A stretch of 64,000 bases of DNA from NCBI RefSeq assembly GCF_031851795.1, contig NZ_CP134696.1, forward strand, positions 3,678,501 through 3,742,500, in the 5' to 3' direction. Positions 1 to 64,000 of the stretch are shown one piece after another (the first letter of the stretch is position 1; each line of letters begins with the position of its first letter). The position numbers and the translations under genes are program-made. Source of the DNA: Pontibacter sp. G13. GTDB lineage: Bacteria > Bacteroidota > Bacteroidia > J057. The notes below the pieces were generated by a model, which was not told where the DNA came from, did no database searches, and was given only the letters and a program-made list of their open reading frames with translations.

Positions 1-74
1 CTATACATCTAGACAGGATGTGGAAACGCTCATTTTGGGCATTAAGCAAGCGCACCAATCAGCTCCTGAATAAG

Positions 75-3000
75 CTATTGGTTCAACACACTTTGTATTT
101 CGTCATAAAATGTGTCTTCAATTTCTTGTTTCTCCTGAGGATCCGTATTCAATTCAATTGCCTTCAAGGCTCCATACCCAGCATCTTCTTTCATTCCCCA
201 AGCCTTGGAGACCAACGCATAATAAAACCATAGTTCCGAATCTTGCGTGTTCAGCTCTACCGCTTGCCCAATCAGCGCATTGGCGATATCCCATTCTTTT
301 CGGGCAACTAAGATTTCCATCAACTCCTTAATTGCCCCAAATGCCAATGGATCAGCTTCTCTGGTTTGGGTCCAATTCAAAATGGCTTGGGAAGTGTCCC
401 CTTTCGCCAAAGCTGCCTGGGCTACGATAAATTTCTTTTCAGTACTTTCTGGGATCTCTTGAATAAGAGAATCGAAGGACGCTGACTTTCCTTGAGCAAG
501 GAAACTCTGAGCCAATTCCAGCTTTAGATTCACATCGTCAGGGAAACGCTCCAAGCCATATTGCGCATTAGAAGTCGCCATAGGATCACCATATCGGTTG
601 TAAATCCGAGACATTTCCACATAAGGGGATGCAGTAGAGGAATCCAAGGCAATCACTTCTCGGAACGCCTCAAGTGCATGCGAGAATTGCCCGAGGCTGT
701 CCGCATAGATTCCGACTCGCATCCGATCATCCAAGGTCAATTTGGCGGGATCGTATTCCATCATCGCGAAAACAGGCTCGTGATATGCCAGTAGGAGCAT
801 GGATAATTCCTTTGAGCATTCTTCAAAAAGCGATTCCTGCTCGCCTCGCAGCATGGTCAACCTTACGGAAGCTGTGTCAAGCTTTCTTTGATCGAGTAGC
901 ATCCAAGCAGCATAAAGGCTGCCATAGGGATCTCCCCCTTCTGCCTGCTGCTCAAAATAATACTGCGCCATTTCGGGCACTCCTCGCTTTGCATATAGAA
1001 GTCCCAAGAGATTTCCGGCTTCCCTTTTTGCCTCATCAGAAGTCGAAATCAAATAATCGATTCGACTCTTTGCTAACAGGAGAGAGTCTTGTTGAAACTG
1101 CCGATAAGCATCCAATAACATGACGGACAGGGTAGGCTGCACCTTCAAAAGCTCCTGAGTTTCCAGCGCATTAAATTGACCTGTCTTGATCTTGTACAAT
1201 TCCTCATTATACTTTTCAGGACCTTCCATTGGACCTTCCCAAACTCCCTGAGGCTCGGGCAACTCCCAATCGTACGCAAGTTGGGCAAATCGGCGATAGG
1301 TCTCCAAACTCCGAGAATTGGGCGCAGATTCCAGTCCAAGCTTCAGAAATTCTTGAGCTTCATCTAGCTTTCCGTTTTCAAGGTAAACTCTAGATAGATT
1401 TACATACCCACCCGTCAACTTGTCATCCAGTAACAAAGCCTGTCTGTAATTTTCTACCGCATGATCGGGTTCACCATACAAGGCGTACCAAGTTCCAAGC
1501 GAAGCCATGAGTTCGCTAGAATGGGGATTTTTTTGAATCGAGCGTTCTAAGTATCGCTTCGAGGCTTCCTGATTTTTCGTTGCCTCAATCAAATTAGCGG
1601 CATTGATAGCAGCTGGAGGAAAGGAAAAGACAGAATCCGCGAATTGGTACTCCCGAATGGCCTGTTTGCCACGATCATCATTGGTCAATGAGTAAGTGGC
1701 CAAATGATAATTTGCCTTTGGACTAAAGGGAGAAAAAAGCTTAGCGTTTGAATATTGACTGATGGCAAGCTCTCTATTTCCAGCATATTCGGCAGCATCC
1801 GCTTGGTTGCAATAGTAGGTATGCTGGAGCAGGTAAATCGTTTTCCAACCATCCAGTCCTTCTGCAAATACCCATGCACAAAGCCCAACGAGCCACACAA
1901 TCATGAAACTCACTTTTCGGCCGTACCCCATGATATAATAGAGATTGATCCGATTCTTGAGCAAAGGCCAATGGTTGGAGATGATGAAGAAAATGTGAGC
2001 AGCGCCAATAGCGAAGAAGGCAATCGCTGCAAGTCGCTCAATGAGGTATATGAATACTACATCCCCTCCATTGAGATGCGCCATCAAAAAACAGGAGGTC
2101 CAGATAGCCAATGCCAAGATTGTAAAGGTATAGCTGACATTGCTCTGAAAAATATGCTTGGCTTGGTTGAACTGATTTTGGCTGGTGAATACCGTAAAAA
2201 TTAGGCCCAACACAATCAAATGATAGGGTCTAATTCCAACACTGATCTCCTCGAATATGCCGATATCCATGAATTCTCCTACCCAGAAGATCTCCAGTAT
2301 CATGAGCAATCCAAGGATCACCAAAATGCCCGGTGCAATCAAACGGGTTTTGATATCCCTATGATTGGTGGTTCCCCAGATCACCAAGTTGGTAGGTTCT
2401 TTGGCAATGAAAAGTAAGGAGATGATACATACCACAAACCCCAAATGGTAGCTCCGGTTAAAGGCTTCCATGACATTCAGAACAGGGTCCCCTTGCCATC
2501 CACATACAGCCTGTAACACTAGGAGCCATCCGAAGAAACAGACGAACTGCCAGATCATGCTCATCTTGATTCTCTGCGATTGGAGAAGGAATGCAAATCC
2601 AATTGGCACCAAAACCGCTACTAAATCAATCAGATATGCCCCAATTGTGGAGTCTACCAAGTAGCTACCGAAATGTGTGAAGTACATCAAGGCAGCAAAA
2701 ATGCCCCAACTGATATACATCCAATATGATTGGCTATGGGTGCCAGCTGCTAGCATCAACGCCATTCCAAATAAGATCCCAATCCAAGCAGCTATTTGCG
2801 GAATCACTGGACGCTCCATGGGCGTAGCAGAATATCTCGTCCACGGCTTGTAAGCTTCCATTGAAAGGGGAAAAGTCCGATACTGGTTTTCTATGGTGGA
2901 GATTTGGATATCCTCTTGATTGTATTGCGTGACCGGTTTTATCTCCATAATTCCCTTGTAGGGCTGTTCAAACCCAAGCCAAGAGGAAAAGGTCATCCCC

Positions 3001-3101
3001 AACAAAACCACCATCCCAAGGAGGAACAGGAGTCTTGTAGATTTCTGATATGAGCTCAGAAAAAATTGGAGGGTAAGATGGGGGATTTTTCGGACATCCA
3101 T
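75..3101 (-). CDS. Polytopic membrane protein with C-terminal TPR repeats
   Basis: A 1008-residue protein. The first ~430 residues hold about eleven hydrophobic segments, starting near residue 22. The remaining ~570 residues read as helical tetratricopeptide repeats, with recurring patterns such as AVENYRQALLLD and GGYVNLSRVYLENGKLDEA. The layout resembles O-antigen-ligase-like or other membrane-TPR proteins common in Bacteroidota, in which the TPR part scaffolds partner proteins. I see no catalytic motif in the membrane part, so no reaction is assigned. It starts 30 bases after the gatC stop on the same strand and is probably cotranscribed with it. The family is not identified beyond membrane plus TPR. 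Confidence 0.85.
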   Translation of the reverse strand: MDVRKIPHLTLQFFLSSYQKSTRLLFLLGMVVLLGMTFSSWLGFEQPYKGIMEIKPVTQYNQEDIQISTIENQYRTFPLSMEAYKPWTRYSATPMERPVIPQIAAWIGILFGMALMLAAGTHSQSYWMYISWGIFAALMYFTHFGSYLVDSTIGAYLIDLVAVLVPIGFAFLLQSQRIKMSMIWQFVCFFGWLLVLQAVCGWQGDPVLNVMEAFNRSYHLGFVVCIISLLFIAKEPTNLVIWGTTNHRDIKTRLIAPGILVILGLLMILEIFWVGEFMDIGIFEEISVGIRPYHLIVLGLIFTVFTSQNQFNQAKHIFQSNVSYTFTILALAIWTSCFLMAHLNGGDVVFIYLIERLAAIAFFAIGAAHIFFIISNHWPLLKNRINLYYIMGYGRKVSFMIVWLVGLCAWVFAEGLDGWKTIYLLQHTYYCNQADAAEYAGNRELAISQYSNAKLFSPFSPKANYHLATYSLTNDDRGKQAIREYQFADSVFSFPPAAINAANLIEATKNQEASKRYLERSIQKNPHSSELMASLGTWYALYGEPDHAVENYRQALLLDDKLTGGYVNLSRVYLENGKLDEAQEFLKLGLESAPNSRSLETYRRFAQLAYDWELPEPQGVWEGPMEGPEKYNEELYKIKTGQFNALETQELLKVQPTLSVMLLDAYRQFQQDSLLLAKSRIDYLISTSDEAKREAGNLLGLLYAKRGVPEMAQYYFEQQAEGGDPYGSLYAAWMLLDQRKLDTASVRLTMLRGEQESLFEECSKELSMLLLAYHEPVFAMMEYDPAKLTLDDRMRVGIYADSLGQFSHALEAFREVIALDSSTASPYVEMSRIYNRYGDPMATSNAQYGLERFPDDVNLKLELAQSFLAQGKSASFDSLIQEIPESTEKKFIVAQAALAKGDTSQAILNWTQTREADPLAFGAIKELMEILVARKEWDIANALIGQAVELNTQDSELWFYYALVSKAWGMKEDAGYGALKAIELNTDPQEKQEIEDTFYDEIQSVLNQ

Positions 3102-3131
3102 AGGGAAAGGGGTATGACTTGGTGTTTTTGG

Positions 3132-3425
3132 TTATGATCGTTTGATGACTTTCGGCACACGGAAGAATTCCTCATCAGCTCCAGGAGCTCTTTTGAGCAT
3201 TTCTTCACGATCAATGCTTTCTGTGGGCTCATCCTTTCGAAAGGTATTGAACCCAGCTGAAACATGCATTAATGGCTCAATTTCCGCAGTTTCAACCTCA
3301 GATAATTTGTCTACAAAATTCAGCATTTGCTGAAGGTCTTCCACCAGTCGACTTTCTTCTTCCTTTGAAAAGGAGAGTCGACTCAGGGAACCCAATTGTT
3401 GAATCAGTTCTGGAGTAATTTGCAT
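3132..3425 (-). CDS. gatC: Asp-tRNA(Asn)/Glu-tRNA(Gln) amidotransferase subunit C
   Basis: A 97-residue GatC. This small subunit stabilises GatA in the GatCAB complex, which amidates mischarged Glu-tRNA(Gln) and Asp-tRNA(Asn). Family hallmarks are an N-terminal ITPELIQQLGSLSRLSF helix, a central LQQMLNFVDKL helix, then the EPLMHV segment and a C-terminal tail with AP and FFRVPKVI. An upstream in-frame start would add 17 residues that do not look like GatC, so the ATG at 3425 is chosen. It lies between the adhesin terminator and the membrane/TPR gene. gatA and gatB are not in the window, so the complex is encoded at separate loci. Confidence 0.93.
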   Translation of the reverse strand: MQITPELIQQLGSLSRLSFSKEEESRLVEDLQQMLNFVDKLSEVETAEIEPLMHVSAGFNTFRKDEPTESIDREEMLKRAPGADEEFFRVPKVIKRS

Positions 3426-3440
3426 GAGTGATGAGTTTGG

Positions 3441-3490
3441 CCTAACAAAAGTAAAAGAGCACCCACTGGTTTCCAAGCCTGTGGGTGCTC
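3441..3490 (-). terminator. Intrinsic terminator of the large adhesin gene
   Basis: A perfect 10-bp stem (3457-3466 with 3481-3490, arm GAGCACCCAC) with a 14-base loop, followed on the minus strand by a T-rich run (TTTTACTTTTG). It lies 19 bases past the adhesin stop and just upstream of the gatC start, so it separates the two units. Confidence 0.8.
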
Positions 3491-3509
3491 TCTCATTTGT
3501 CGGAAAAGA

Positions 3510-6500
3510 TTATCTCAAAAGGGTCAGGTCTCCTCGGAAGAACTGTTCTCCAACCGTAACCACGTAATAATAAACTCCTTCAGGCAGATCATTTCCCTGA
3601 CCATTTTTTCCATTCCAGGTATCGGTCGGGGAATACACCTCACCAAAGACCTTTTTGCCCCAGCGATCAAAGATGGTCAAAGTAAAGTCATTGGTCCCAG
3701 TATAGGTTACCCGATAGTCATCCTGAATCCCATCTCCGTTGGGGGAGAAGACATTTGGAATAAATATCTCGGGAGATTTCACCACCAATGGCGCAAACAC
3801 ATAAGTATCCAAACAACCCGCCGCATCTTCTATGGTCAACGAAACGGCATACGAACCGGGCTCTCGATACACGTGTGTCGGATTTTGTTCATTGGAAAGG
3901 TTCCCGTCCCCGAAGTCCCAGAACCACTTCACAGCACGAGTGGATTGGTCTAGAAAACGAATTTCTTCATTGGTCAGAAGCGGAGTCGTTTCTCCGTCAG
4001 AACCTACCAAGAAATAGGCCTCCCCTTGCTCGATTACCTCAATTGTTAATGGTTGGCTGGCATCGGTACAGCCTCCTTGCCCCACGACCGTCAGATTGAC
4101 TTGATAAGTTCCGGGATCATCAAACACATGAAGAGGACGCGCCTCGTTGCTGATCTCCGATCCGTCTCCGAAGTCCCAAATGTATGCAAGAGCATTCTCC
4201 GCATTTTCATCAAACTGAACTGTAAATGGTGCACAACCGAGCTGATCAGAAGCATATACACGAGAAATTGGCCCTGGATTGATGGCAAGTTCTACTTGGG
4301 CAGTATCCGCACAAACCCCTTCTGAAATAATGACTGAATACAAGGTTGTCACATCAGGCGCTGCCAATGGCATCTCCGACTCAGGATCATTCAACCCATT
4401 CGAAGGAATCCATGTGAAGGTGGCATTTCCATTTCCGCCCATTGCAAATAACTGTACACTGTCTCCCTGACAAGCCCGGCTAGTGTCTGCGAAAGCGTCA
4501 GCAACCACAGGCTCAAAGACATCCACTTTAATCTGGTCTTCGGTTACACAGGAGCCAGAAGCCGTGGAGACCGTGTAGACGATCGTCTGTGTAGCTGAGG
4601 TGGTAGGATCTGAAATGAACGCGTTGGACAACTCCACCGCAGGGGACCATTCATAAAATACAGGCTGGGTGGTTGCACCTCCCAGAACGGTATGGCTCGC
4701 ATTCAACTGCAGGATTTCTCCACGACACAGGAATGTATCAGCTCCCGCCTCCACCACGGGAGTTGGATTGACTGTCAATGGAATTGTGGCCGTATCACTC
4801 ACACATCCAAAATTGGAAACCGCAAAGACTTCGTAATCTATCGAAGCAAGCGGTCCAGCCATTGGATTGGAGATCTGTGCATTGTTCAAGCCTGTATTGG
4901 GAAGCCATTGGTAATCATAGAACGTCGCCAAAGGATCTCCACCTGCCAGAACTTCCATCTGCACGGAGTCTCCCGCACACACTTCATAATTCACGGTAGG
5001 ATCAAGGGTCGGTAACGTATGGACTATGACAGTAGCAGAGTCCGCAACACTTCGACATCCTCTCGACCAAACCACCAAGAAGTAGGTGGTAGATTTATCT
5101 GGAGATACAAATGGAGTCTGTAAAGAGGAATCATTGAGGCCCGTACTAGGCGTCCAGGCGTATTCGTAGGTTGGACCAGCGTCTGTCGCAAATCCCAGCA
5201 ATTGGGTTTCCTCACCCAAACAGATATCGAAATCCGGGCCTGCATGCGCGCTTGGAATAGGCTTGACGGATACAGTTACAGTGCTTAAAGTATCCAACGT
5301 AGTGTTATCACTTACACAACCATTGGCAGAACCTACAATCACCGTATAGATTGTCGTAGTGTCAGGCGAAGCAAATGGATTATTGACATTGGGATTATTC
5401 AATCCCTCAGACGGAAGCCAAGTATACGTGTACGGCCCCGGCGCTTCAATTGGATTTAGCACCTGACAAAGAAGCTGAACACCAGGCGCTCCCGCACAAA
5501 ACCCTGTATCTGGCCCTGCATCTACCACTGGCAGACGCTTTACATTCACCTGGACATCGTCGATCTCGCTCGTACAACCGTTCTTGTCAGTGATTTGGAC
5601 AAAATACGTGGTGGTATCGGTTGGATTAACCACAGGGTTAGCCACGTTATCGTTTCCATTGGTGAAGCCACAATTACCCGGATTGGAGCAATACCATTGG
5701 TAATAGTATGGAGATTCCCCGCCGATTGGATAGGAACTGAGCTGAACTCCCCCAGACCCTTCGCAGAAGAAAGTATCACGTCCAGCATAGGACATGAACT
5801 CCGTATTGACCTTGAAGTAAACGGTATCAAAAGCCTGCTCGAAGGGAGGACAGGTTTGCTTGTCAATACCCGTAACGATACTCCTGTAGTAGCTACCTCC
5901 ATTGGAGCAATCTGCAAAGAAACAGACTGTACCTACCAGCGAGTCACCAACCTGATCAACATCTAGTTTGACCAATCCCAGATTTCCACCAAATACATTT
6001 TCGAAATTGTAGAGATAATCGACCCCGTTTTCAGTGGTCAAATCTCGAATCACGAAATTGTAACAAGCACTATCGCCCACTTCCAAGAACACCGTATCGC
6101 CTGATGTCGCCAACCCGGATAGATCATGCGTGATGACAGGAGGCAAACTCAGAGGGTCATTTACCTTGATGATCACCGTATCCAAATCCGACAGGATATT
6201 TCCGCAATCGCCATCGTCATCAACCCCAATTACAAACTCGAAAACCTGACCTTCCGCATCACAACTTGGCGTCCAGCAGACTTGGCCTTGAAGTGGGTTG
6301 GTACCCAACCAAGTAAAGGTTGGGCCATCAGGATCATTGAAGATTGGGCTGACTGAATATGCCGTCAGAGTATCCGTGGCATTCGCATCGGCAAACGTGA
6401 GGTTGTAGCAGAATTGCTCCTGAGCATTTGCAAAGATGGTATCTCCACTTGTGTTCAACCCACCGAAAATATGATTGATGGTTGGAGGGGTATTGGGTGG

Positions 6501-8840
6501 CAGATCCACCTGTACCCAGATCGTGTCGCGATCACTCAATATATTTCCACAGGCACCATTATCGGATACTTCATAGATAAGCGGGAAGACTTGACCTGCA
6601 AATTGGCAGTCAGGCTCCCAACAGATCTGTCCTCCCACTGGATTGACACCCGTCCAAGTAAAAGAAGGCCCGTCAGGATTAGTAAAAATCGGACTCAAAG
6701 CAGTCATGGACAGGGTATCTCCAGTATTTCCATCAAGTGCGGAGAAGGAGAAACACATATTGTCCAGCGCATTAACAAAGACCGTATCGTTGGAAAAATT
6801 CGTTCCGTTCAGTTGAGTAGTCAGTACAGGGGGCACATTGGGCGGCTCGTTGACCACGATGTAAATCGTGTCAAATCCTTGGCCTATGTTTGAGCAAACA
6901 CCTTGATCAGCCACACCGATTGGGACTGTCAATGTCTGCCCACTGTACACACAGGAAGGCGTCCAACAAATAGTTCCTGTAAGTGGATTCGTTCCATTGG
7001 TCGTGACCACAGGTGGATTGGGTCCTGCAAAAATTCCCCCTCCAGAGAAGAAGGTAAGCACATCATCGACATCCGGATCAGTCGCGGTAAAATCGAAGCA
7101 AAATGGCTCAAGTGCGGTAACGAATAAAGTATCGTTGCTGAATATATTCCCTGAAAGATCCGTGGTGACGGAGGGAGGATCATTTGGCGGCACCTCCACC
7201 ACTACATACATGGTAGCTGCAGCACCAATCGTCACATTACACAATGAGTAATCAGTAGCTCCCACTGTGAATGGGATAATGGCTCCTTCATCATCACACG
7301 TCGGCGTCCAACAGATTTCCCCTGATATAGGATTGTCGGTTACCGAGGTTATGGAAATGCTGGCGGGATTGTTCGGATCATTGAAGATCGCAGAGATAGG
7401 ATTGACGCCCAGCGAGTCTCCTAAGTTAGGGTCGGTCGCGATGAAAGGAACACAAAGGGTATCAGTCGCAGAAATGAAGATCGTATCGTTCGAGACATTT
7501 AATCCAGAAAGATCCGGGGTAATGACCGGAGGCTGGTTTGGCGGAACCGTCACTTTGATCCAAACCGTATCAAACACATTGGATACGTTTTCACAGTCTC
7601 CATCATTGAAAGCTCCTACCACAAGAGGAACCAATTGCCCATCATACACACAGCCCGGCTCCCAACAGATCGTACCATCTATGGGATTGATTCCCGTAAA
7701 GTTGAAGGTTGCGAGCGGGGGCAGCGTGGGCCCATTCCCAAATTGTGCACTGACCGTGTATGGGATCAGGTTTCCTGCAACGTCTGGATCTGTGATCTGT
7801 ACATCGTAGCAAAATGGCTGACCCGCCTCTACAAAGATGGTATCGCCCAAAAAGTTGTTTCCCGTCAAATCATGCGTAATAGCTGCGGGTGCAGACTGCG
7901 GCAGACAATTGATCACATGGATCTGAAAATCTCTTCGGTTTTCACTCAGCAAAACTCCATTTCGATACTCGAATACCGAAATGGAATACACAAAAATTCC
8001 CGTTTGGGTAGGCGTCACGGTCAAAAACCCAGTCATGGGGTCCATCGTGAAATTGCCTGATCCATACGGGTCCAAAAAGTTGTATCCGGGAGCGAAGTTG
8101 ACATTGTTGTAGGGAGGAGGGCCCATCGGATTAGTCGTGGGGTTGATCTGTGGATCATTTCCTCCAAACTGTGGGTTGCCTGTTCCCAATCCTTGAAAGT
8201 TGGTTCCGGTATATGGATCAGTCAGCGCGTATGCGAGAGAATCACCATCGGGATCGGTAGCAGAGTGGTTGAAGCTATAAGGCTGATTGACACAAAGAAA
8301 AATAGAGGGAACTTGATCAAAGGTGGGCATGGAGTTACAGGCCGTCACTTCATCAGAACCTGGAATTCTTGCCAGAAAGGAAATACCTTGATTGAGAGGT
8401 TGGATCAAATTCGAGATGGCTCCATTTCGACAGCATCTAGACCATGCAATGTTGTAACCACCAGGGATAGGAGGGAGGGTGAGCGTAGTCGCATAAATTC
8501 CTTCCTCTACACAGATTTGAGGAATCATGGCGACACAAGGCCCCCAGTCACTAGGCTGAATTTGGGGAGTAAGTGCAGGAACAGGGACTGAGATTGTCTG
8601 GTGGACGTTGCCTGTTGCACCTTCGAAGACATATAGCGAAATGAAAGGGTCATACTGAGCATCGCCATTGAGGCAATCTCGGTAGAGTTTCAGTTCGACA
8701 TCATAGATATGATTGCCGTTTGCATCTGTACCTACACATTCATAGTAGAGCTCCGCTCCAACAATATGGGTAGCAACAGCAAGGTGAAAGCTTGCAGACA
8801 GCAGTGCAAAAAAAATCAGAATTCCGAAACGCTTCATCAT
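3510..8840 (-). CDS. Giant T9SS-exported repeat protein (gliding-motility-type C-terminal domain)
   Basis: A 1776-residue secreted protein with a signal peptide (MMKRFGILIFFALL, cleavage near residue 23). The first ~310 residues begin with the THIVGAELYYE signature seen in many Bacteroidota cell-surface proteins. Then come six ~115-residue repeats, each opening with PP(V/S)I/VT-type residues and a (S/G)DT(I/V)F motif and ending with CW.P.C. Next are six ~90-residue Ig-like repeats opening with a (D/H)AGxD...C-type motif. Two PKD domains follow (both with WDFGDG). The last ~90 residues (FIPNVFSPNGDGIQD, then FDRWG and LPEGVYYYVV) form the CHU_C/type-B T9SS sorting domain. Such proteins are displayed on or shed from the surface and serve adhesion or gliding; the ligand is unknown. 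No T9SS core genes are nearby. Confidence 0.92.
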   Translation of the reverse strand: MMKRFGILIFFALLSASFHLAVATHIVGAELYYECVGTDANGNHIYDVELKLYRDCLNGDAQYDPFISLYVFEGATGNVHQTISVPVPALTPQIQPSDWGPCVAMIPQICVEEGIYATTLTLPPIPGGYNIAWSRCCRNGAISNLIQPLNQGISFLARIPGSDEVTACNSMPTFDQVPSIFLCVNQPYSFNHSATDPDGDSLAYALTDPYTGTNFQGLGTGNPQFGGNDPQINPTTNPMGPPPYNNVNFAPGYNFLDPYGSGNFTMDPMTGFLTVTPTQTGIFVYSISVFEYRNGVLLSENRRDFQIHVINCLPQSAPAAITHDLTGNNFLGDTIFVEAGQPFCYDVQITDPDVAGNLIPYTVSAQFGNGPTLPPLATFNFTGINPIDGTICWEPGCVYDGQLVPLVVGAFNDGDCENVSNVFDTVWIKVTVPPNQPPVITPDLSGLNVSNDTIFISATDTLCVPFIATDPNLGDSLGVNPISAIFNDPNNPASISITSVTDNPISGEICWTPTCDDEGAIIPFTVGATDYSLCNVTIGAAATMYVVVEVPPNDPPSVTTDLSGNIFSNDTLFVTALEPFCFDFTATDPDVDDVLTFFSGGGIFAGPNPPVVTTNGTNPLTGTICWTPSCVYSGQTLTVPIGVADQGVCSNIGQGFDTIYIVVNEPPNVPPVLTTQLNGTNFSNDTVFVNALDNMCFSFSALDGNTGDTLSMTALSPIFTNPDGPSFTWTGVNPVGGQICWEPDCQFAGQVFPLIYEVSDNGACGNILSDRDTIWVQVDLPPNTPPTINHIFGGLNTSGDTIFANAQEQFCYNLTFADANATDTLTAYSVSPIFNDPDGPTFTWLGTNPLQGQVCWTPSCDAEGQVFEFVIGVDDDGDCGNILSDLDTVIIKVNDPLSLPPVITHDLSGLATSGDTVFLEVGDSACYNFVIRDLTTENGVDYLYNFENVFGGNLGLVKLDVDQVGDSLVGTVCFFADCSNGGSYYRSIVTGIDKQTCPPFEQAFDTVYFKVNTEFMSYAGRDTFFCEGSGGVQLSSYPIGGESPYYYQWYCSNPGNCGFTNGNDNVANPVVNPTDTTTYFVQITDKNGCTSEIDDVQVNVKRLPVVDAGPDTGFCAGAPGVQLLCQVLNPIEAPGPYTYTWLPSEGLNNPNVNNPFASPDTTTIYTVIVGSANGCVSDNTTLDTLSTVTVSVKPIPSAHAGPDFDICLGEETQLLGFATDAGPTYEYAWTPSTGLNDSSLQTPFVSPDKSTTYFLVVWSRGCRSVADSATVIVHTLPTLDPTVNYEVCAGDSVQMEVLAGGDPLATFYDYQWLPNTGLNNAQISNPMAGPLASIDYEVFAVSNFGCVSDTATIPLTVNPTPVVEAGADTFLCRGEILQLNASHTVLGGATTQPVFYEWSPAVELSNAFISDPTTSATQTIVYTVSTASGSCVTEDQIKVDVFEPVVADAFADTSRACQGDSVQLFAMGGNGNATFTWIPSNGLNDPESEMPLAAPDVTTLYSVIISEGVCADTAQVELAINPGPISRVYASDQLGCAPFTVQFDENAENALAYIWDFGDGSEISNEARPLHVFDDPGTYQVNLTVVGQGGCTDASQPLTIEVIEQGEAYFLVGSDGETTPLLTNEEIRFLDQSTRAVKWFWDFGDGNLSNEQNPTHVYREPGSYAVSLTIEDAAGCLDTYVFAPLVVKSPEIFIPNVFSPNGDGIQDDYRVTYTGTNDFTLTIFDRWGKKVFGEVYSPTDTWNGKNGQGNDLPEGVYYYVVTVGEQFFRGDLTLLR
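4275..5790 (-). repeat. Six tandem ~90-residue Ig-like coding repeats
   Basis: After the first repeat block, six units recur with an opening (D/H)AG(P/R/A)D pattern, a cysteine about five residues on, GxxVQL, a YxWxP strand, GLN(D/N) and a closing T(I/T)Y strand. Two PKD domains follow. These are probably stalk-forming domains. Boundaries are approximate. Confidence 0.7.
5790..7895 (-). repeat. Six tandem ~115-residue coding repeats
   Basis: Within the adhesin, six consecutive units each begin with a (D/N)L(S/T)G-like stretch, a (S/G)DT(I/V)F motif, an acidic TDP or similar turn, a conserved GxICWxPxC segment and a closing (D)TVWIKV-like strand. The units have diverged at DNA level, so this is old duplication and not recent slippage. 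Boundaries are approximate. Confidence 0.75.
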
Positions 8841-9382
8841 GGCGTAAGAGTCCTGGGCGAATGCCCATCAGGTAATAGGTGATGAAATAATTTATCGACG
8901 TGCCTTTTGGTACCCCTTGGACGAAATCGGCCGGCAATTGGCTGCGAAAGCGGGTGATTTTCTGTAACTGAGTAGCAAGACCAAGATAGCCCGTGCTGTT
9001 GGTTCACAGGAAATAGCTCTCACATCAATATGCAGGAGAGGTACAAATAACCAAACAAGGGATCGATAAAACCCAACCAGTACAGAACGTGTGGAGAGAT
9101 CGGTGCAGTGAAAGGCAAACGAGCGATTGGCGAAGCCTTTTCGGCTCACAAACATCCGAATGGTAAAATCATCACAATTAAAGTGATATCCGATTCTGGT
9201 AGATACAAGGTAACCATTATCTTGGATTCACCGAAAAGAAAACTGTCTGAAACAGTAGGATCTTTATCACAATCCCTCATTGTAGTTGTTGGAGGGTTAA
9301 AGGTTGGCCATTGTCTGTAAGCGCGAATTGGGATGCATTCGCAGAACTTGTTTGGAAAAAAGCATTACTTTTACCGGAGAAT
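8841..9382. other. Gene-free stretch between adhesin and polyprenyl synthase
   Basis: A 542-base divergent intergenic region. It must carry the promoters of the adhesin (minus) and the synthase (plus), but I find no convincing TAnnTTTG box on either strand. No tRNA-like fold or credible short gene was seen. Small open frames here have no family features. Confidence 0.5.
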
Positions 9383-10357
9383 ATGAATCCTTCGCTGAAA
9401 ACCATACAAGCGCCCATCGCCAAGGAATTGGAGTATTTTGATAAATACTTCAGATCTGCCATGAGCAGCGATGTTGCGCTACTGGACAAAATCACTCGAT
9501 TTCTTCTCAAGCGAAAAGGCAAACAGCTTCGCCCTATGCTCGTGCTATTCAGCGCGAAAGTCTGTGGGGGAATCACCCCTTCTACCTACCGTGGAGCTGC
9601 TTTGGTCGAATTGCTACACACTGCCACATTGGTTCACGATGATGTAGTGGACGACTCCAATGAGCGTAGAGGATTCTTTTCCATCAATGCCCTTTGGAAA
9701 AATAAAATCGCTGTATTGATCGGCGATTTTCTGCTTTCCCGAGGATTGTTGATGGCCCTTGAACACGATGATTTTGTATCCCTCAAAATTGTCTCACAAG
9801 CGGTCAAGGAAATGAGCGAGGGCGAGCTCCTTCAAATGGAAAAAGCGCGCCGCCTCAATATTGACGAAGCCGTCTATTTGGATATCATTCGCCAGAAGAC
9901 CGCATCCCTATTTGCCTCCTGCTGCCAGGTAGGAGCGTCCAGCGCAACCACCGATCCTCAACTGATCGAGAACATGCGCTTGTTTGGCGAACTCGTCGGA
10001 ATTGCCTTCCAAATCAAGGACGATTTGTTTGACTATGGCACCGATGATGTCGGCAAACCAAGAGCCATTGATATCAAGGAACGGAAACTCACGCTTCCCC
10101 TCATTCATGTATTGAATAAATCCTCTTGGTCAGAGCGTAGAAAGCTGATCAACATCGTCAAAAACCACAATACGGATCCTCAGAAAGTCCAGTATTTGAT
10201 CGATTTTGTAAAGGATAATGGCGGCCTCGATTATTCGCGAACCGTCATGAATCAATACATTCAAGATGCGGAGAATCTTCTCGCTGATTTCCCAGATTCC
10301 GATGCCAAAACAGCCCTTCTTGAATTGATGCGTTACGCTATTGTCAGGAAAAAGTAA
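9383..10357 (+). CDS. Polyprenyl diphosphate synthase (long-chain trans-prenyltransferase)
   Basis: A 324-residue enzyme that condenses isopentenyl diphosphate onto an allylic primer. It probably makes the all-trans C30-C45 side chain of menaquinone. The first aspartate-rich motif is HDDVVDDSNERRG and the second is IKDDLFDYG. KGKQLRPMLV upstream is the typical IPP-binding lysine/arginine segment. The ATG at 9383 is preceded by a GGAG and matches the usual family N-terminus (MNPSLKTIQAPIAKEL). A longer frame from 9311 adds 24 atypical residues. It is followed by the lipoprotein gene, which has its own promoter-like boxes. Confidence 0.93.
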   Translation: MNPSLKTIQAPIAKELEYFDKYFRSAMSSDVALLDKITRFLLKRKGKQLRPMLVLFSAKVCGGITPSTYRGAALVELLHTATLVHDDVVDDSNERRGFFSINALWKNKIAVLIGDFLLSRGLLMALEHDDFVSLKIVSQAVKEMSEGELLQMEKARRLNIDEAVYLDIIRQKTASLFASCCQVGASSATTDPQLIENMRLFGELVGIAFQIKDDLFDYGTDDVGKPRAIDIKERKLTLPLIHVLNKSSWSERRKLINIVKNHNTDPQKVQYLIDFVKDNGGLDYSRTVMNQYIQDAENLLADFPDSDAKTALLELMRYAIVRKK

Positions 10358-10469
10358 TGTCAAAATCAAGATGTTAGCGAAAAATTATTGATCCGAAATC
10401 ATGGAATAAGTGATTTTTCGGGATTTATCTGCGCATTCCTCCTTTTTTCCCCAATTTCATTCCGAAAAA

Positions 10470-10501
10470 TTTGCATTCCTGACTGCATTTCTATTCTTTT
10501 G
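10470..10501 (+). promoter_or_regulatory. Candidate Bacteroidota promoter for the small lipoprotein
   Basis: TTTG at 10470-10473 is followed after 18 bases by TATTCTTTTG (10492-10501). This resembles the -33 TTTG / -7 TAnnTTTG pattern with a slightly stretched -7 box. The expected start near 10508 gives a short leader before the ATG at 10524. Confidence 0.4.
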
Positions 10502-10523
10502 ATAAAACCAAAGATTGAATCAA

Positions 10524-10766
10524 ATGAAAGCAAAAAGACTGAACTGGCTGGCTTTGATGCTTGTTTTCGGAATGTTCGCATTCGGTTGTGCTTCCGAGGA
10601 AGCTGCTTCCACTGAGGCTGAAGCTACAGCTACTGAAGTTGTAGAAGAGGTAGTAGAAGCTGTTGACTCCGTAATGGAAGAAGTTGCTGTTGACTCTATG
10701 GCAACTGACTCTACTTCCGAAGTTGCTGTTGAAGCTACAGAAGAAACTGAAGAAGGATCTAACTAA
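10524..10766 (+). CDS. Small acidic lipoprotein
   Basis: An 80-residue precursor with a positively charged start (MKAKRLNW), a hydrophobic stretch and a lipobox-like FAFGC with the cysteine near residue 22. The mature part is almost wholly Glu, Ala, Thr, Val, Ser and Asp, with no Lys or Arg, so it is strongly acidic and probably disordered. Such monocistronic acidic lipoproteins are common in Bacteroidota and mostly lack known roles. The ATG at 10524 is preferred over the in-frame TTG at 10515. A strong terminator follows, which suggests a short, possibly abundant transcript. Function not assigned. Confidence 0.8.
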   Translation: MKAKRLNWLALMLVFGMFAFGCASEEAASTEAEATATEVVEEVVEAVDSVMEEVAVDSMATDSTSEVAVEATEETEEGSN

Positions 10767-10788
10767 TTAGACCTTCCGATAAGCTTTC

Positions 10789-10821
10789 AGAGGCTGCCTT
10801 TTTAGGTGGCCTCTTTCTTTT
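10789..10821 (+). terminator. Intrinsic terminator after the lipoprotein
   Basis: A 10-bp stem (10789-10798 with 10805-10814, two G-T pairs) with a six-base loop, followed by TTCTTTT. Confidence 0.8.
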
Positions 10822-10852
10822 GGTACTCATACGTTTTCGGGAAAAAGCAGAA

Positions 10853-11977
10853 CTAATGGCCAGCAATTAGGCCTCCATACAACTCAATCCACTGCGCCGC
10901 AAGGTCCTGTTTACGAAATCGTTCAGCATATTGCAGGCCTTGTTGAATCATCTGATCCTGTAAAGATTGATTCCCTAAAATGTGATGGACTGCCTGTGCG
11001 ATCTCCTCTCGATTGGTAGGGTCCACATGCCAAGACCCAGGACCTCCTGCCTCCATCAAACTCGATCGGTTGCTGGTGATAACTGGCGTTCCACTTACCA
11101 GTGCCTCCAGAACAGGAATTCCGAAGCCCTCCATCAAAGCAGGATACAGGAACAGAGAAGCCGCTTGGTAGAGCGCAGGAAAATCAGCAAAGTCAGGGTC
11201 CATGATCTTGATCCATTTCCCCAAACGATGTACACGAATGTATTTCTCCACTGATTCCTTATAATCCTTCCCCCCACCAATAGCCACCAGAACCGGGCGA
11301 TTCTCTGGCTTCATCACATGCCAGGCTTCCACAATTCTCAACAAATTTTTCCGAGGAATGATAGACCCGACATATAGGCAGAATGTCTTCGGAAGCTGAT
11401 ATTTCGCTCTGATTGCTGCAAGGCTTTCCGCTGGACAAGTGGTCCAGAACTGATCGTGACAGGTCTGGTAAATCACTTGGATCTTTTCCGCTGGAACTTG
11501 ATACATGTCGATCAAATCCTCCTTTGTAGCTTCGGAAATAGCCACCACTTTATCGGCTCGTCTACAGGCTGACGAAAACTTAAAGTCGTAGATCTTGCGG
11601 TCAAGCCAAGGATATTGATCTGAATAGTGCCGAAATATCAAATCATGGATGGTGACCACTGATCTTATTCCGTGCTTTTCAAGATCAAAGGGCAACTCAT
11701 TGCTCAATCCATGAAAAACTTGTACCCCGAGCTTTTGGGCCTGAGGAGCTATTCCAAAGCTCCGCCATGCTGGCCCCCAAGAACCCGTAGGCAACGCCAA
11801 GTGGTAGGGCTTTCGGGTAAATGGCTGGACTCGTGGCTGGTCACCAGTGGATGGCGTAAACAAATGCAATTGGGATTCCGGAGACTGAGCCTGAATGCTC
11901 GACACCAAATCTCGGGCATAGTTCCCTAAACCCGTAAAATTTCTAAAAATCCGTTTTGCTTCGTATCCGATGATCAT
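10853..11977 (-). CDS. GT4-family glycosyltransferase
   Basis: A 374-residue GT-B fold glycosyltransferase that transfers a sugar from a nucleotide donor, probably in surface polysaccharide assembly. Visible features are the N-terminal RNFTGLGNYARDL (acceptor-side glycine turn), the linker VGSIIPRKN, and the donor-site EGFGIPVLEALVSGTPVI with the EX7E glutamates. The ATG at 11977 gives a normal family N-terminus (MIIGYEAKRIF). A frame extending upstream to 12124 would overlap uvrB. It is transcribed divergently from uvrB. Donor and acceptor sugars cannot be told from sequence. Confidence 0.9.
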   Translation of the reverse strand: MIIGYEAKRIFRNFTGLGNYARDLVSSIQAQSPESQLHLFTPSTGDQPRVQPFTRKPYHLALPTGSWGPAWRSFGIAPQAQKLGVQVFHGLSNELPFDLEKHGIRSVVTIHDLIFRHYSDQYPWLDRKIYDFKFSSACRRADKVVAISEATKEDLIDMYQVPAEKIQVIYQTCHDQFWTTCPAESLAAIRAKYQLPKTFCLYVGSIIPRKNLLRIVEAWHVMKPENRPVLVAIGGGKDYKESVEKYIRVHRLGKWIKIMDPDFADFPALYQAASLFLYPALMEGFGIPVLEALVSGTPVITSNRSSLMEAGGPGSWHVDPTNREEIAQAVHHILGNQSLQDQMIQQGLQYAERFRKQDLAAQWIELYGGLIAGH

Positions 11978-12043
11978 TGGGTCCCAAATTACAATCCATT
12001 CGAAGGATTTCCACACGTTTCCCACATTCAAATAAGCCCTCAA

Positions 12044-12074
12044 TTGTCGACTAGCGGCATTTAGCTTATCTTTA
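12044..12074 (+). promoter_or_regulatory. Candidate uvrB promoter
   Basis: TTG at 12044-12046 and TATCTTTA at 12067-12074 are separated by 20 bases. The pair matches the Bacteroidota -33/-7 pattern except for the last base of the -7 box. The predicted start lies about 28 bases before the uvrB ATG. I saw no SOS-type operator here. Confidence 0.35.
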
Positions 12075-12108
12075 ATGAATAGGCAACAATTCCCCATAAC
12101 CCAACTCC

Positions 12109-14133
12109 ATGTCCGATCATACATTCGATCTTCAAGCTCCCTACCAACCTGCAGGAGACCAGCCAGAAGCCATTCGTCAATTGATTGCCGGCATCGAATC
12201 CGGCGAGCCTGATCAGGTCTTGCTCGGGGTCACGGGTTCGGGTAAGACCTTTACGATCGCCAATGTCATTGCTCAGCTCAATCGGCCTACATTGGTGATT
12301 AGCCACAACAAAACGCTGGCAGCACAATTGTATGGGGAATTCAAGGAGTTCTTTCCCAATAATCTCGTGGAGTACTTCATCTCCTATTACGATTATTATC
12401 AGCCGGAAGCATTCATCCCTTCCACCAATACCTACATCGAGAAGGACCTCAAAATCAATCAAGATATTGAGAAGCTCCGACTCCGAGCGACTACCGCATT
12501 GTGTATGGACAGAAGGGATGTGATTGTGATCGCGTCCGTTTCGTGCATCTATGGAATCGGTAAACCGGAAGATTTCGAAGCCAACGTCTACTACGCCAAT
12601 ATCGGCCAAACCATCTCCCAGAATCAGTTTTTGGACAAATTGGTACGGCTTTTCTATTCGCGAACTCAGACTGAGCTGGAGCCTGGAAACTTTCGGGTGA
12701 AAGGTGACACAGTGGATGTCTATCCAGCCTATGATGATTTTGGGGTGCGATTCATCTTCTTTGGAGATGAAATCGAATCTATTCACCGAATCAATGTCCA
12801 GACAGGAAGAAAGGTGGAAGCTTTGCGGGATTACACATTGTATCCTTCCAACCTATTTGTAACCCGACGCGAAACCCTGAACGATGCCATTCACCTGATT
12901 CAGGATGATCTCGTGCAGCAAGTCAAATACTTTGAGGATCAGGGGATGTTCATCGAAGCCAATCGCGTGAAGGAACGGACGGAGTTCGATCTGGAAATGA
13001 TGCGCGAATTGGGCTATTGTTCGGGAATTGAGAATTACTCCCGATATCTGTCTCAACGAGAAGCTGGAAGTCGTCCCTATTGCCTGCTGGACTATTTCCC
13101 GGACGATTTCCTGATGGTAGTAGATGAAAGCCACGTAACGATTCCTCAAGTAAGAGGCATGTATCATGGCGACCGCTCTCGAAAATTCACCTTGGTTGAG
13201 CATGGATTCAGGCTGCCATCTGCGCTCGACAACCGCCCATTGAAATTTGACGAATTCAGAGGACTCATCAACCAGACCTTGTATTTGAGCGCGACTCCTT
13301 CCGACTACGAATTGGAAGAAAGCGGCGGAGTTGTGGTCGAGCAAATCGTACGCCCCACCGGACTGCTTGATCCACCTGTAGAAATCCGACCCTGCGAGAC
13401 CCAAGTTGATGACTTGCTTGAAGAAGTAGACGAGGAAGTCAAAAAAGGGAATAGAGTACTGGTCACCACCCTTACCAAGCGCATGTCCGAAGAATTGACT
13501 CGGTACCTCCATGATTTGGGAGTTGCATCCCGATACATCCATTCCGATATCGATGCCCTCGAACGTGTAGACATTCTACGAGAACTCAGGGAAGGAAAAT
13601 TTGATGTATTGGTAGGAGTCAACCTGCTTCGGGAAGGAATCGACCTTCCAGAAGTCAGCCTCGTGGCCATTCTGGATGCAGACAAAGAAGGTTTTCTACG
13701 TTCTGGTCAATCCTTGATTCAGACGGCTGGACGTGCTGCCCGACATGAAAAAGGACGGGTCATTCTCTACGCGGACAAGATCACAAAATCCATGAAGCGG
13801 CTGATCGATGAAACGAATTACCGTCGCGAAAAACAGATGGCCTACAATGAAGAGCACGGAATTACGCCCAAATCCGTAAAACGCGAACACAAGGATATCT
13901 TTCAGGATACGCTTGGCAGTAGAGCCAAAAACTTTGAAGAATTTGAAGCCAAAGTCACGCAGACTGCCGAAGCTGCTGCTGAATATTTGACTGACGAAGA
14001 ACTCAAAAAGAAAATCGCCAACATCCGAAAAGAGATGGAAGCCGCAGCCAAGGAGCTGAACTTCATTGAGGCGGCAAGACTCAGAGATGAATTATTCGCA
14101 TTTCAAGGATTACTGAAAGACCGAAAGCATTGA
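12109..14133 (+). CDS. uvrB: Excinuclease ABC subunit B
   Basis: A 674-residue UvrB of standard length. It is the helicase-like damage-verification subunit of nucleotide excision repair, which loads from UvrA and recruits UvrC. Walker A is GVTGSGKT (residues 40-47). The beta-hairpin region follows (YYDYYQPEAFIP), and Walker B-like VVDESHV is near residue 337. Helicase motifs V/VI follow (LLREGIDLPE, QTAGRAAR). The C-terminal UVR motif (ELNFIEAARLRDE) near residue 645 binds UvrC or UvrA. It is monocistronic and divergent from the glycosyltransferase. All motifs are intact. Confidence 0.98.
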   Translation: MSDHTFDLQAPYQPAGDQPEAIRQLIAGIESGEPDQVLLGVTGSGKTFTIANVIAQLNRPTLVISHNKTLAAQLYGEFKEFFPNNLVEYFISYYDYYQPEAFIPSTNTYIEKDLKINQDIEKLRLRATTALCMDRRDVIVIASVSCIYGIGKPEDFEANVYYANIGQTISQNQFLDKLVRLFYSRTQTELEPGNFRVKGDTVDVYPAYDDFGVRFIFFGDEIESIHRINVQTGRKVEALRDYTLYPSNLFVTRRETLNDAIHLIQDDLVQQVKYFEDQGMFIEANRVKERTEFDLEMMRELGYCSGIENYSRYLSQREAGSRPYCLLDYFPDDFLMVVDESHVTIPQVRGMYHGDRSRKFTLVEHGFRLPSALDNRPLKFDEFRGLINQTLYLSATPSDYELEESGGVVVEQIVRPTGLLDPPVEIRPCETQVDDLLEEVDEEVKKGNRVLVTTLTKRMSEELTRYLHDLGVASRYIHSDIDALERVDILRELREGKFDVLVGVNLLREGIDLPEVSLVAILDADKEGFLRSGQSLIQTAGRAARHEKGRVILYADKITKSMKRLIDETNYRREKQMAYNEEHGITPKSVKREHKDIFQDTLGSRAKNFEEFEAKVTQTAEAAAEYLTDEELKKKIANIRKEMEAAAKELNFIEAARLRDELFAFQGLLKDRKH

Positions 14134-14238
14134 TTCGCAGCAAAGGCTGTTCAAGTGAAATGATCTGACATTCTTTTCGTTATTCATCAAATTAGTCAGT
14201 AGATTCATTGGTCATTTTGCTACCTCTTCCTCGAAGTT

Positions 14239-14775
14239 ATGTACAGCCGTCTCTTGCTCGTTTTTTGCTTGTCCTGCATGTGCTCTAGCGGGTTCAGTCA
14301 ACTTGGACTGGATTTTCCCGGAGTAGATACTGCAACAGCCTCCTGTAGGTGCGAGTTGCCGATGATCTATTTCGCACCGGATTCGGATACCCTTGATGCC
14401 ACAGCTCGTGAAGAACTAGCCTATATCGCGCATCAACTCTACCGGTTTCCAGATATGAAATTGGTCATTGAAGCGGATGGACCTCATCGTAGGTTTGAGG
14501 GAAAACAACGCAGGAAGTCCAAAAGACGAATTTCTACCATCAGCAAAACCCTCAAACGCGATTTCCGAATAGCGAACAATCGGCTCAAAGGCGTCCCACA
14601 CAAGCCTTGGAAAACCCTCCTCCCTCCTTTACATCCGCCACATCCTTTGGAGAAAAATCGAATTTTCTTCGTCTGTGATTTTGGTAAAAAGGAAGAACCA
14701 TTACCCCCAGCCCCCTCATTGGATCCCGATCAAACCAAAGATTCTGGAAGCACATTGGAGATTTCGACGCTCTAG
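14239..14775 (+). CDS. Secreted protein with a degenerate OmpA-like domain
   Basis: A 178-residue protein with a signal peptide (MYSRLLLVFCLSCMC, likely cleavage near residue 21). Residues ~42-80 read like the first half of an OmpA/MotB peptidoglycan-binding domain: IYFAPDSDTLDATARE, then a helix and KLVIEADG. In normal OmpA domains this is followed by GHTD and NxxLSxxRA with key Asp and Arg. Here the TD and LS/RA signatures are absent and are replaced by a very basic stretch (KQRRKSKRR). A proline-rich tail follows. It could be a diverged periplasmic peptidoglycan-associated protein, or a relic. No operon partner is evident. Confidence 0.6.
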   Translation: MYSRLLLVFCLSCMCSSGFSQLGLDFPGVDTATASCRCELPMIYFAPDSDTLDATAREELAYIAHQLYRFPDMKLVIEADGPHRRFEGKQRRKSKRRISTISKTLKRDFRIANNRLKGVPHKPWKTLLPPLHPPHPLEKNRIFFVCDFGKKEEPLPPAPSLDPDQTKDSGSTLEISTL

Positions 14776-14934
14776 GGCGGCCGATTTCCTCTACAAAGCC
14801 TACAATCCGCCAAGGATCCTCCTTGATCTTTCCATTCCTTTCCAATAATTCCACGATCTCCAATCAGAAATGGGGTAGATTCTCTATTTTGGTGCTTCCT
14901 TTTTCTTTCGCCTAGGAATCTCTTTGGGAAAAGC

Positions 14935-16245
14935 ATGAAACGAGTTCTACTAATCACTTACTATTGGCCACCCAGCGGAGGAGCAGGTGTACAGCGCGTC
15001 CTGAAATTTGGCAAGTACTTCAGGGAGTTTGGTTGGGAGCCCATCGTTTTCACCCCCGAAAATCCTTCTTACCCAGTGACCGATGCTTCTCTTGAAAGCG
15101 AAGTTCCAAGTGATCTGACAGTTCTAAAAGGTCCCATCTGGGAACCCTATGAAGTGTACAAGCGATTCACGGGGAAGAAAAAAGAGGAAAAAGTCTACTC
15201 CACTTTCAAGGCCAAATCCAGCATCACTGAACAGGCCTCTGTGTGGATCAGGGGAAACCTATTCATTCCCGATGCGCGAAAATTCTGGATCAAGCCATCT
15301 ATCAAATATTTGACGAAGTATCTAAAGGATCATCCAGTAGATGCGATTTTGTCGAGTGGTCCTCCCCATACCGTCCACATGATCGCCAAGGGGATTCATG
15401 AAAAAACAGGTCTTCCTTGGGTAGCGGATTTCCGTGATCCTTGGACCAATATCGATTTTTACGATCAGCTCAAACTCTCCGCTTGGGCGGACAAGCTCCA
15501 CAAATCCATGGAAGCTAGTGTGGTAAATACAGCTACCGGCATTTCAACAGTCAGTTGGGTTTGGGGGAAAGAGTTCGAGGCCATGGGGGCCAATCAAGTC
15601 GCTGTGATCACCAACGGATTTGACAGCGAGGACTTTAGCGAAGTAAAACCCCAGCTGGAACCCAAATTTGTCTGTAGCCATATTGGCTTTCTCAACAATG
15701 ACCGAAACTCACCTGAGCTTTGGCAGGCATTTGGGGAATTGGTTCAAGAGCATCCTACATTGGGCGAAGATCTTGAATTGCGATTTATTGGAGAAACCGA
15801 TCCGATCGCTTTTTACCAGCTGGAGCAAGCGGGATTATCTGATCACGTCAAGCGCATCTCGTACGTGCCACACAGCGAGGTTTTGAGCTATACTTGTTCT
15901 TCCCAAGTGCTTCTGCTTTTGGTGAATGATGTTCCCAATGTGATGGGACACATTCCGGGCAAGACCTATGAATATGTGGGATCAAGGCGTCCGATATTGG
16001 CGATAGGCCCACCAGAGGCAGATTTTGCGCGTGTCATCCGAGAGACGGAATCGGGTACGGTTTGTAATTTTGGGGATAAGGATTCCATGAAGGCTGCCAT
16101 CTTGACGTATTACGAAGCGTATCGTCAAGGAGCACTTCAGAATCCAGATGCGGCAACGGCCCAATTCACGCGGAGAGCTTCAACGGGCCACATGGCTGCC
16201 TGGTTGGATAGACTGACTGGATCAAACACCAATCAGGACATGTAG
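14935..16245 (+). CDS. Glycosyltransferase (GT4-like)
   Basis: A 436-residue protein. The N-terminal LITYYWPPSGGAGVQRVLKF motif (glycine-rich loop of the GT-B acceptor domain) is typical of Bacteroidota glycosyltransferases in exopolysaccharide or lipopolysaccharide synthesis. Further features are PHTVHMIAKGI, WVADFRDPWTN, and a C-terminal donor domain with GKTYEYVGSRRPILAIGP. The tail of the gene overlaps the convergent HNH gene by 13 bases. The donor sugar is not predictable. No other polysaccharide cluster genes flank it apart from the GT4 gene about 3 kb upstream. Confidence 0.88.
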   Translation: MKRVLLITYYWPPSGGAGVQRVLKFGKYFREFGWEPIVFTPENPSYPVTDASLESEVPSDLTVLKGPIWEPYEVYKRFTGKKKEEKVYSTFKAKSSITEQASVWIRGNLFIPDARKFWIKPSIKYLTKYLKDHPVDAILSSGPPHTVHMIAKGIHEKTGLPWVADFRDPWTNIDFYDQLKLSAWADKLHKSMEASVVNTATGISTVSWVWGKEFEAMGANQVAVITNGFDSEDFSEVKPQLEPKFVCSHIGFLNNDRNSPELWQAFGELVQEHPTLGEDLELRFIGETDPIAFYQLEQAGLSDHVKRISYVPHSEVLSYTCSSQVLLLLVNDVPNVMGHIPGKTYEYVGSRRPILAIGPPEADFARVIRETESGTVCNFGDKDSMKAAILTYYEAYRQGALQNPDAATAQFTRRASTGHMAAWLDRLTGSNTNQDM

Positions 16246-16739
16246 AGATAGGGCTTCCAATCTTCCTGGATTTCACCAGAGAATTTCCCGAGGAACATAA
16301 CAAAGCTGGGACGGAAAGGCTCATGCCTCATAGTGAGATCGGTTTGCTCAAGTGGTAGACTTCCTTTTTTGGAATTGCACTTCTGGCAAGCGGTCACCAA
16401 GTTGTCCCATGTATCCCTGCCACCAGAGGACTTGGGGATCACGTGATCGATCGTCAAATCCTCCTTGGTTCCACAGTACACACATCTGTAACCATCTCGC
16501 TTGAATACATTGTGCCGAGATAGGTTCACCCGTTTATAGGGAAAATGCACATACTTGTAGAGGCGGATAATGGACGGATACACAAAATCCTTAGAAACAG
16601 TCCTAAGCCTCTTCTCTGGATGGTCCGAAAGCATTTCAGCCTTGCTCAACAACATCAGTATAAAAGCCCTTTCGACGCTGCAGACGCCGATGGCCTGATA
16701 GTCTGAGTTGAGCACAAGCACACTTTCACGAATTACCAT
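16233..16739 (-). CDS. HNH endonuclease-family protein
   Basis: A 168-residue protein with a clear HNH zinc-finger nuclease fold. It has C86-x2-C89, the catalytic-type DH at 98-99 (LTIDHVIPKSSGG), an asparagine in DNLVTAC, and C118-x2-C121. This family is nearly universal in Bacteroidota as a single-copy gene without an obvious mobile context, so a housekeeping DNA-repair or processing role is more likely than restriction. Its start overlaps the end of the NlpC/P60 gene by 7 bases, so the two are translationally coupled. Confidence 0.88.
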   Translation of the reverse strand: MVIRESVLVLNSDYQAIGVCSVERAFILMLLSKAEMLSDHPEKRLRTVSKDFVYPSIIRLYKYVHFPYKRVNLSRHNVFKRDGYRCVYCGTKEDLTIDHVIPKSSGGRDTWDNLVTACQKCNSKKGSLPLEQTDLTMRHEPFRPSFVMFLGKFSGEIQEDWKPYLYMS

Positions 16740-17533
16740 CGCTGAATGTTTAACAGTATATGGGTAGTTTCATCATTGTCAGTGTGAATAATCCCAGTCT
16801 CTGTGAAGGAGTCGATCCTCACTTTGCCGGAAGCGTGAATGATTTGGTCTGATGAGATCAATAATCCCACATGGGAAACGCGCGTTTTTCCCGGTTTCGC
16901 GAAGAATGCCACATCTCCAGCTCGATGTTCGCCATATGCGATCGTAGTTCCCACCAATGCCTGCTGTGAAGAATCGCGGGGTACATCAATGCCACACATG
17001 GCAAATAATGTCTGCATAAATCCGGAGCAGTCGATTCCAAAACCAGTTTTTCCGCCCCATACATAAGGAACATTTCGAAACCATTTTGCACGCTCCACCA
17101 AAATCTGAGGCGTAAGGGCTTCAGGAATCATCACGGGATCACCATGGAATTTCCATTGGTAACCGCCGAGCGAAAAGCGGGAAACGGGAGTTGAGCGTGA
17201 AGCGGGAATCCGAGCACCGAGGGGTAAAACAAGTTCCGATCCGTCTTCCAAGATCAGTTTCCCCGTTTGGACGCGTATCCAGTTTTGGAGGGAATCGGAA
17301 TCATCTTGGGGAATAGGGGCGAGCATTTTGGTATCGACCCAGCCCTCGTATCCATCTAGGAGAGATTTGACCTTGGACCAACTGCCTTGCTCCTCTATTC
17401 GCGTGCAGCCTTCTCCAAAGACCAGTTGGGAAATCATCTCCGCAGACTCCTTGGCCTCGCCGCGCATAGGCACGATGGCCTCCATGGCGAGGAAAAGTGA
17501 AGTCTCCGATGGCACCAAATCAAAATCATTCAT
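16733..17533 (-). CDS. C40 (NlpC/P60) peptidase with SH3-like domains
   Basis: A 266-residue cell-wall peptidase, probably cleaving D-Glu-diaminopimelate links in peptidoglycan peptides. The N-terminal ~130 residues look like bacterial SH3 domains (GSWSKVKSLLDGYEGWVD). The catalytic domain shows C169 in GFGIDCSGFMQ, H221 in RVSHVGLLIS and a third polar residue, H233 (IIHASG). I see no signal peptide at the chosen ATG, as in many Bacteroidota homologues of this gamma-D-glutamyl-diaminopeptidase type that act on recycled muropeptides. It is first in a two-gene operon with the HNH gene. Confidence 0.9.
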   Translation of the reverse strand: MNDFDLVPSETSLFLAMEAIVPMRGEAKESAEMISQLVFGEGCTRIEEQGSWSKVKSLLDGYEGWVDTKMLAPIPQDDSDSLQNWIRVQTGKLILEDGSELVLPLGARIPASRSTPVSRFSLGGYQWKFHGDPVMIPEALTPQILVERAKWFRNVPYVWGGKTGFGIDCSGFMQTLFAMCGIDVPRDSSQQALVGTTIAYGEHRAGDVAFFAKPGKTRVSHVGLLISSDQIIHASGKVRIDSFTETGIIHTDNDETTHILLNIQRW

Positions 17534-17906
17534 CAGCCAATGTAAAAATCGCTTGTTACCTGAAAGTTAGGTAGTTATTTGCAATAATTTACGACTTTTT
17601 CGCAAACCACAATTTTGTAAAGCCCCAACAGAACTCGTAAATTCGCTCTCAACAATTTTTGTTTTACCTTCCAATCTCCTTGCACGGCCGCTGAAATAGC
17701 GGCCCGTTTTGTATGCAGGCGGGAAATTGGGATCGTTCGCAAATCAGGAATTGGAGCATAAATTCTCCTCAAATGGGTCCAGATTCTGAGGGTCCAAACC
17801 CCATCTCAGTCTGTACCAGTGGTTTCTGAAAATTGATCATGATTTTGAGCCACACATTTTTTAGAATTTATCCGGTATTATTCTATCTTTGCAACCCGAA
17901 AGGAAG
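17534..17906. other. Intergenic region with promoter elements and a hairpin
   Basis: A 373-base divergent region. It holds the -7 box of the DUF177 gene (see 17857-17891) and a GC-rich 7-bp hairpin at 17686-17704 (GGCCGCT, five-base loop) followed by CGTTTTG. That hairpin looks like a terminator, but no gene precedes it on the plus strand, so an unannotated small RNA is possible. A near-consensus minus-strand -7 box (TAACTTTC, 17562-17569) could serve the peptidase. Confidence 0.4.
17857..17891 (+). promoter_or_regulatory. Promoter of the DUF177-rpmF operon
   Basis: TATCTTTG at 17884-17891 is a perfect TAnnTTTG -7 box. A T-rich, weak -33 region lies about 20 bases upstream. Because this box overlaps the in-frame TTG at 17889, translation must start further down, which supports the ATG at 17907 (or 17913). 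Confidence 0.65.
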
Positions 17907-18455
17907 ATGACCATGGATCAAGACCGATCTTTCGTGCGAAACTTCTCTCTGAATGTTGCCCGGCTCAAGGATGGGCATCATGTTGAGAAATTTGAAATCG
18001 ATTCTGATTTTTTCGCACACTTTGAATCATCCAATATCCAAAGCGGTCAAGTTGAGGCGACCCTAGACATACACAAGTATGCGACTCACTTGGACGTAAC
18101 GTTCAAGTTGAAAGGCGAAGTTTCCTTGGATTGCGATCGCTGCGGCAAACCTTTCATGTATCCGCTAGATTCTGAGCACAGAGTGATTTTTTCATTTAGC
18201 GAGGACATGGACTTCGAAGGGTATGAGGTAATGTACCACAACCCCCAAGAATCCTTCCTCAATCTTGTGCAGGAATTGTATGACTTTATTCACATCTCGA
18301 TTCCAATCCGGAAAGTACCTGACTGCGATTTCGCTACTTGTGCTCCCGAATTGTTCAAGCTTTTTGTGGATGAGCATACGGAAAAACCTTCTGGAGAGCA
18401 TGACCCTCGGTGGGATGCGCTCAAGAAACTCAGGGACCAAATGGACGAGTCCTAA
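17907..18455 (+). CDS. DUF177 (YceD-like) protein
   Basis: A 182-residue member of the DUF177/YceD family. In many bacteria this gene sits directly before rpmF, and the protein is linked to 23S rRNA metabolism and ribosome assembly. It has the family cysteine pair (LDCDRCGKPF) and a second CDFATCAPE pair near the C-terminus, which together suggest a zinc-binding site. The gene is followed after 56 bases by rpmF, giving the conserved yceD-rpmF order. The plsX/fabH genes often found next are absent here. The start was chosen from the overlapping promoter box. Confidence 0.9.
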   Translation: MTMDQDRSFVRNFSLNVARLKDGHHVEKFEIDSDFFAHFESSNIQSGQVEATLDIHKYATHLDVTFKLKGEVSLDCDRCGKPFMYPLDSEHRVIFSFSEDMDFEGYEVMYHNPQESFLNLVQELYDFIHISIPIRKVPDCDFATCAPELFKLFVDEHTEKPSGEHDPRWDALKKLRDQMDES

Positions 18456-18511
18456 ACACCCCGAGATTTCCTCGGTTTCTTTTTCAAACGTTTGATTTTA
18501 ATTCGATACCA

Positions 18512-18697
18512 ATGGCGCATCCTAAACGTAAAATTTCCAAGACCCGCCGTGATAAACGCAGAACGCACCTGAAGTTGGCTAAGCGTACTTACTACATTGA
18601 TCCAGTAAGTGGCGAAGCTACTCAATACCACCGCGTATGCTTGGAAAGCGGTCACTACCGCGGACGCCAAGTGATGGCTGCTGCTGACGAGGAGTAG
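18512..18697 (+). CDS. rpmF: 50S ribosomal protein L32
   Basis: A 61-residue L32 with the canonical start MAHPKRKISKTRRDKRR and the SGHYRGRQV C-terminal signature. It has a single cysteine at VCLESGHYRG rather than a CxxC pair, so it looks like the zinc-free form. The ATG at 18512 gives the conserved N-terminus. It is cotranscribed with the DUF177 gene and ends at a strong terminator. Confidence 0.97.
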   Translation: MAHPKRKISKTRRDKRRTHLKLAKRTYYIDPVSGEATQYHRVCLESGHYRGRQVMAAADEE

Positions 18698-18760
18698 GTC
18701 CCATCGCTTTCCGTATGAATCTCCGGATTCATGCATCCAAAGTGTACACTGAACTGATAT

Positions 18761-18801
18761 AAAAATGCTCACTCATTTTTTGGGTGAGCATTTTTATTTT
18801 T
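18761..18801 (+). terminator. Intrinsic terminator of the DUF177-rpmF operon
   Basis: A 14-bp stem (18761-18774 with 18782-18795, one G-T pair; core AATGCTCAC) with a seven-base loop and a T-rich tail. Confidence 0.85.
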
Positions 18802-18948
18802 GGAAGCTGGTTTGGGTCTGCTTTTTCTGCTGCAACTGCCCATCTACAGAACCTCAATTGGCCATTTTTTCGGGAATAGCCCCACTATGACCTGAATATT
18901 TTGGTCACGCCCTGCATATTCTGTACTCCGGATGAATTGGGGGATTTG

Positions 18949-19091
18949 GGTGTGCCCCTGCGTTCTTGGGAGATTGGTACCGCTGATCATCGTCTGGCCG
19001 CAGGGTCAGGCTGTCCACGGGGTCGCAAGCTCCGTCCTTCGCTGAAGGCTCCGGACTGCTCGTACCTCGCACCGTTCCCATCCTTCACACC
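18949..19091 (+). repeat. Dispersed-repeat-like element, copy A
   Basis: A 143-base element bounded by GGTGTG and its complement CACACC. Its core at 18996-19016 contains GGGTCAGGCTGTCC. It also has a small hairpin (CCTTCGCTGAAGG) and ends with CACCGTTCCCATCC. This pattern resembles non-coding dispersed repeats I recall from Bacteroidota genomes, though I cannot check copy number. A diverged copy in reverse orientation lies at 19257-19358. Confidence 0.5.
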
Positions 19092-19171
19092 ACACTAGCC
19101 AGCCGCACATTTTATGTTTTCTCGCTATTTCACTTGGGCCCAAGATCTCTGAGTGCGGCTGGCAGGTGTGG
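19090..19171. repeat. 19-bp inverted repeat enclosing a palindrome
   Basis: Arms at 19090-19108 and 19153-19171 are complementary at 17 of 19 positions (core GCCAGCCGCAC / GTGCGGCTGGC). They enclose 44 bases that include the palindrome CTTGGGCCCAAG at 19133-19144. The transcript or single strand would form a large hairpin. Confidence 0.75.
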
Positions 19172-19256
19172 CGTGAGGGCTCTGGAGTATTCAGTCGGTG
19201 GAGCTGATCGCAGATTCCGAATGTGCATCACTAGGGAATCTTAATCCAGATCCCCA

Positions 19257-19358
19257 TCCATCATTCACCGACCGAGCGCCAGCGAGTACGGAAGAGCCCG
19301 ACCCAGCGGCCCATTTTCCAAGGGTCATCGCCTATACCGAACACGCTGGGACACGCCC
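19257..19358 (-). repeat. Dispersed-repeat-like element, copy B
   Basis: Read on the minus strand, this begins GGGCGTGTCCCAGCG. Its core (19291-19311) is identical to the core of copy A at 17 of 21 positions, with GGGTCGGGCT in place of GGGTCAGGCT. The remainder has diverged. Confidence 0.5.
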
Positions 19359-19439
19359 GAATCCCCTCCCAAAAGAATAGGGACGACCACCTTGAAATGA
19401 TCGCCCCTGAGTGTTGGGTCGCAAAGATCCCTTTTATCT

Positions 19440-20084
19440 TTATCCGATCGCCTCGGCTGGATTTCCGAACACGGAGGCTCCTTCTTCCACATCGCGGAGT
19501 ACAATCGAACCAGCAGCAACCATTGCTCCTTTTCCGACTTTGACACCTGGGTGAATCACCGCACCAATCCCCACGAACACATCGTCCTCCAATTCGGCGC
19601 CCTTGCCGATCAATGCACCCGCTTGAAGGGTACAGAAGTCCCCCATTTGCACATCGGGTCCAATATAGCATCGAGCATCGATCCAGTTGAAATCACCGAT
19701 TTCTGCATTGGGTTCAAGCACGGTTTGGGCTCCGAGGATATTCCCTTTGCCCATCTTCGCAAATTCAGAACCGACAAAGGAAGCGTGCATCAGATTCACT
19801 GTATCGGCCTTATTGCCCTTGATCTGATCGACATAATCTCTACGAGTAGAGGAATCTGCCTCGGCCACGACCCACTTCACGTGTTCGTCTGAAAGCAGGG
19901 TGTTCTGATCTTTGGACCCCATTTCCGCCACCACGAGGATATCATTGATTTCTCGAGACATCATGTCAGAGTCATCTGTCAAGAAACCAAATACAAGTAC
20001 GTCAAGCGAATTGGCAATTTCCAGCGCCAATCTTGCTTCAGCTTCATGTCCCACGATCAGGATGGGCGTTTTACTTTCTTCCAT
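19440..20084 (-). CDS. NeuD/PglD-like sugar O/N-acetyltransferase
   Basis: A 214-residue protein with an N-terminal Rossmann-like domain (PILIVGHEAEARLALEIA). The C-terminal left-handed beta-helix has hexapeptide repeats, for example IGDFNWIDARCYIGPDVQMGDF and VGIGAVIHPGVKVGKGAMV. It closes with the VFGNPAEAI signature (usually GNPA). This matches the NeuD/PglD family, which acetylates nucleotide-linked or surface sugars using acetyl-CoA. The catalytic histidine normally in the central domain may be the one in VNLMHASF. The gene stands alone, not within a sugar cluster, which is unusual. The ATG at 20084 is chosen because the upstream extension is atypical. Confidence 0.8.
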   Translation of the reverse strand: MEESKTPILIVGHEAEARLALEIANSLDVLVFGFLTDDSDMMSREINDILVVAEMGSKDQNTLLSDEHVKWVVAEADSSTRRDYVDQIKGNKADTVNLMHASFVGSEFAKMGKGNILGAQTVLEPNAEIGDFNWIDARCYIGPDVQMGDFCTLQAGALIGKGAELEDDVFVGIGAVIHPGVKVGKGAMVAAGSIVLRDVEEGASVFGNPAEAIG

Positions 20085-20289
20085 AAATGGTGTTTCGACT
20101 TTGATCTTGCAAGATAGGATAAATGCTCCAACTGAGGGAACAAGAGCGACCAACTAAATGGAGAAGAATGAAGGAATTCGACACAGATTTGTCAAAGTTT
20201 CCCCGAATCGAGGATAGCTTGGGAAAACTTAAGAACTTTGGGAGGTAAAACCAATCGGTAATTGGTCACCACTTTCGTATATTTTGCCC

Positions 20290-21360
20290 ATGTCTTGGTG
20301 GAAGAATGCCATACATAAGTCTCTACTTGCAACGGAATCCATCTGGGATGCATATCGCGATCGGTACCAATTGGCTTCTCGACTAGCGAAGCCGCTAATT
20401 ATTCAGGTATACATCGCCTACGCATCTGGCAATAGGGTTTATCTCCATGGACGCGTAATTGTCCGGTCCTTGATCAGGGTAAATCAAGCAGACTCCGCGT
20501 GGACCAATTTTCGAAACTCCATCAAACGCTTCAGGAGGCACGAAATTCCTTATGCGAGCATCAAATTCGCATATCGCGATTTTCAGCTCAACATCGAAGC
20601 GGACAGCGAAGGGTACTTCGATCTCGATACGAATTTGCCTATACCCATCGAATCATCCCACCCAGGCTTTTCGCTCGAACTCGTCCATCCAGATGCCAAA
20701 CATGAAGTGCGCACAGACGCACTATTCCAGTGCATTTCCCCAAGCGGAGATTTCATGATCGTGAGTGATTTGGACGACACAGTCATCAAGACGGATGTAC
20801 ACCACACCACACGCATGATCGCGCATACCTTCTTTCAAAATGCGTACTCTCGCGAGATTTTTCCCGGGACCTCTGGATGGTATCACGCCCTACAGGCGGG
20901 TCCAGAAGGAACTAGCAAAAATCCATTCTTCTATCTCTCCACAAGCCCTGTGCATTTACTCGATCTGCTCCAAGATGTGTTGGACATTCAGCAATTGCCC
21001 AAAGGTCCACTCTTGTTGCAAGACATCAAAACCGACGAATCCACCTTTGTGGTTAGGGGTAGCATCAGGCATAAACTTCCCCACCTTCAACGACTGATGC
21101 AGTTCTTCAAAGATCTCCCAATCGTATTGATCGGAGATAGCGGTCAAAAGGATCTGTTGATTTATGGAACGCTTGCCAAGGAGTATCCAGATCGAATTAA
21201 GACGATCTTCATTCGGGATCTGAAACTGGCCTCCAAGGCAGAACAGGTCGACCGTCAGATAGCAGAACTAAGAGAATTGGGATTTGATATTGTGCTATTT
21301 CCCGATAGTTTGTCTGGACTGAATGATTCCATTTCACGTGGTTACGCCAAATCCTCATGA
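20290..21360 (+). CDS. APP1-type phosphatidate phosphatase (DUF2183)
   Basis: A 356-residue protein with the APP1 catalytic domain, a HAD-fold phosphatase best known from yeast actin-patch phosphatidate phosphatase. The HAD motif DxDxT is D160-L-D162-D-T164, preceded by GDFMIVS as in the family. Further motifs are a conserved serine/threonine stretch (YLSTSPVHL) and GDSGQKDLLIY (HAD motif IV region). The N-terminal ~150 residues resemble the usual beta-rich partner domain. In bacteria the substrate is not established. Its stop overlaps the next start (ATGA), so it is coupled to the unknown gene at 21357 and sits directly upstream of the MukE/MukB-like genes. Confidence 0.85.
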   Translation: MSWWKNAIHKSLLATESIWDAYRDRYQLASRLAKPLIIQVYIAYASGNRVYLHGRVIVRSLIRVNQADSAWTNFRNSIKRFRRHEIPYASIKFAYRDFQLNIEADSEGYFDLDTNLPIPIESSHPGFSLELVHPDAKHEVRTDALFQCISPSGDFMIVSDLDDTVIKTDVHHTTRMIAHTFFQNAYSREIFPGTSGWYHALQAGPEGTSKNPFFYLSTSPVHLLDLLQDVLDIQQLPKGPLLLQDIKTDESTFVVRGSIRHKLPHLQRLMQFFKDLPIVLIGDSGQKDLLIYGTLAKEYPDRIKTIFIRDLKLASKAEQVDRQIAELRELGFDIVLFPDSLSGLNDSISRGYAKSS

Positions 21361-21719
21361 ATCTACTGAACCGAATATTTCCACGCACACAGCTCACAGA
21401 ACAGATGTGGAACGACATTGAGGACATCATTCGCAAATTGCGAGGAGACAACCAACTTCGAGGTCCTATACAGATCCTGCGGAATCGAGATTTGATCATG
21501 ATCCCTTTTGAGCCGGTGTCAGGTGTCCTTTCGGATCAGGCCGTTCATTTACATCTGAAGAATCCATTGGAAGATAGTTTTGCTCATATTTTACCCGGCG
21601 AAGAGGTATTAAGCATGGAAGAGGGGCAAAGTATGGATCAATTCATTGCTAAATTAATCAGCATATCTAGACAAAGAAATTATCTAAAAACGCACCTAAA
21701 ATCCACAGAATATCGATAA
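21357..21719 (+). CDS. Unknown 120-residue protein coupled to the APP1 phosphatase
   Basis: Not recognised. It begins inside the last codons of the phosphatase gene with a 4-base ATGA overlap, so its translation is probably coupled. The N-terminal half predicts an amphipathic helix (LTEQMWNDIEDIIRKLR), followed by beta-like segments and a C-terminal basic helix. There is no signal peptide, membrane segment or cysteine motif. It is separated by 66 AT-rich bases from the MukE-like gene. Confidence 0.7.
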   Translation: MNLLNRIFPRTQLTEQMWNDIEDIIRKLRGDNQLRGPIQILRNRDLIMIPFEPVSGVLSDQAVHLHLKNPLEDSFAHILPGEEVLSMEEGQSMDQFIAKLISISRQRNYLKTHLKSTEYR

Positions 21720-21785
21720 GGTTCCATCCCACAGGAAAAATACCAAAAAAAATAGCATTTATTACTAAAATATTTATCTTGCAGT

Positions 21786-22322
21786 ATGGAACTCCCAAAC
21801 CAAACTGCAGCGATATTTGATCGATTGGCCAAGGGTCAATTCATCAGCGCAAATTCAACCGATCCGAATCAACGACTGTACTTCCAATTGTTGACTCAGC
21901 ACGAATCGGCCTTTTCGGAGTTTTTCAACCAAATCGATTTTAAGCTTCATCGCGGGGATGGATATTATTACTTCAGTCGATCTAAATCACTGAAGTCTTG
22001 GGAAGACAAAAAAGATAGAGTGGAGCGGTACATTGACTGGCTTGATCTCCTCCGCAACTGGCGCCCCAAATTGGGGGCTGGCTACCAGTTCAGCTTTGAC
22101 GAACTGCTCGCGGATATTCAATCCCATGCCAAACTCAAGCGCAAGCTTTACCAATTCGTTCCCAGAGGTCATCCCGATTCTTTGGCAGACAGTATTCGTA
22201 CATGGCTGCGACAGCTTGAGCGCGAATCCTTTGTAGAACCCATTGACAAAGGAGAGCAATACCAAGTTTTGTACGCATTTTCCTACTTGGACCACTTCAT
22301 CCAGCAACTGGTTATTCGGTAA
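21786..22322 (+). CDS. MukE/MksE-like winged-helix (kite) subunit
   Basis: A 178-residue protein. Residues 15-66 parallel the MukE pattern: a GQFI start, a helix ending FSEFFNQIDFKLHR, then GDGYYYFSRSK, comparable with the GFFYLRPRS strand of E. coli MukE as I remember it. Residues ~100-175 parallel the second winged helix: FSFDELLADI, a KL-rich helix, SIRTWLRQLERESFVEPI and YQVLYAFSYLDHFI. MukE-type kite proteins bridge the kleisin and DNA in MukBEF/MksBEF condensins. It is 18 bases upstream of the SMC-like gene, as expected for an mksE-mksB pair. The family match is by eye; no profile search was possible. Confidence 0.65.
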   Translation: MELPNQTAAIFDRLAKGQFISANSTDPNQRLYFQLLTQHESAFSEFFNQIDFKLHRGDGYYYFSRSKSLKSWEDKKDRVERYIDWLDLLRNWRPKLGAGYQFSFDELLADIQSHAKLKRKLYQFVPRGHPDSLADSIRTWLRQLERESFVEPIDKGEQYQVLYAFSYLDHFIQQLVIR

Positions 22323-22340
22323 CCCCAACTTCTTACAGAA

Positions 22341-25300
22341 ATGAGTCAGATTTCCCGCATCATATTCATGAAAGCGGCAGGGATTTCCTATGCCGAATTT
22401 CCGCTCAATGGACATCTTCAATTAGCAGGTATTTTACCGGAATATGGCAACTCCTGTCTCGGACATGCATTAACCCTATTCCATGAAGGGACTATCATCT
22501 CGGGCGCACCAGAATTGAATACAGCCATCTTGGCTCAACTTTTCCCTACGGAAAGCAGCCGATTAATTTATGAGGTGGGAGGTACAGCAGGCGTATTCAC
22601 TACCCATATTCAACGGGAAAAAGGAGAACTCTCCTTCTGGTTCGCTCAGGGTGAATATGACGATCAATTGTACAAATCGGTTGACGGAACCCCAAAGAGT
22701 ACCCAGTCCATCAGAAAACAACTCAAACAGCTTGGCATCAGGTGTTCTGAGTTGATCCGCACTCGAGGAACCTATTTGGATATACTCAAGGGTGTTTCAA
22801 ATGAATCTGCGCTCGACTCATTTCAATATTCAAGCAAAGAGACAAATGGCATTCACCATTTGCTCTCAAGTCCATTTCAACCTCAATCCCTATGCTCAAA
22901 AACTCAATCATGGATCGAGCTTGGACTTGACGCCAAGAATCCAACCCCACTGAAAGGCCTCAAACAAGCATTAGCTCCAATCGCAGCCTTCAAAGAAGAT
23001 TGGGATTTACTCCACAACCAAATCCCAGCGTTGGAAGAAACATGGGAGACCCAACAAATGGCCAATGAGCAAAAAAGGGCCATTGAAGAACTTCAGAAAA
23101 CATTAAGTGCCCAGTTCGCATATCTCGAAGAGCGATTTGGTCAAATGGAGTTTGTTGACGAATCCATTCAGATTGAAAGTCCTTATCGTCAACAACTATC
23201 CGATTGCCAACAACAAATTCAACAAGCGCAGGAAAAGCTGATTATCATTCGACACGAGCAAGTCAAACTTCTACGGGAAAACCCCCAATCGGCGCAATGG
23301 GAAAGGTTCAGTCAGGCCCTACCGGGAATGATTGACCAATTGACCCACTTGATTGGTCACTACCACAAGGAAGTCTCCAAACTGGATTCTACCCAGCAAG
23401 TGTCAGAACTAAATTCTGGCTATGAAGGGGTCGAGGCTACGCTTACTCGCATACACGATCGAGAAATCGCCTCTCTGCGACAGAAACAGGTAGTTCAAGA
23501 TATACAGCGATCGATTGAGGAATTGCGCAAGGAGCAGGGACAGGCCATTCAGGCTATTCACGGAGAGCAGCAAAACGCAGAACAGGTTTGGATAGCGCAA
23601 AAGCAACTGCTGGAAGAAAAGCGAGATTTGATCTCCAATCAGGTACACGCATATAGCCGAACCTTTCAAGATTGGCTGGAACAAACTGTACCAGACTGGG
23701 AGCAAACGATCGGCAAAGTAGTCAAACCAGAAGTCCTTTCTCATCCCTACCTAGCCCCCAAGCTGGAGCGGATTACGCCATTGCTTTTTGGAATAGAACT
23801 CGACCTGAGTGAACTGCCTCTGCCTAACTTAAGCGAGTTGAAGAATCTGGAATCTCAGGATGCCATTGAGCGGCAATTAATGGAACTGGACAAAGAGTGG
23901 ATTTCGGCCAGTCAGGCATTCAAACGAAAAAGTCAGCAGGTAGAGCGCAAGTTCAGAATCAAGCTTAAGGAGCTGAACAAAGAACTGAAGATAGCTCAGA
24001 ACCACGCCGAGCAACTTCATTTACAAACCCTGCGACTCAGGCATCACCATCGGGAGAATCTTGCCCTAGCTCATCAGATCAGCAGTTCCCGCAAGCAGAA
24101 ATTCCAGCTACATGTCCAAGCTGGTAGAGAAGAACGGTCGAGCGCATTTCAGGAAATCACCCAACATCTATCTGCGATGCAGGAACTGTTGGCGTTTTCG
24201 AGCTCCTCTCATGATACTTCGGACCCGAAAGCACCTTCCTACCATCTGGAAATGGAGGAAAAAATGGCGATGCAAACGTTGGCTTTCTGGCAGGATCGCC
24301 ATTCGCAAATCACCCTTCAGCAAAATGAATGGACAGAGAATCAAACTGATAACCAGCTTCTCCAGACCTCGGAACAGGGGGAATGGGATGCCTTGAAAAT
24401 CCGGTTTGCGGAACTCAAGATTGTAAGACGGCAAGGGCAGTCCACAGAGGAAACCTCGTTAGAAGCATTCAAAGATAAGCTTGAGCAACTTGAAATATTG
24501 GTTGGGAGGCAAGAGCTATTGACCTCCTCCCTCACTGAATCCCTAATGGGTTTGCTGGGCAGATTTAGGCAAGATAATATCTGGCATATCCCGACCTCCC
24601 CTGAATCATGGTTAGACTTTTGGGAAGTGAATGGCCACAAGCTCTTGGATGAAACCTATCGTCAATCAGTTCTAGACACTTTGGCACCAGAACTAGCATC
24701 CTGCATTCCCAACTGCAAGCAATCCCTAGAATATTGGCAAAAAGGGCTTTCCGAAATAGATGAGCTCATCGGTAGATATAACCATACCATGAATTTGCGC
24801 TTTGTTGGAAGACACATACCATTCATCAAGCGGACGACTAAACCAGAATCGTGGATTGCGAATCTTGAAACATTATGGGCATTTATTGCCTCAAATGAAG
24901 ATCAATTGGGAGGCCAGAATTTATTCTCAGATGGCAGTTCGGACGGCCTTAATCATCGAGCATTGGATTGCATGCTCAACGCATATCAATCCATTGAGCC
25001 ATTAGATCTGGGGCTTATTGAGTGGAAAGGTACATACTCCCTAGAGGTGGGATTACAAGGAGAGCAATGTGTACCCTTTTCTCAATTTGTGGACCGCTAC
25101 TCTTTCCACAATTGGGATTTCTCACTCAAGGGCTGGTGGGAGTTCAGCAAGATGATATGGATGGAAATCATAGAGCATTCTGAAACGAAACTTCCCGTTA
25201 CCTGCTCAGAGATTCAGCAATTGCCTCCCAGAGAGATCAATCAGCTAGTTTCCCTGGCCAATCATTATGATCTGATTTTGGTGTGTGAATCTCTGTACCC

Positions 25301-25403
25301 AATCGCAAGCATGGAAAAAACGGCCATATACCTGTTACATCCTAGCCAAGAATCCGCTGTGCAGGTGTTGCCGATTCTTCAACCGACGTCGGATGCTGCA
25401 TAG
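22341..25403 (+). CDS. MukB/MksB-like SMC protein with degenerate ATPase motifs
   Basis: A 1020-residue protein with the SMC layout: an N-terminal globular part (1-~230), two long Gln/Glu/Lys-rich coiled-coil arms (about 230-430 and 510-700) around a hinge-like segment, and a C-terminal globular part. The N-terminal beta strands and loop at residues 22-45 align with the P-loop region of MukB/MksB. The GKS there reads G36-N37-S38, so the catalytic lysine is lost and glycines in the loop are replaced (ILPEY). At the C-terminus SLKGWWEF (928-935) takes the place of the signature motif. LPVTCSEIQQLP (951-962) takes the place of the Walker B aspartate-glutamate strand, with serine for aspartate. 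The fold looks kept while ATP hydrolysis looks lost. Its 3' end overlaps the convergent kleisin-like gene by 25 bases. Confidence 0.7.
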   Translation: MSQISRIIFMKAAGISYAEFPLNGHLQLAGILPEYGNSCLGHALTLFHEGTIISGAPELNTAILAQLFPTESSRLIYEVGGTAGVFTTHIQREKGELSFWFAQGEYDDQLYKSVDGTPKSTQSIRKQLKQLGIRCSELIRTRGTYLDILKGVSNESALDSFQYSSKETNGIHHLLSSPFQPQSLCSKTQSWIELGLDAKNPTPLKGLKQALAPIAAFKEDWDLLHNQIPALEETWETQQMANEQKRAIEELQKTLSAQFAYLEERFGQMEFVDESIQIESPYRQQLSDCQQQIQQAQEKLIIIRHEQVKLLRENPQSAQWERFSQALPGMIDQLTHLIGHYHKEVSKLDSTQQVSELNSGYEGVEATLTRIHDREIASLRQKQVVQDIQRSIEELRKEQGQAIQAIHGEQQNAEQVWIAQKQLLEEKRDLISNQVHAYSRTFQDWLEQTVPDWEQTIGKVVKPEVLSHPYLAPKLERITPLLFGIELDLSELPLPNLSELKNLESQDAIERQLMELDKEWISASQAFKRKSQQVERKFRIKLKELNKELKIAQNHAEQLHLQTLRLRHHHRENLALAHQISSSRKQKFQLHVQAGREERSSAFQEITQHLSAMQELLAFSSSSHDTSDPKAPSYHLEMEEKMAMQTLAFWQDRHSQITLQQNEWTENQTDNQLLQTSEQGEWDALKIRFAELKIVRRQGQSTEETSLEAFKDKLEQLEILVGRQELLTSSLTESLMGLLGRFRQDNIWHIPTSPESWLDFWEVNGHKLLDETYRQSVLDTLAPELASCIPNCKQSLEYWQKGLSEIDELIGRYNHTMNLRFVGRHIPFIKRTTKPESWIANLETLWAFIASNEDQLGGQNLFSDGSSDGLNHRALDCMLNAYQSIEPLDLGLIEWKGTYSLEVGLQGEQCVPFSQFVDRYSFHNWDFSLKGWWEFSKMIWMEIIEHSETKLPVTCSEIQQLPPREINQLVSLANHYDLILVCESLYPIASMEKTAIYLLHPSQESAVQVLPILQPTSDAA

Positions 25404-26497
25404 GCGAGTAAATAGGAAACACCATCTTTGGTAGATGCCTCCCCGCTAAAATTCAGATCTTGAGCATAAGCTGCCACCCAATGGGCATAGATTTGGAAAA
25501 TCTGTACAGTGGCTGTTTTTGATGGCAAATAGGCAATCAGGAAGGAAATTAAATCCTCTCCAGATTTCTGAAATGCATCCCGCATGGGCTGATCGATCAT
25601 CATACTGAGGCTTGGCACTGATTCCTCAACTTGATGCGGCTCTTCCGCTTTTGACGGAATGGTGGATTTCGACTTGGTGGATAGTTTCTGGAGACTTGCC
25701 TGATCATCCAAATCTGCCAGATCAATCCAACCCGATTTCATTTGCAAGGGCTGGAAAAGTACCGCCTGATTCTGAATAAGCAGTTCTTTCAAATTGGTAT
25801 CGAATAACAGTCTCCCATCATCTTTCAATTTTTTCAGCGCCTTAATGTGTCGGATATCATTAGCCTCTTCCTCGACTTCAGAAGAGTATTTTTGAGTCAA
25901 TTCTTCAAGCGCCCCATCCATTTTCTCGGAGAGCCCCAATAATGCCATTTCTGTATGAGGGGTATTAAATGCAGGAGAAATCAAGATTTGAGATACAATC
26001 TCCTGAAGCTTAGAAATGGACATTCGAAATTCCTCATTAAGATCACGACTGGATCCATGGGTAATTTCACTCTCGGTATCTTCAAAACGGGGAAGGGAAA
26101 GAGGAATTTCTGCGATTAAGCCATGGCTCAACATTTGGATGGAATCCTCTAATCGATCCTGATTTTTCGAAGTCTGATAGGTTTGTAGGAGCTCACGAAG
26201 CTGACGAATGGAGGCCAAAATCGAATAAGGTTCCGATCTTGAAATATCACCAGTCAACATATCGATAGCCAAAAGAAATTTGGGACTCAGGCTGACAAAG
26301 CCAGAAGATTCCAAAATCCATCCCAAGGCTAGGAGATCTCGATATTCCGAAGGATGATTTCGTTTCCAGCTTAGGATGGCAGATTGCCTTTCTCGGGAAG
26401 GGGCAAATCTCAAGTCCATCAGTTGAGTCAATATTCGCTGATCAGCACTCAGGCGTTGAATCATTTCCCGAAAGGAAATCCGAATGGGTTCAGACAT
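25379..26497 (-). CDS. Candidate MukF/MksF-like kleisin
   Basis: A 372-residue cytosolic, mostly helical protein with no signal peptide or membrane segment. The N-terminal ~90 residues look like a winged helix (LLALGWILESSGFVSLSPKF), followed by a helical bundle with two long helices (70-260). The C-terminal ~55 residues (FLIAYLPSK, then a helix, AQDLNFSGEAS and LLAYAASDV) recall the C-terminal winged helix of MukF, which docks on the SMC head. Size, helical content and position next to MukE- and MukB-like genes fit a kleisin. However, it is encoded on the opposite strand, and sequence support is weak. It follows the HD gene by 18 bases, so the two form an operon. Confidence 0.45.
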   Translation of the reverse strand: MSEPIRISFREMIQRLSADQRILTQLMDLRFAPSRERQSAILSWKRNHPSEYRDLLALGWILESSGFVSLSPKFLLAIDMLTGDISRSEPYSILASIRQLRELLQTYQTSKNQDRLEDSIQMLSHGLIAEIPLSLPRFEDTESEITHGSSRDLNEEFRMSISKLQEIVSQILISPAFNTPHTEMALLGLSEKMDGALEELTQKYSSEVEEEANDIRHIKALKKLKDDGRLLFDTNLKELLIQNQAVLFQPLQMKSGWIDLADLDDQASLQKLSTKSKSTIPSKAEEPHQVEESVPSLSMMIDQPMRDAFQKSGEDLISFLIAYLPSKTATVQIFQIYAHWVAAYAQDLNFSGEASTKDGVSYLLAYAASDVG

Positions 26498-26515
26498 ATT
26501 CGTCTAGACTAATTC

Positions 26516-27766
26516 TTAGGAAATAACACCTTGGAAAAAGAGAATGTAGGTAATCATGAATACCAAAATACTGGCAGCCATTCCATACATGAAAATATTG
26601 TATGCAATCCTGAGCAGCATAAACTTCTTGGCAAGTACCCTTCCAAGGAAGTAAATATCCTTGGACATGCTACCGTAGAGATAGTCAGCATCCTTCATCA
26701 TTTGGTCAATTCCCCATTGGAATGTCTCAATGTCCATTCGGTAGAAATTGCCAAAAAATAGGAGGTTGGTCCGCTTAGCCAAGATATCCTCCCTCGTGAA
26801 CACCCCAGAATTCACCTTGGGTCTCGTTGCAAGAATGGCAAAAACCATCGTAGTCATGCAGGATACCAAAATCAAGATACTGGGATAAATGAGGTAGTGG
26901 TATTGATCGAATATCCCAAAGGCATTGGTGAAGACGATCGAAATGATGATCGCATTGATCGACAACAGAATGTTGGCCTTGGAATCGGCAATCGAGCTCA
27001 AATTGATGTGCGTCCGGTAGGTGTTGCGAAACATCGTTTCAATCCCACGATCAGGCTGTTGCTCTTTGATCTTTTTGAGTTTCTGCTTCAATCTTTTGAC
27101 TTCGGCATCTTGTTGCTCGAAGTGTGTCTGGATAGCTGCCTGATTTTCCAACAATCTCTTCTTTTTGAGCTTCTTACGGGCCTTTTTCAACAAGGCGGTA
27201 TTCTCACCCTTTGCGGGTTCCAATTTGGTTAGGGCATATTCGGTGTAGTACTGATAATCCCTGAAGAACCGATAATTGAAATCCAGCCATTCCTCCTCTG
27301 AGAACTCTCGATCACAGAAGACCTTCCACTCTTGTCTGATTTTCTCAGAATTATCGAGTGCTTCTGGCAGGGCCAGATTATAGAGATCAGCATCTTTCAA
27401 TACTGCTTGAAGCCGATCTTTGGGTTCCTGATCAAGTCGTGTTGCAAAGATGAGCCCTTCCACTTGCTCAATCATGGTAGCCGGCATCTCCCTTTTTTCA
27501 AGGAAATCACGTGCAATCCGCATAGAAGCCTCTTCATGACCGATATAAGTTTCAATATATCCCAAGTCATGAAACCAAGCGGCGAGCTTGATCAAATCCA
27601 TTTGGTCAGAGGTGAGTCCGACCTCTTGGCCGATTTCTACGACGGCATCGACAACCTGTTCAGTATGCCCTACTGTGTGATAGGTGTAGTCACCATTGAG
27701 CTGGTGCACCAAAATTTCACGAGCATAGGCTTCGGCATCTACCAAGAGTTTTTCTTCCACCCGCAT
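26516..27766 (-). CDS. HD-domain phosphohydrolase fused to a Pycsar-effector-like membrane domain
   Basis: A 416-residue protein. Residues 1-~190 form an HD domain, with ligands visible as YHTVGHTEQV (H30, H34), H66-D67 in AAWFHDLGY and a later aspartate in LKDADLY. A highly charged coiled linker (~200-250) follows. The C-terminal ~160 residues begin with the FRNTYRTHINLSSIADSKANILLSI-type segment of DUF5706, the transmembrane module of Pycsar effectors, and have about four hydrophobic helices. HD domains hydrolyse nucleotide phosphoesters, so a role in cyclic or phosphorylated nucleotide signalling at the membrane is likely. The ATG at 27766 is chosen over an in-frame GTG at 27796. It lies upstream of the kleisin-like gene. 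Confidence 0.8.
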   Translation of the reverse strand: MRVEEKLLVDAEAYAREILVHQLNGDYTYHTVGHTEQVVDAVVEIGQEVGLTSDQMDLIKLAAWFHDLGYIETYIGHEEASMRIARDFLEKREMPATMIEQVEGLIFATRLDQEPKDRLQAVLKDADLYNLALPEALDNSEKIRQEWKVFCDREFSEEEWLDFNYRFFRDYQYYTEYALTKLEPAKGENTALLKKARKKLKKKRLLENQAAIQTHFEQQDAEVKRLKQKLKKIKEQQPDRGIETMFRNTYRTHINLSSIADSKANILLSINAIIISIVFTNAFGIFDQYHYLIYPSILILVSCMTTMVFAILATRPKVNSGVFTREDILAKRTNLLFFGNFYRMDIETFQWGIDQMMKDADYLYGSMSKDIYFLGRVLAKKFMLLRIAYNIFMYGMAASILVFMITYILFFQGVIS

Positions 27767-27804
27767 CTGTATCGAAGGATTGAAATTTCTTGTCACAAAT
27801 TATC

Positions 27805-27812
27805 TAATTTTG
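27805..27812 (+). promoter_or_regulatory. -7 box upstream of the FKBP gene
   Basis: TAATTTTG is a perfect TAnnTTTG match, with a TTG 22 bases upstream (27780-27782). The predicted start leaves a leader of about 50 bases before the ATG at 27872. The same box sequence recurs at 49059 and 52475. Confidence 0.5.
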
Positions 27813-27871
27813 AGCGAAACTCAATTCTTTCAAGTAATTTGAGTCCCTCATTCCCAAATGCATCTGCCTTT

Positions 27872-28582
27872 ATGACACACTTACGATTTTCCCGATTCGT
27901 CTTCCTGATGGGCGGACTAGCCTTCTTGGTAAGCGCTTGTCAATCCGAAATTGATGGAACTTCCATGAGCACTCGTTCTGACAGCGTTTCCTACGCTGTA
28001 GGAATGGACATCGCAAAAGCTCATCAAAAGCAAGAAGTGAGCCTAAACCCGGCCCTACTTTACGAAGGATATCGAGATATGATGGCAGGATCTGGGGAAC
28101 GTCTTTCTGTGGAGGAGGCGCTCGAAGTGATTGGAGCATTTCAGCAAGAGGCCAATCAACAAGCAGAGCAGAAGATGAGACAAGCCGTTGTAGAAAATGA
28201 AATTCTCGGGAAGAAGTTCATGGAAAAGAATGCAGAAAACTCAGCTGTGGTTACTACGCCTACCGGTCTCCAGTATGAAATTTTGACTGCGGGGACAGGT
28301 GCAAAGCCCAACATGCAGAGTGTGGTTCAACTCCACTTTAAAGGATCTCTCATCGATGGGACTGTATTTCAGGACACATATTCCACTGGAGAAGTCATCC
28401 AAGTTACTGTAGGTGAATTGATTCCAGGGTGGGCAGAAGCCTTGACATTGATGCCTGTAGGATCTCAATGGAAGGTCGTCATTCCAGAAAGTCTGGCATT
28501 TGGTCAAGAAGGCCGTGCACCTTCCATCCCGCCAAATTCCACGCTGGTTTATGAGATTTCCTTGTTGAGCATCATTGAGTAA
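27872..28582 (+). CDS. FKBP-type peptidyl-prolyl isomerase lipoprotein (Mip-like)
   Basis: A 236-residue precursor. The lipobox FLVSAC (cysteine 23) predicts a lipid-anchored periplasmic protein. Residues ~40-120 match the FKBP N-terminal dimerisation domain (SVSYAVGMDIAKA and a long Gln/Glu helix). Residues ~130-236 form the FKBP isomerase domain: YEILTAGTGAKP, VVQLHFKGSLIDGTVFQDTY, VIPGWAEAL-like IPGWAEALTLMPVG, and PPNSTLVYEISLLSI. It accelerates proline isomerisation in exported proteins. The ATG at 27872 is chosen for the lipoprotein signal; a long in-frame extension into the HD gene is ignored. Confidence 0.93.
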   Translation: MTHLRFSRFVFLMGGLAFLVSACQSEIDGTSMSTRSDSVSYAVGMDIAKAHQKQEVSLNPALLYEGYRDMMAGSGERLSVEEALEVIGAFQQEANQQAEQKMRQAVVENEILGKKFMEKNAENSAVVTTPTGLQYEILTAGTGAKPNMQSVVQLHFKGSLIDGTVFQDTYSTGEVIQVTVGELIPGWAEALTLMPVGSQWKVVIPESLAFGQEGRAPSIPPNSTLVYEISLLSIIE

Positions 28583-28610
28583 AGACACAGGAAAAAAGAT
28601 TCATTTATCC

Positions 28611-28649
28611 AAAGATCTCTGGTATCGGAAATACCGGAGATCTTTTTTT
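28611..28649 (+). terminator. Intrinsic terminator of the FKBP gene
   Basis: A 15-bp stem (28611-28625 with 28631-28645, one G-T pair) with a five-base loop, running into TTTT. Confidence 0.9.
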
Positions 28650-28813
28650 GTAACAGACTGATTTCGAACATCGTTAGGCCCATAAGGTAGTAGAACTGAT
28701 ACTCAATAACTGCAATCGTTTTCGGCAGCAATATTTACAATTCCTTAATAGGCAACCTTGCTGCAAAACAAATTATTAAAGATATTTGCGTTTGGGTATC
28801 AAATTGTAACATT

Positions 28814-30067
28814 ATGCAGAAATCCATTGCTATCCTTTGCGCTGGTGGCCCAGCTCCGGGCATCAACACCGTTATCTCTACTATTGCCAAAGTTTTCTTG
28901 AAAGATGGCTATCGAGTAGTCGGTATTCACGAAGGATATAAAAACCTCTTCAACGGTAAGGCTGAAACGGTAAACATCGATTTCCATTACGCCGACCGTA
29001 TTTTCCCTCGGGGTGGTTCTACGCTTCGCATGAGCCGACACAAACCCAAGGATCACGAATTCTCTTCCGAGTTTTTCTTGGAGAACAATATCGAACTGTT
29101 GGTCACAATCGGAGGCGACGATACTGCCTCTACCGCCAACCGTCTCACCAAGTACTTGATCGCAAACGACGTGAAGATCCAAAACATTCACGTACCTAAG
29201 ACGATCGACAACGACATCCCACTTCCCGGCCGTACTCCAACCTTTGGCTTTAACTCTGCCAAAAACGAAGGGGTACAAATCGGAAACACCGTGTATGAAG
29301 ATGCTCGTACGAGCGGCAACTGGTTCGTGGTTTCTACCATGGGGCGTTCTGCTGGTCACTTGGCATTTGAAATCGGAACATCTTGCCACTTCCCAGTGAT
29401 CATCATCCCTGAGATGTTTGACAACACTGAGATCACTTTCGAAAAGATCACCAATTTGGTCATCTCTTCCATGCTGAAGCGCCAGCTGGATGGTGTTCTG
29501 CACGGAGTAGCATTGGTAAGTGAAGGGGTGTTCCACACGCTCTCAGAAGATGAGATCAAGAACTCTGGAATCAACTTTACCTACGACGATCACGGTCACC
29601 CTGAGTTGGGTAATGTCTCCAAAGCTCACATCTTCAACATCCTTGTACAACGCAAGTTGAAGGAGCTTGGCATCACCATCAAGAGCCGTCCGGTAGAGAT
29701 GGGATACGAATTGCGTTGCTGCCCACCGGTAGCTTACGACTTGACACTCTGCACATTGTTGGGCATGGGAGTTCGTAAGTTGTTCTTGGAAGGCAAAAGC
29801 GGATGTATCGTTTCTACTTCTTCCAAGGCTGATATCCAGCCAATCTTCTTGGCGGACATCGAAGATCCCAAAACAGGCAAAATTCCACCACGTCTCGTGG
29901 ACACCCAGTCTGAATTGGCCAAGATGGTATTCAGCGACATGCATGTTTTGACTGAAGCTGATTACGAAGCTGCAAGAGAATACGTCGACAATCCTGAAGA
30001 TTTCGATTTCTACAAGATCTTGGGTTGGGAGTACGATCCTTCCAAATTGCGTCCATCCATCGCATAA
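28814..30067 (+). CDS. pfp: 6-phosphofructokinase, pyrophosphate-type motifs
   Basis: A 417-residue group of the phosphofructokinase family, phosphorylating fructose 6-phosphate to the 1,6-bisphosphate in glycolysis. The nucleotide-binding signature reads GGDD (100-103) rather than GGDG. The catalytic loop reads PKTIDND (128-134) rather than PGTIDND. Both changes are established determinants of pyrophosphate as phosphoryl donor. Other motifs are MGRSAGHLA and the substrate loop around IPEMFD. A PPi-linked enzyme makes the step reversible and usable in gluconeogenesis. It has its own leader region and ends at a terminator. Confidence 0.9.
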   Translation: MQKSIAILCAGGPAPGINTVISTIAKVFLKDGYRVVGIHEGYKNLFNGKAETVNIDFHYADRIFPRGGSTLRMSRHKPKDHEFSSEFFLENNIELLVTIGGDDTASTANRLTKYLIANDVKIQNIHVPKTIDNDIPLPGRTPTFGFNSAKNEGVQIGNTVYEDARTSGNWFVVSTMGRSAGHLAFEIGTSCHFPVIIIPEMFDNTEITFEKITNLVISSMLKRQLDGVLHGVALVSEGVFHTLSEDEIKNSGINFTYDDHGHPELGNVSKAHIFNILVQRKLKELGITIKSRPVEMGYELRCCPPVAYDLTLCTLLGMGVRKLFLEGKSGCIVSTSSKADIQPIFLADIEDPKTGKIPPRLVDTQSELAKMVFSDMHVLTEADYEAAREYVDNPEDFDFYKILGWEYDPSKLRPSIA

Positions 30068-30086
30068 TCCAGATCACATCCGATAT

Positions 30087-30123
30087 GACACCCTGCCATT
30101 TTTTGGTGGGGTGTCTTGCTTTT
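30087..30123 (+). terminator. Intrinsic terminator of the phosphofructokinase gene
   Basis: A 12-bp stem (30087-30098 with 30104-30115, two G-T pairs; GACACCC/GGGTGTC base) followed by TTGCTTTT. Confidence 0.85.
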
Positions 30124-30168
30124 AGGAAAGATTTGTAAATTTCGGATAGATCAAATGGCCAAAGGAAA

Positions 30169-30657
30169 ATGACAGAGAAGCAGTTTTGGAAGATTATCAA
30201 GAAATCACACGGGATGTTCACCAAACAACCCGAAAAGCATCAATTGCGCCTGATCAGGCTCTTGACCAAACTGCCGGCCAAAGATATCATCGCCTTTGAC
30301 GGTCATTTTTCCCGATTCATGGACATGGCCAATCACTGGGATTTGCGAGGTGCAGCGGCCATCATCTATGGCAATGACTCCCAAGAATTCTTTTCGGACT
30401 TCCGTGGATGGCTCATTACCAGAGGTAAAAAACCTTACTATCGAGTACTGCGCCAACCCGAGTACGTCCGAAAATTGGTCAAACCATACCACTCTCTCGA
30501 TTGGGTAGGCTTCGATGCGGTATCCCTGGAGGCCTACGAGCAAAAAACCGGAAAACCACTTCCCGCTCCCAATCTCATCAAAGGGAGGGTTTGGAAAGAA
30601 GCTGATTTGCCACAGCTATATCCAAATCTGTGGAAAGCTTTTGTGGAAAAGCGATAA
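30169..30657 (+). CDS. DUF4240 domain protein
   Basis: A 162-residue soluble protein. The start MTEKQFWKIIKKS is characteristic of DUF4240, and the usual middle and C-terminal features follow (AAAIIYGNDSQEFFSDFRGWLITRGK, LDWVGFDAVSLEAYEQKTG). The family has no established function. It occurs widely in bacteria and is sometimes neighbour to toxin-immunity-like genes, but nothing of that kind is seen here. AAAGGA eight bases upstream could serve as a ribosome binding site. Monocistronic. Confidence 0.8.
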   Translation: MTEKQFWKIIKKSHGMFTKQPEKHQLRLIRLLTKLPAKDIIAFDGHFSRFMDMANHWDLRGAAAIIYGNDSQEFFSDFRGWLITRGKKPYYRVLRQPEYVRKLVKPYHSLDWVGFDAVSLEAYEQKTGKPLPAPNLIKGRVWKEADLPQLYPNLWKAFVEKR

Positions 30658-30856
30658 CGCTAACTAGCCTCAAAATAGAAAAGTTGGATTTTGCCACTTT
30701 TCACCCCATGAAATTGCGGAATCGGTTAAATGTCTGTTGATCAGGACAAGTATTGCACTTGCCCCTGAAAAATGACTGTAGACTCATCATCTCTAGAAAA
30801 TTAAGTCGAATAGATGTTGATTAACGTCTTAGAAGCTTCTGATACCTAGCGATCTC

Positions 30857-32719
30857 ATGCCCAATTCATTTTTCAGAATCCTAATCGCATCTCTGCTTTG
30901 CTCCTTAGGATTCATAGCCCAACCTGCATATTCGCAAGTTTGCTCTTCTGGAACATTTTCCTCTTCACAATATAGCATTGCGAAAGACTCGCAATTGGTA
31001 TACGGACAGTCCATCGGATATCTAGGCAATCAAGATACCCTCGCCTTGGATGTCTACTACCCAACCGATGATACGCTCTGCCTTCGCCCACTCATTGTAT
31101 TGATGCATGGAGGAGGATTCTACTCAGGATCTAGACAAGACCCAGGGATTACCGCATTATGCGAGGAATTTGCCAGCCACGGTATTGTCGCTGCAGCCAT
31201 AGACTATCGCTTAGGTTTTTTCACAGAGCCTTTGCCTTATTCCTGCAATTCCAAAGGAGACAATTTTTCGTACGATACACATGAATTGCCCAGAGCGGTA
31301 TTTAGAGCGATTCAAGATGCAAGAGGTGCCATTAGATGGCTCAAATCCCAATCACAAACTTATCAAATAGATACTTCGAATGTATTTATCGGAGGTGAAA
31401 GCGCAGGCGCAGTCGCAGCAGTTCATGTAGCCTACATGGACAAATCCTCCGAAAGACCTTCATCAGCCAATGCCCAATTCAAGGCATTTGCCCTAGATAA
31501 TGCGGGAGATACCATCTGTTCTGCCCCTAGACCCAATTTGGGGAGTATGTTTGGCTCATTGAATACAGGCGCCCATACCAGTAAGGTGCGCGGGGTTGTC
31601 AATATTTATGGCGCGATCATCGATACAAGCTGGATTGAGTCCCCCATGGACCCCGGTATTTTCCAATTACATATCAAGGATGACCCGGTAATCTCAAGAT
31701 TCTGCAATATCCCATATCATGGTTTTCCTTCTCCTCCGGCAAATAATCCCATCATTTGTGGAGCAGAGATAATCCAACAAAGACTCGCCCATTTGGGGAT
31801 GGACACCCTCAAAACAGAAACACACATTCTTCAAGGGAATCTCACAGGACCTCCCCCCAATCCTCACTCACTAAATGGGATTAGACCGCTGGTGGTAGAT
31901 CAAGTCTCGGAATTCATTGACGGAATGGTATGTCGAGGGTGCAAACCCCCACTGCAAGCACAGGTACAGGATTACTGGCTTTGTCCCAATGATACCTTGA
32001 TTCTTGCCCCAAACGAATCTGGGTTAAAACAAGCGTGCACTCAATATCGGTGGCTCAAAGATGGCCAAGTAGTTGGGCTCCAAAAGCGATTAAGAGTTAC
32101 GCATCCGGCCACAGAAGAGCCTAATGGATTTTACCAATATGTGGTAATTCAACCATGTGGCCAAGACACCATTGATGCTGGGAACGTGCTTTGGAGAGAG
32201 CTACCAACCATTGACCATGTCGCTGATACCATCCAAGCCTTTGTGGGAGATTCCGTACTATTAACCGTATTCACGACTGGCGATAGCCTCGATTTCTCCT
32301 GGAAGTTTCAAGGAGTTGAAGTAGGCGATGAAGATTCCTTCCTCATTTCACCCATTCAGACCTCAGATAGTGGCGCCTACTATGTACAGGTATCGAATCA
32401 ATGTGGTAGCACTGAAAACACCTATGTGACACTCCTGCAAGTGATCACCCAATCGAATGGAATCCCACAACCGATCCAATCACTGGAAATCTATCCGGTA
32501 CCGACAGAAGATGCACTCACAGTCCGATGGAATACCCAAGCGCATCAAGGAACCATGAGCCTAACCCTATTTGGATTGGATGGCAAAAAAATATGGGAGT
32601 CCGAAATCACTTCCGGACTCCCCATTCGAATTCCTGAACGTCTTGAAGGATTATTTATCCTGCGAATCGGGAATCAACAGGTAGAACATTTGCAAGTTCA
32701 CCCGATAAGAACCCGCTAG
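30857..32719 (+). CDS. T9SS-secreted alpha/beta-hydrolase (esterase) with Ig-like domain
   Basis: A 620-residue exported enzyme. The signal peptide ends near QPAYSQ (residue 27). Residues ~45-360 form a carboxylesterase-type alpha/beta hydrolase with the oxyanion-hole HGGG (84-87) and nucleophile elbow GGESAG (S182), followed by a conserved YRLG-type region at 117-120. An Ig-like domain follows (~430-530, with YRWLKDGQ and SGAYYVQVSNQCG). The C-terminal ~80 residues (LEIYPVPTEDALTVRW and LFILRIG) form a type-A T9SS sorting domain, which directs export and surface attachment. The substrate is unknown; acetylated polysaccharide or feruloyl-type esters are plausible. It ends two bases before the convergent PBP4 gene. 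Confidence 0.88.
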   Translation: MPNSFFRILIASLLCSLGFIAQPAYSQVCSSGTFSSSQYSIAKDSQLVYGQSIGYLGNQDTLALDVYYPTDDTLCLRPLIVLMHGGGFYSGSRQDPGITALCEEFASHGIVAAAIDYRLGFFTEPLPYSCNSKGDNFSYDTHELPRAVFRAIQDARGAIRWLKSQSQTYQIDTSNVFIGGESAGAVAAVHVAYMDKSSERPSSANAQFKAFALDNAGDTICSAPRPNLGSMFGSLNTGAHTSKVRGVVNIYGAIIDTSWIESPMDPGIFQLHIKDDPVISRFCNIPYHGFPSPPANNPIICGAEIIQQRLAHLGMDTLKTETHILQGNLTGPPPNPHSLNGIRPLVVDQVSEFIDGMVCRGCKPPLQAQVQDYWLCPNDTLILAPNESGLKQACTQYRWLKDGQVVGLQKRLRVTHPATEEPNGFYQYVVIQPCGQDTIDAGNVLWRELPTIDHVADTIQAFVGDSVLLTVFTTGDSLDFSWKFQGVEVGDEDSFLISPIQTSDSGAYYVQVSNQCGSTENTYVTLLQVITQSNGIPQPIQSLEIYPVPTEDALTVRWNTQAHQGTMSLTLFGLDGKKIWESEITSGLPIRIPERLEGLFILRIGNQQVEHLQVHPIRTR

Positions 32720-32721
32720 TA

Positions 32722-34197
32722 TTAGCGATAAGAAGCGATTGCCGCCATAACTGGTTCTAATTTTCGTCGCATTTGCCCAGCTGTACAAGCATAATGATTG
32801 CTGATCAGGGCGAATGCGACGATTTTTCCATTTTGGGTCTGGACATAACCGGTATAGGCTCGCACACCATTGATATATCCACTTTTGGCAAAGAGCTTTC
32901 CTTCGGCAAGTGTACCCCGAAGCATCGATTTTAAGCTTCCTGATCTACCCGCTACTGGCAAGGATTGCTTGAATGCTTCATACTGATCAGATCGATACAT
33001 CTTGCACAATACCTCCGTCATAAAATCTGTGGAAACTGCATTGGTAGGGGAGAGACCTGCACCATCACGAAAGTAAAGGCCCTTAGTCTGGATGCCCTTA
33101 CCCAGCCAATAATCTTCAACCGCTTCCATTCCGTGAACAGTGTCGCCTTTTTTCCCGCTTTTGACAGCGATTGTTTTTCCTAATGCTTCCGCAAATACAT
33201 TGATGGATTTTTGATTGGTATGAAAAACGATTTCTTCAAGTCGTGGGGAGTAGTGGGTGTACACGAGATGTGTCGCTCCAGAGATTCTTTCACCTGCGAC
33301 ATTCAATCTACGAGCCGTTGATGGCCCGCCTGTTACCTCAATTCCACATTTGATCAATTCTTCCCGAAAACGATAGGCGCAATACCAGGCTGGATCAGAG
33401 ATGGCTCCTTTGATGGTAAAGCTAGATCTACCAGCAGGAATGGTTCCTCTCAAATGCCTGACGGAAGAATAATGTGATCCATAAATCCATGCGTTGTCTC
33501 CAGAATTAGAGGCCCCCGTCTTCAATTCATTGGACCACTCCAAATTGGGTTGAGGAGGATTGGTCCTCAGAATCGCCGCATCACTTCCGACTCGAGATCC
33601 CGGTTTGAGGATGAGATAGTACATATTCTCATGGACATTCAACCCTGATGCTCCTGCTCCATAATAATTTCCCATATCTTCCCAAGTCCATTCCCCTGGA
33701 GTGAGTTGGGTAGAGAAATATGAGTCATCCCCAATCACTCGGCCAGAAACCTTCTTGATACCCGCTTCCTGAAATTTCTCCGCCCACATCGCCATCAAAG
33801 GATCGAGTCCATGAATTTCGCCAAATCGTTCACTTCCCAAGCTGGGGTCCCCTGTTCCACGAATGACTACATCGCCTAGCAATACGCCGTTTTCCAATTC
33901 ACCGTGATACTCCAAATAGGTTTCATAACGGTAGTCTTTCCCCAAAACTGACAATGCAGTTGCAGTGGTCATCGCCTTCATGGTGGAAGCTGTGGTGAGA
34001 CTTTTTGACCGGTTGTGGTCATAAAGGACTTGTCCAGACTGGGCATCTTTGACTGCCAGGCTCCATGTGGCAGATTTCATGGCGGGGTCGTTGTCAAGGT
34101 TTCGGACTGCTTGATCCAAGGTAGGCCAATCTGGTGCCTGAGCTTCTATTCCCGAATACGAGAGCATCAGTAGCCCAAACAATGCTAATTTGTTCAT
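32722..34197 (-). CDS. dacB: D-alanyl-D-alanine carboxypeptidase/endopeptidase (PBP4, S13 family)
   Basis: A 491-residue periplasmic penicillin-binding protein with a signal peptide (MNKLALFGLLMLSYSGIEAQ). The active-site serine motif STMK is at residues 71-74, the second motif is SIN in QKSINVFAEALG, and the third is KSG in LFAKSGYINGVRAYTGY (KTG-type with serine). A large insert between the first two motifs is typical of class C PBP4. It trims or cleaves D-Ala-linked peptides in peptidoglycan. Monocistronic; the divergent neighbour encodes a TonB-like protein. Confidence 0.95.
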   Translation of the reverse strand: MNKLALFGLLMLSYSGIEAQAPDWPTLDQAVRNLDNDPAMKSATWSLAVKDAQSGQVLYDHNRSKSLTTASTMKAMTTATALSVLGKDYRYETYLEYHGELENGVLLGDVVIRGTGDPSLGSERFGEIHGLDPLMAMWAEKFQEAGIKKVSGRVIGDDSYFSTQLTPGEWTWEDMGNYYGAGASGLNVHENMYYLILKPGSRVGSDAAILRTNPPQPNLEWSNELKTGASNSGDNAWIYGSHYSSVRHLRGTIPAGRSSFTIKGAISDPAWYCAYRFREELIKCGIEVTGGPSTARRLNVAGERISGATHLVYTHYSPRLEEIVFHTNQKSINVFAEALGKTIAVKSGKKGDTVHGMEAVEDYWLGKGIQTKGLYFRDGAGLSPTNAVSTDFMTEVLCKMYRSDQYEAFKQSLPVAGRSGSLKSMLRGTLAEGKLFAKSGYINGVRAYTGYVQTQNGKIVAFALISNHYACTAGQMRRKLEPVMAAIASYR

Positions 34198-34463
34198 CTG
34201 TGAAAGGTTTCCGAGTGATGGTAAGGTCTTGATTTAAAGATAGTGAGCAAATCTTGTTCGAAGGGTGCCTTGCAGAAATTATCGGATGATTTGGAAAGCA
34301 ACATCGCTGACCGGGCAGCTAGCAAGCGCTGGTATCCGCAGTAAGTTTTGCAGCAATTGTTCTTTTCAAAAATCGTAGTTTATGAGGATGTTGTGAACCT
34401 AAGCTCTTGGGATTCGCTGGGATCATCTCCTGACACTAGCTGTCGGCGTGATGTAAATGGTTG

Positions 34464-35201
34464 ATGTCTGAAACTCCCCCGATTCCCATGCGATTGAAAG
34501 AAATTTTCCTCCTCATCCATGACTTGTTTCATGGCGGCCTTGCGTCATTTCAGAAAAGATGGAACGATATCCAAGCTCGGGTTCGATTCCAACGTACCAG
34601 CTTGAAGCATTCAGGAAAAGCTGACAAACAAGCAGAAACTTGGCAGCTGATCACCTCCATTTCCCTCTTGATACTCGCATTGCTTTGGGCTTGCTTCCTG
34701 CCGGTTTTGATGCAGAAGAGTAGCAAATGTCTCAATATTTCTGAGTACAAACCCTCTCCAGTAGCTCCAGCACCCAAGATTCGTAAACGCACTTGTAATT
34801 CCCGAAGCACATATCGGTATCGGAGAGATCAGGAATTCCTATACCAAAATTGGGAAGAGCTGATCACCAGTGAGCCCGTCGGGATTAGATCAAAGGCTCG
34901 TACCAAAAGACGTTTTCATTACCTAGATGCTAATCCTATTCCGCTCAACAAACGCCAAGTGGATCGGTACATTGGCCTCAAGGAAATCCCTAGATTGACA
35001 GGAATTGCAGGAAACGTGGACTGTAGAGTGCTTGTAGACAAGCATGGCAATTATGTCCAGCATCGGATTACCCAGCCTGCTCATCCCATCCTAAAATCGG
35101 CTGTAGAAGCCCACATTCATCGCTTGAGCTTCATTCCTGCCATTCGCAAAGGTCGCACTACTCATCTTTGGTTAGACGTGAATTTCACTTTTGACAAATA
35201 G
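34464..35201 (+). CDS. TonB-family energy transducer-like protein
   Basis: A 245-residue protein with one membrane helix (~65-85, LITSISLLILALLWACFLPV) after a basic cytoplasmic N-terminus. A Pro/Arg-rich periplasmic linker follows. The C-terminal ~90 residues (IPRLTGIAGNVDCRVLVDKHGNYVQHRI, then LSFIPAIRKGRTTHLWLDVNFTF) match the TonB C-terminal domain that contacts outer-membrane receptors. The long (~65-residue) cytoplasmic N-terminus is unusual for TonB. No ExbB/ExbD genes are near. The ATG at 34464 is used; a TTG lies one codon before. Confidence 0.8.
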   Translation: MSETPPIPMRLKEIFLLIHDLFHGGLASFQKRWNDIQARVRFQRTSLKHSGKADKQAETWQLITSISLLILALLWACFLPVLMQKSSKCLNISEYKPSPVAPAPKIRKRTCNSRSTYRYRRDQEFLYQNWEELITSEPVGIRSKARTKRRFHYLDANPIPLNKRQVDRYIGLKEIPRLTGIAGNVDCRVLVDKHGNYVQHRITQPAHPILKSAVEAHIHRLSFIPAIRKGRTTHLWLDVNFTFDK

Positions 35202-35224
35202 GTAACAAGGTGGCTTTTGCCTAT

Positions 35225-35263
35225 CGGGACTTATCCAAACGGACAGGTCCCGATTTTTCTTTT
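35225..35263 (+). terminator. Intrinsic terminator of the TonB-like gene
   Basis: A 12-bp imperfect stem (35225-35236 with 35241-35252, six perfect base pairs CGGGAC/GTCCCG at the foot) with a four-base loop, then ATTTTTCTTTT. Confidence 0.75.
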
Positions 35264-35280
35264 CTGAACTTTTTCCAATC

Positions 35281-35318
35281 AAAAACCGGAATCGACCTGA
35301 TGATCGATTCCGGTTTTT
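35281..35318 (-). terminator. Intrinsic terminator of the TIGR01777 epimerase gene
   Basis: A perfect 15-bp stem (35281-35295 with 35304-35318, AAAAACCGGAATCGA) whose foot is A5/T5 on both strands, so it can act in both directions. It lies 20 bases past the epimerase stop. Confidence 0.85.
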
Positions 35319-35337
35319 AAGCTTCGCGCCGAATTAA

Positions 35338-36228
35338 TTATTCATTGACGACTTGTTCCAGTGCGGGCTTCGCTTCGGGGAATTTGAAGGAATATCCAGC
35401 ATCCAAAAGACGCTTGGGGACCGCATTTTGTCCACCCCAAAAAATCAAAGCCTGCTCACCGAAGATGAGGTCCAGCATAAATTTTGGAATCACCCAGAAA
35501 TCCTTCGTGTCTACCGCCTCAGCCAATTTGCGGGAGAAAGCGCGCTGATTCACCAATTGGGGTCCTACCAAATTATATGGCCCTTCGTAGTCGTCATTTT
35601 CGAGCATCTCCACCAAAGCCCCGACGATATCATCGATATGAATCCATGGGAAACCCTGATTTCCAGAACCAAATACTCCTCCTAGATAGAGTCGATAGAT
35701 CGGCTCCACCTTCTCCATAAATCCTCCTCCAGCACCTAGCACGATACCGATTCTCGGAAAAACAGTACGTGTATCAGCATCCTTGGCGGCCTGCTCCCAT
35801 TCGACACAAAGCTTGGCGGGAAAATCATCTCCAGCCGGGGAATCTTCTGATACCTCCGATTTCGAATCAGAACCGTAATACCCGATTGCACTTGCAGAGA
35901 TAAAGACTTGAGGAGGATTGGGGCTATTATTGATAAACTCCACACAGGCCTTTGTTGCCTGAATCCGACTGTCGATCAATAGTTTCTTTCGAGACGGAGA
36001 CCACCTTTTATCTGCAATCCCAGCACCCGCAAGATTGATGACAGCATCATAAATTCCGATCCCACGCGGAAAGGATTGGCCGTCCCAGGTTAAATAATCT
36101 ACATATCGATTTTCTGATGTCTTATTCTTGGAGCGGGTGAGGATGGATACCTGGTGGTGTTTGCCTGTAAGGGCCTCAGTCAGCTTTGTTCCAATAAACC
36201 CAGTACCTCCGGTAATCAATATCTTCAT
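35338..36228 (-). CDS. TIGR01777-family NAD(P)-dependent epimerase
   Basis: A 296-residue atypical SDR. The dinucleotide-binding motif TGGTGFIG sits at the N-terminus, followed by INLAGAGIADKRW (family hallmark), STSAIGYYG-type SASAIGYYG, and the C-terminal FWGGQNAVPKRLLDAGYSFKFP region that defines the TIGR01777/YfcH family. Substrates are not established; some members are linked to cell division (SulA-like name) or plant chloroplast division. The start (MKILITGGTGFIG) is the canonical N-terminus. Confidence 0.92.
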   Translation of the reverse strand: MKILITGGTGFIGTKLTEALTGKHHQVSILTRSKNKTSENRYVDYLTWDGQSFPRGIGIYDAVINLAGAGIADKRWSPSRKKLLIDSRIQATKACVEFINNSPNPPQVFISASAIGYYGSDSKSEVSEDSPAGDDFPAKLCVEWEQAAKDADTRTVFPRIGIVLGAGGGFMEKVEPIYRLYLGGVFGSGNQGFPWIHIDDIVGALVEMLENDDYEGPYNLVGPQLVNQRAFSRKLAEAVDTKDFWVIPKFMLDLIFGEQALIFWGGQNAVPKRLLDAGYSFKFPEAKPALEQVVNE

Positions 36229-36294
36229 AACAAATTGTATATTTCGGTTCGGGAATTTGAGGAAATATCAGAATTCCTGAACAACATTACGGTT

Positions 36295-37353
36295 ATGCCC
36301 AAGCACTTGTTGACGCCCGGCCCGGTTCCCATACCATCTTTTGTGATGGAAGCAATTTCCCAACCGGTCATCCACCATAGGACCCCTGAATTTAGGTCCT
36401 TTTATCAGGAATTGCTTAGCAAACTCCAATACTATTTTCAAACCGATAGTTCGACCGGAACGATGATTGGCTCCGGTACTTTTGGGGTTGAATGTGCCAT
36501 TTATAGCATGTTTAGACCGGGTGACTCTGTGGCGGTGGTGGACATGGGTAAATTTAGCAATCGCTGGAATCTGTATGCTCAGCTCTGTAGTCTGAAAGTT
36601 CACCCGTTGGAATTAGCATGGGGAAAAGCGCCCAATACCCAAGAAATTGTAGCATTTGTTGCACAGCATAGTCCAAAGGGAATTGTCCTGACACACAGCG
36701 AAACCTCTACGGGCACTTGTCTGGATTTGGAAGAAATTGCTTGGCAGCTTCGGAAAGCACACCCGGATCTATTGATTGTCGTGGATGCCATTACGAGTGT
36801 TGGCGCGCAGCCCTATTATCACGATGCTTGGGGAATTGACTGCTCTTTGGCAGCGAGCCAGAAAGCTCTCTTCAATCCAACTGGGTTAGTTGCCTTCGCA
36901 TTGAGTGAAAGGGCCAAAAATGCGTTAGTCCCAACTGACTCTGCGGATTTTCGCAACTTCTACAACTACCTAGCCTCTGCCCAAACTGGGGATTATCCCT
37001 TCACTGCACCAGTCAATTTGCTATATGGACTGAATGCAGCCTTACAACATATTGAGGAGGTGGGCTTGCCTGCATTATGGCGCAAAACCCATTTGCATGC
37101 CCAAACCTTCAGAAAAGCACTTGAAGAAATGGGGGGTGTAGTCCGGTCCGAATTTCCTTCTGAAACCTTGACCGCCTTCCACTTTCCCGATAAAGACAAC
37201 GAATCCCTACGCCAAGATCTCTGGGCACAGGGATTCGAACTAGCAGGAGGACAAGGCTCCTGGAAAAATCACGTATTGAGACTCTCCCACATGTATCCAA
37301 GTGATATGGAGGTGTTGGAGTCCCTTATTTCCACTCTGCGGGCAATGGTTTAA
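36295..37353 (+). CDS. Class V aminotransferase (alanine-glyoxylate / serine-pyruvate type)
   Basis: A 352-residue PLP-dependent transaminase. The start MPKHLLTPGPVPIP is the family hallmark. The PLP lysine is in AASQKALFNPTG, preceded by VVDAITSVGA (PLP aspartate). THSETSTG marks the cofactor phosphate loop. The family includes alanine-glyoxylate, serine-glyoxylate and serine-pyruvate aminotransferases; the exact pair cannot be told. In many Bacteroidota it neighbours serA, which is not present here. The ATG at 36295 matches the family start. It is divergent from the epimerase and ends 3 bases before the convergent COQ7-like gene. Confidence 0.9.
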   Translation: MPKHLLTPGPVPIPSFVMEAISQPVIHHRTPEFRSFYQELLSKLQYYFQTDSSTGTMIGSGTFGVECAIYSMFRPGDSVAVVDMGKFSNRWNLYAQLCSLKVHPLELAWGKAPNTQEIVAFVAQHSPKGIVLTHSETSTGTCLDLEEIAWQLRKAHPDLLIVVDAITSVGAQPYYHDAWGIDCSLAASQKALFNPTGLVAFALSERAKNALVPTDSADFRNFYNYLASAQTGDYPFTAPVNLLYGLNAALQHIEEVGLPALWRKTHLHAQTFRKALEEMGGVVRSEFPSETLTAFHFPDKDNESLRQDLWAQGFELAGGQGSWKNHVLRLSHMYPSDMEVLESLISTLRAMV

Positions 37354-37356
37354 TCA

Positions 37357-37833
37357 CTATTGCGTGCGGACTGACAGTTGTTTCTGCTCTTGGATAAAGT
37401 GATCCAAGAGATTGATCACATCTGGTGCAGGCTCGTTGTGGCTAAGCTTTTTTAGTTGTAGAGATTCGATCATGGAGCGCAGCGCAGCATCGAGGGTCAT
37501 TTCCTCAAAATACTTTTGGTAGCGCATCAGGATCCACCATTCAAGCGTCGCCTCGATCTTTTCCATGAATTTCTCCGGGAAAAGGGCGGATATGAAGCCG
37601 AATAGGTGTCCTAATAGATAGAAGAATCTCGCGTACCAAGCAGGGCTGATTCCTCGTTTCCTCAACAAATCTCTCAAAAAGGCCGTGTGATGGGCCTTGC
37701 GTTCACGGAGGTTTCGAATTTGTTCCTGATTCAGGCCAAACTGACGATACCAACCTAGACGCATATATTCTCTGGCATGGAGGTCTTTGATAAAGAACTC
37801 TGTGCGTTTTTTCAGGTCAATGGCTGAAGACAT
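37357..37833 (-). CDS. COQ7-like ferritin-fold protein with altered metal ligands
   Basis: A 158-residue, all-helical protein. Residues ~40-120 (ERKAHHTAFLRDLLRKRGISP, LGHLFGFISALF, ATLEWWILMRYQKYFEEM) resemble the COQ7/demethoxyubiquinone hydroxylase four-helix bundle. In true COQ7 the di-iron ligands lie in ExxH and E...HY motifs. Here the first is ERKAHH, and the second keeps the glutamate but reads RY where HY is expected. Bacteroidota normally make menaquinone, so a ubiquinone role is unlikely. The ATG at 37833 is used rather than the TTG at 37860. Function open. Confidence 0.6.
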   Translation of the reverse strand: MSSAIDLKKRTEFFIKDLHAREYMRLGWYRQFGLNQEQIRNLRERKAHHTAFLRDLLRKRGISPAWYARFFYLLGHLFGFISALFPEKFMEKIEATLEWWILMRYQKYFEEMTLDAALRSMIESLQLKKLSHNEPAPDVINLLDHFIQEQKQLSVRTQ

Positions 37834-38006
37834 ATTCAACAAGTCGTTGTTTGTTTTCAACTTCTAATTTATACTGAAAGTTTCGAAAATGAAAAAACAT
37901 GATCGGAGCATGCTTGCATTCCGACTGTTTTTTGAGATACGACTTGATCATCTTCCGCAGGATGCCAAACTTTAAGCTTTCGAACCATCTCTCAATCCGA
38001 TCTTCC

Positions 38007-41000
38007 ATGTCGCGAAAACGCCGTTCGTTCCCTCAGTTAGTGAAAATCACCTACTTGATGGTAGGTCTCATGGGGATGGGCATGTGGAATCTTCACGCCC
38101 AAAACCCCTATGCAGCATATTTTGAGGAAGCCTATCGAGCTAATCCCAGCATTCCCCGGGGGATGTTGGAAGCGGTTGCCTATACGCAAACTCGCATGAA
38201 CCATCTCGAACCCGAAGCTTCCTGCCAAGGGCTCCCCACCTATGTGGGCGTCATGGGTCTTGTGGAAGATGGAAAAGGCTACTTCGAAAACACGCTAAAC
38301 AAGGTTGCCTACCTCTCTGGGTACACTATTCAAGAGATCAAGGAAGACCCTCGAATCAATATCCTGGCCTATGCCAAGGCATATTCTCAAGTACTGGCCA
38401 ACAAAAGGCTGGCCAGTCGAAGTGTCGAAGCTCAACAGCCTGTAGTGCTTGAATTGAGTGAAATCCCTCAGGATGATGGCTCTTTGGTGAATCAGTTCGC
38501 TCAAGATCAGCAATATTATGCCATCCTAAAGGAAATGGAAAGCGGTCATGGAACTGCCAATCATCGCAGAAGATCCATCAATTACGAACAAGCATTTGGC
38601 AAGGAAAACCTGAGGGTACTTTCAGCACCAACGGTTACCGTAACCGATACCAGTGCAACTGCCCCATCCGGAGAGCGGTACGCAGCATCTAGATCTTCCA
38701 CTTGTTCTGCCTCTAAAAAAAGAGCAGACTACATGGGAGCATTTTGGAAATCAGCGCACTCCAACAACTTCGGATCGAGAAATGGAGAGGAAATCAAGTA
38801 CATCACGATTCACACAATCCAAGGCTCTTATGCGAGTGCACTGGCATGGTTCCGAAATCGCCGAGCTGGCGTATCCGCGCATTATGTGATCCGGGCTTCC
38901 GATGGTCAGGTCACTCAAATGGTCTGCGAAAACGACAAAGCCTATCATGTAAAAGCGGACAACCCGTATTCAATTGGTATCGAGCATGAAGGATTCATCC
39001 ACGATGGAGCTTCTTGGTACACGCAAGAAATGTATGAAAGCTCAGCAGCGTTGGTTAGAGATATCATTTCTCGACATGACCTCGACGGTTCCAAAGCATA
39101 CGGCGGACCTCCAACGGATGGAATCAATCATTTGAGTAATTCCTGCTACCATATCAAAGGCCACCAGCACTTCAACGGAAACAACCATATAGACCCGGGT
39201 CCATACTGGGATTGGGATAAATATTATCGCTTGATCAATGGCACACCCAAGCCGGAAAAGTTTACTGCCAAACGAGGAGAAATTTTCGATAATGGAGGTA
39301 GAAATGGAAACTACACCGATCAAATCAGAAAAACCTATTTGATTCAGCCGGAAGGAGCCACTCAAGCGATGATCAGCTTCCGGAAATTTGAGCTGGAAGG
39401 AGATGCCAATCGAGCCTATGACTACCTAGATGTCTATGACGGCACCAATGCAAGTGGAAAATTGCTGGGAAGATTCACCGGAAAAAATGTCCCGAGGAAT
39501 CTGATTGCCAAATCTGGCGCATTCTTCCTGGAATTCCGCTCTGATTGTCAAGTCAACAAAGCTGGCTTTCACATCACCTACACTTCCAAACAATCCAGTT
39601 CTAGCTGCGCCAATCCTACAGCTTTGACCACAACCTCTGTTTCTCCCATCGGGGCGACCTTGGAATGGAGTTATCCGGCAGTTCCCGATAAATTTGTGGT
39701 CAAGGTCATCCGAAACTTGGAGAACAAACCCTACACGTACACCACCCATTTCCCCAAAATCACCCTCTCCGGACTCTCGGCAAATGCTGATTATGTATGG
39801 CAGGTTCAAGCCGTATGTGGAAATGATTCGTCCGCGGTGATTGGAGGATCGTTCAGTACACCCAATATTCCCCGAAATACCGATCCGGAGGTCTATACCT
39901 TTCGGACCAGTCAAGGAAGATTTTATGATACAGGTGGGTCATTCGCAGGCTACACCAACAATGAGCACTATGTCTATCGAATCATTCCTGAAGATGGGGG
40001 TAGAGTAGAGCTAAAGTTTCAGCGATTTGATACTGAAGAAGAGCATGACCTGATGATCATTCATGACGGGGTGAATACCAACTCCCCTATCTTGGATACC
40101 CTTCAAGGAACCTTGACCGAGTTTCCGACCTATTCCTCCTCCGGAAATGGCTTGAGTATCCGATTCATTTCAGACAATCGCACCCAGAGACCCGGGTGGA
40201 CTTCTTCATGGAGAAGTATCGGAGGAACGCCACCAGAAATTCCCGAGCCCGATGATCAGGGAGGCACAGGGGTAGATCCCGTGTTTGGCGATATTGATCC
40301 AACAGAGCAGACCAAATTTGACCCGGAACTCAATTTCAACCCACGAGCTCCACGGACCATTGCTGATCTCTCGAGTAGTTATTCGAAGTCATTTACCGTG
40401 GAATTCGATGATCAGGACAAAAGCGGCAGAGGACTGGCCAATCGGTTCTTCTGTATTGCACAAATGGGACCATCAGGGCTGAAATCAAATCCAGATAAAG
40501 GATACTTCAATGATGATTTCCAATATGGATTGGGGGATGAATGGAAAACGTATGCAGGTACATGGCGTGTTTCCAAAGGGGTTTTGTACCAAACAGATGT
40601 AAACTCCGGCAACACCGGTCTCCATACCAAACTCAAGCAGCGAGCGAGCCAAGTCTATGTCTACAATTGGCAAGCGATGATGAAGGGGACTAAAAACAAT
40701 CATCGCCACGGCCTGCACTTCTTTGCCAGTGATCCTTCCCAAAGCAATCGAGGCAACTCTTATTTTGTTTGGATCAGAGAGTCCAACGGCAAAGACTACG
40801 TGGAAATCTACAAGACTTGGCAGAACAAATTCGATCGTAAAATCCGCAAGGAAGTCGAGTTAGACGCGGGGGTGGTGTATGATTACAAGGTCATTTACAA
40901 TCCTCAAAAGGGCAGAATCGAAGCATATGTTAACAATGATTTCATCTGCTCCTGGGTGGATAGCTACCCACTCGAAAAGGGGGAATACATGTCCATTCGC

Positions 41001-42077
41001 TCGGCGGATTGTCAGCTTTCATTGGATAATCTTCGCGTCTTTGTCAGAAGATCTGTGACAGCTCCCATTACCGTTGGAAATGGACCGGATGCAGATTTGG
41101 CCCCGAACGGCAAGTTCTCTGTATTCTCTTTGGTGGTGGACCGAAATATTCGATGGTCTCCAATCGGACGAAGCAATTCTGTAATTGGGAACGGACAATC
41201 TGATGGCGGTAATAGCGGCGACGAAAGCGGAAATGGTGGATTGCCGGTTTATGGAAATGATTTCCCCGTCAAGCTCAAACACCCCAGTGCGCTTGAAAGC
41301 TACTTCCTGCCCGCTGATTTTGATGGTTCGCGATGGGGAGCCAATGAGAAACTCGGATTTTTCCTCGATGATTTCGAATATCCAAGACTGGACAACAAAT
41401 GGGTCTCCATTGCTGGAAGTTGGAAAGTAGCCAATGGCAATCTCATTCAATCGAATACAACAGAAGGAAATACCAATCTGTATGCGAAATTGGCCCAATC
41501 CGATGATGGACCCGTCCTGTATCACTGGAAAGCCAAGATGCTTTCATCTGGTGACAACAAGCGATTTGGCCTCCACTTCTTTGCTGATGACGGACGGAAA
41601 AACAATCGCGGAAACTCCTATTTGGCTTGGTTCAGATTCAATGATTCCAAGGCGGATCAAGTAGAGATTTACAGAAATGTAAATGACAAATTGGGACAAA
41701 AGGTAGTCAAGAATACCAAGCTTTCCACCGGACAATGGTATGATTACAAAGTCCTCTACGATCCTAACATGGGATATATCGAGGTATTCATCAATGATCA
41801 ACTGGTCTGTTCATGGAGGGATACCGAGGGGCCATTCCAGCAGGGATCGGCCATTTCATTCCGAACTGGAGACTGCGAAATGGAGATCGACCAAGTCCAT
41901 GTCTACAAAATGGTCAAGTCGACAACGACCACCATCAAGGTAGGTACTCAGCCCACAGACATGCTTCGCTATGAAAGTCGCCAAGGACAGGCTGCTGCAA
42001 GAATTCTAAGTGTGCATATCGACCAGCAAAAAAGGTGGTCTAAGCTTTCAGAGCGCAAGGCACGGATCGATTTTTAG
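38007..42077 (+). CDS. Large secreted N-acetylmuramoyl-L-alanine amidase with CUB, FN3 and LamG-like domains
   Basis: A 1356-residue exported protein (signal peptide ending WNLHAQ, ~residue 32). Residues ~35-130 look like a lysozyme/transglycosylase-like helical domain (IPRGMLEAVAYTQTRM, GVMGLVEDGKGYF). The next domain is Amidase_2 (~265-420), cleaving the MurNAc-L-Ala bond. Zn-site candidates are IHTIQGS, the histidines in IKGHQHF, and NNHIDPG. A CUB-like domain (GEIFDNGGRNGNYTD), an FN3-like domain (SCANPTAL...) and a second CUB (GRFYDTGGSFAGYTN) follow. Two homologous ~190-residue LamG-like modules come last, each starting FxDDF(Q/E)Y. No T9SS tail is recognisable. The ATG at 38007 is chosen for the signal peptide. 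Confidence 0.85.
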   Translation: MSRKRRSFPQLVKITYLMVGLMGMGMWNLHAQNPYAAYFEEAYRANPSIPRGMLEAVAYTQTRMNHLEPEASCQGLPTYVGVMGLVEDGKGYFENTLNKVAYLSGYTIQEIKEDPRINILAYAKAYSQVLANKRLASRSVEAQQPVVLELSEIPQDDGSLVNQFAQDQQYYAILKEMESGHGTANHRRRSINYEQAFGKENLRVLSAPTVTVTDTSATAPSGERYAASRSSTCSASKKRADYMGAFWKSAHSNNFGSRNGEEIKYITIHTIQGSYASALAWFRNRRAGVSAHYVIRASDGQVTQMVCENDKAYHVKADNPYSIGIEHEGFIHDGASWYTQEMYESSAALVRDIISRHDLDGSKAYGGPPTDGINHLSNSCYHIKGHQHFNGNNHIDPGPYWDWDKYYRLINGTPKPEKFTAKRGEIFDNGGRNGNYTDQIRKTYLIQPEGATQAMISFRKFELEGDANRAYDYLDVYDGTNASGKLLGRFTGKNVPRNLIAKSGAFFLEFRSDCQVNKAGFHITYTSKQSSSSCANPTALTTTSVSPIGATLEWSYPAVPDKFVVKVIRNLENKPYTYTTHFPKITLSGLSANADYVWQVQAVCGNDSSAVIGGSFSTPNIPRNTDPEVYTFRTSQGRFYDTGGSFAGYTNNEHYVYRIIPEDGGRVELKFQRFDTEEEHDLMIIHDGVNTNSPILDTLQGTLTEFPTYSSSGNGLSIRFISDNRTQRPGWTSSWRSIGGTPPEIPEPDDQGGTGVDPVFGDIDPTEQTKFDPELNFNPRAPRTIADLSSSYSKSFTVEFDDQDKSGRGLANRFFCIAQMGPSGLKSNPDKGYFNDDFQYGLGDEWKTYAGTWRVSKGVLYQTDVNSGNTGLHTKLKQRASQVYVYNWQAMMKGTKNNHRHGLHFFASDPSQSNRGNSYFVWIRESNGKDYVEIYKTWQNKFDRKIRKEVELDAGVVYDYKVIYNPQKGRIEAYVNNDFICSWVDSYPLEKGEYMSIRSADCQLSLDNLRVFVRRSVTAPITVGNGPDADLAPNGKFSVFSLVVDRNIRWSPIGRSNSVIGNGQSDGGNSGDESGNGGLPVYGNDFPVKLKHPSALESYFLPADFDGSRWGANEKLGFFLDDFEYPRLDNKWVSIAGSWKVANGNLIQSNTTEGNTNLYAKLAQSDDGPVLYHWKAKMLSSGDNKRFGLHFFADDGRKNNRGNSYLAWFRFNDSKADQVEIYRNVNDKLGQKVVKNTKLSTGQWYDYKVLYDPNMGYIEVFINDQLVCSWRDTEGPFQQGSAISFRTGDCEMEIDQVHVYKMVKSTTTTIKVGTQPTDMLRYESRQGQAAARILSVHIDQQKRWSKLSERKARIDF

Positions 42078-42095
42078 CAGACATAATTCTCAAAT

Positions 42096-42138
42096 AAAAA
42101 TGGAGCAAATCTCTTCTCAGAGATTTGCTCCATTTTTT
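42096..42138. terminator. Bidirectional terminator between the amidase and tsaB
   Basis: A perfect 19-bp stem (42096-42114 with 42119-42137; core GGAGCAAATCTCT) with a TCTC loop and A5/T5 at the foot on both strands. It serves both converging genes. Confidence 0.9.
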
Positions 42139-42158
42139 ATGATATCACCTAGATTTCC

Positions 42159-42872
42159 TTAGAAGAACTTCTTCTTTGATTTGGTGGCAACGAAGCTTTT
42201 CAAATAAAAAGGCTCATAGGCGACCAGGTCTTCAAAGGCTTTCTGTTCGAATTTTTCCCATGCAGGCATAGCCATATCAGCGGCAGAGGATAGCTGCTTA
42301 GGGAGCAAGATGGCATTGGGATGTTCTTTCAACAAAGGGATACATTTCTGCACGCCATCTCCAACAAAGATGATTTTCCTATCTGCCAACAATTCATCCA
42401 GCGTACCTGCTTCCATGATCACGGGTTTGACCTCCTGTTGTGGATTCATCTCAGAATCGAAAACAGCTGCATACACTTCCATTCGCCGAGCGTCCAGCAT
42501 GGGACAGATCCACGCATCCAATTGCTTAGCCAGATCTTGAACACCTGAGGCAAGCAGTTCCAATGATCCAACAGAAATCAATGGGAGGTCTTGAGCCATA
42601 CAAAGTCCCTTCGCAGTTGAAACTCCTACCCGCAATCCCGTATAAGACCCCGGTCCTGCAGAAACTGCCACCGCAGATAATTGGTCCATGGATAGCTCCA
42701 GATCGGAAAGAATCGTCTGGATCATGGGCGCAATCAGTTTAGCATGTGTTCGATCTTTTCGAACTTCCATGACTGCGAGGAGTTGATCTCGATCCATAAC
42801 TGCCACTGAACCGATGGAGGTGGCTGTTTCTATTGCCAGAATGAAGGGTCCTGTACGTACTTCCTGCTTCAT
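42159..42872 (-). CDS. tsaB: tRNA threonylcarbamoyladenosine biosynthesis protein TsaB
   Basis: A 237-residue TsaB, the scaffold partner of TsaD in making t6A37 on ANN-decoding tRNAs. The ASKHA-fold start is ILAIETATSIGSVAV, followed by the conserved VSAGPGSYTGLRVGVSTAKGL. It has a typical C-terminal extension. tsaD and tsaE are not in the window. It is divergent from the NFACT gene. Confidence 0.95.
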   Translation of the reverse strand: MKQEVRTGPFILAIETATSIGSVAVMDRDQLLAVMEVRKDRTHAKLIAPMIQTILSDLELSMDQLSAVAVSAGPGSYTGLRVGVSTAKGLCMAQDLPLISVGSLELLASGVQDLAKQLDAWICPMLDARRMEVYAAVFDSEMNPQQEVKPVIMEAGTLDELLADRKIIFVGDGVQKCIPLLKEHPNAILLPKQLSSAADMAMPAWEKFEQKAFEDLVAYEPFYLKSFVATKSKKKFF

Positions 42873-42965
42873 GGCACAAAGCTAATGACATTCACCTGCG
42901 CGATCCAAATCTGTCTGCGCAATCATTCATTGCCATTCCAACTAGTTTGTCCCGATATTTGCCAC

Positions 42966-44558
42966 ATGCATTTCCACCACTACACATTGGTTCACCTCGA
43001 TCGCTGGCTTCAATCCGAACATTCAGGAACCCGCATTCATCGCTGTTTTTCGCAAAATCGCAATGAGTTGGTGATTGAGTTGGATGAAACATTCCTCCGA
43101 GTAGGCTGTCATACTCCCTTGACATTCATCGTGCCCTCAGACGAATATGCCAAAGCTCGCAAAAACGTGGTGGAACTATTTCCCCAGCTGACAGGAGCGA
43201 AAGTTCTGAACACACGGGTTGTTCCAAATGAAAGAACCTGGATCTGGGAATTGTCGGATGGATTCGAGCTGGTCTTCAAAATGCACGGCATCAGTGCCAA
43301 TATCATTTTGCTTCAGCATGGGGTGGTCGTTCAACTCTTCAATTCCCAGCGTGCGGAGGATTTATCCTATGAGGAAACACCCGGAGCATTTCATCCTGAG
43401 GCACTCAACCAATCGGTTGAACACCAAGAAAAAGCGGTCCTAGATGCATTGAGAAGTGTTTCGATGATCTTCGAAAAACGATTTGCCAAGTATGTTCTCG
43501 ATCGAATGGATGCTGGAGTATCATTTGGCGAAGCCGTGAATAAGACCATTGAAATGGCTAAAAACGACTCCTTTTATATCGCCAAGGATCGAGAAAAAGC
43601 GGTCTTCTACCTATTCCCGCCAGATGCTTCGCTCCCTTCCATCCAAGTTCGGGGGATCGTTCCTGCCCTTCAGATGTTCCTGAAATGCCACTATCAGATG
43701 AGTGCCTACCGGGCCCAATTCAAGGCTGGAGACAAACTCTTCAAAAAACCTTTCGAGAAATTCACCAAGGTTCACGCTTCCTACCAAAAGAACATTGACC
43801 AGCTTAGGTCTGAGCGAAACCCTGAAGAAATAGGCCATATTTTGATGGCAAACCTCCACGCCATCGAGCCCGGAGTGAAGAAGGTCAAGCTTGCAGATTT
43901 TTATCAGGAGGGCGATATCACGATCAAGCTCGATCCAGCAAAGTCTCCGCAAGACAATGCGGCCAAGTATTACGACAAGCACCGACAGCGCAAAGCCAAG
44001 CTTACTTATCTGGAAGATCAGATCGGAGAATTGGAAGAGAAACTCCTAACGGCCGAGATGGATTTGATTGACTTTAGAACGCTTGTCCCTCCGGCAGATC
44101 TAGTCCTAACGCCCAATGGCTTCGATCCAGAGCAGCTTAAAGCCATGAAGCAGGTTACCAGAAAACTGGCCAGTGCTCAACGGGAGGAAGCTCGAGACAA
44201 ATATCCTTTCCGACATTTCAAGAAGTCTGGGTACGATATTTTCATCGGGAAAAATGCCAAAAACAGCGATGAGCTCAGCTTTAAATTTGCAGCAAAAACC
44301 GATCTCTGGCTTCACGTCAAGGATGTTCCCGGGTCTCATGTGATCATTCGCCAGAAACCTGGGAAGGATTTGCCTCACGAGGTATTGGAGTATGCCGCTT
44401 CATTGGCGGCTTATTTTTCAAAGCGAAAGACCGACACACTCGTTCCAGTCCAATACACTCCCAGAAAATTCATCCGAAAACGAAAAGGAGATCCGCCAGG
44501 CCTGGTGGCTGTAGATCGCGAAAAGGTGATCATGGTGGAACCGCTAAAACCTGAATGA
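42966..44558 (+). CDS. rqcH: NFACT-family protein (RqcH-like, DUF814)
   Basis: A 530-residue NFACT protein. An NFACT-N domain (1-~190) is followed by a helical and coiled-coil middle and a C-terminal NFACT-R/DUF814 domain (GYDIFIGKNAKNSDELSFK, DLWLHVKDVPGSHVIIR). RqcH in Firmicutes binds obstructed 50S subunits and adds alanine tails for ribosome rescue. The DR motif needed for tRNA recruitment there aligns by eye with E89-R90 here (VVPNERTWIW). The ATG at 42966 is chosen; the upstream extension is atypical. Cotranscription with other genes is unlikely. Confidence 0.85.
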   Translation: MHFHHYTLVHLDRWLQSEHSGTRIHRCFSQNRNELVIELDETFLRVGCHTPLTFIVPSDEYAKARKNVVELFPQLTGAKVLNTRVVPNERTWIWELSDGFELVFKMHGISANIILLQHGVVVQLFNSQRAEDLSYEETPGAFHPEALNQSVEHQEKAVLDALRSVSMIFEKRFAKYVLDRMDAGVSFGEAVNKTIEMAKNDSFYIAKDREKAVFYLFPPDASLPSIQVRGIVPALQMFLKCHYQMSAYRAQFKAGDKLFKKPFEKFTKVHASYQKNIDQLRSERNPEEIGHILMANLHAIEPGVKKVKLADFYQEGDITIKLDPAKSPQDNAAKYYDKHRQRKAKLTYLEDQIGELEEKLLTAEMDLIDFRTLVPPADLVLTPNGFDPEQLKAMKQVTRKLASAQREEARDKYPFRHFKKSGYDIFIGKNAKNSDELSFKFAAKTDLWLHVKDVPGSHVIIRQKPGKDLPHEVLEYAASLAAYFSKRKTDTLVPVQYTPRKFIRKRKGDPPGLVAVDREKVIMVEPLKPE

Positions 44559-44560
44559 AA

Positions 44561-44594
44561 AATGAGGCTGAACTTCGTGAAGTTCAGCCTCATT
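44561..44594. terminator. Hairpin terminator between the NFACT gene and parC
   Basis: A perfect 15-bp stem (44561-44575 with 44580-44594; core GAGGCTGAACTT) with a CGTG loop. On the minus strand it is followed by TTTTT, so it chiefly ends the parC transcript; on the plus strand the tail is weaker. Confidence 0.8.
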
Positions 44595-44611
44595 CATTTG
44601 CGTGGTTCACC

Positions 44612-47212
44612 CTATTCGAAAAGATCTGTTTGGGCTGAATCGGTGTTTACATCATCTCCCGACCACTCCACGGAATCGCCCGTTTGGAGGGAACCTTGAT
44701 TCTCAGCAGGCATTTCTACTTCAATCTGTTTGATACGAGTTACCTTCCGCTTGTCGAGCTTATTGCCAGTGGCTCTCCAACCTTTGACCCCGATAAACTC
44801 AGACAAATTGAGCTGTACTTCCTCTTTTTGAGTTCCCTTAATCGTGGCGAAATATTGGATATGCACGTTGGGCTCGACACTTGCCAGCACCAGCTTAGAG
44901 TTGTCCGCTTCACTGATAAAGAGGAATGGCTTGTTCCTTGTGGTGGTCTCGACGGTGAAGCGCTTGACATAATACTGTTTGCTCTCACCATCGTAATGCA
45001 CCGCAGTGATCACTTGCTCTGGATTGAATTTGCTGACCAGTACGGTTTTATTAAGGTCAAATCGATGGGTCAATTCGTAATCCAGCAATTCATAGCTACC
45101 GTCTTTGTGAATGACCATGACGCTATCTTCCCCTTCAAATTCTCCAAGGAATTGACCGCGTCCATCGACATTGAGTCGCCCGACCGTTTCATCGTACCAG
45201 ATCTTGAGGCCGCCTTGTGTAGATGCTCCCACAGATTTTTGGGCAATCCTCCTGATGGGATATTTCGTGAGGACATTTCCTTGCGAGGAACGGCCTTTAA
45301 TCGCCAACTCTGAAAAGTCAAAATCGAAGACCTTGTTTTTGGCGCGGCAATTCTGAGTCAAATACACCGTCACTACTTCTGCCTCGCTATTCTCGTGAGC
45401 AGTGAAGTAGATCAGCTTCGCTCCTTTAGCACCATTGGTCACATCATACTCGCGGTCTCGAGTGATGGCGGTCACTGCGAATCGCTTGATATAGTTTTTG
45501 GAAGAAACCGGATCGCGGTAAATGGCATGATAAACTTTGCGTTCATTGCCCTTTTTCCAGACATCCACATGGAGAATGTTTTTTCCAACGAATGCCTTAT
45601 CCTGGACCTTGGTGACGATGTATTTGCCATCCGAACGGAAGACAATGAGGTCATCCAAATCTGAACAATCCTTGAGGTATTCGCCTTCATCCTTTTTCAG
45701 ACCGTAGCCCACAAACCCTTCTTTGTAATTGACATAGAGTTTTTGATTGGCCACAGCCACCTGCTGAACTTGGATATTGTCAAAGGTGGTGATCTCCGTT
45801 TTCCGGCCTCGGTCTTTGCCGAATTTTTTCAGCAAATCCTCGAAGTATTCGATGGCATAGTCGGTGAGATTTGCCAGATGATGCTCATTCTGTTCAATGT
45901 CCTCTTGCAACTGACGCATCAATTCATCCGCCTTGAAGGAGTTGAATTTTGAAATCCGCTTGATTCGGATCTCTGTCAGACGGGTAATATCATCTTCGGT
46001 GATTTCTCGATAGAATTGGGGTTTGTATGGCTCTAAGCCTTTATCGATAGTTTCGAGCACAGCCTCCCAAGTCTCACATTCCTCGATATCGCGATAGATG
46101 CGGTTTTCGATGAAGATTTTTTCCAAGGAAGAAAACAAGTACTTCTCACGAAGCTCTGCCAAAGTAATCTCAAGTTCCTGACGGAGTAGATCCCGAGTCC
46201 GATCTGTGGACAATTTGAGGATTTCATCTACCGTGAGGAACACAGGTGTATCATCGAGAATCAAACAGGCATTCGGAGAGATCGACACCTCACAGTCCGT
46301 GAATGCATACAAAGCATCAATCGTCACATCCGGCGAAATTCCTGATGGCAAGTCAATTTGAATTTCAACGTCTTGGGCAGTGTTGTCCACCACCTTTTTG
46401 ATCTTGATCTTGCCTTTGTCATTCGCCTTGATGATGGAATCGATCAAGGAAGTAGTCGTCGTAGAGTAGGGGATACTCTTGACCAGCAACGTCGATTTGT
46501 CCTGCACCTCGATATGGCCTCTGACACGCAATTTACCACCACGCTTTCCGCCTTGGTAATTCGAGGCATCCATCATTCCTCCGGTAGGGAAATCAGGGAG
46601 CAATTTGGTTTTACGGCCTTTAAGGATCTGAATCGAAGCCTTGATCAGCTCCACAAAGTTGTGAGGCATGATCTTAGTCGACAATCCCACTGCAATCCCC
46701 TCAACTCCCTGGGCCAACACCAATGGGAATTTCATCGGAAGGCTCACCGGTTCCTTTTTTCGACCATCATAGGAGAGCTGCCACTCGGTGATTTTGGGAT
46801 TGAATGCGACGTGCAAACCGAACTTGGACAGCCTGGTCTCGATATATCGTGAGGCAGCAGCTCGGTCCCCAGTCCTCGAATCCCCCCAGTTTCCCTGCGT
46901 ATCGATCAGCAGTTCCTTCTGGCCGATATTCACCATCGCATCGCCAATTGCGGCATCACCATGCGGGTGAAATTGCATCGTTTGACCGATCACATTGGCG
47001 ACCTTGTGGAATCGTCCATCATCCATTTCCTTCAAGGCATGCAGAATCCGGCGCTGGACCGGTTTCAATCCATCATCCAACAAGGGTACCGCACGCTCCA
47101 GAATTACGTAAGAGGCGTAATCCAGAAAGTAGTTTTCATAGAGTCCTGATACGGCTGTGACATGCGTTTCTTCGTGAGATTCCTGACCGTTGTTGATGGG
47201 ATTTTCTGCCAT
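44612..47212 (-). CDS. parC: DNA topoisomerase IV (GyrA/ParC-type) subunit A
   Basis: An 866-residue type IIA topoisomerase breakage-reunion subunit. The catalytic tyrosine is Y123 in AASRYIETRLS. Other motifs are DGLKPVQRRILHAL, FHPHGDAAIGDAMV and QGNWGDSRTGD. The second half is a divergent beta-pinwheel domain without an obvious GyrA-box, which favours ParC over GyrA and fits the Bacteroidota second A subunit. It decatenates sister chromosomes with ParE, whose gene is not in the window. A -7 box lies upstream at 47287-47294. Confidence 0.93.
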   Translation of the reverse strand: MAENPINNGQESHEETHVTAVSGLYENYFLDYASYVILERAVPLLDDGLKPVQRRILHALKEMDDGRFHKVANVIGQTMQFHPHGDAAIGDAMVNIGQKELLIDTQGNWGDSRTGDRAAASRYIETRLSKFGLHVAFNPKITEWQLSYDGRKKEPVSLPMKFPLVLAQGVEGIAVGLSTKIMPHNFVELIKASIQILKGRKTKLLPDFPTGGMMDASNYQGGKRGGKLRVRGHIEVQDKSTLLVKSIPYSTTTTSLIDSIIKANDKGKIKIKKVVDNTAQDVEIQIDLPSGISPDVTIDALYAFTDCEVSISPNACLILDDTPVFLTVDEILKLSTDRTRDLLRQELEITLAELREKYLFSSLEKIFIENRIYRDIEECETWEAVLETIDKGLEPYKPQFYREITEDDITRLTEIRIKRISKFNSFKADELMRQLQEDIEQNEHHLANLTDYAIEYFEDLLKKFGKDRGRKTEITTFDNIQVQQVAVANQKLYVNYKEGFVGYGLKKDEGEYLKDCSDLDDLIVFRSDGKYIVTKVQDKAFVGKNILHVDVWKKGNERKVYHAIYRDPVSSKNYIKRFAVTAITRDREYDVTNGAKGAKLIYFTAHENSEAEVVTVYLTQNCRAKNKVFDFDFSELAIKGRSSQGNVLTKYPIRRIAQKSVGASTQGGLKIWYDETVGRLNVDGRGQFLGEFEGEDSVMVIHKDGSYELLDYELTHRFDLNKTVLVSKFNPEQVITAVHYDGESKQYYVKRFTVETTTRNKPFLFISEADNSKLVLASVEPNVHIQYFATIKGTQKEEVQLNLSEFIGVKGWRATGNKLDKRKVTRIKQIEVEMPAENQGSLQTGDSVEWSGDDVNTDSAQTDLFE

Positions 47213-47286
47213 GTATGAGGAATTGTGAATGTTGCGATGGGTACAGAGACAAGCTCAAAAACGCTTTGTCCCGTACATGCTTTTAG

Positions 47287-47294
47287 CAAATCTA
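47287..47294 (-). promoter_or_regulatory. -7 box upstream of parC
   Basis: On the minus strand this reads TAGATTTG, a perfect TAnnTTTG. The start would be about 68 bases before the ATG. Just upstream is an inverted repeat TTTGGCAA...TTGCCAAA (47300-47307 / 47321-47328), a possible operator. No clear -33 box. Confidence 0.45.
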
Positions 47295-47331
47295 AATATT
47301 TTGGCAAACATTGTAAAGTCTTGCCAAACGA

Positions 47332-47364
47332 GAACCGCCATCCCGTAGATCGAGATGGCGGTTC
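47332..47364 (-). terminator. Possible terminator of the SnoaL-like gene
   Basis: A perfect 11-bp stem (47332-47342 with 47354-47364; GAACCGCCATC) lies 23 bases past the stop. The T-tract after it is poor (TCGTTTGG). Confidence 0.5.
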
Positions 47365-47386
47365 GTTACTGAACGATGGGGGATTT

Positions 47387-47773
47387 CTACATCATTCCGG
47401 CAGCATTGTAGTAGAATCGCTCCTCCACGATTTTGTCTCCATCCCATTTTTGGCGAGCAATCTGCTCCATCTTGACCCGGTTTCCATCTTGGAAGGTCAC
47501 GTCCATCCAAGTTTCCACAAATGTCACCCCAGCATCTTCATTGGCAGCGATATAGGGAGTTCCACCACCGTGGATCTCTTTGATTCCAGCCAGAAACTTC
47601 TTTTCAAATTCTCGGCTGATATCCTTTCCTTTTCGGACTTCTCCGGTGGCTTCGATCATGACGACATCGTCGGCGTAGAATTTTTCGAAGGCATCCAGCA
47701 TTTGACCAGTGTTGATCATCTGGTACAATTCTTCGACGTTGGATTTGCAAGTTGAACTAGCGGAAGTTGACAT
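47387..47773 (-). CDS. SnoaL/NTF2-like protein
   Basis: A 128-residue protein of the NTF2-like cone fold. It opens with a helix (VEELYQMINTGQMLDAFEKFYADDVVMIEA) and continues with TGEVRKGKDISREFEKKF and beta strands with FVETWMDVTFQDGNR. Members include polyketide cyclases, isomerases and many proteins of unknown role. Catalytic residues cannot be defined from sequence. Monocistronic, between parC and the MESH1-like gene. Confidence 0.8.
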   Translation of the reverse strand: MSTSASSTCKSNVEELYQMINTGQMLDAFEKFYADDVVMIEATGEVRKGKDISREFEKKFLAGIKEIHGGGTPYIAANEDAGVTFVETWMDVTFQDGNRVKMEQIARQKWDGDKIVEERFYYNAAGMM

Positions 47774-47909
47774 GATTTGGATGATTTAGTTGTGAAATAG
47801 TAGATTCCTTAGATGACTGGGTCTTGTCTAATCTCCTCACTTTCAGCACTAAATTATGGGCAAATCATGCGATTTTATGACCTTGAACAAGTCAGTTATC
47901 CACAAGCTT

Positions 47910-48470
47910 TCAACCGAGTTCTACCTGTCCCAAATTGGTTCGAAGCGAGTCAGCCAATTGGTTGAAATGCAGATTGAGTCCGTGGTCTGAAAGGCCGGTT
48001 GCTTGAACGACCCGCTCCGCCCAATCCACATAGCCCAACAGTCTTTCTGCAGGCCAATCATGCGGAGGATGGTCTCTGAGATCGGTCAAGTTGGCGCATT
48101 TGTCCGCGAGCTTGATCTGCTTGGCTTCATGGGAAATAGAACCCGCTTTTTTCACCTGTCGAAGCTTACGCTCAGCTTTGGGAAGCGACTTGTCATCGGT
48201 CACCTCAAGGACCATTTTTGTGACTCTTTCCCCAAATCGAGCGGTCAATTCCTCAGAGGTAGTTTCTGTGTCCTCAATAGTATCATGCAAAATTCCGCCT
48301 GCCAAGACTTCTGGATCACGCACTCCGCCTTCATTCCACAGTAGATGCGTGACCAAGATCAAGTGATTGACATACGGACTTTGTTGGGCATCCTTGCGGC
48401 GCTGATTGCGGTGTTTTTCGGCGGCGAATTGGAGGGCATCGATGACGATACCATTCATAGGGTCCATCAT
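47910..48470 (-). CDS. MESH1-like small alarmone hydrolase (HD domain)
   Basis: A 186-residue single-domain HD hydrolase of the MESH1/SpoT-hydrolase type, predicted to remove pyrophosphate from (p)ppGpp. The catalytic set is intact: RRKD and H36 (PYVNHLILV), H62-D63 (LHDTIEDTETT), E66-D67, EVTDDKSL, and D123 with N127 (LADKCANL). No synthetase or ACT domains are present. Its ATG follows directly on the stop of the upstream gene (48471-49010), which encodes a catalytically degenerate paralog, so the two are cotranscribed and coupled. Confidence 0.9.
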   Translation of the reverse strand: MMDPMNGIVIDALQFAAEKHRNQRRKDAQQSPYVNHLILVTHLLWNEGGVRDPEVLAGGILHDTIEDTETTSEELTARFGERVTKMVLEVTDDKSLPKAERKLRQVKKAGSISHEAKQIKLADKCANLTDLRDHPPHDWPAERLLGYVDWAERVVQATGLSDHGLNLHFNQLADSLRTNLGQVELG

Positions 48471-49010
48471 TTAGGAAGATTGTGGGGTGGATGACATGAT
48501 CGAATTCCATTCCTCGGCAGCGGCTTGAACCATTTTATCGAGATGGGGGTGAGTTCCTGCAAATCCTTTCAGTTGGGTTTGAGCATGTTCCCATCGAGTC
48601 ATGGCTTCTGCCTTTGGCACTTCGGGATTTCGGCTCCAATGCGTGAGGGTCGTGGCCCAAAATGCCAGTAGAATCTGTCTACCTGCTGTGAGTTTTTCAC
48701 GCTCCGAATCCATGGCTAATCTCTGGAAATAAGGCACTTCCAGTTGTTCGGGTCGAAGACTCGCCTGAATGTAGGACCACACCTTATCTCCAAATATCTG
48801 AGGAATAACGGCCTGAATATCAGAATCGGCCAAGGGCGACAAAATAGCTGCGATCAAGGTCTTTTGATCCCTGACTTCGCCTGCTTGCCAAAGCAATGAA
48901 GCCATGTCGATGGCCAAATTTAGTTTGGGCGTTCCAAAAGAATCGACTTCCCCATTCATTTGATCTGTAGCAAATCGAATGGTTTCCAACAGATTACCGG
49001 TCATATTCAT
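48471..49010 (-). CDS. Degenerate paralog of the MESH1-like hydrolase
   Basis: A 179-residue protein with the same helical plan as the downstream MESH1-like enzyme: LLETIRFATDQM matches its first helix, LLWQAGEVRDQKTLIAAIL matches LLWNEGGVRDPEVLAGGIL, and FGDKVWSYI matches FGERVTKMV. The metal and catalytic residues are gone: the first histidine region reads KLNLAI, and HDTIED is replaced by SPLADSD (58-64). The lysine/arginine-rich substrate segment is also lost. Probably a pseudoenzyme that binds its active partner or senses a nucleotide. The ATG at 49010 (or 49004) is chosen because upstream codons are atypical. Confidence 0.7.
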   Translation of the reverse strand: MNMTGNLLETIRFATDQMNGEVDSFGTPKLNLAIDMASLLWQAGEVRDQKTLIAAILSPLADSDIQAVIPQIFGDKVWSYIQASLRPEQLEVPYFQRLAMDSEREKLTAGRQILLAFWATTLTHWSRNPEVPKAEAMTRWEHAQTQLKGFAGTHPHLDKMVQAAAEEWNSIMSSTPQSS

Positions 49011-49058
49011 AAGTAGGATGGATTGGTTCCATAAGATAAGAATCCTATTGAATTTTCT

Positions 49059-49066
49059 TAATTTTG
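49059..49066 (+). promoter_or_regulatory. -7 box upstream of the DUF2723 gene
   Basis: TAATTTTG (perfect TAnnTTTG) lies in the 134-base divergent spacer, about 80 bases before the ATG at 49145. No clear -33 box. Confidence 0.45.
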
Positions 49067-49144
49067 AACCACTACCTGCCGTCAGGTTATGAAGGGTCAC
49101 CAGCCTTGGAAGATCCATCTACCTGACATTGCTAAACGGATTTC

Positions 49145-52100
49145 ATGAGTTACCAGCGTATCAATAATTTGACTGGATGGGCGGTATTTGCCATTTCCCT
49201 CCTCGTCTATCTCCTCACCATGGCACCGACCGCCTCCTTCTGGGACTGTGGAGAATTCATCGCCTGTGCCAATGAACTGGAAGTGACTCACCCACCCGGT
49301 GCGCCTCTGTTCTTGATGATGGGTCGGATCTTTGCCATGCTGGCACTTGACCCTACTGAAATTGCCTTCATGGTGAATTTCATGAGCGCATTGGCAGGAG
49401 CCTTTACCGCCACATTCACTTGCTGGATCACCACTACCTTGGCCAAAAAGACACTTGTCAATCATGAATCTACCGGACAGACCCGGACATTCCTGATTAT
49501 GGCAGCTGGGTTTCTCGCAGGATTGGCTTGTACATTTGCTGACTCAGTGTGGTTCAACTCTGTCGAAGCGGAGGTTTATTCGATGTCTTCCTTTTTCACC
49601 GCGATTGTGGTGTGGCTCATTTTCAAATGGGAAGAACGGGCAGACGAACCCGATCATCTGCGCTGGTTGATCCTGATCGCCTACATCATGGGTCTTTCCA
49701 TTGGGGTCCACCTCTTGAATTTGCTGACCATTCCCGCGTTGGCAATGGTTTATTATTTCCGCAAGCACGAAGTCACTTGGAAAGGAGTATTCATCACATT
49801 GGGGATTTCCGTGGCAGTTCTGGCATTCATCCAGTACGGCATCATTCAATACACCTTTAGCATCGCTTGGGGATTCGAGCAGCTATTCACAGGTACAATC
49901 AATCGTGCCGGTACGCAAGAATCTGGTTGGGGATTGCCGATGGGTACGGGTTCTCTGGTATTTGCGACCCTCCTATTCGGAACCATCATTGCAGGCCTTT
50001 GGTGGAGTTACCGAAACCGGAAGGTCATTTTGCATACTTCCTTATTGGCACTGTCGGTCATCATGATCGGATTTTCCTCCTACGCAATGATCTTCATTCG
50101 CTCTGGGGTGAATCCTCCGATTGACATGAACAATCCCGAAAATATCCTCACCTTCCTCAGCTATATGAAACGTGAGCAATACGGCGATCGCCCGTTGCTC
50201 AGAGGCCCGCTTTACAATGGGCAAATCAAACGAGACAGTCGAGGATATCCGGTTGAGGAAGATTTGGGAATGAAATACATCGTGGTGGATGGATCGGCCA
50301 AATATGTCGAGGATGTTCCCCGCACCAAATATGAATACCGCGACAAGGACATCGTGTGGTTTCCGCGCATGTATGAGCCCGGAAGGTACAATTCAGGTCC
50401 ATTTGGCTATCGGAACTATGTCAAAGACTTAGGGCAAGATCCCAATAATCCCAATGACGACCGCCCCACAAAAGGGGAAGACATTCGCTTCTTCTTCGAG
50501 TATCAGCTCTATCACATGTATATCCGGTACTTCCTGTGGAATTTCGTGGGAAGGGAGAGCGATATTCAAGAGGCCCGCTGGGAATCAGGGCTTGAACCTG
50601 CCAGTATTTCTCCCAGCAGATACACGCCCGAGCAGCGAGACAACAAAGGCAAAAACCACTTCTTCTTCCTTCCACTGCTATTTGGTATGCTCGGTTTGAT
50701 CTGGCAGGCTACCACGAGCAAAAAAGACGCAGCCATCATCGGGATGCTATTTTTCTTCACTGGCGTCGCGATTGTCATTTACCTCAATCAATATCCCGCA
50801 CAGCCTCGGGAGCGAGATTATTCCTATGCGGGCTCCTTCCAGACCTTCTGTATTTGGATCGGATTGGGCGTTTTATTCCTTTATGATCTCCTAAAGAAAT
50901 ACCTCGGAGGAGCGACCCAATACGCGGCGGCCGGCTTGGTATTCCTCGCACCCCTGCTGATGGCTGTTCAAGGTTGGGATGATCACACGAGAAAAGGCCG
51001 TTGGATCGATATCGAATTTGCCAAAAACCTGCTCGACAGCTGCGAAAAGGATGGAATTCTATTCACTGGAGGGGACAATGATACCTTCCCGCTTTGGTAC
51101 GTGCAGGAAGTCGAGGGATATCGTACTGACGTGCGAGTAGTGAATCTGGAGCTCCTGATCTCTGATTGGTACATCGATCAAATGAAAGATCAGAAAAATG
51201 ATTCCCCACCCCTGCCGATTTCCATGGAAAAAGCGGAGTACGCCGGTGAACGCAATATTGTCATCCGCAATTTCCGCCCTCATCAGCTTGCATTTCCGGT
51301 AGATAGAAACGAGCTGGTGACCAATGGCGTCATTTCGACCGAACAGGCAGCCTACGCAGATAGCGCCATGGTTTGGGATTTCAAGGGTCGCGGTGGTCAG
51401 GTAAAATATCTTCTGCGCAAAGACTCTGTGATGGCCAACATCGTGTACAATGTGGCAAATGACGGTTGGAAACGTCCGATCTACTTTGCCAACACCATGA
51501 ATCAGTCCAATTTCCTCAACCTGCAGGACTATCTCCGCACAGAAGGATTGGCCTACCGACTCGTACCCATCAAGAAATCCAAGCAGACGCCCAACGATCC
51601 ATACTTTGGCTGGGTGGATTTGCCGAGATCCTTTGAGCTGTTTACCCAGACGTTCAAATACACGGACCTCGACAATCCCCATGTCAATTTCGATGAACAC
51701 ATTCGAAACGTCATCATCGGAAATTATCGGAATACCATTTTTCGGATTTGTGATGCTTATGCCAATCGGATTGTCTCGCTTCAATCTATGATGGTCAATA
51801 CAGCCAATCAGGATAGCTTGGCCGTTCCTTTTGATCCAGCAAAAGCGCGGCAAGAAATTGTAGAATCCCAACAGCGCATCAGTGAATTAATGGATCTCAT
51901 GTCCACCAGAATTCCCCCTTCAGTCATTCGTAAGCCGTTGGCACTCCGCATGACTGAAATTCCGATGCTTGAAAAAGCAGGGATGCAGCAAGAATTTCTA
52001 GAGGCTACCGAAGAAACGCTTGAAGCCGCGATAGAAGAATTGAGATCTCTGGTGGCAATGAATGTCAATTTGACTCCGAATAATCTGCCGCTTCGGGCCT

Positions 52101-52231
52101 GCTTGATCGCGATCCAATACTACGAAAGTCTCGGAATGACAGAGCGTGCAGAAGCACTTGCCCAAACCATCCAAGCTGAAACCAACCTGTCGATTGGGTT
52201 TGAATTGTTGCAACAGATGCGGCAGCAATAA
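49145..52231 (+). CDS. DUF2723 polytopic membrane protein
   Basis: A 1028-residue membrane protein. DUF2723 covers the N-terminus (SFWDCGEFIACANELEVTHPPGAPL), where the acidic DCGE and the THPPGAP loop resemble the active-site region of GT-C mannosyltransferases. At least ten hydrophobic segments follow up to ~residue 610. A soluble C-terminal part starts with WDDHTRKGRWIDIEFAKNLLDSC and has GGDNDTFPLWYVQ, a nucleotide-sugar-like or substrate-binding-looking segment. The family is near universal in Bacteroidota; protein O-mannosylation is proposed for some members. I infer a lipid-linked-sugar glycosyltransferase role. It ends at a good terminator. Confidence 0.88.
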   Translation: MSYQRINNLTGWAVFAISLLVYLLTMAPTASFWDCGEFIACANELEVTHPPGAPLFLMMGRIFAMLALDPTEIAFMVNFMSALAGAFTATFTCWITTTLAKKTLVNHESTGQTRTFLIMAAGFLAGLACTFADSVWFNSVEAEVYSMSSFFTAIVVWLIFKWEERADEPDHLRWLILIAYIMGLSIGVHLLNLLTIPALAMVYYFRKHEVTWKGVFITLGISVAVLAFIQYGIIQYTFSIAWGFEQLFTGTINRAGTQESGWGLPMGTGSLVFATLLFGTIIAGLWWSYRNRKVILHTSLLALSVIMIGFSSYAMIFIRSGVNPPIDMNNPENILTFLSYMKREQYGDRPLLRGPLYNGQIKRDSRGYPVEEDLGMKYIVVDGSAKYVEDVPRTKYEYRDKDIVWFPRMYEPGRYNSGPFGYRNYVKDLGQDPNNPNDDRPTKGEDIRFFFEYQLYHMYIRYFLWNFVGRESDIQEARWESGLEPASISPSRYTPEQRDNKGKNHFFFLPLLFGMLGLIWQATTSKKDAAIIGMLFFFTGVAIVIYLNQYPAQPRERDYSYAGSFQTFCIWIGLGVLFLYDLLKKYLGGATQYAAAGLVFLAPLLMAVQGWDDHTRKGRWIDIEFAKNLLDSCEKDGILFTGGDNDTFPLWYVQEVEGYRTDVRVVNLELLISDWYIDQMKDQKNDSPPLPISMEKAEYAGERNIVIRNFRPHQLAFPVDRNELVTNGVISTEQAAYADSAMVWDFKGRGGQVKYLLRKDSVMANIVYNVANDGWKRPIYFANTMNQSNFLNLQDYLRTEGLAYRLVPIKKSKQTPNDPYFGWVDLPRSFELFTQTFKYTDLDNPHVNFDEHIRNVIIGNYRNTIFRICDAYANRIVSLQSMMVNTANQDSLAVPFDPAKARQEIVESQQRISELMDLMSTRIPPSVIRKPLALRMTEIPMLEKAGMQQEFLEATEETLEAAIEELRSLVAMNVNLTPNNLPLRACLIAIQYYESLGMTERAEALAQTIQAETNLSIGFELLQQMRQQ

Positions 52232-52248
52232 GAATTCTGACAACAAGC

Positions 52249-52286
52249 AAAGGGGCAATTTCCAGCGGGGAGTTGCCCCTTTTTTC
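52249..52286 (+). terminator. Intrinsic terminator of the DUF2723 gene
   Basis: A 10-bp stem (52249-52258 with 52273-52282, AAAGGGGCAA) with a 14-base loop, then TTTT. Confidence 0.85.
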
Positions 52287-52474
52287 GTGCCAATGAATGA
52301 TCGCCCTCGAACACGAAAATTCTTCACAATTCCCTTACACTAGAATTAAACAAACCCTCCTTTAGGGGCTTTAAATTCACGTGGTTTCGGGAAGAACAAG
52401 GAGCGCGGAACTTGACGGATCAGGATCATTATCCAAAGTCGAGGGAATCTGTCTCTTTTGTGCAGAATTACCCG

Positions 52475-52482
52475 TAATTTTG
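52475..52482 (+). promoter_or_regulatory. -7 box upstream of rlmB
   Basis: TAATTTTG lies 18 bases before the ATG at 52501. TTTG at 52457-52460 is only 14 bases away, shorter than the usual spacing. Confidence 0.5.
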
Positions 52483-52500
52483 TGATTAAATCATTGATAC

Positions 52501-53268
52501 ATGAGCGAAAAGCAAGCGTCAGAAAAATCTGACAAGCGAATTATATTTGGCATGCATCCCATTGTGGAAGCCCTCGAAAACGGCAAACCCTTGGAAAAGA
52601 TCATGCTCAAAAAAGGGGTTTCTCCTGACCGAGTTGCCGATGTGCGTAAACTCGCAGCCAAGGCTGAAATTCCGATCCAATACGTTCCTGACGAGAAATT
52701 GTATAAACTCTCCAAAACCGATCGGCACCAAGGGGCAGTCGCCTTCATTTCTGCGATCGAGTACCAACCGTTGGAAGAGACCTTGATTGCGATTCAGGAT
52801 CAAGATGAAACTCCATTGGTCGTAATGCTTGACGGCGTGACCGATGTTCGCAATTTTGGGGCAATTGCTCGATCTGCTGAATGCTTGGGGGCACATGCCA
52901 TCATCGTTCCCCGTACCGGCGCGGCTCCTGCTAATGGCGTAGCATTGAAAACTTCAGCAGGAGCCTTGCATCACATCCCTGTTTGCCGAGTCAACCATTT
53001 GGTCGATGCCATCATGATGTTGCAATCCTATGGGATCAAGACTATCGCCTGTTCCGAGAAATCAGAGAAGACCATTTACCAGACAGATTTCATCGAGCCG
53101 ACCTGCTTGATTATGGGATCAGAGGAAAAAGGGGTTTCCGGCAGCATTCTCAAGCGTGTTGACGGCAGGTGTTCTATCCCCATGATGGGTGCGATTTCGT
53201 CATTGAACGTATCGGTTGCAGCGGGGATCATTCTCTCCGAAGTCGCTCGGCAGCGGTTTAACCAATAA
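52501..53268 (+). CDS. rlmB: 23S rRNA (guanosine-2'-O-)-methyltransferase RlmB
   Basis: A 255-residue SPOUT-class TrmH-family methyltransferase that methylates G2251 of 23S rRNA in the peptidyl-transferase loop. The N-terminal substrate-binding domain (IIFGMHPIVEALENGK) is followed by the knotted catalytic domain: LDGVTDVRNFGAIARSAE (motif 1), GSEEKGVS (motif 2) and SLNVSVAAGIILSE (motif 3). ppk1 follows 39 bases on and shares the strand, so the two are likely cotranscribed. Confidence 0.93.
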   Translation: MSEKQASEKSDKRIIFGMHPIVEALENGKPLEKIMLKKGVSPDRVADVRKLAAKAEIPIQYVPDEKLYKLSKTDRHQGAVAFISAIEYQPLEETLIAIQDQDETPLVVMLDGVTDVRNFGAIARSAECLGAHAIIVPRTGAAPANGVALKTSAGALHHIPVCRVNHLVDAIMMLQSYGIKTIACSEKSEKTIYQTDFIEPTCLIMGSEEKGVSGSILKRVDGRCSIPMMGAISSLNVSVAAGIILSEVARQRFNQ

Positions 53269-53307
53269 GTTGATTTCATCTCCCACTTTTCAGGCTGTCT
53301 AAGATAT

Positions 53308-55494
53308 ATGTTTTCCTCCTCTCCGAACTCAGGACCTGCATTTCCCATTCCCCAATCTGGGGGACATGCCCAAGATTTGACGGGTATGCAAGACCCTAGA
53401 TATTTTGACCGGGATTTGAGCTGGCTTTCCTTCAATTATCGAGTCTTGATGGAAGCCCAAGATCCGACGCTTCCGCTGTATGAGCGAATCAAGTTCCTGG
53501 CGATCTACTCTTCCAACATGGGCGAGTTTTTTCGTGTGCGTGTAGGCTACATGCAGAGCTTGATCAAGATCAAACAGAAGAATCCAACCAAGCTCAAATT
53601 CGATCCAGACCGAGTACTGGAGTTGATTTTTCAGGAGGTGCATCGTCAACAGGGAATCTACCGCTCGACTTTCCTGCAGCAGATTATCCCTGAACTTCAC
53701 AAGCATCGGGTGCAATTGGTCTTGGGAGAACCAGAGGAGGAAATTCACCAAAACTATATCAAGCAATTTTTTGAGGAGGAGGTAAAGGCCTATCTCCATC
53801 CGGAATTGCTCCAAAAGGAAAAGATCAAAACGTTCTTGCGTGAGGGGGCCCTGTACTTGGCAGTTCGCTTACGAGCCAAGCCGCCCGGCTATGAGGAAAT
53901 GTCCTACATCGAGCTGCGTCGCAAACTGGCCAAGAAGAAGAATGAGTACGCAGTCATACAGATTCCGACGCACTATTTTCCGCGATTTGTAGAGCTTCCC
54001 AAGATTGGTGATGACTATTTCTACATGTTCTTGGATGATGTCATCAAATCCAATCTGTCCAAGATTTTCCCTGGTTATGAGGTACTGTGCTGCCATAGCC
54101 TCAAGCTCAACCGAAATGCAGATCTCTTGATTGAGGATGAATTTTCGGGGGATTTGGTGGAAAAGATCAAGAAGAGCCTCAAAAAGCGGCGTATCGGAAT
54201 TCCCGCTAGATTCCTGTATGATCAGGATATGCCCCGAAGCATGGTGAAATATCTTCGGGAAACTTTCCAGATTCGGAAGCGCGAGGAAATGTCCGGCGGC
54301 ACCTACCATAGCTTGAAGGACCTCTTTGGCTTTCCCAATCCCATCGGGCCTTCCTTGGAGCGAATGCCGACCCCTCCAGTCCGCAACAAGGTATTGGACG
54401 GCTACAACAATATCTTCGAGCCAATCCGAGAGCGCAATCGCTTGCTTCATTATCCCTATGAGTCCTATGACTACACGATCGGCTTCCTCAACCAGGCTGC
54501 AGCTGATCCGAAAGTCACTGAAATTTATGCGACTCAATATCGCGTGGCGTCCAATTCAGGAATTGTCGCAGCGTTGGTTCGTGCAGCGCAGAATGGGAAG
54601 AAGGTGACCGTATTTGTGGAAATCAAGGCGAGGTTCGATGAATCGTCGAATTTGGACTCTGCACGAGATATGCGAGAAGCGGGAGTCAAGACCGTGTACT
54701 CCATTCCGGGCTTGAAAGTCCACGCCAAGGTTGCACTTGTCCTTCGCCAAGAGGCTGAGGGAGAAAGAGGATATGCCTTCCTCAGTACTGGAAACTTCAA
54801 TGAAAAGACAGCGAGGCTCTATACCGATTACGGGATGTTCACCTCTGAGAATGGAATCATTTCCGAGCTCAAGGAGCTATTCAAGCACCTTCAAGATCAG
54901 TCCTACGAGCCTAAGCCATTCAAAAATATCCTCGTTGCCCAATTCAATATGCGAAAGGTCCTATACGACCGGATCAATATGGAAATTGAGCGTGCGAAAC
55001 GTGGCGAACTGGGGGGAATCTTTATCAAGGTCAACAACCTTGAGGACAAGCGGATGATCGAGAAGCTCTATGAAGCAAGTCAGGCAGGCGTCCGAATCCG
55101 AATGATTGTGCGTGGAATTTGTTGCCTGAGACCCGGAATCGAAGGCTTGAGCGAAAACATCCATGTCATCCGAATCGTCGATCAATTCCTGGAGCACCCT
55201 CGGATTGTGACCTTCCTGAATGGTGGAGATTACGAGGTATTCATGGGATCAGCTGACTTGATGAAACGAAACCTGAGTCGCCGAATTGAGGTCTTCTTCC
55301 CCGTCAAGCACCCTGAAGACAGGGATCGGGTCATCTTGGATATGGAAACCCAATGGTCTGACAATGTGAAGGCGTGTAGACTCGATGCCAATATCACGAA
55401 TCATCGGATACAAAACGACTTCCCGCCCTGTAGATCACAACATGTGATCTATGAGCGAGCTGTCAAAGACTCCCAAGAGAGCGTGGAAATCTGA
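53308..55494 (+). CDS. ppk1: Polyphosphate kinase 1
   Basis: A 728-residue Ppk1 of full length. It reversibly polymerises ATP gamma-phosphate into polyphosphate. The N-terminal region is helical (YFDRDLSWLSFNYRVLMEA, YSSNMGEFFRVRVGYM). The two phospholipase-D-like catalytic domains hold H472 (LKVHAK) and H630 (FLEHPRI), the autophosphorylated and supporting histidines. FLSTGNFNEKTARLYTDYG and MGSADLMKRNLSRRIE are the expected conserved motifs. It is probably in an operon with rlmB and ends at a strong terminator. Confidence 0.97.
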   Translation: MFSSSPNSGPAFPIPQSGGHAQDLTGMQDPRYFDRDLSWLSFNYRVLMEAQDPTLPLYERIKFLAIYSSNMGEFFRVRVGYMQSLIKIKQKNPTKLKFDPDRVLELIFQEVHRQQGIYRSTFLQQIIPELHKHRVQLVLGEPEEEIHQNYIKQFFEEEVKAYLHPELLQKEKIKTFLREGALYLAVRLRAKPPGYEEMSYIELRRKLAKKKNEYAVIQIPTHYFPRFVELPKIGDDYFYMFLDDVIKSNLSKIFPGYEVLCCHSLKLNRNADLLIEDEFSGDLVEKIKKSLKKRRIGIPARFLYDQDMPRSMVKYLRETFQIRKREEMSGGTYHSLKDLFGFPNPIGPSLERMPTPPVRNKVLDGYNNIFEPIRERNRLLHYPYESYDYTIGFLNQAAADPKVTEIYATQYRVASNSGIVAALVRAAQNGKKVTVFVEIKARFDESSNLDSARDMREAGVKTVYSIPGLKVHAKVALVLRQEAEGERGYAFLSTGNFNEKTARLYTDYGMFTSENGIISELKELFKHLQDQSYEPKPFKNILVAQFNMRKVLYDRINMEIERAKRGELGGIFIKVNNLEDKRMIEKLYEASQAGVRIRMIVRGICCLRPGIEGLSENIHVIRIVDQFLEHPRIVTFLNGGDYEVFMGSADLMKRNLSRRIEVFFPVKHPEDRDRVILDMETQWSDNVKACRLDANITNHRIQNDFPPCRSQHVIYERAVKDSQESVEI

Positions 55495-55849
55495 GTTTCC
55501 GAAGTTTTAATCACAAGCTGGGAGTCGTTTTGACATACTCCGGCGCAAAAACCGAACTTGTAACAGCAAGTTCGGTTTTTTTATTCGTCACTTGACTGAT
55601 AATCAAAAATGTTAGACCTTTGTCTCCAGTTGGTGACAAATGAATCTCAGCTCTGAGCAGACAGTTCCGAAGTTTCAGTAGCAAGCTGCCAATTAGGCGT
55701 AAAGTTGCCTGACATTTTTCGGAAATTTCTATAGCAAACATCTCTCAAACTTGATATTTCGACAATCGAATCATGGTGGCATGTAATTGGCACTGTGGAA
55801 GTTAGCGCCACAGCAACATGTTCAATACCAAACAAATTGTCGAAGTACC
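55495..55849. other. Structured gene-free region between ppk1 and the phasin-like gene
   Basis: 355 bases holding the ppk1 terminator, a 24-base direct repeat (55497-55520 and 55665-55688, 20 of 24 identical, TTCCGAAGTTT...CAAGCTG) and small hairpins (CTCAG/CTGAG near 55647; TTTGTC/GACAAA at 55619-55640). No credible gene and no clear promoter box found. Confidence 0.5.
55547..55582 (+). terminator. Intrinsic terminator of ppk1
   Basis: A perfect 14-bp stem (55547-55560 with 55567-55580, AAAAACCGAACTTG) with a six-base loop and a T-run. Confidence 0.92.
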
Positions 55850-56245
55850 ATGGAAGATGTTTTGAAAAAATTCTTGTACACCGGGGTAGGCCTGGTAGCG
55901 TTGACTGCTGAAAAATTGCAGGAGACGGTAGACGAAATGGTCGGTCAAGGAAAAGTATCCAAAGACGAAGGCAAGAAAATCGTCGAGGACTTTTTCGACA
56001 AGGTAGACGCCAAACGCGACGAGATGGAGCAACGGATGAAGGAGATGGCGGACAATTTTGCCGAATCTATCCAGATTCCCAAAATGGCTACCAAGACCGA
56101 AATGCAAGATCTGGTTGAGCGAATTGAGGCACTCGAAGCCCAACTCACAACAAAGGGAAAAACAGCTGTCAAGAAGACTGCTTCCCGTGCAAAGAAGTCA
56201 ACTGGATCTGCCTCTGCTTCCGCCAAGGCGAAAGACGAGGAGTAA
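55850..56245 (+). CDS. Phasin-like protein with a Lys/Ala-rich tail
   Basis: A 131-residue protein. It has a short hydrophobic N-terminal helix (FLYTGVGLVALTAEKL). A phasin-type amphipathic helix follows (VDEMVGQGKVSKDEGKKIVEDFFDKVDAKRDEM), typical of PhaI/PhaP-like or 'polyhydroxyalkanoate synthesis regulator phasin' annotations. A coiled-coil (MQDLVERIEALEAQL) and a Lys/Ala/Ser-rich, histone-H1-like tail come last. Such proteins coat storage granules or bind DNA; which applies here is unknown. The ATG at 55850 gives the usual start. It sits next to ppk1 but on a separate transcript. Confidence 0.75.
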   Translation: MEDVLKKFLYTGVGLVALTAEKLQETVDEMVGQGKVSKDEGKKIVEDFFDKVDAKRDEMEQRMKEMADNFAESIQIPKMATKTEMQDLVERIEALEAQLTTKGKTAVKKTASRAKKSTGSASASAKAKDEE

Positions 56246-56297
56246 AATTTACGAATAGGGTAATAGGGTTAACATTGTGTAGTAAAGTAGTAGTGGA

Positions 56298-56328
56298 GCC
56301 AGATCTGTATGCCAGGTCTGGCTTTTTT
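56298..56328 (+). terminator. Intrinsic terminator of the phasin-like gene
   Basis: A 10-bp stem (56298-56307 with 56313-56322, one G-T pair; GCCAGA/TCTGGC) and TTTTTT. Confidence 0.88.
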
Positions 56329-56333
56329 GGGGA

Positions 56334-57659
56334 CTACTTCGAATCATTCATCAAAGCCATGACCGCCGCTGTCATGGACTTAACCCCTGTCAGGATGCAT
56401 GGAACATAATCAGGCAAGAATTTAGATGAATGAAGACTCGGGAGGACGAGTTCTCCTTTAAGTGCCTGCTCCATTTGGGTGGGAGGTACCGCTCCTAGCC
56501 AGTACAACAAAATCGGTATTCCATCATCCGTTTTTCCATATCGGCCGAAATCCTCACCAGCCATCACGGGAGAAACTTGCTTGACATTTTCCTCACCAAT
56601 CGACGCCTGAAACACTGGAACCATGCTTGCAGTCAGTTGCGGATCATTGAACAAGGCTGGGGTAAATTCATTTCTCAGTTCCACCAGAGGATATTGAGCC
56701 TCCGGCAGCCCGGCAGAAGCGCCCGCCGCACGACAAATTCGCTTGATTTTGGCGATAATGGCTTCCCTTACCTCTGGCTTATAGGACCTCAAAGTCAATT
56801 GAAGCTTCACCTCATTGGGTATGACATTCCCCTTGGATCCCCCATGAATGGATCCTACCGTAACAACTGCGGGATCAAGCGGTGAAATTTCTCGGCTCAC
56901 AATCGTCTGCAGATCGAGAATCAATCTCGCAGAAAGTACAACCGGATCAATGGTCGTGTGTGGATAAGCTCCGTGACCACCATTGCCATACACCGTGATG
57001 TCCATCATGTCCACATTCGCCATCGCGTAATTAGGACAAAATCCGATAGATCCAGCCGGCAAAGAGGCACTCACATGCAGGGCAAGCGCTTGATCCGGAA
57101 TCGGGAAATTCTCGAATAATCCTTCAGCGATCATCAATCTAGCACCACTTCCGACCTCCTCGGCAGGTTGTCCCACAAACATGAGCGTTCCTTTCCAAGT
57201 ATCGAGATGATTGGCCAAATAAGCCATTGTCCCCAGACCGACTGTCATGTGCATATCATGCCCACAAGCATGCATTACGCCTACGGTATTGCCATCACCG
57301 TCTTCTGTCGATACTTGGCTTGCATAGGAAACCCCCGTTTCTTCCACAATTGGAAGCGCGTCCATATCTGCACGAACCATAATAGTCGGTCCTTCCCCGT
57401 TGGAGAGGATTGCCACGACTCCATGTCCTCCGATCCCGGTTTTGACTTCAAAGCCCAAATCTTCCAGTTTTTGGGCAACGAATTGACTGGTTTTCTCTTC
57501 ATGAAAAGAGAGTTCCGGGTGTTGATGGAGATACTGATATGTCTCGGTGAGTAGTTCCATTTCTTCATCCAGCCACGCCTGCATGGGAATTTGGGCGACG
57601 GAAGCGGAAGAAAGGGAAAACAGCCAGATGGCAAGGCAGATGCGATTGAGAAAAGCCAT
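56334..57659 (-). CDS. Exported M20-family amidohydrolase
   Basis: A 441-residue M20D metallopeptidase-like amidohydrolase with a signal peptide (MAFLNRICLAIWLFSLSSASVAQ). The metal-binding HACGHDMH, a further histidine region (HQHPELSFHEEKT) and the closing MAGEDFGRYG are the family hallmarks. Dimerisation-domain segments include GNGGHGAYPHTTIDPVV. It probably removes acyl groups from N-acyl amino acids or related compounds in the periplasm. The ATG at 57659 gives the signal peptide; an upstream in-frame ATG overlaps the preceding gene. It follows the erythromycin-esterase-like gene by 47 bases on the same strand. Confidence 0.92.
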   Translation of the reverse strand: MAFLNRICLAIWLFSLSSASVAQIPMQAWLDEEMELLTETYQYLHQHPELSFHEEKTSQFVAQKLEDLGFEVKTGIGGHGVVAILSNGEGPTIMVRADMDALPIVEETGVSYASQVSTEDGDGNTVGVMHACGHDMHMTVGLGTMAYLANHLDTWKGTLMFVGQPAEEVGSGARLMIAEGLFENFPIPDQALALHVSASLPAGSIGFCPNYAMANVDMMDITVYGNGGHGAYPHTTIDPVVLSARLILDLQTIVSREISPLDPAVVTVGSIHGGSKGNVIPNEVKLQLTLRSYKPEVREAIIAKIKRICRAAGASAGLPEAQYPLVELRNEFTPALFNDPQLTASMVPVFQASIGEENVKQVSPVMAGEDFGRYGKTDDGIPILLYWLGAVPPTQMEQALKGELVLPSLHSSKFLPDYVPCILTGVKSMTAAVMALMNDSK

Positions 57660-57706
57660 GGGAATGATTCTATTTGAGGAAATATAATCAATTCCACAGA
57701 TACGCA

Positions 57707-58879
57707 TTAGTCGCAAGGGCGGCCTTCCAACATCGGATCGATGACAATCAAGAATTGAAAGTTCTGGGACATGACGGGGAATGGAGTATTCTCGGTCCGC
57801 ATATCTACCATGACCATGGGCTGATCCAATTCGAGATCGATGTACTTGACCATCTGCAAGAGGGCTTCGTATTCGCCTAATTGCTTGTACTGATTGCCGA
57901 ATTTGCGGATGAATCTAGAGAATGTAAGGACTTGGCCTTCGTAGGGAGAATCCTCTGATTCATTGAGGCGCTTGGCAATACTGGGGAATTTCCAACTCAT
58001 GGAGCGAGACAAATCGGTATGAAGTGCCCCAAATTGAGCAAAGCAACCACCTACTTGCATCGAGGGAGTCATCTGCAAAAAGTTCCGGTACATCCGAATC
58101 TCCCTTTCTTCCCAGACCTTGGGAAATAGGAAGGCGCGCACAAGCGTGAAATTGTAGCCATCCAAGGTGTTCTGCAAGATCATCTTGAATAGTGGGTATT
58201 GGTCTCCCCAGTGAGCTTTGAAGGGTTCGGGGTCCTTCTCGATTTGCTTATCCAATTTGATGAACAGTCGTCTTAGCTCCCTTTTCGAGTACAGAAGATG
58301 TCCTTGGGCCATAGCAAGACCATCAAATTGTGTCAGATAAGATTCCGGAGAAATACCTTTGGGATTCAGCATCTTCAAAACCTGAATCGTCATTCCCGGA
58401 GCATATTCCAAATCGATTCCTGTTACGCGGATTTGATCGTCCTTCGGCTTGGTTTGATTGAAGGCATAGACCATTTTCCAGAGATTGTACTGGTCAACAG
58501 GACACGCTGCCCAATTTTCTACCACTTGCCTAAGTTGGGTGGTATCCCCGTTGTCGAGAAAATGATTGATCAGATAGCCATAGGAATAGCTCGTTTCCAA
58601 AATCACATTTCGGACTCCAGCATGCTCATACAAGTAGGTGAGGAAAGAAAATTGGAGATCACGGTTGATGGATTTCCAATGTTGTTCTCCCATGAAGAAA
58701 AAACGATGACCTTCAATCTTGTCAGCTAGCTGCTGAAGGGTATCCAATTGTTCGGCATCGGTGGATATCGTCAAAATCTGGGATTGCCAAAAGGCTGTAT
58801 CCCCTTCCAACTGTGCTTGAGCAGAAACCCAACCCATCCATAACCAGACACTCAAAATGCCACTGATCAATTTCTTCAT
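57707..58879 (-). CDS. Exported erythromycin-esterase/ChaN-like superfamily protein
   Basis: A 390-residue secreted protein (signal peptide ending VSAQA, ~residue 22). The FFMGEQHW motif (GEQHW 64-68) and VILETSYSYGYLINHFLDNGD are typical of the EreA/ChaN/TIKI-like superfamily, which carries a Glu/His active site. Later motifs are VTGIDLEYAP and GGCFAQFGALHTD (conserved histidine). Members include erythromycin esterases and uncharacterised metal-dependent hydrolases; resistance should not be assumed. It is the first gene of an operon with the M20 amidohydrolase. Confidence 0.75.
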   Translation of the reverse strand: MKKLISGILSVWLWMGWVSAQAQLEGDTAFWQSQILTISTDAEQLDTLQQLADKIEGHRFFFMGEQHWKSINRDLQFSFLTYLYEHAGVRNVILETSYSYGYLINHFLDNGDTTQLRQVVENWAACPVDQYNLWKMVYAFNQTKPKDDQIRVTGIDLEYAPGMTIQVLKMLNPKGISPESYLTQFDGLAMAQGHLLYSKRELRRLFIKLDKQIEKDPEPFKAHWGDQYPLFKMILQNTLDGYNFTLVRAFLFPKVWEEREIRMYRNFLQMTPSMQVGGCFAQFGALHTDLSRSMSWKFPSIAKRLNESEDSPYEGQVLTFSRFIRKFGNQYKQLGEYEALLQMVKYIDLELDQPMVMVDMRTENTPFPVMSQNFQFLIVIDPMLEGRPCD

Positions 58880-58975
58880 GTATACTGCCTAACGGTCTGA
58901 GTTAAATAAATGAAGGGCCGTGAACCTAGCCAAGGATAATTTCTTAACTTACTAGCTGCTTTAACACCTAGCGAT

Positions 58976-60985
58976 ATGCGCACTGCCGTCTTGCATCTAT
59001 TGGGTTGTATCTTTTTGGTCAACCTGCTAATCCCGCATTCAGTTCTGGGACAGTCGGAACAAACTATTTCGACTCAGCCAGATTCCCTCCCCACCATCGT
59101 ATCCATTCCTCCAAGCCTTGAAGGTGCTATTTTAAAGGCACCGGCACTCATTCGAACTGGAGAAGTTGCGACTTTCTCGTTGAGCTTTTCCGATTCGACT
59201 GCGAACGGAAAAATCGAGCTTCAGGTTCAGGATACAGCTTATTCCATCCAAATAGAAGATGGAAACGCTGAGTTTTCTCATTCCTTTCCCGAGGAAGTAT
59301 CTCAGCTCACCCTATCAGCGGGAGGAACCACATTGGAAGAATCAATCACCGTTTTCCATTTTCCACCGTGGTTATCGATCCTTCCCCCCATCATCGCGAT
59401 TTTCCTTGCGCTTATTATCCGTGAAGTCATTATTTCACTTTTCGCAGGTATCTTTTTGGGAGCGGCAATCTGGAGTTATTATCAGACAGGTTCGCTGCTG
59501 GCCATTTTCACAGGGTTCCTAAAGGTCGCTGACACCTACATGATGGATGCATTGACATCTGCGGATCACCAATCTATCATCCTCTTCTCTATTCTGATTG
59601 GAGGCTTAGTGTCTGTGATTTCCCGCAATGGCGGCATGCAAGGGGTAGTCAATCGTATCGCCAAGATCGCCAACACCCCAAAGTCTGTGCAGCTGAGTAC
59701 TTGGTTCATGGGCCTGATCATCTTCTTCGACGACTACGCCAATACCTTGGTAGTCGGTAATACCATGCGATCCATTACGGACAAACTACGAGTTTCCCGA
59801 GAGAAGCTGAGTTACATCGTAGACTCCACTGCTGCGCCTGTAGCTGCATTGGCATTCATCACGACATGGATTGGTGCTGAACTTAGCTACATCGAAGGCG
59901 GGGTAGCCAATCTGGCCAATTTTCCGCAGGATAGTAGTGCATATAGCATATTCCTGCATTCCATCCCATTCTCCTTTTATCCGATTCTCACACTTGTCTT
60001 TATCCTCATGGTCGTTTTGACCGGAAGGGACTTTGGGCCGATGTTGAAAGCGGAAAGGCGAGCTAGAGCCACAGGCAAGGTATTCGAACAACAGGAGGAT
60101 GTAGAAATGGATGCTGAACTCAGCCATTTCCAGCCAGCTCCCGGTGTACCGATCCGAGCTTGGAATGCCGCGATACCCATTGTCATCTTGGTATTTGGGG
60201 TCATCATCGGGTTGTTGTACACAGGATGGGATTCGGCAGTATGGGCGGGAGATGGAGCATTCCTGACCAAGGTTTCCACCACGATCGGCAATGCGGATTC
60301 TTATGTATCGCTCATTTGGGCTTCTATCTGCTCTTTGGCTGTGGCGATCTTCATGACCTTGGCACAAAAGCTCCAAAAACTGGATCAAGTCATGTCTACC
60401 ATGATGGCTGGCTTCAAGGCCATGCTCAATGCCATTGTAATCCTGACCCTCGCGTGGTCCATGCAAGGCTTGACAGAAGATATGCACACTGCAGAATTTT
60501 TGCGAGGAACCATTTCAGATCATTTGGCACCCTTCATCATTCCGGTGCTCACCTTTTTGCTAGCAGGATTCGTTGCATTCTCCACAGGCTCGAGCTGGGG
60601 TACAATGGCCATTTTGTATCCGCTTTTGATTCCACTTGCCTGGAACAATGCACTGGATCATGGGCTAACAGAGCCTGAGGCATTGGCGATCTTCTACCAT
60701 GTCGTTTCGGCGGTTTTGGCAGGTTCGGTACTAGGCGATCATTGTTCCCCCATTTCCGACACAACAATCCTGAGTTCTCTGGCATCCTCATGTAATCACA
60801 TTGATCATGTCAGAACGCAGCTCCCCTATGCCTTGGTGGTAGGTGCCGTCTCCATCTTGGTGGGATCTATCCCGGTTGGATTGGGCATGAGTCCATGGTT
60901 GAGCTTCCCATTTGGGGTAGTCCTCCTCTTTGGGATTCTCAAGTATTTTGGCAAACCCACTGAGCTCGGAGCTACGTCAAACTAA
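58976..60985 (+). CDS. NhaC-family Na+/H+ antiporter with an exported N-terminal domain
   Basis: A 669-residue membrane protein. Residues 1-~25 are a signal peptide (FLVNLLIPHSVLGQ). Residues 26-~135 form a soluble beta-rich, Ig-like domain. From ~136 on about twelve membrane helices with NhaC features follow: REVIISLFAGIFLGA, FFDDYANTLVVGNTMR, TWIGAELSYI, FSTGSSWGTMAILYPLLIP and GDHCSPISDTTILSS. The transporter part matches NhaC antiporters, which exchange Na+ for H+ or act on organic ions. The periplasmic extension is unusual outside Bacteroidota. Monocistronic. Confidence 0.9.
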   Translation: MRTAVLHLLGCIFLVNLLIPHSVLGQSEQTISTQPDSLPTIVSIPPSLEGAILKAPALIRTGEVATFSLSFSDSTANGKIELQVQDTAYSIQIEDGNAEFSHSFPEEVSQLTLSAGGTTLEESITVFHFPPWLSILPPIIAIFLALIIREVIISLFAGIFLGAAIWSYYQTGSLLAIFTGFLKVADTYMMDALTSADHQSIILFSILIGGLVSVISRNGGMQGVVNRIAKIANTPKSVQLSTWFMGLIIFFDDYANTLVVGNTMRSITDKLRVSREKLSYIVDSTAAPVAALAFITTWIGAELSYIEGGVANLANFPQDSSAYSIFLHSIPFSFYPILTLVFILMVVLTGRDFGPMLKAERRARATGKVFEQQEDVEMDAELSHFQPAPGVPIRAWNAAIPIVILVFGVIIGLLYTGWDSAVWAGDGAFLTKVSTTIGNADSYVSLIWASICSLAVAIFMTLAQKLQKLDQVMSTMMAGFKAMLNAIVILTLAWSMQGLTEDMHTAEFLRGTISDHLAPFIIPVLTFLLAGFVAFSTGSSWGTMAILYPLLIPLAWNNALDHGLTEPEALAIFYHVVSAVLAGSVLGDHCSPISDTTILSSLASSCNHIDHVRTQLPYALVVGAVSILVGSIPVGLGMSPWLSFPFGVVLLFGILKYFGKPTELGATSN

Positions 60986-61105
60986 TTTGCTTTTCGAAGC
61001 TGATTTTGAAATACGGGGCAGGTTTCCTACTTTGGAAATCTGCCCCGCCTATTGCACACCTTCTGCGAATCCGCATTTCTATTTTGGACGACAACGAATT
61101 GCTCC

Positions 61106-61552
61106 ATGACCAAAAAAGTCCTGGCGTATATCACACGACATCATCAAGGCACACGACAGCTACTCGTATACAAACTTCCACACGCACCCCTTCAAGAATG
61201 CCACATCCCTGGCGGTCCCTTGGAGTTTGGAGAACGCGAGGAGGAAGCGTTGTATCGAACCATTGAGGATGCAAGCGGATTGATTCACCTCCAGTTCATC
61301 CAGAAGCTGGCAGTCTTCTCTTATTACAATGGCTCCTATTCCAATAGCCAAGAGTACCATACATTTCAGGTCGAATCTCTCGAAAAACCCTTGGATAGCT
61401 GGAAACACGTATTGGATGGATTCGAAGATTTTGAAGACAGCGTAGAGGTAGAATTATTTTGGATTCCCCTCTGTCAAGCCAAAACGCTCCTGCAAGAAAT
61501 ACCTGCAAGAGCGTTGGATCATCTGTTTGATGCAGAGAGAGAGGACGCCTAA
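61106..61552 (+). CDS. Nudix-fold protein with degenerate Nudix box
   Basis: A 148-residue protein. VLAYITRHHQGTRQLLVYK and the strand ending CHIPGGPLEFGE resemble a Nudix hydrolase start. The Nudix box (GX5EX7REUXEEXGU) reads G(x5)E(x7)RTIEDASGL here: REU is RTI, and the two metal-binding glutamates are Asp and Ala. Divalent metal binding and hydrolysis are probably weak or absent. It could be a nucleotide-sensing or structural relative. The ATG at 61106 is chosen. Its stop codon overlaps that of the convergent patatin gene. Confidence 0.75.
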   Translation: MTKKVLAYITRHHQGTRQLLVYKLPHAPLQECHIPGGPLEFGEREEEALYRTIEDASGLIHLQFIQKLAVFSYYNGSYSNSQEYHTFQVESLEKPLDSWKHVLDGFEDFEDSVEVELFWIPLCQAKTLLQEIPARALDHLFDAEREDA

Positions 61553-63843
61553 GGCGCATTATTGGAGATTCGACGATTGTTGGCCAACAAGTCCGGCTGA
61601 TACAAAGCCTGAATCATCATGAATGCCTGCTGATTGCGATAAGTGTGCAGACTATTCAGAATGCTGATTTTTTCTCTGCGGGTCAAATGCCAAGACAATG
61701 AGGCTGGATTTCGACTTGTCTCGCGAGGATATTCGATCGGAATTACCTCTACATACCCGTCAAACCATTCCTGAACAAACTCCAATAGATATTCATTGGC
61801 CAAATCCTTGGCTTCTGCGATGGAGTTGTAACCTCCACCAAGTGGAGCGAGCGTCTTGGAAAATCCTGTCCGTGGTCCCACCTTTCTGATCGGATCTACT
61901 CGGTCATTGTCTCGAACCTGAAGGAGGATCACTCCATCGGTATTTTCTGCAAACCACTCCCGAAATTCAAACAGGTACTTGATCGCTGATTGGGTACCAT
62001 AATTGTCAATCGCCCCTGCATCCATAACCTCCATCAACGGCTCACTCGGCAATTCCAGTACCGGCATGATAATCGGGAAGGTCGCATTCATTCGAAGGGC
62101 CGTCGTCATCAATAGACTATCCGCATCGTGTTTCTTGAACATTCTCCGAAACTCGATTCCGCGAGATCGAGAAAGGTATCGATCGGTAATCCGATTGGGG
62201 CGAGTCAAATAAGAAACCGGCGAAGCGGAAATGTAGAGCTGTCTCCCATAAGAAAGCACAGTAGGGGAGAGCACCACAGTTGGGATTTTTCCTGCAGTTT
62301 CATCTTCAATGTAATCTCCCAAGGTTTTTCCAGAAAGCTCTGGCATGTTGACCGACAGCTGTTGATCAAATGAATAACCCGTTTCCCAATCATAATCTTT
62401 GGATCCGATGGAGACCTTGCGATTCGGGAGGATCATGTCGGTGAAGATCTTGAAGAAAAGGCGATTGAGCAGATCATTGGAAATATTGTCTCGGAACTGT
62501 TCACCTTGGATAGAAGAAATCTCCCCAGCTTCCCGCATCCGGTACAATTCCCTGAAATAGACTTGCCCAAACATTCCTCCAGAGGCCCCAGACATGAATC
62601 TAAGCTCATCACTCATACGCCCATGAGTGAGCGAATCGATATGCTGCAACACCCTAAAGGTCCAAAAGGCAGATCTCAAGCCTCCTCCAGATGCAGTAAC
62701 CAACACCGCTTTGGGCTTGGCCTTAGGGCCATATTTCGCTTGATAATTGGCTTTCCATTTTTCGAGCGTTTCAAGTGTAGCTCGTCGATCAGTCTCATAG
62801 ATCTGCTGAGAGGAAATACGGCGCAGGTTGAATTCGGAGTACGCCGCTGGCGCTTCGTTGTAATCCAGACCGAAAGCCTGATGCTTTTCCTGAAAGATGT
62901 CCAACTGATTGTAGAGCATGACAAACCCGAAGATGCCAAGCACGGTCAACACACCTGATTTTCTAAACCAAAAAGCAATCGCTCCAATGATCATCATCCC
63001 AAGGGCCAGAATCAGCATAAAGCTAGCACCGGCCGGAATCTGGAAATATCGATTTCCTTCCAGTAAGCCCAAGATGGCCAGCACCAAAAAAGTGAGCAGC
63101 TGAATCAATAGGAGCTTTCCGTGGTGCTGATTCATGGATTTCACAATGTCCCTAAATGGAATCCCTTCAGGAACCTCAACATGATTGACTTTGACGGGGA
63201 ATGAGAGATAGGATGAGACTTTCTGGCGGGACAAATAACTTTCCTTGGCTTTGTCTAGAAGCACTTTGCGATTCTTCCCTGCCCGGGCATGCTCGATTTT
63301 TTCCTCAAGCTTGTCGCCGAAATAGTTGATCAGCGATTTTTTGGCAAAGAAATAGGTCGCAGAAGCCAAAAACACCAGCGCAATTCCCAGTACCAACCCT
63401 AAGACCTTTTGCCCAACGTCCCAAGTGAAACTGCCTTCAAGGTCGGTATGATAGGAAATGAACTTCCAGAAATACAGGATGACAAATGCTCCCGGGATCA
63501 GGAAGTTATTGTAGCTAATGGTGTAAAACGGGTGCTTGGTGAAAACGATGAAATGGAGTCGGTAGCTTTCGTTGATGTAGACTGCTATCATGTATGCAAA
63601 GAGGAAAGCGCCCAGGGTACAGCCCACTATCAACAAACTCCAGAAGCTCTCCTTTCCCAGATACTCTGGTTCCAGATAGAGATACGATCCGCCAAATCCT
63701 CCACCTATCGCGCCCGATATCATCCCAAGCAACACCAACCAGAAAGCCAGAAGGACTTTATGGTGACGTATTTGTCGGGCCAAGAGCTGTATCGGCAGAG
63801 AATAGTAGATCTTGGTCAAGATGTCTATGACCTGTTTTTTCAC
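61549..63843 (-). CDS. Patatin-like phospholipase with N-terminal membrane domain
   Basis: A 764-residue protein. The N-terminal ~330 residues hold about six or seven hydrophobic segments. The C-terminal ~420 residues are a patatin-like lipase: SGGGLRSAF (oxyanion loop), GASGG (nucleophile serine in MSGASGGMFG), and DAGAIDNYG for the aspartate of the Ser-Asp dyad. It is probably an integral-membrane phospholipase or acyl hydrolase acting on membrane lipids. GTG at 63843 is taken as start (VKKQVIDIL...); an in-frame TTG at 63870 is the alternative. It converges with the Nudix gene with overlapping stop codons. Confidence 0.85.
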   Translation of the reverse strand: MKKQVIDILTKIYYSLPIQLLARQIRHHKVLLAFWLVLLGMISGAIGGGFGGSYLYLEPEYLGKESFWSLLIVGCTLGAFLFAYMIAVYINESYRLHFIVFTKHPFYTISYNNFLIPGAFVILYFWKFISYHTDLEGSFTWDVGQKVLGLVLGIALVFLASATYFFAKKSLINYFGDKLEEKIEHARAGKNRKVLLDKAKESYLSRQKVSSYLSFPVKVNHVEVPEGIPFRDIVKSMNQHHGKLLLIQLLTFLVLAILGLLEGNRYFQIPAGASFMLILALGMMIIGAIAFWFRKSGVLTVLGIFGFVMLYNQLDIFQEKHQAFGLDYNEAPAAYSEFNLRRISSQQIYETDRRATLETLEKWKANYQAKYGPKAKPKAVLVTASGGGLRSAFWTFRVLQHIDSLTHGRMSDELRFMSGASGGMFGQVYFRELYRMREAGEISSIQGEQFRDNISNDLLNRLFFKIFTDMILPNRKVSIGSKDYDWETGYSFDQQLSVNMPELSGKTLGDYIEDETAGKIPTVVLSPTVLSYGRQLYISASPVSYLTRPNRITDRYLSRSRGIEFRRMFKKHDADSLLMTTALRMNATFPIIMPVLELPSEPLMEVMDAGAIDNYGTQSAIKYLFEFREWFAENTDGVILLQVRDNDRVDPIRKVGPRTGFSKTLAPLGGGYNSIAEAKDLANEYLLEFVQEWFDGYVEVIPIEYPRETSRNPASLSWHLTRREKISILNSLHTYRNQQAFMMIQALYQPDLLANNRRISNNAP

Positions 63844-64000
63844 GCAAGTACTGTTAAGGTTTGCCCACAAGATTCCATTTGCGAAAAAATCGCATCAGGA
63901 ATTATAATTAGATTGGATTGTCAGACCGTGGAAGTTTATTTATATACGCTTAAAACTAGGGAATGGTAGCCTTTTGTTCAGGTCAATTTGCCGAAGATGT

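Follow-up and report, generated by a model that had tools for sequence, protein, structure and literature searches.

The window, i.e., the whole stretch of 64,000 nucleotides of Pontibacter sp. G13 DNA analysed here, contains the gene of an SMC protein that has lost its motor residues. This mksB-type gene (22341..25403, + strand) encodes 1020 amino acids; alignment, AlphaFold2 and Foldseek identify the product as an SMC protein without the Walker A lysine, the ABC signature and the Walker B aspartate. The current view of SMC complexes is that of motors driven by ATP. On balance, it is probable that the MksBEF complex discussed here stems from an ancestor resembling Wadjet/MksBEFG, that the nuclease has gone, that the motor was lost stepwise and that the remainder was kept as a passive scaffold working independently of ATP.

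The mksB gene and its former ATPase motifs

The mksB frame extends as a single open frame from ATG to TAG over 1020 codons, and its GC content by codon position resembles that of the adjoining genes. The closest relatives of the protein are MksB-like proteins that adjoin mksE in the same GTDB family; further MksB-like relatives are found at 28 loci outside the family, mostly Bacteroidota by title. The ORF, the homologues and the alignment confirm the original prediction of an MksB-type SMC with ATPase motif losses in an intact frame, and the five sequence strings quoted there all occur at the places or in the order then given.

One might think of an ordinary coiled-coil protein that lies beside mksE by chance and is no SMC at all. 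Pfam PF12128 indeed recognises only arms and hinge (residues 214-597; 35 bits at a cut-off of 31) and leaves the heads uncovered, and a sequence search of the PDB yielded nothing meaningful, just three matches no better than chance (E 0.16 to 1.1). Such an explanation is nevertheless almost inconceivable. The MksB of the family genome G006 is a reciprocal BLAST match over 1012 residues; the motif-intact MksB of G009 matches the N-terminal residues 3-152 with 32% identity; an MksB profile matches the window protein along its full length, and MukBEF heads are its best fold matches. This chain of homologues rules out an ordinary coiled-coil identity. PADLOC assigned no family to the protein, and the genome of the window yielded no second MukB/JetC-like protein.

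The AlphaFold2 model, for which 26 sequences served as input, is of moderate confidence (mean pLDDT 65.6, pTM 0.35). It comprises N-terminal strands, a helix at the place of the P-loop helix, two long helical arms, a hinge and the C-terminal half of the head. In Foldseek, MukBEF chains take the top four places among the PDB matches of the model (best 9gm6_A, E 3.3e-11); chains of the Wadjet complex JetABC come next. The model and these matches agree with the predicted SMC-like layout, in which both termini are part of an SMC head. A second structural alignment, in which coiled coils predominate and which mainly probes residues 315-628, found the N-terminal domain of MukB (1qhl) at Z 11.0 and an rmsd of 3.5 A over 154 residues, with coiled coils ranking above it. 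Residues 25-34 of the model have a pLDDT below 50, and the geometry of the pocket can therefore not be read from it.

The register of the motifs was obtained by aligning the protein with 20 MksB sequences from beyond the family. The former Walker A motif, GILPEYGNS (residues 30-38; 22428..22454, + strand, coordinates derived from the residue numbers), is preceded by a loop that is one residue longer than in the outside proteins. From the second glycine onward, GNSCLGHALTLFH is in register with GKSTLLRAILFFY, which puts Asn37 in the position of the Walker A lysine. The signature GS(x)GTD has no alignable counterpart; its former region, SLKGWWEF (residues 928-935; 25122..25145, + strand), lies where the alignment is uncertain. 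In the former Walker B strand, LPVTCSEIQQLP (residues 951-962; 25191..25226, + strand), TCSEI is aligned to MMDEI. The Mg-binding aspartate is replaced by Ser956, whereas the position of the catalytic glutamate is still occupied by Glu957. YDLILVCESL and MEKTAIYLLH follow as residues 976-985 and 991-1000, respectively. The early statement that all three ATPase motifs are destroyed is thus correct for Walker A, the signature and the Walker B aspartate, and slightly too strong in view of the retained Glu957.

By its descent from MksB, its head-arm-hinge-arm-head layout (moderate confidence), the neighbouring mksE and the mksF in the same genome, the protein is an MksB; what it lacks are the Walker A, signature and Walker B motifs of an ABC ATPase. 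Because the lysine, the signature and the aspartate are lost, with Glu957 kept, we class it as a motor-less descendant and not as an SMC ATPase.

Partner genes and the missing nuclease

Judged by sequence, MksB, MksE and MksF are all present at the window locus. The gene upstream of mksB, first described as MukE-like, is mksE (21786..22322, + strand; 178 amino acids; PF21980, E 4.1e-29), which encodes the KITE subunit and has orthologues in seven of 13 family genomes. Its end is separated from the start of mksB by 18 bases.

The kleisin gene mksF (25379..26497, - strand; 372 amino acids) is divergent; it is convergent with mksB and overlaps its last 25 bases. The family libraries gave it no name. 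It was recognised by phmmer (E 5.3e-6) and, among 569 ORFs, by a profile of outside MksF proteins (E 1.4e-16). Its AlphaFold2 model is weak (mean pLDDT 53.5) except for a C-terminal part that resembles a winged helix, and its best Foldseek matches are chains of Jet complexes at E 9e-3 to 0.16, none of them at or below 0.001. The profile search detected MksF in six of the seven genomes carrying mksE and mksB, the sequences of the window, G009 and G004 having themselves been part of the profile; in G007 this search did not find it. The mksF of G006 is weak (E 1.2e-4) and lies about 75 kb from its mksB, the MksF of G004 is short, and in most carriers mksF is placed outside the mksB operon. Directly beyond the mksF of the window (26516-27796, - strand), a 426-residue protein with HD and PycTM (Pycsar effector-type membrane) domains is encoded.

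Directly upstream of mksE there is an ORF of 120 amino acids (21357..21719, + strand) that belongs to no family. A similar ORF is found at the same place in G006 (26% identity over 117 residues, E 2e-8), and its product could be a further subunit. The stretch 20284-21360 (+ strand) encodes a bacterial protein with an APP1 phosphatidate phosphatase catalytic domain (PF09949, E 1.2e-43).

A JetD/MksG-like gene (about 285-300 amino acids; DUF7281; PADLOC JetD1, E 1.4e-5) is present at 25 of the 28 loci outside the family; L095 lacks it, as do two contigs that break off early. Neither the window nor the other family loci contain a match to it. A profile search for JetD/MksG-like nucleases found none in the 13 family genomes at E 0.001, a search that a very divergent or different nuclease could escape; the control, G054, was recovered at E 7e-137. 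The JetD/MksG-like Toprim nuclease that belongs to Wadjet/MksBEFG was thus not found in the family, which makes a defence by plasmid cleavage unlikely. As to the gene itself, the one at L097:13708-14559 is known to Pfam only as DUF7281, and its IENP and GDFDFAG resemble a Toprim site by eye. In G007 and G009 (L086:11758-13008 and L078:734-2047), an ankyrin-repeat-like protein is encoded after mksB, where the nuclease is found elsewhere; the two proteins share 33% identity over 333 residues.

Losses and constraint within the family

The family sample consists of 13 genomes of one GTDB family with a completeness of 86-100%. Seven of them carry the mksE-mksB pair (the window genome, G003, G004, G005, G006, G007 and G009), and in all seven mksE adjoins mksB. 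G002, G010 and G012 contain other MukB-like proteins (L041, L042 and L043) with intact motifs beside other mksE-like genes; they were left out of the carrier count. In G012 the MksB profile also matched weakly (42 positions, E 1.7e-4), a hit that was set aside. Outside the family, GK(S/T) is found at 27 of the 28 loci and the complete set of three motifs at 25, several of these loci being near-copies of one another; near-copies were dropped from the sequence sets A3 and A7 before counting. Two of the three exceptions, L108 and L109, are cut off by the contig end, and the third, L111, has a broken frame.

The carriers have lost different residues. G009 has kept GKS and, on a second contig, GSQGTD and IDE. 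GKT is kept in G003 and G004, where the glutamate is replaced by asparagine and aspartate, respectively. In G006, lysine has become alanine and glutamate arginine; in G005, lysine has become arginine, Walker B is unrecognisable and the length is down to about 850 residues. G007 has GKE instead of GK(S/T) and no signature; an ADE two residues off the aligned place may be an intact Walker B. The expectation that orthologues next to mksE would share the losses of the window protein was therefore half right: losses of motor residues are common there, but they differ, and G009 keeps all three motifs. If G007 is left aside, all four combinations of a kept or lost lysine with a kept or lost glutamate are present in the family, which implies that at least one of the two residues was lost more than once, unless Glu957 of the window protein is a chance return. 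With one motif-intact member and differing losses in its relatives, the loss of the motor took place within the family and is not the mark of an ancient motor-less class. As G003, G004 and G007 have kept the Walker A lysine, some of the proteins may still bind ATP.

A species tree built from SMC and UvrB (12 genomes) unites six carriers in one group (100/100). It does not settle their inner order, and no order of losses is therefore claimed. G005 appears in no species tree, since neither SMC nor UvrB was found there. A 100/100 branch of the MksB gene tree separates the seven family proteins from all others. Among the seven, the branch of G009 is the shortest (1.99), those of the other members range from 3.1 to 7.3, and long-branch effects limit the use of this tree to the family grouping. 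The window and G006 have a gene order in common: an OmpA-like gene, two further ORFs, YceD, a hexapeptide protein, the 120-residue ORF, mksE and mksB. Grouping and gene order together point to vertical inheritance of mksE-mksB at one chromosomal place. An ordinary SMC with all three motifs is present in 12 of the 13 family genomes and was not found in G005. The SMC of the window genome is 64-69% and its UvrB 77-81% identical to those of G003, G004, G006 and G007; the window MksB is 16-21% identical to its six family relatives.

The best conserved stretch in an alignment of 26 sequences is the hinge (residues 438-500; 23652..23840, + strand). About nine positions are invariant over these sequences, in the hinge or its neighbourhood, a count that includes G151 of the head; W445, L446, P451, W453, G458, K459, L466, P473 and G484 are invariant. 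For the comparison with outside proteins a ruler of divergence was needed. The mksB ends of L090 and L110 are nearly identical, although their titles read Melioribacter (Ignavibacteriota) and Nitrospirae MAG, which suggests recent transfer or misbinning. On account of these near-copies, UvrB identity was dropped as the ruler for outside MksB, and MksE was used. In 21 family pairs (MksE identity 31-44%, mean 37%), N-terminal head, hinge and C-terminal head are 24, 46 and 17% identical; the corresponding values are 43, 41 and 45% in 53 of 136 outside pairs (MksE identity 30-45%, mean 37%; the 83 pairs beyond this range were excluded). These pairs are not independent of one another, but the contrast is large. 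Going by the identities, the constraint in the family has moved from the heads to the hinge.

The eroded heads also bear on the idea that the window protein is still an ATPase, its Glu957 and GNS loop allowing weak ATP binding and hydrolysis. The kept glutamate, the helix predicted after the former P-loop and the lysine retained in several relatives would fit this idea. It is very improbable, however, with lysine, signature and Walker B aspartate missing together and the head identity in the family down to 24 and 17%.

The hinge, being the sole domain with retained identity (46%), might itself be the kept function, instead of the bridging of DNA by the complex, and dock a partner such as topoisomerase IV. 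A precedent exists in E. coli, where the MukB hinge is described as binding the C-terminal domain of ParC and stimulating topoisomerase IV (PMC3950513). By this analogy MksB would be a recruitment platform, which we regard as distinctly unlikely, since dimerisation alone would explain the conservation of the hinge and a platform would need neither MksE nor MksF.

The main rival explanation is slow decay. After the loss of the nuclease, the complex would have become dispensable, and mksB would be drifting under weak or no selection towards its own loss. The mksE-mksB pair is indeed missing from six of the 13 family genomes, heads and arms have very low identity, the operon is broken up, with F missing or short in some carriers, and each lineage has lost different residues. 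The state of the frames speaks against drift: the six complete mksB frames of the family are all open at about 20% identity, whereas simulated neutral drift of the window gene (100 runs) produced a first stop at 98.0% identity on average and at 93.0% at the latest. The hinge, moreover, shows as much conservation as that of motor-competent relatives when MksE divergence is matched, mksE is retained beside mksB in every carrier, and no loss is required within the single group that the six carriers make up in the species tree. Decay is a serious contender, if an unlikely one. Selection for a non-hydrolysing SMC, as originally proposed, is made plausible by the open frames, the conserved hinge and the retained MksE, which is less than proof.

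A proposed scaffold without a motor

We thus prefer to see in the complex a passive scaffold. A chromosomal MksBEF would have descended from a Wadjet/MksBEFG-like ancestor; the nuclease subunit would have been lost in this bacterial family and the motor residues of MksB step by step. Two MksB chains would be joined at the conserved hinge and carry, via their long arms, MksE and MksF at the heads. Such a motor-less complex would bind and bridge DNA without ATP, and the ordinary SMC-ScpAB would supply the motor work. The sequences themselves establish the homology, the lost motor residues, the retained E and F, the open frames, the failure to find a nuclease and the higher conservation of the hinge relative to the heads. 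We here infer that ATP hydrolysis is absent, that the hinge dimerises and that the complex binds DNA, with bridging as its kept function.

Related proteins make such a function conceivable. MksB of C. glutamicum is reported to bind linear and circular DNA independently of ATP (PMC10123090). MukB alone compacts DNA, and ATP inhibits the compaction, as described in PMC9234588; cohesin, according to PMC7875533, bridges DNA without ATP. Given this ATP-independent DNA binding, the complex could have stayed useful as a scaffold after the loss of the nuclease, when the motor was no longer needed.

A more specific version we hold only tentatively, with somewhat less than even confidence. The nuclease would have gone first, followed by recurrent losses of ATPase residues in individual lineages, while selection preserved hinge, arms, MksE and MksF as a chromosome scaffold independent of ATP; among SMC complexes, this would be the first one known to function without an ATP motor. 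Some observations speak against a scaffold: the fast evolution of arms and heads, the G005 protein of about 850 residues, the position of mksF outside the operon in most carriers, and an F that was not found in G007 and is short in G004. They would equally be expected under decay. The Glu957 of the window protein, the Walker A lysine of G003, G004 and G007, the possible Walker B of G007 and the low confidence of the model at the pocket also count against it.

One motif-intact protein and six relatives at differing stages of motor loss amount to a natural experiment that separates motor from scaffold. The conserved remainder, i.e., hinge, MksE and MksF, points to an SMC function that is possible without ATP. 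What SMC proteins do without ATP, a question approached until now through mutants, thereby becomes testable in natural proteins, and a concrete route by which evolution leads away from plasmid defence, after nuclease loss, comes into sight. In the open-licence literature we found no description of a motor-less SMC complex.

MksBEF complexes without a nuclease are known and contribute to chromosome organisation. The complex of the window is like them in lacking the nuclease and in existing beside an ordinary SMC, but its MksB has no Walker A, no signature and no Walker B aspartate; we know of no report of motor loss in the known nuclease-less MksBEF. With MksBEFG/Wadjet (JetABCD), e.g., the anti-plasmid MksBEFG described for C. 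glutamicum (PMC10123090), it shares SMC, MksE and MksF, and the MksB relatives outside the family occur with a JetD/MksG-like gene. In contrast to MksBEFG/Wadjet, no nuclease gene was found in the family, motor residues are lost, and the mksF of the window lies outside the operon.

The nearest precedent is LmuB of Lamassu, a natural SMC-like protein in which the Walker B glutamate is replaced by glutamine and which is thought to hydrolyse little or no ATP (PMC10586767). As described there, LmuB is a small Rad50-like defence protein that has kept ATP binding, whereas the window MksB has lost the P-loop and has long arms and a hinge. The hinge-less SMC variants of marine origin (PMC12153180) are likewise an SMC clade that has lost one defining module. 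They are described as having lost the hinge and kept the ATPase; the MksB of the window is the reverse.
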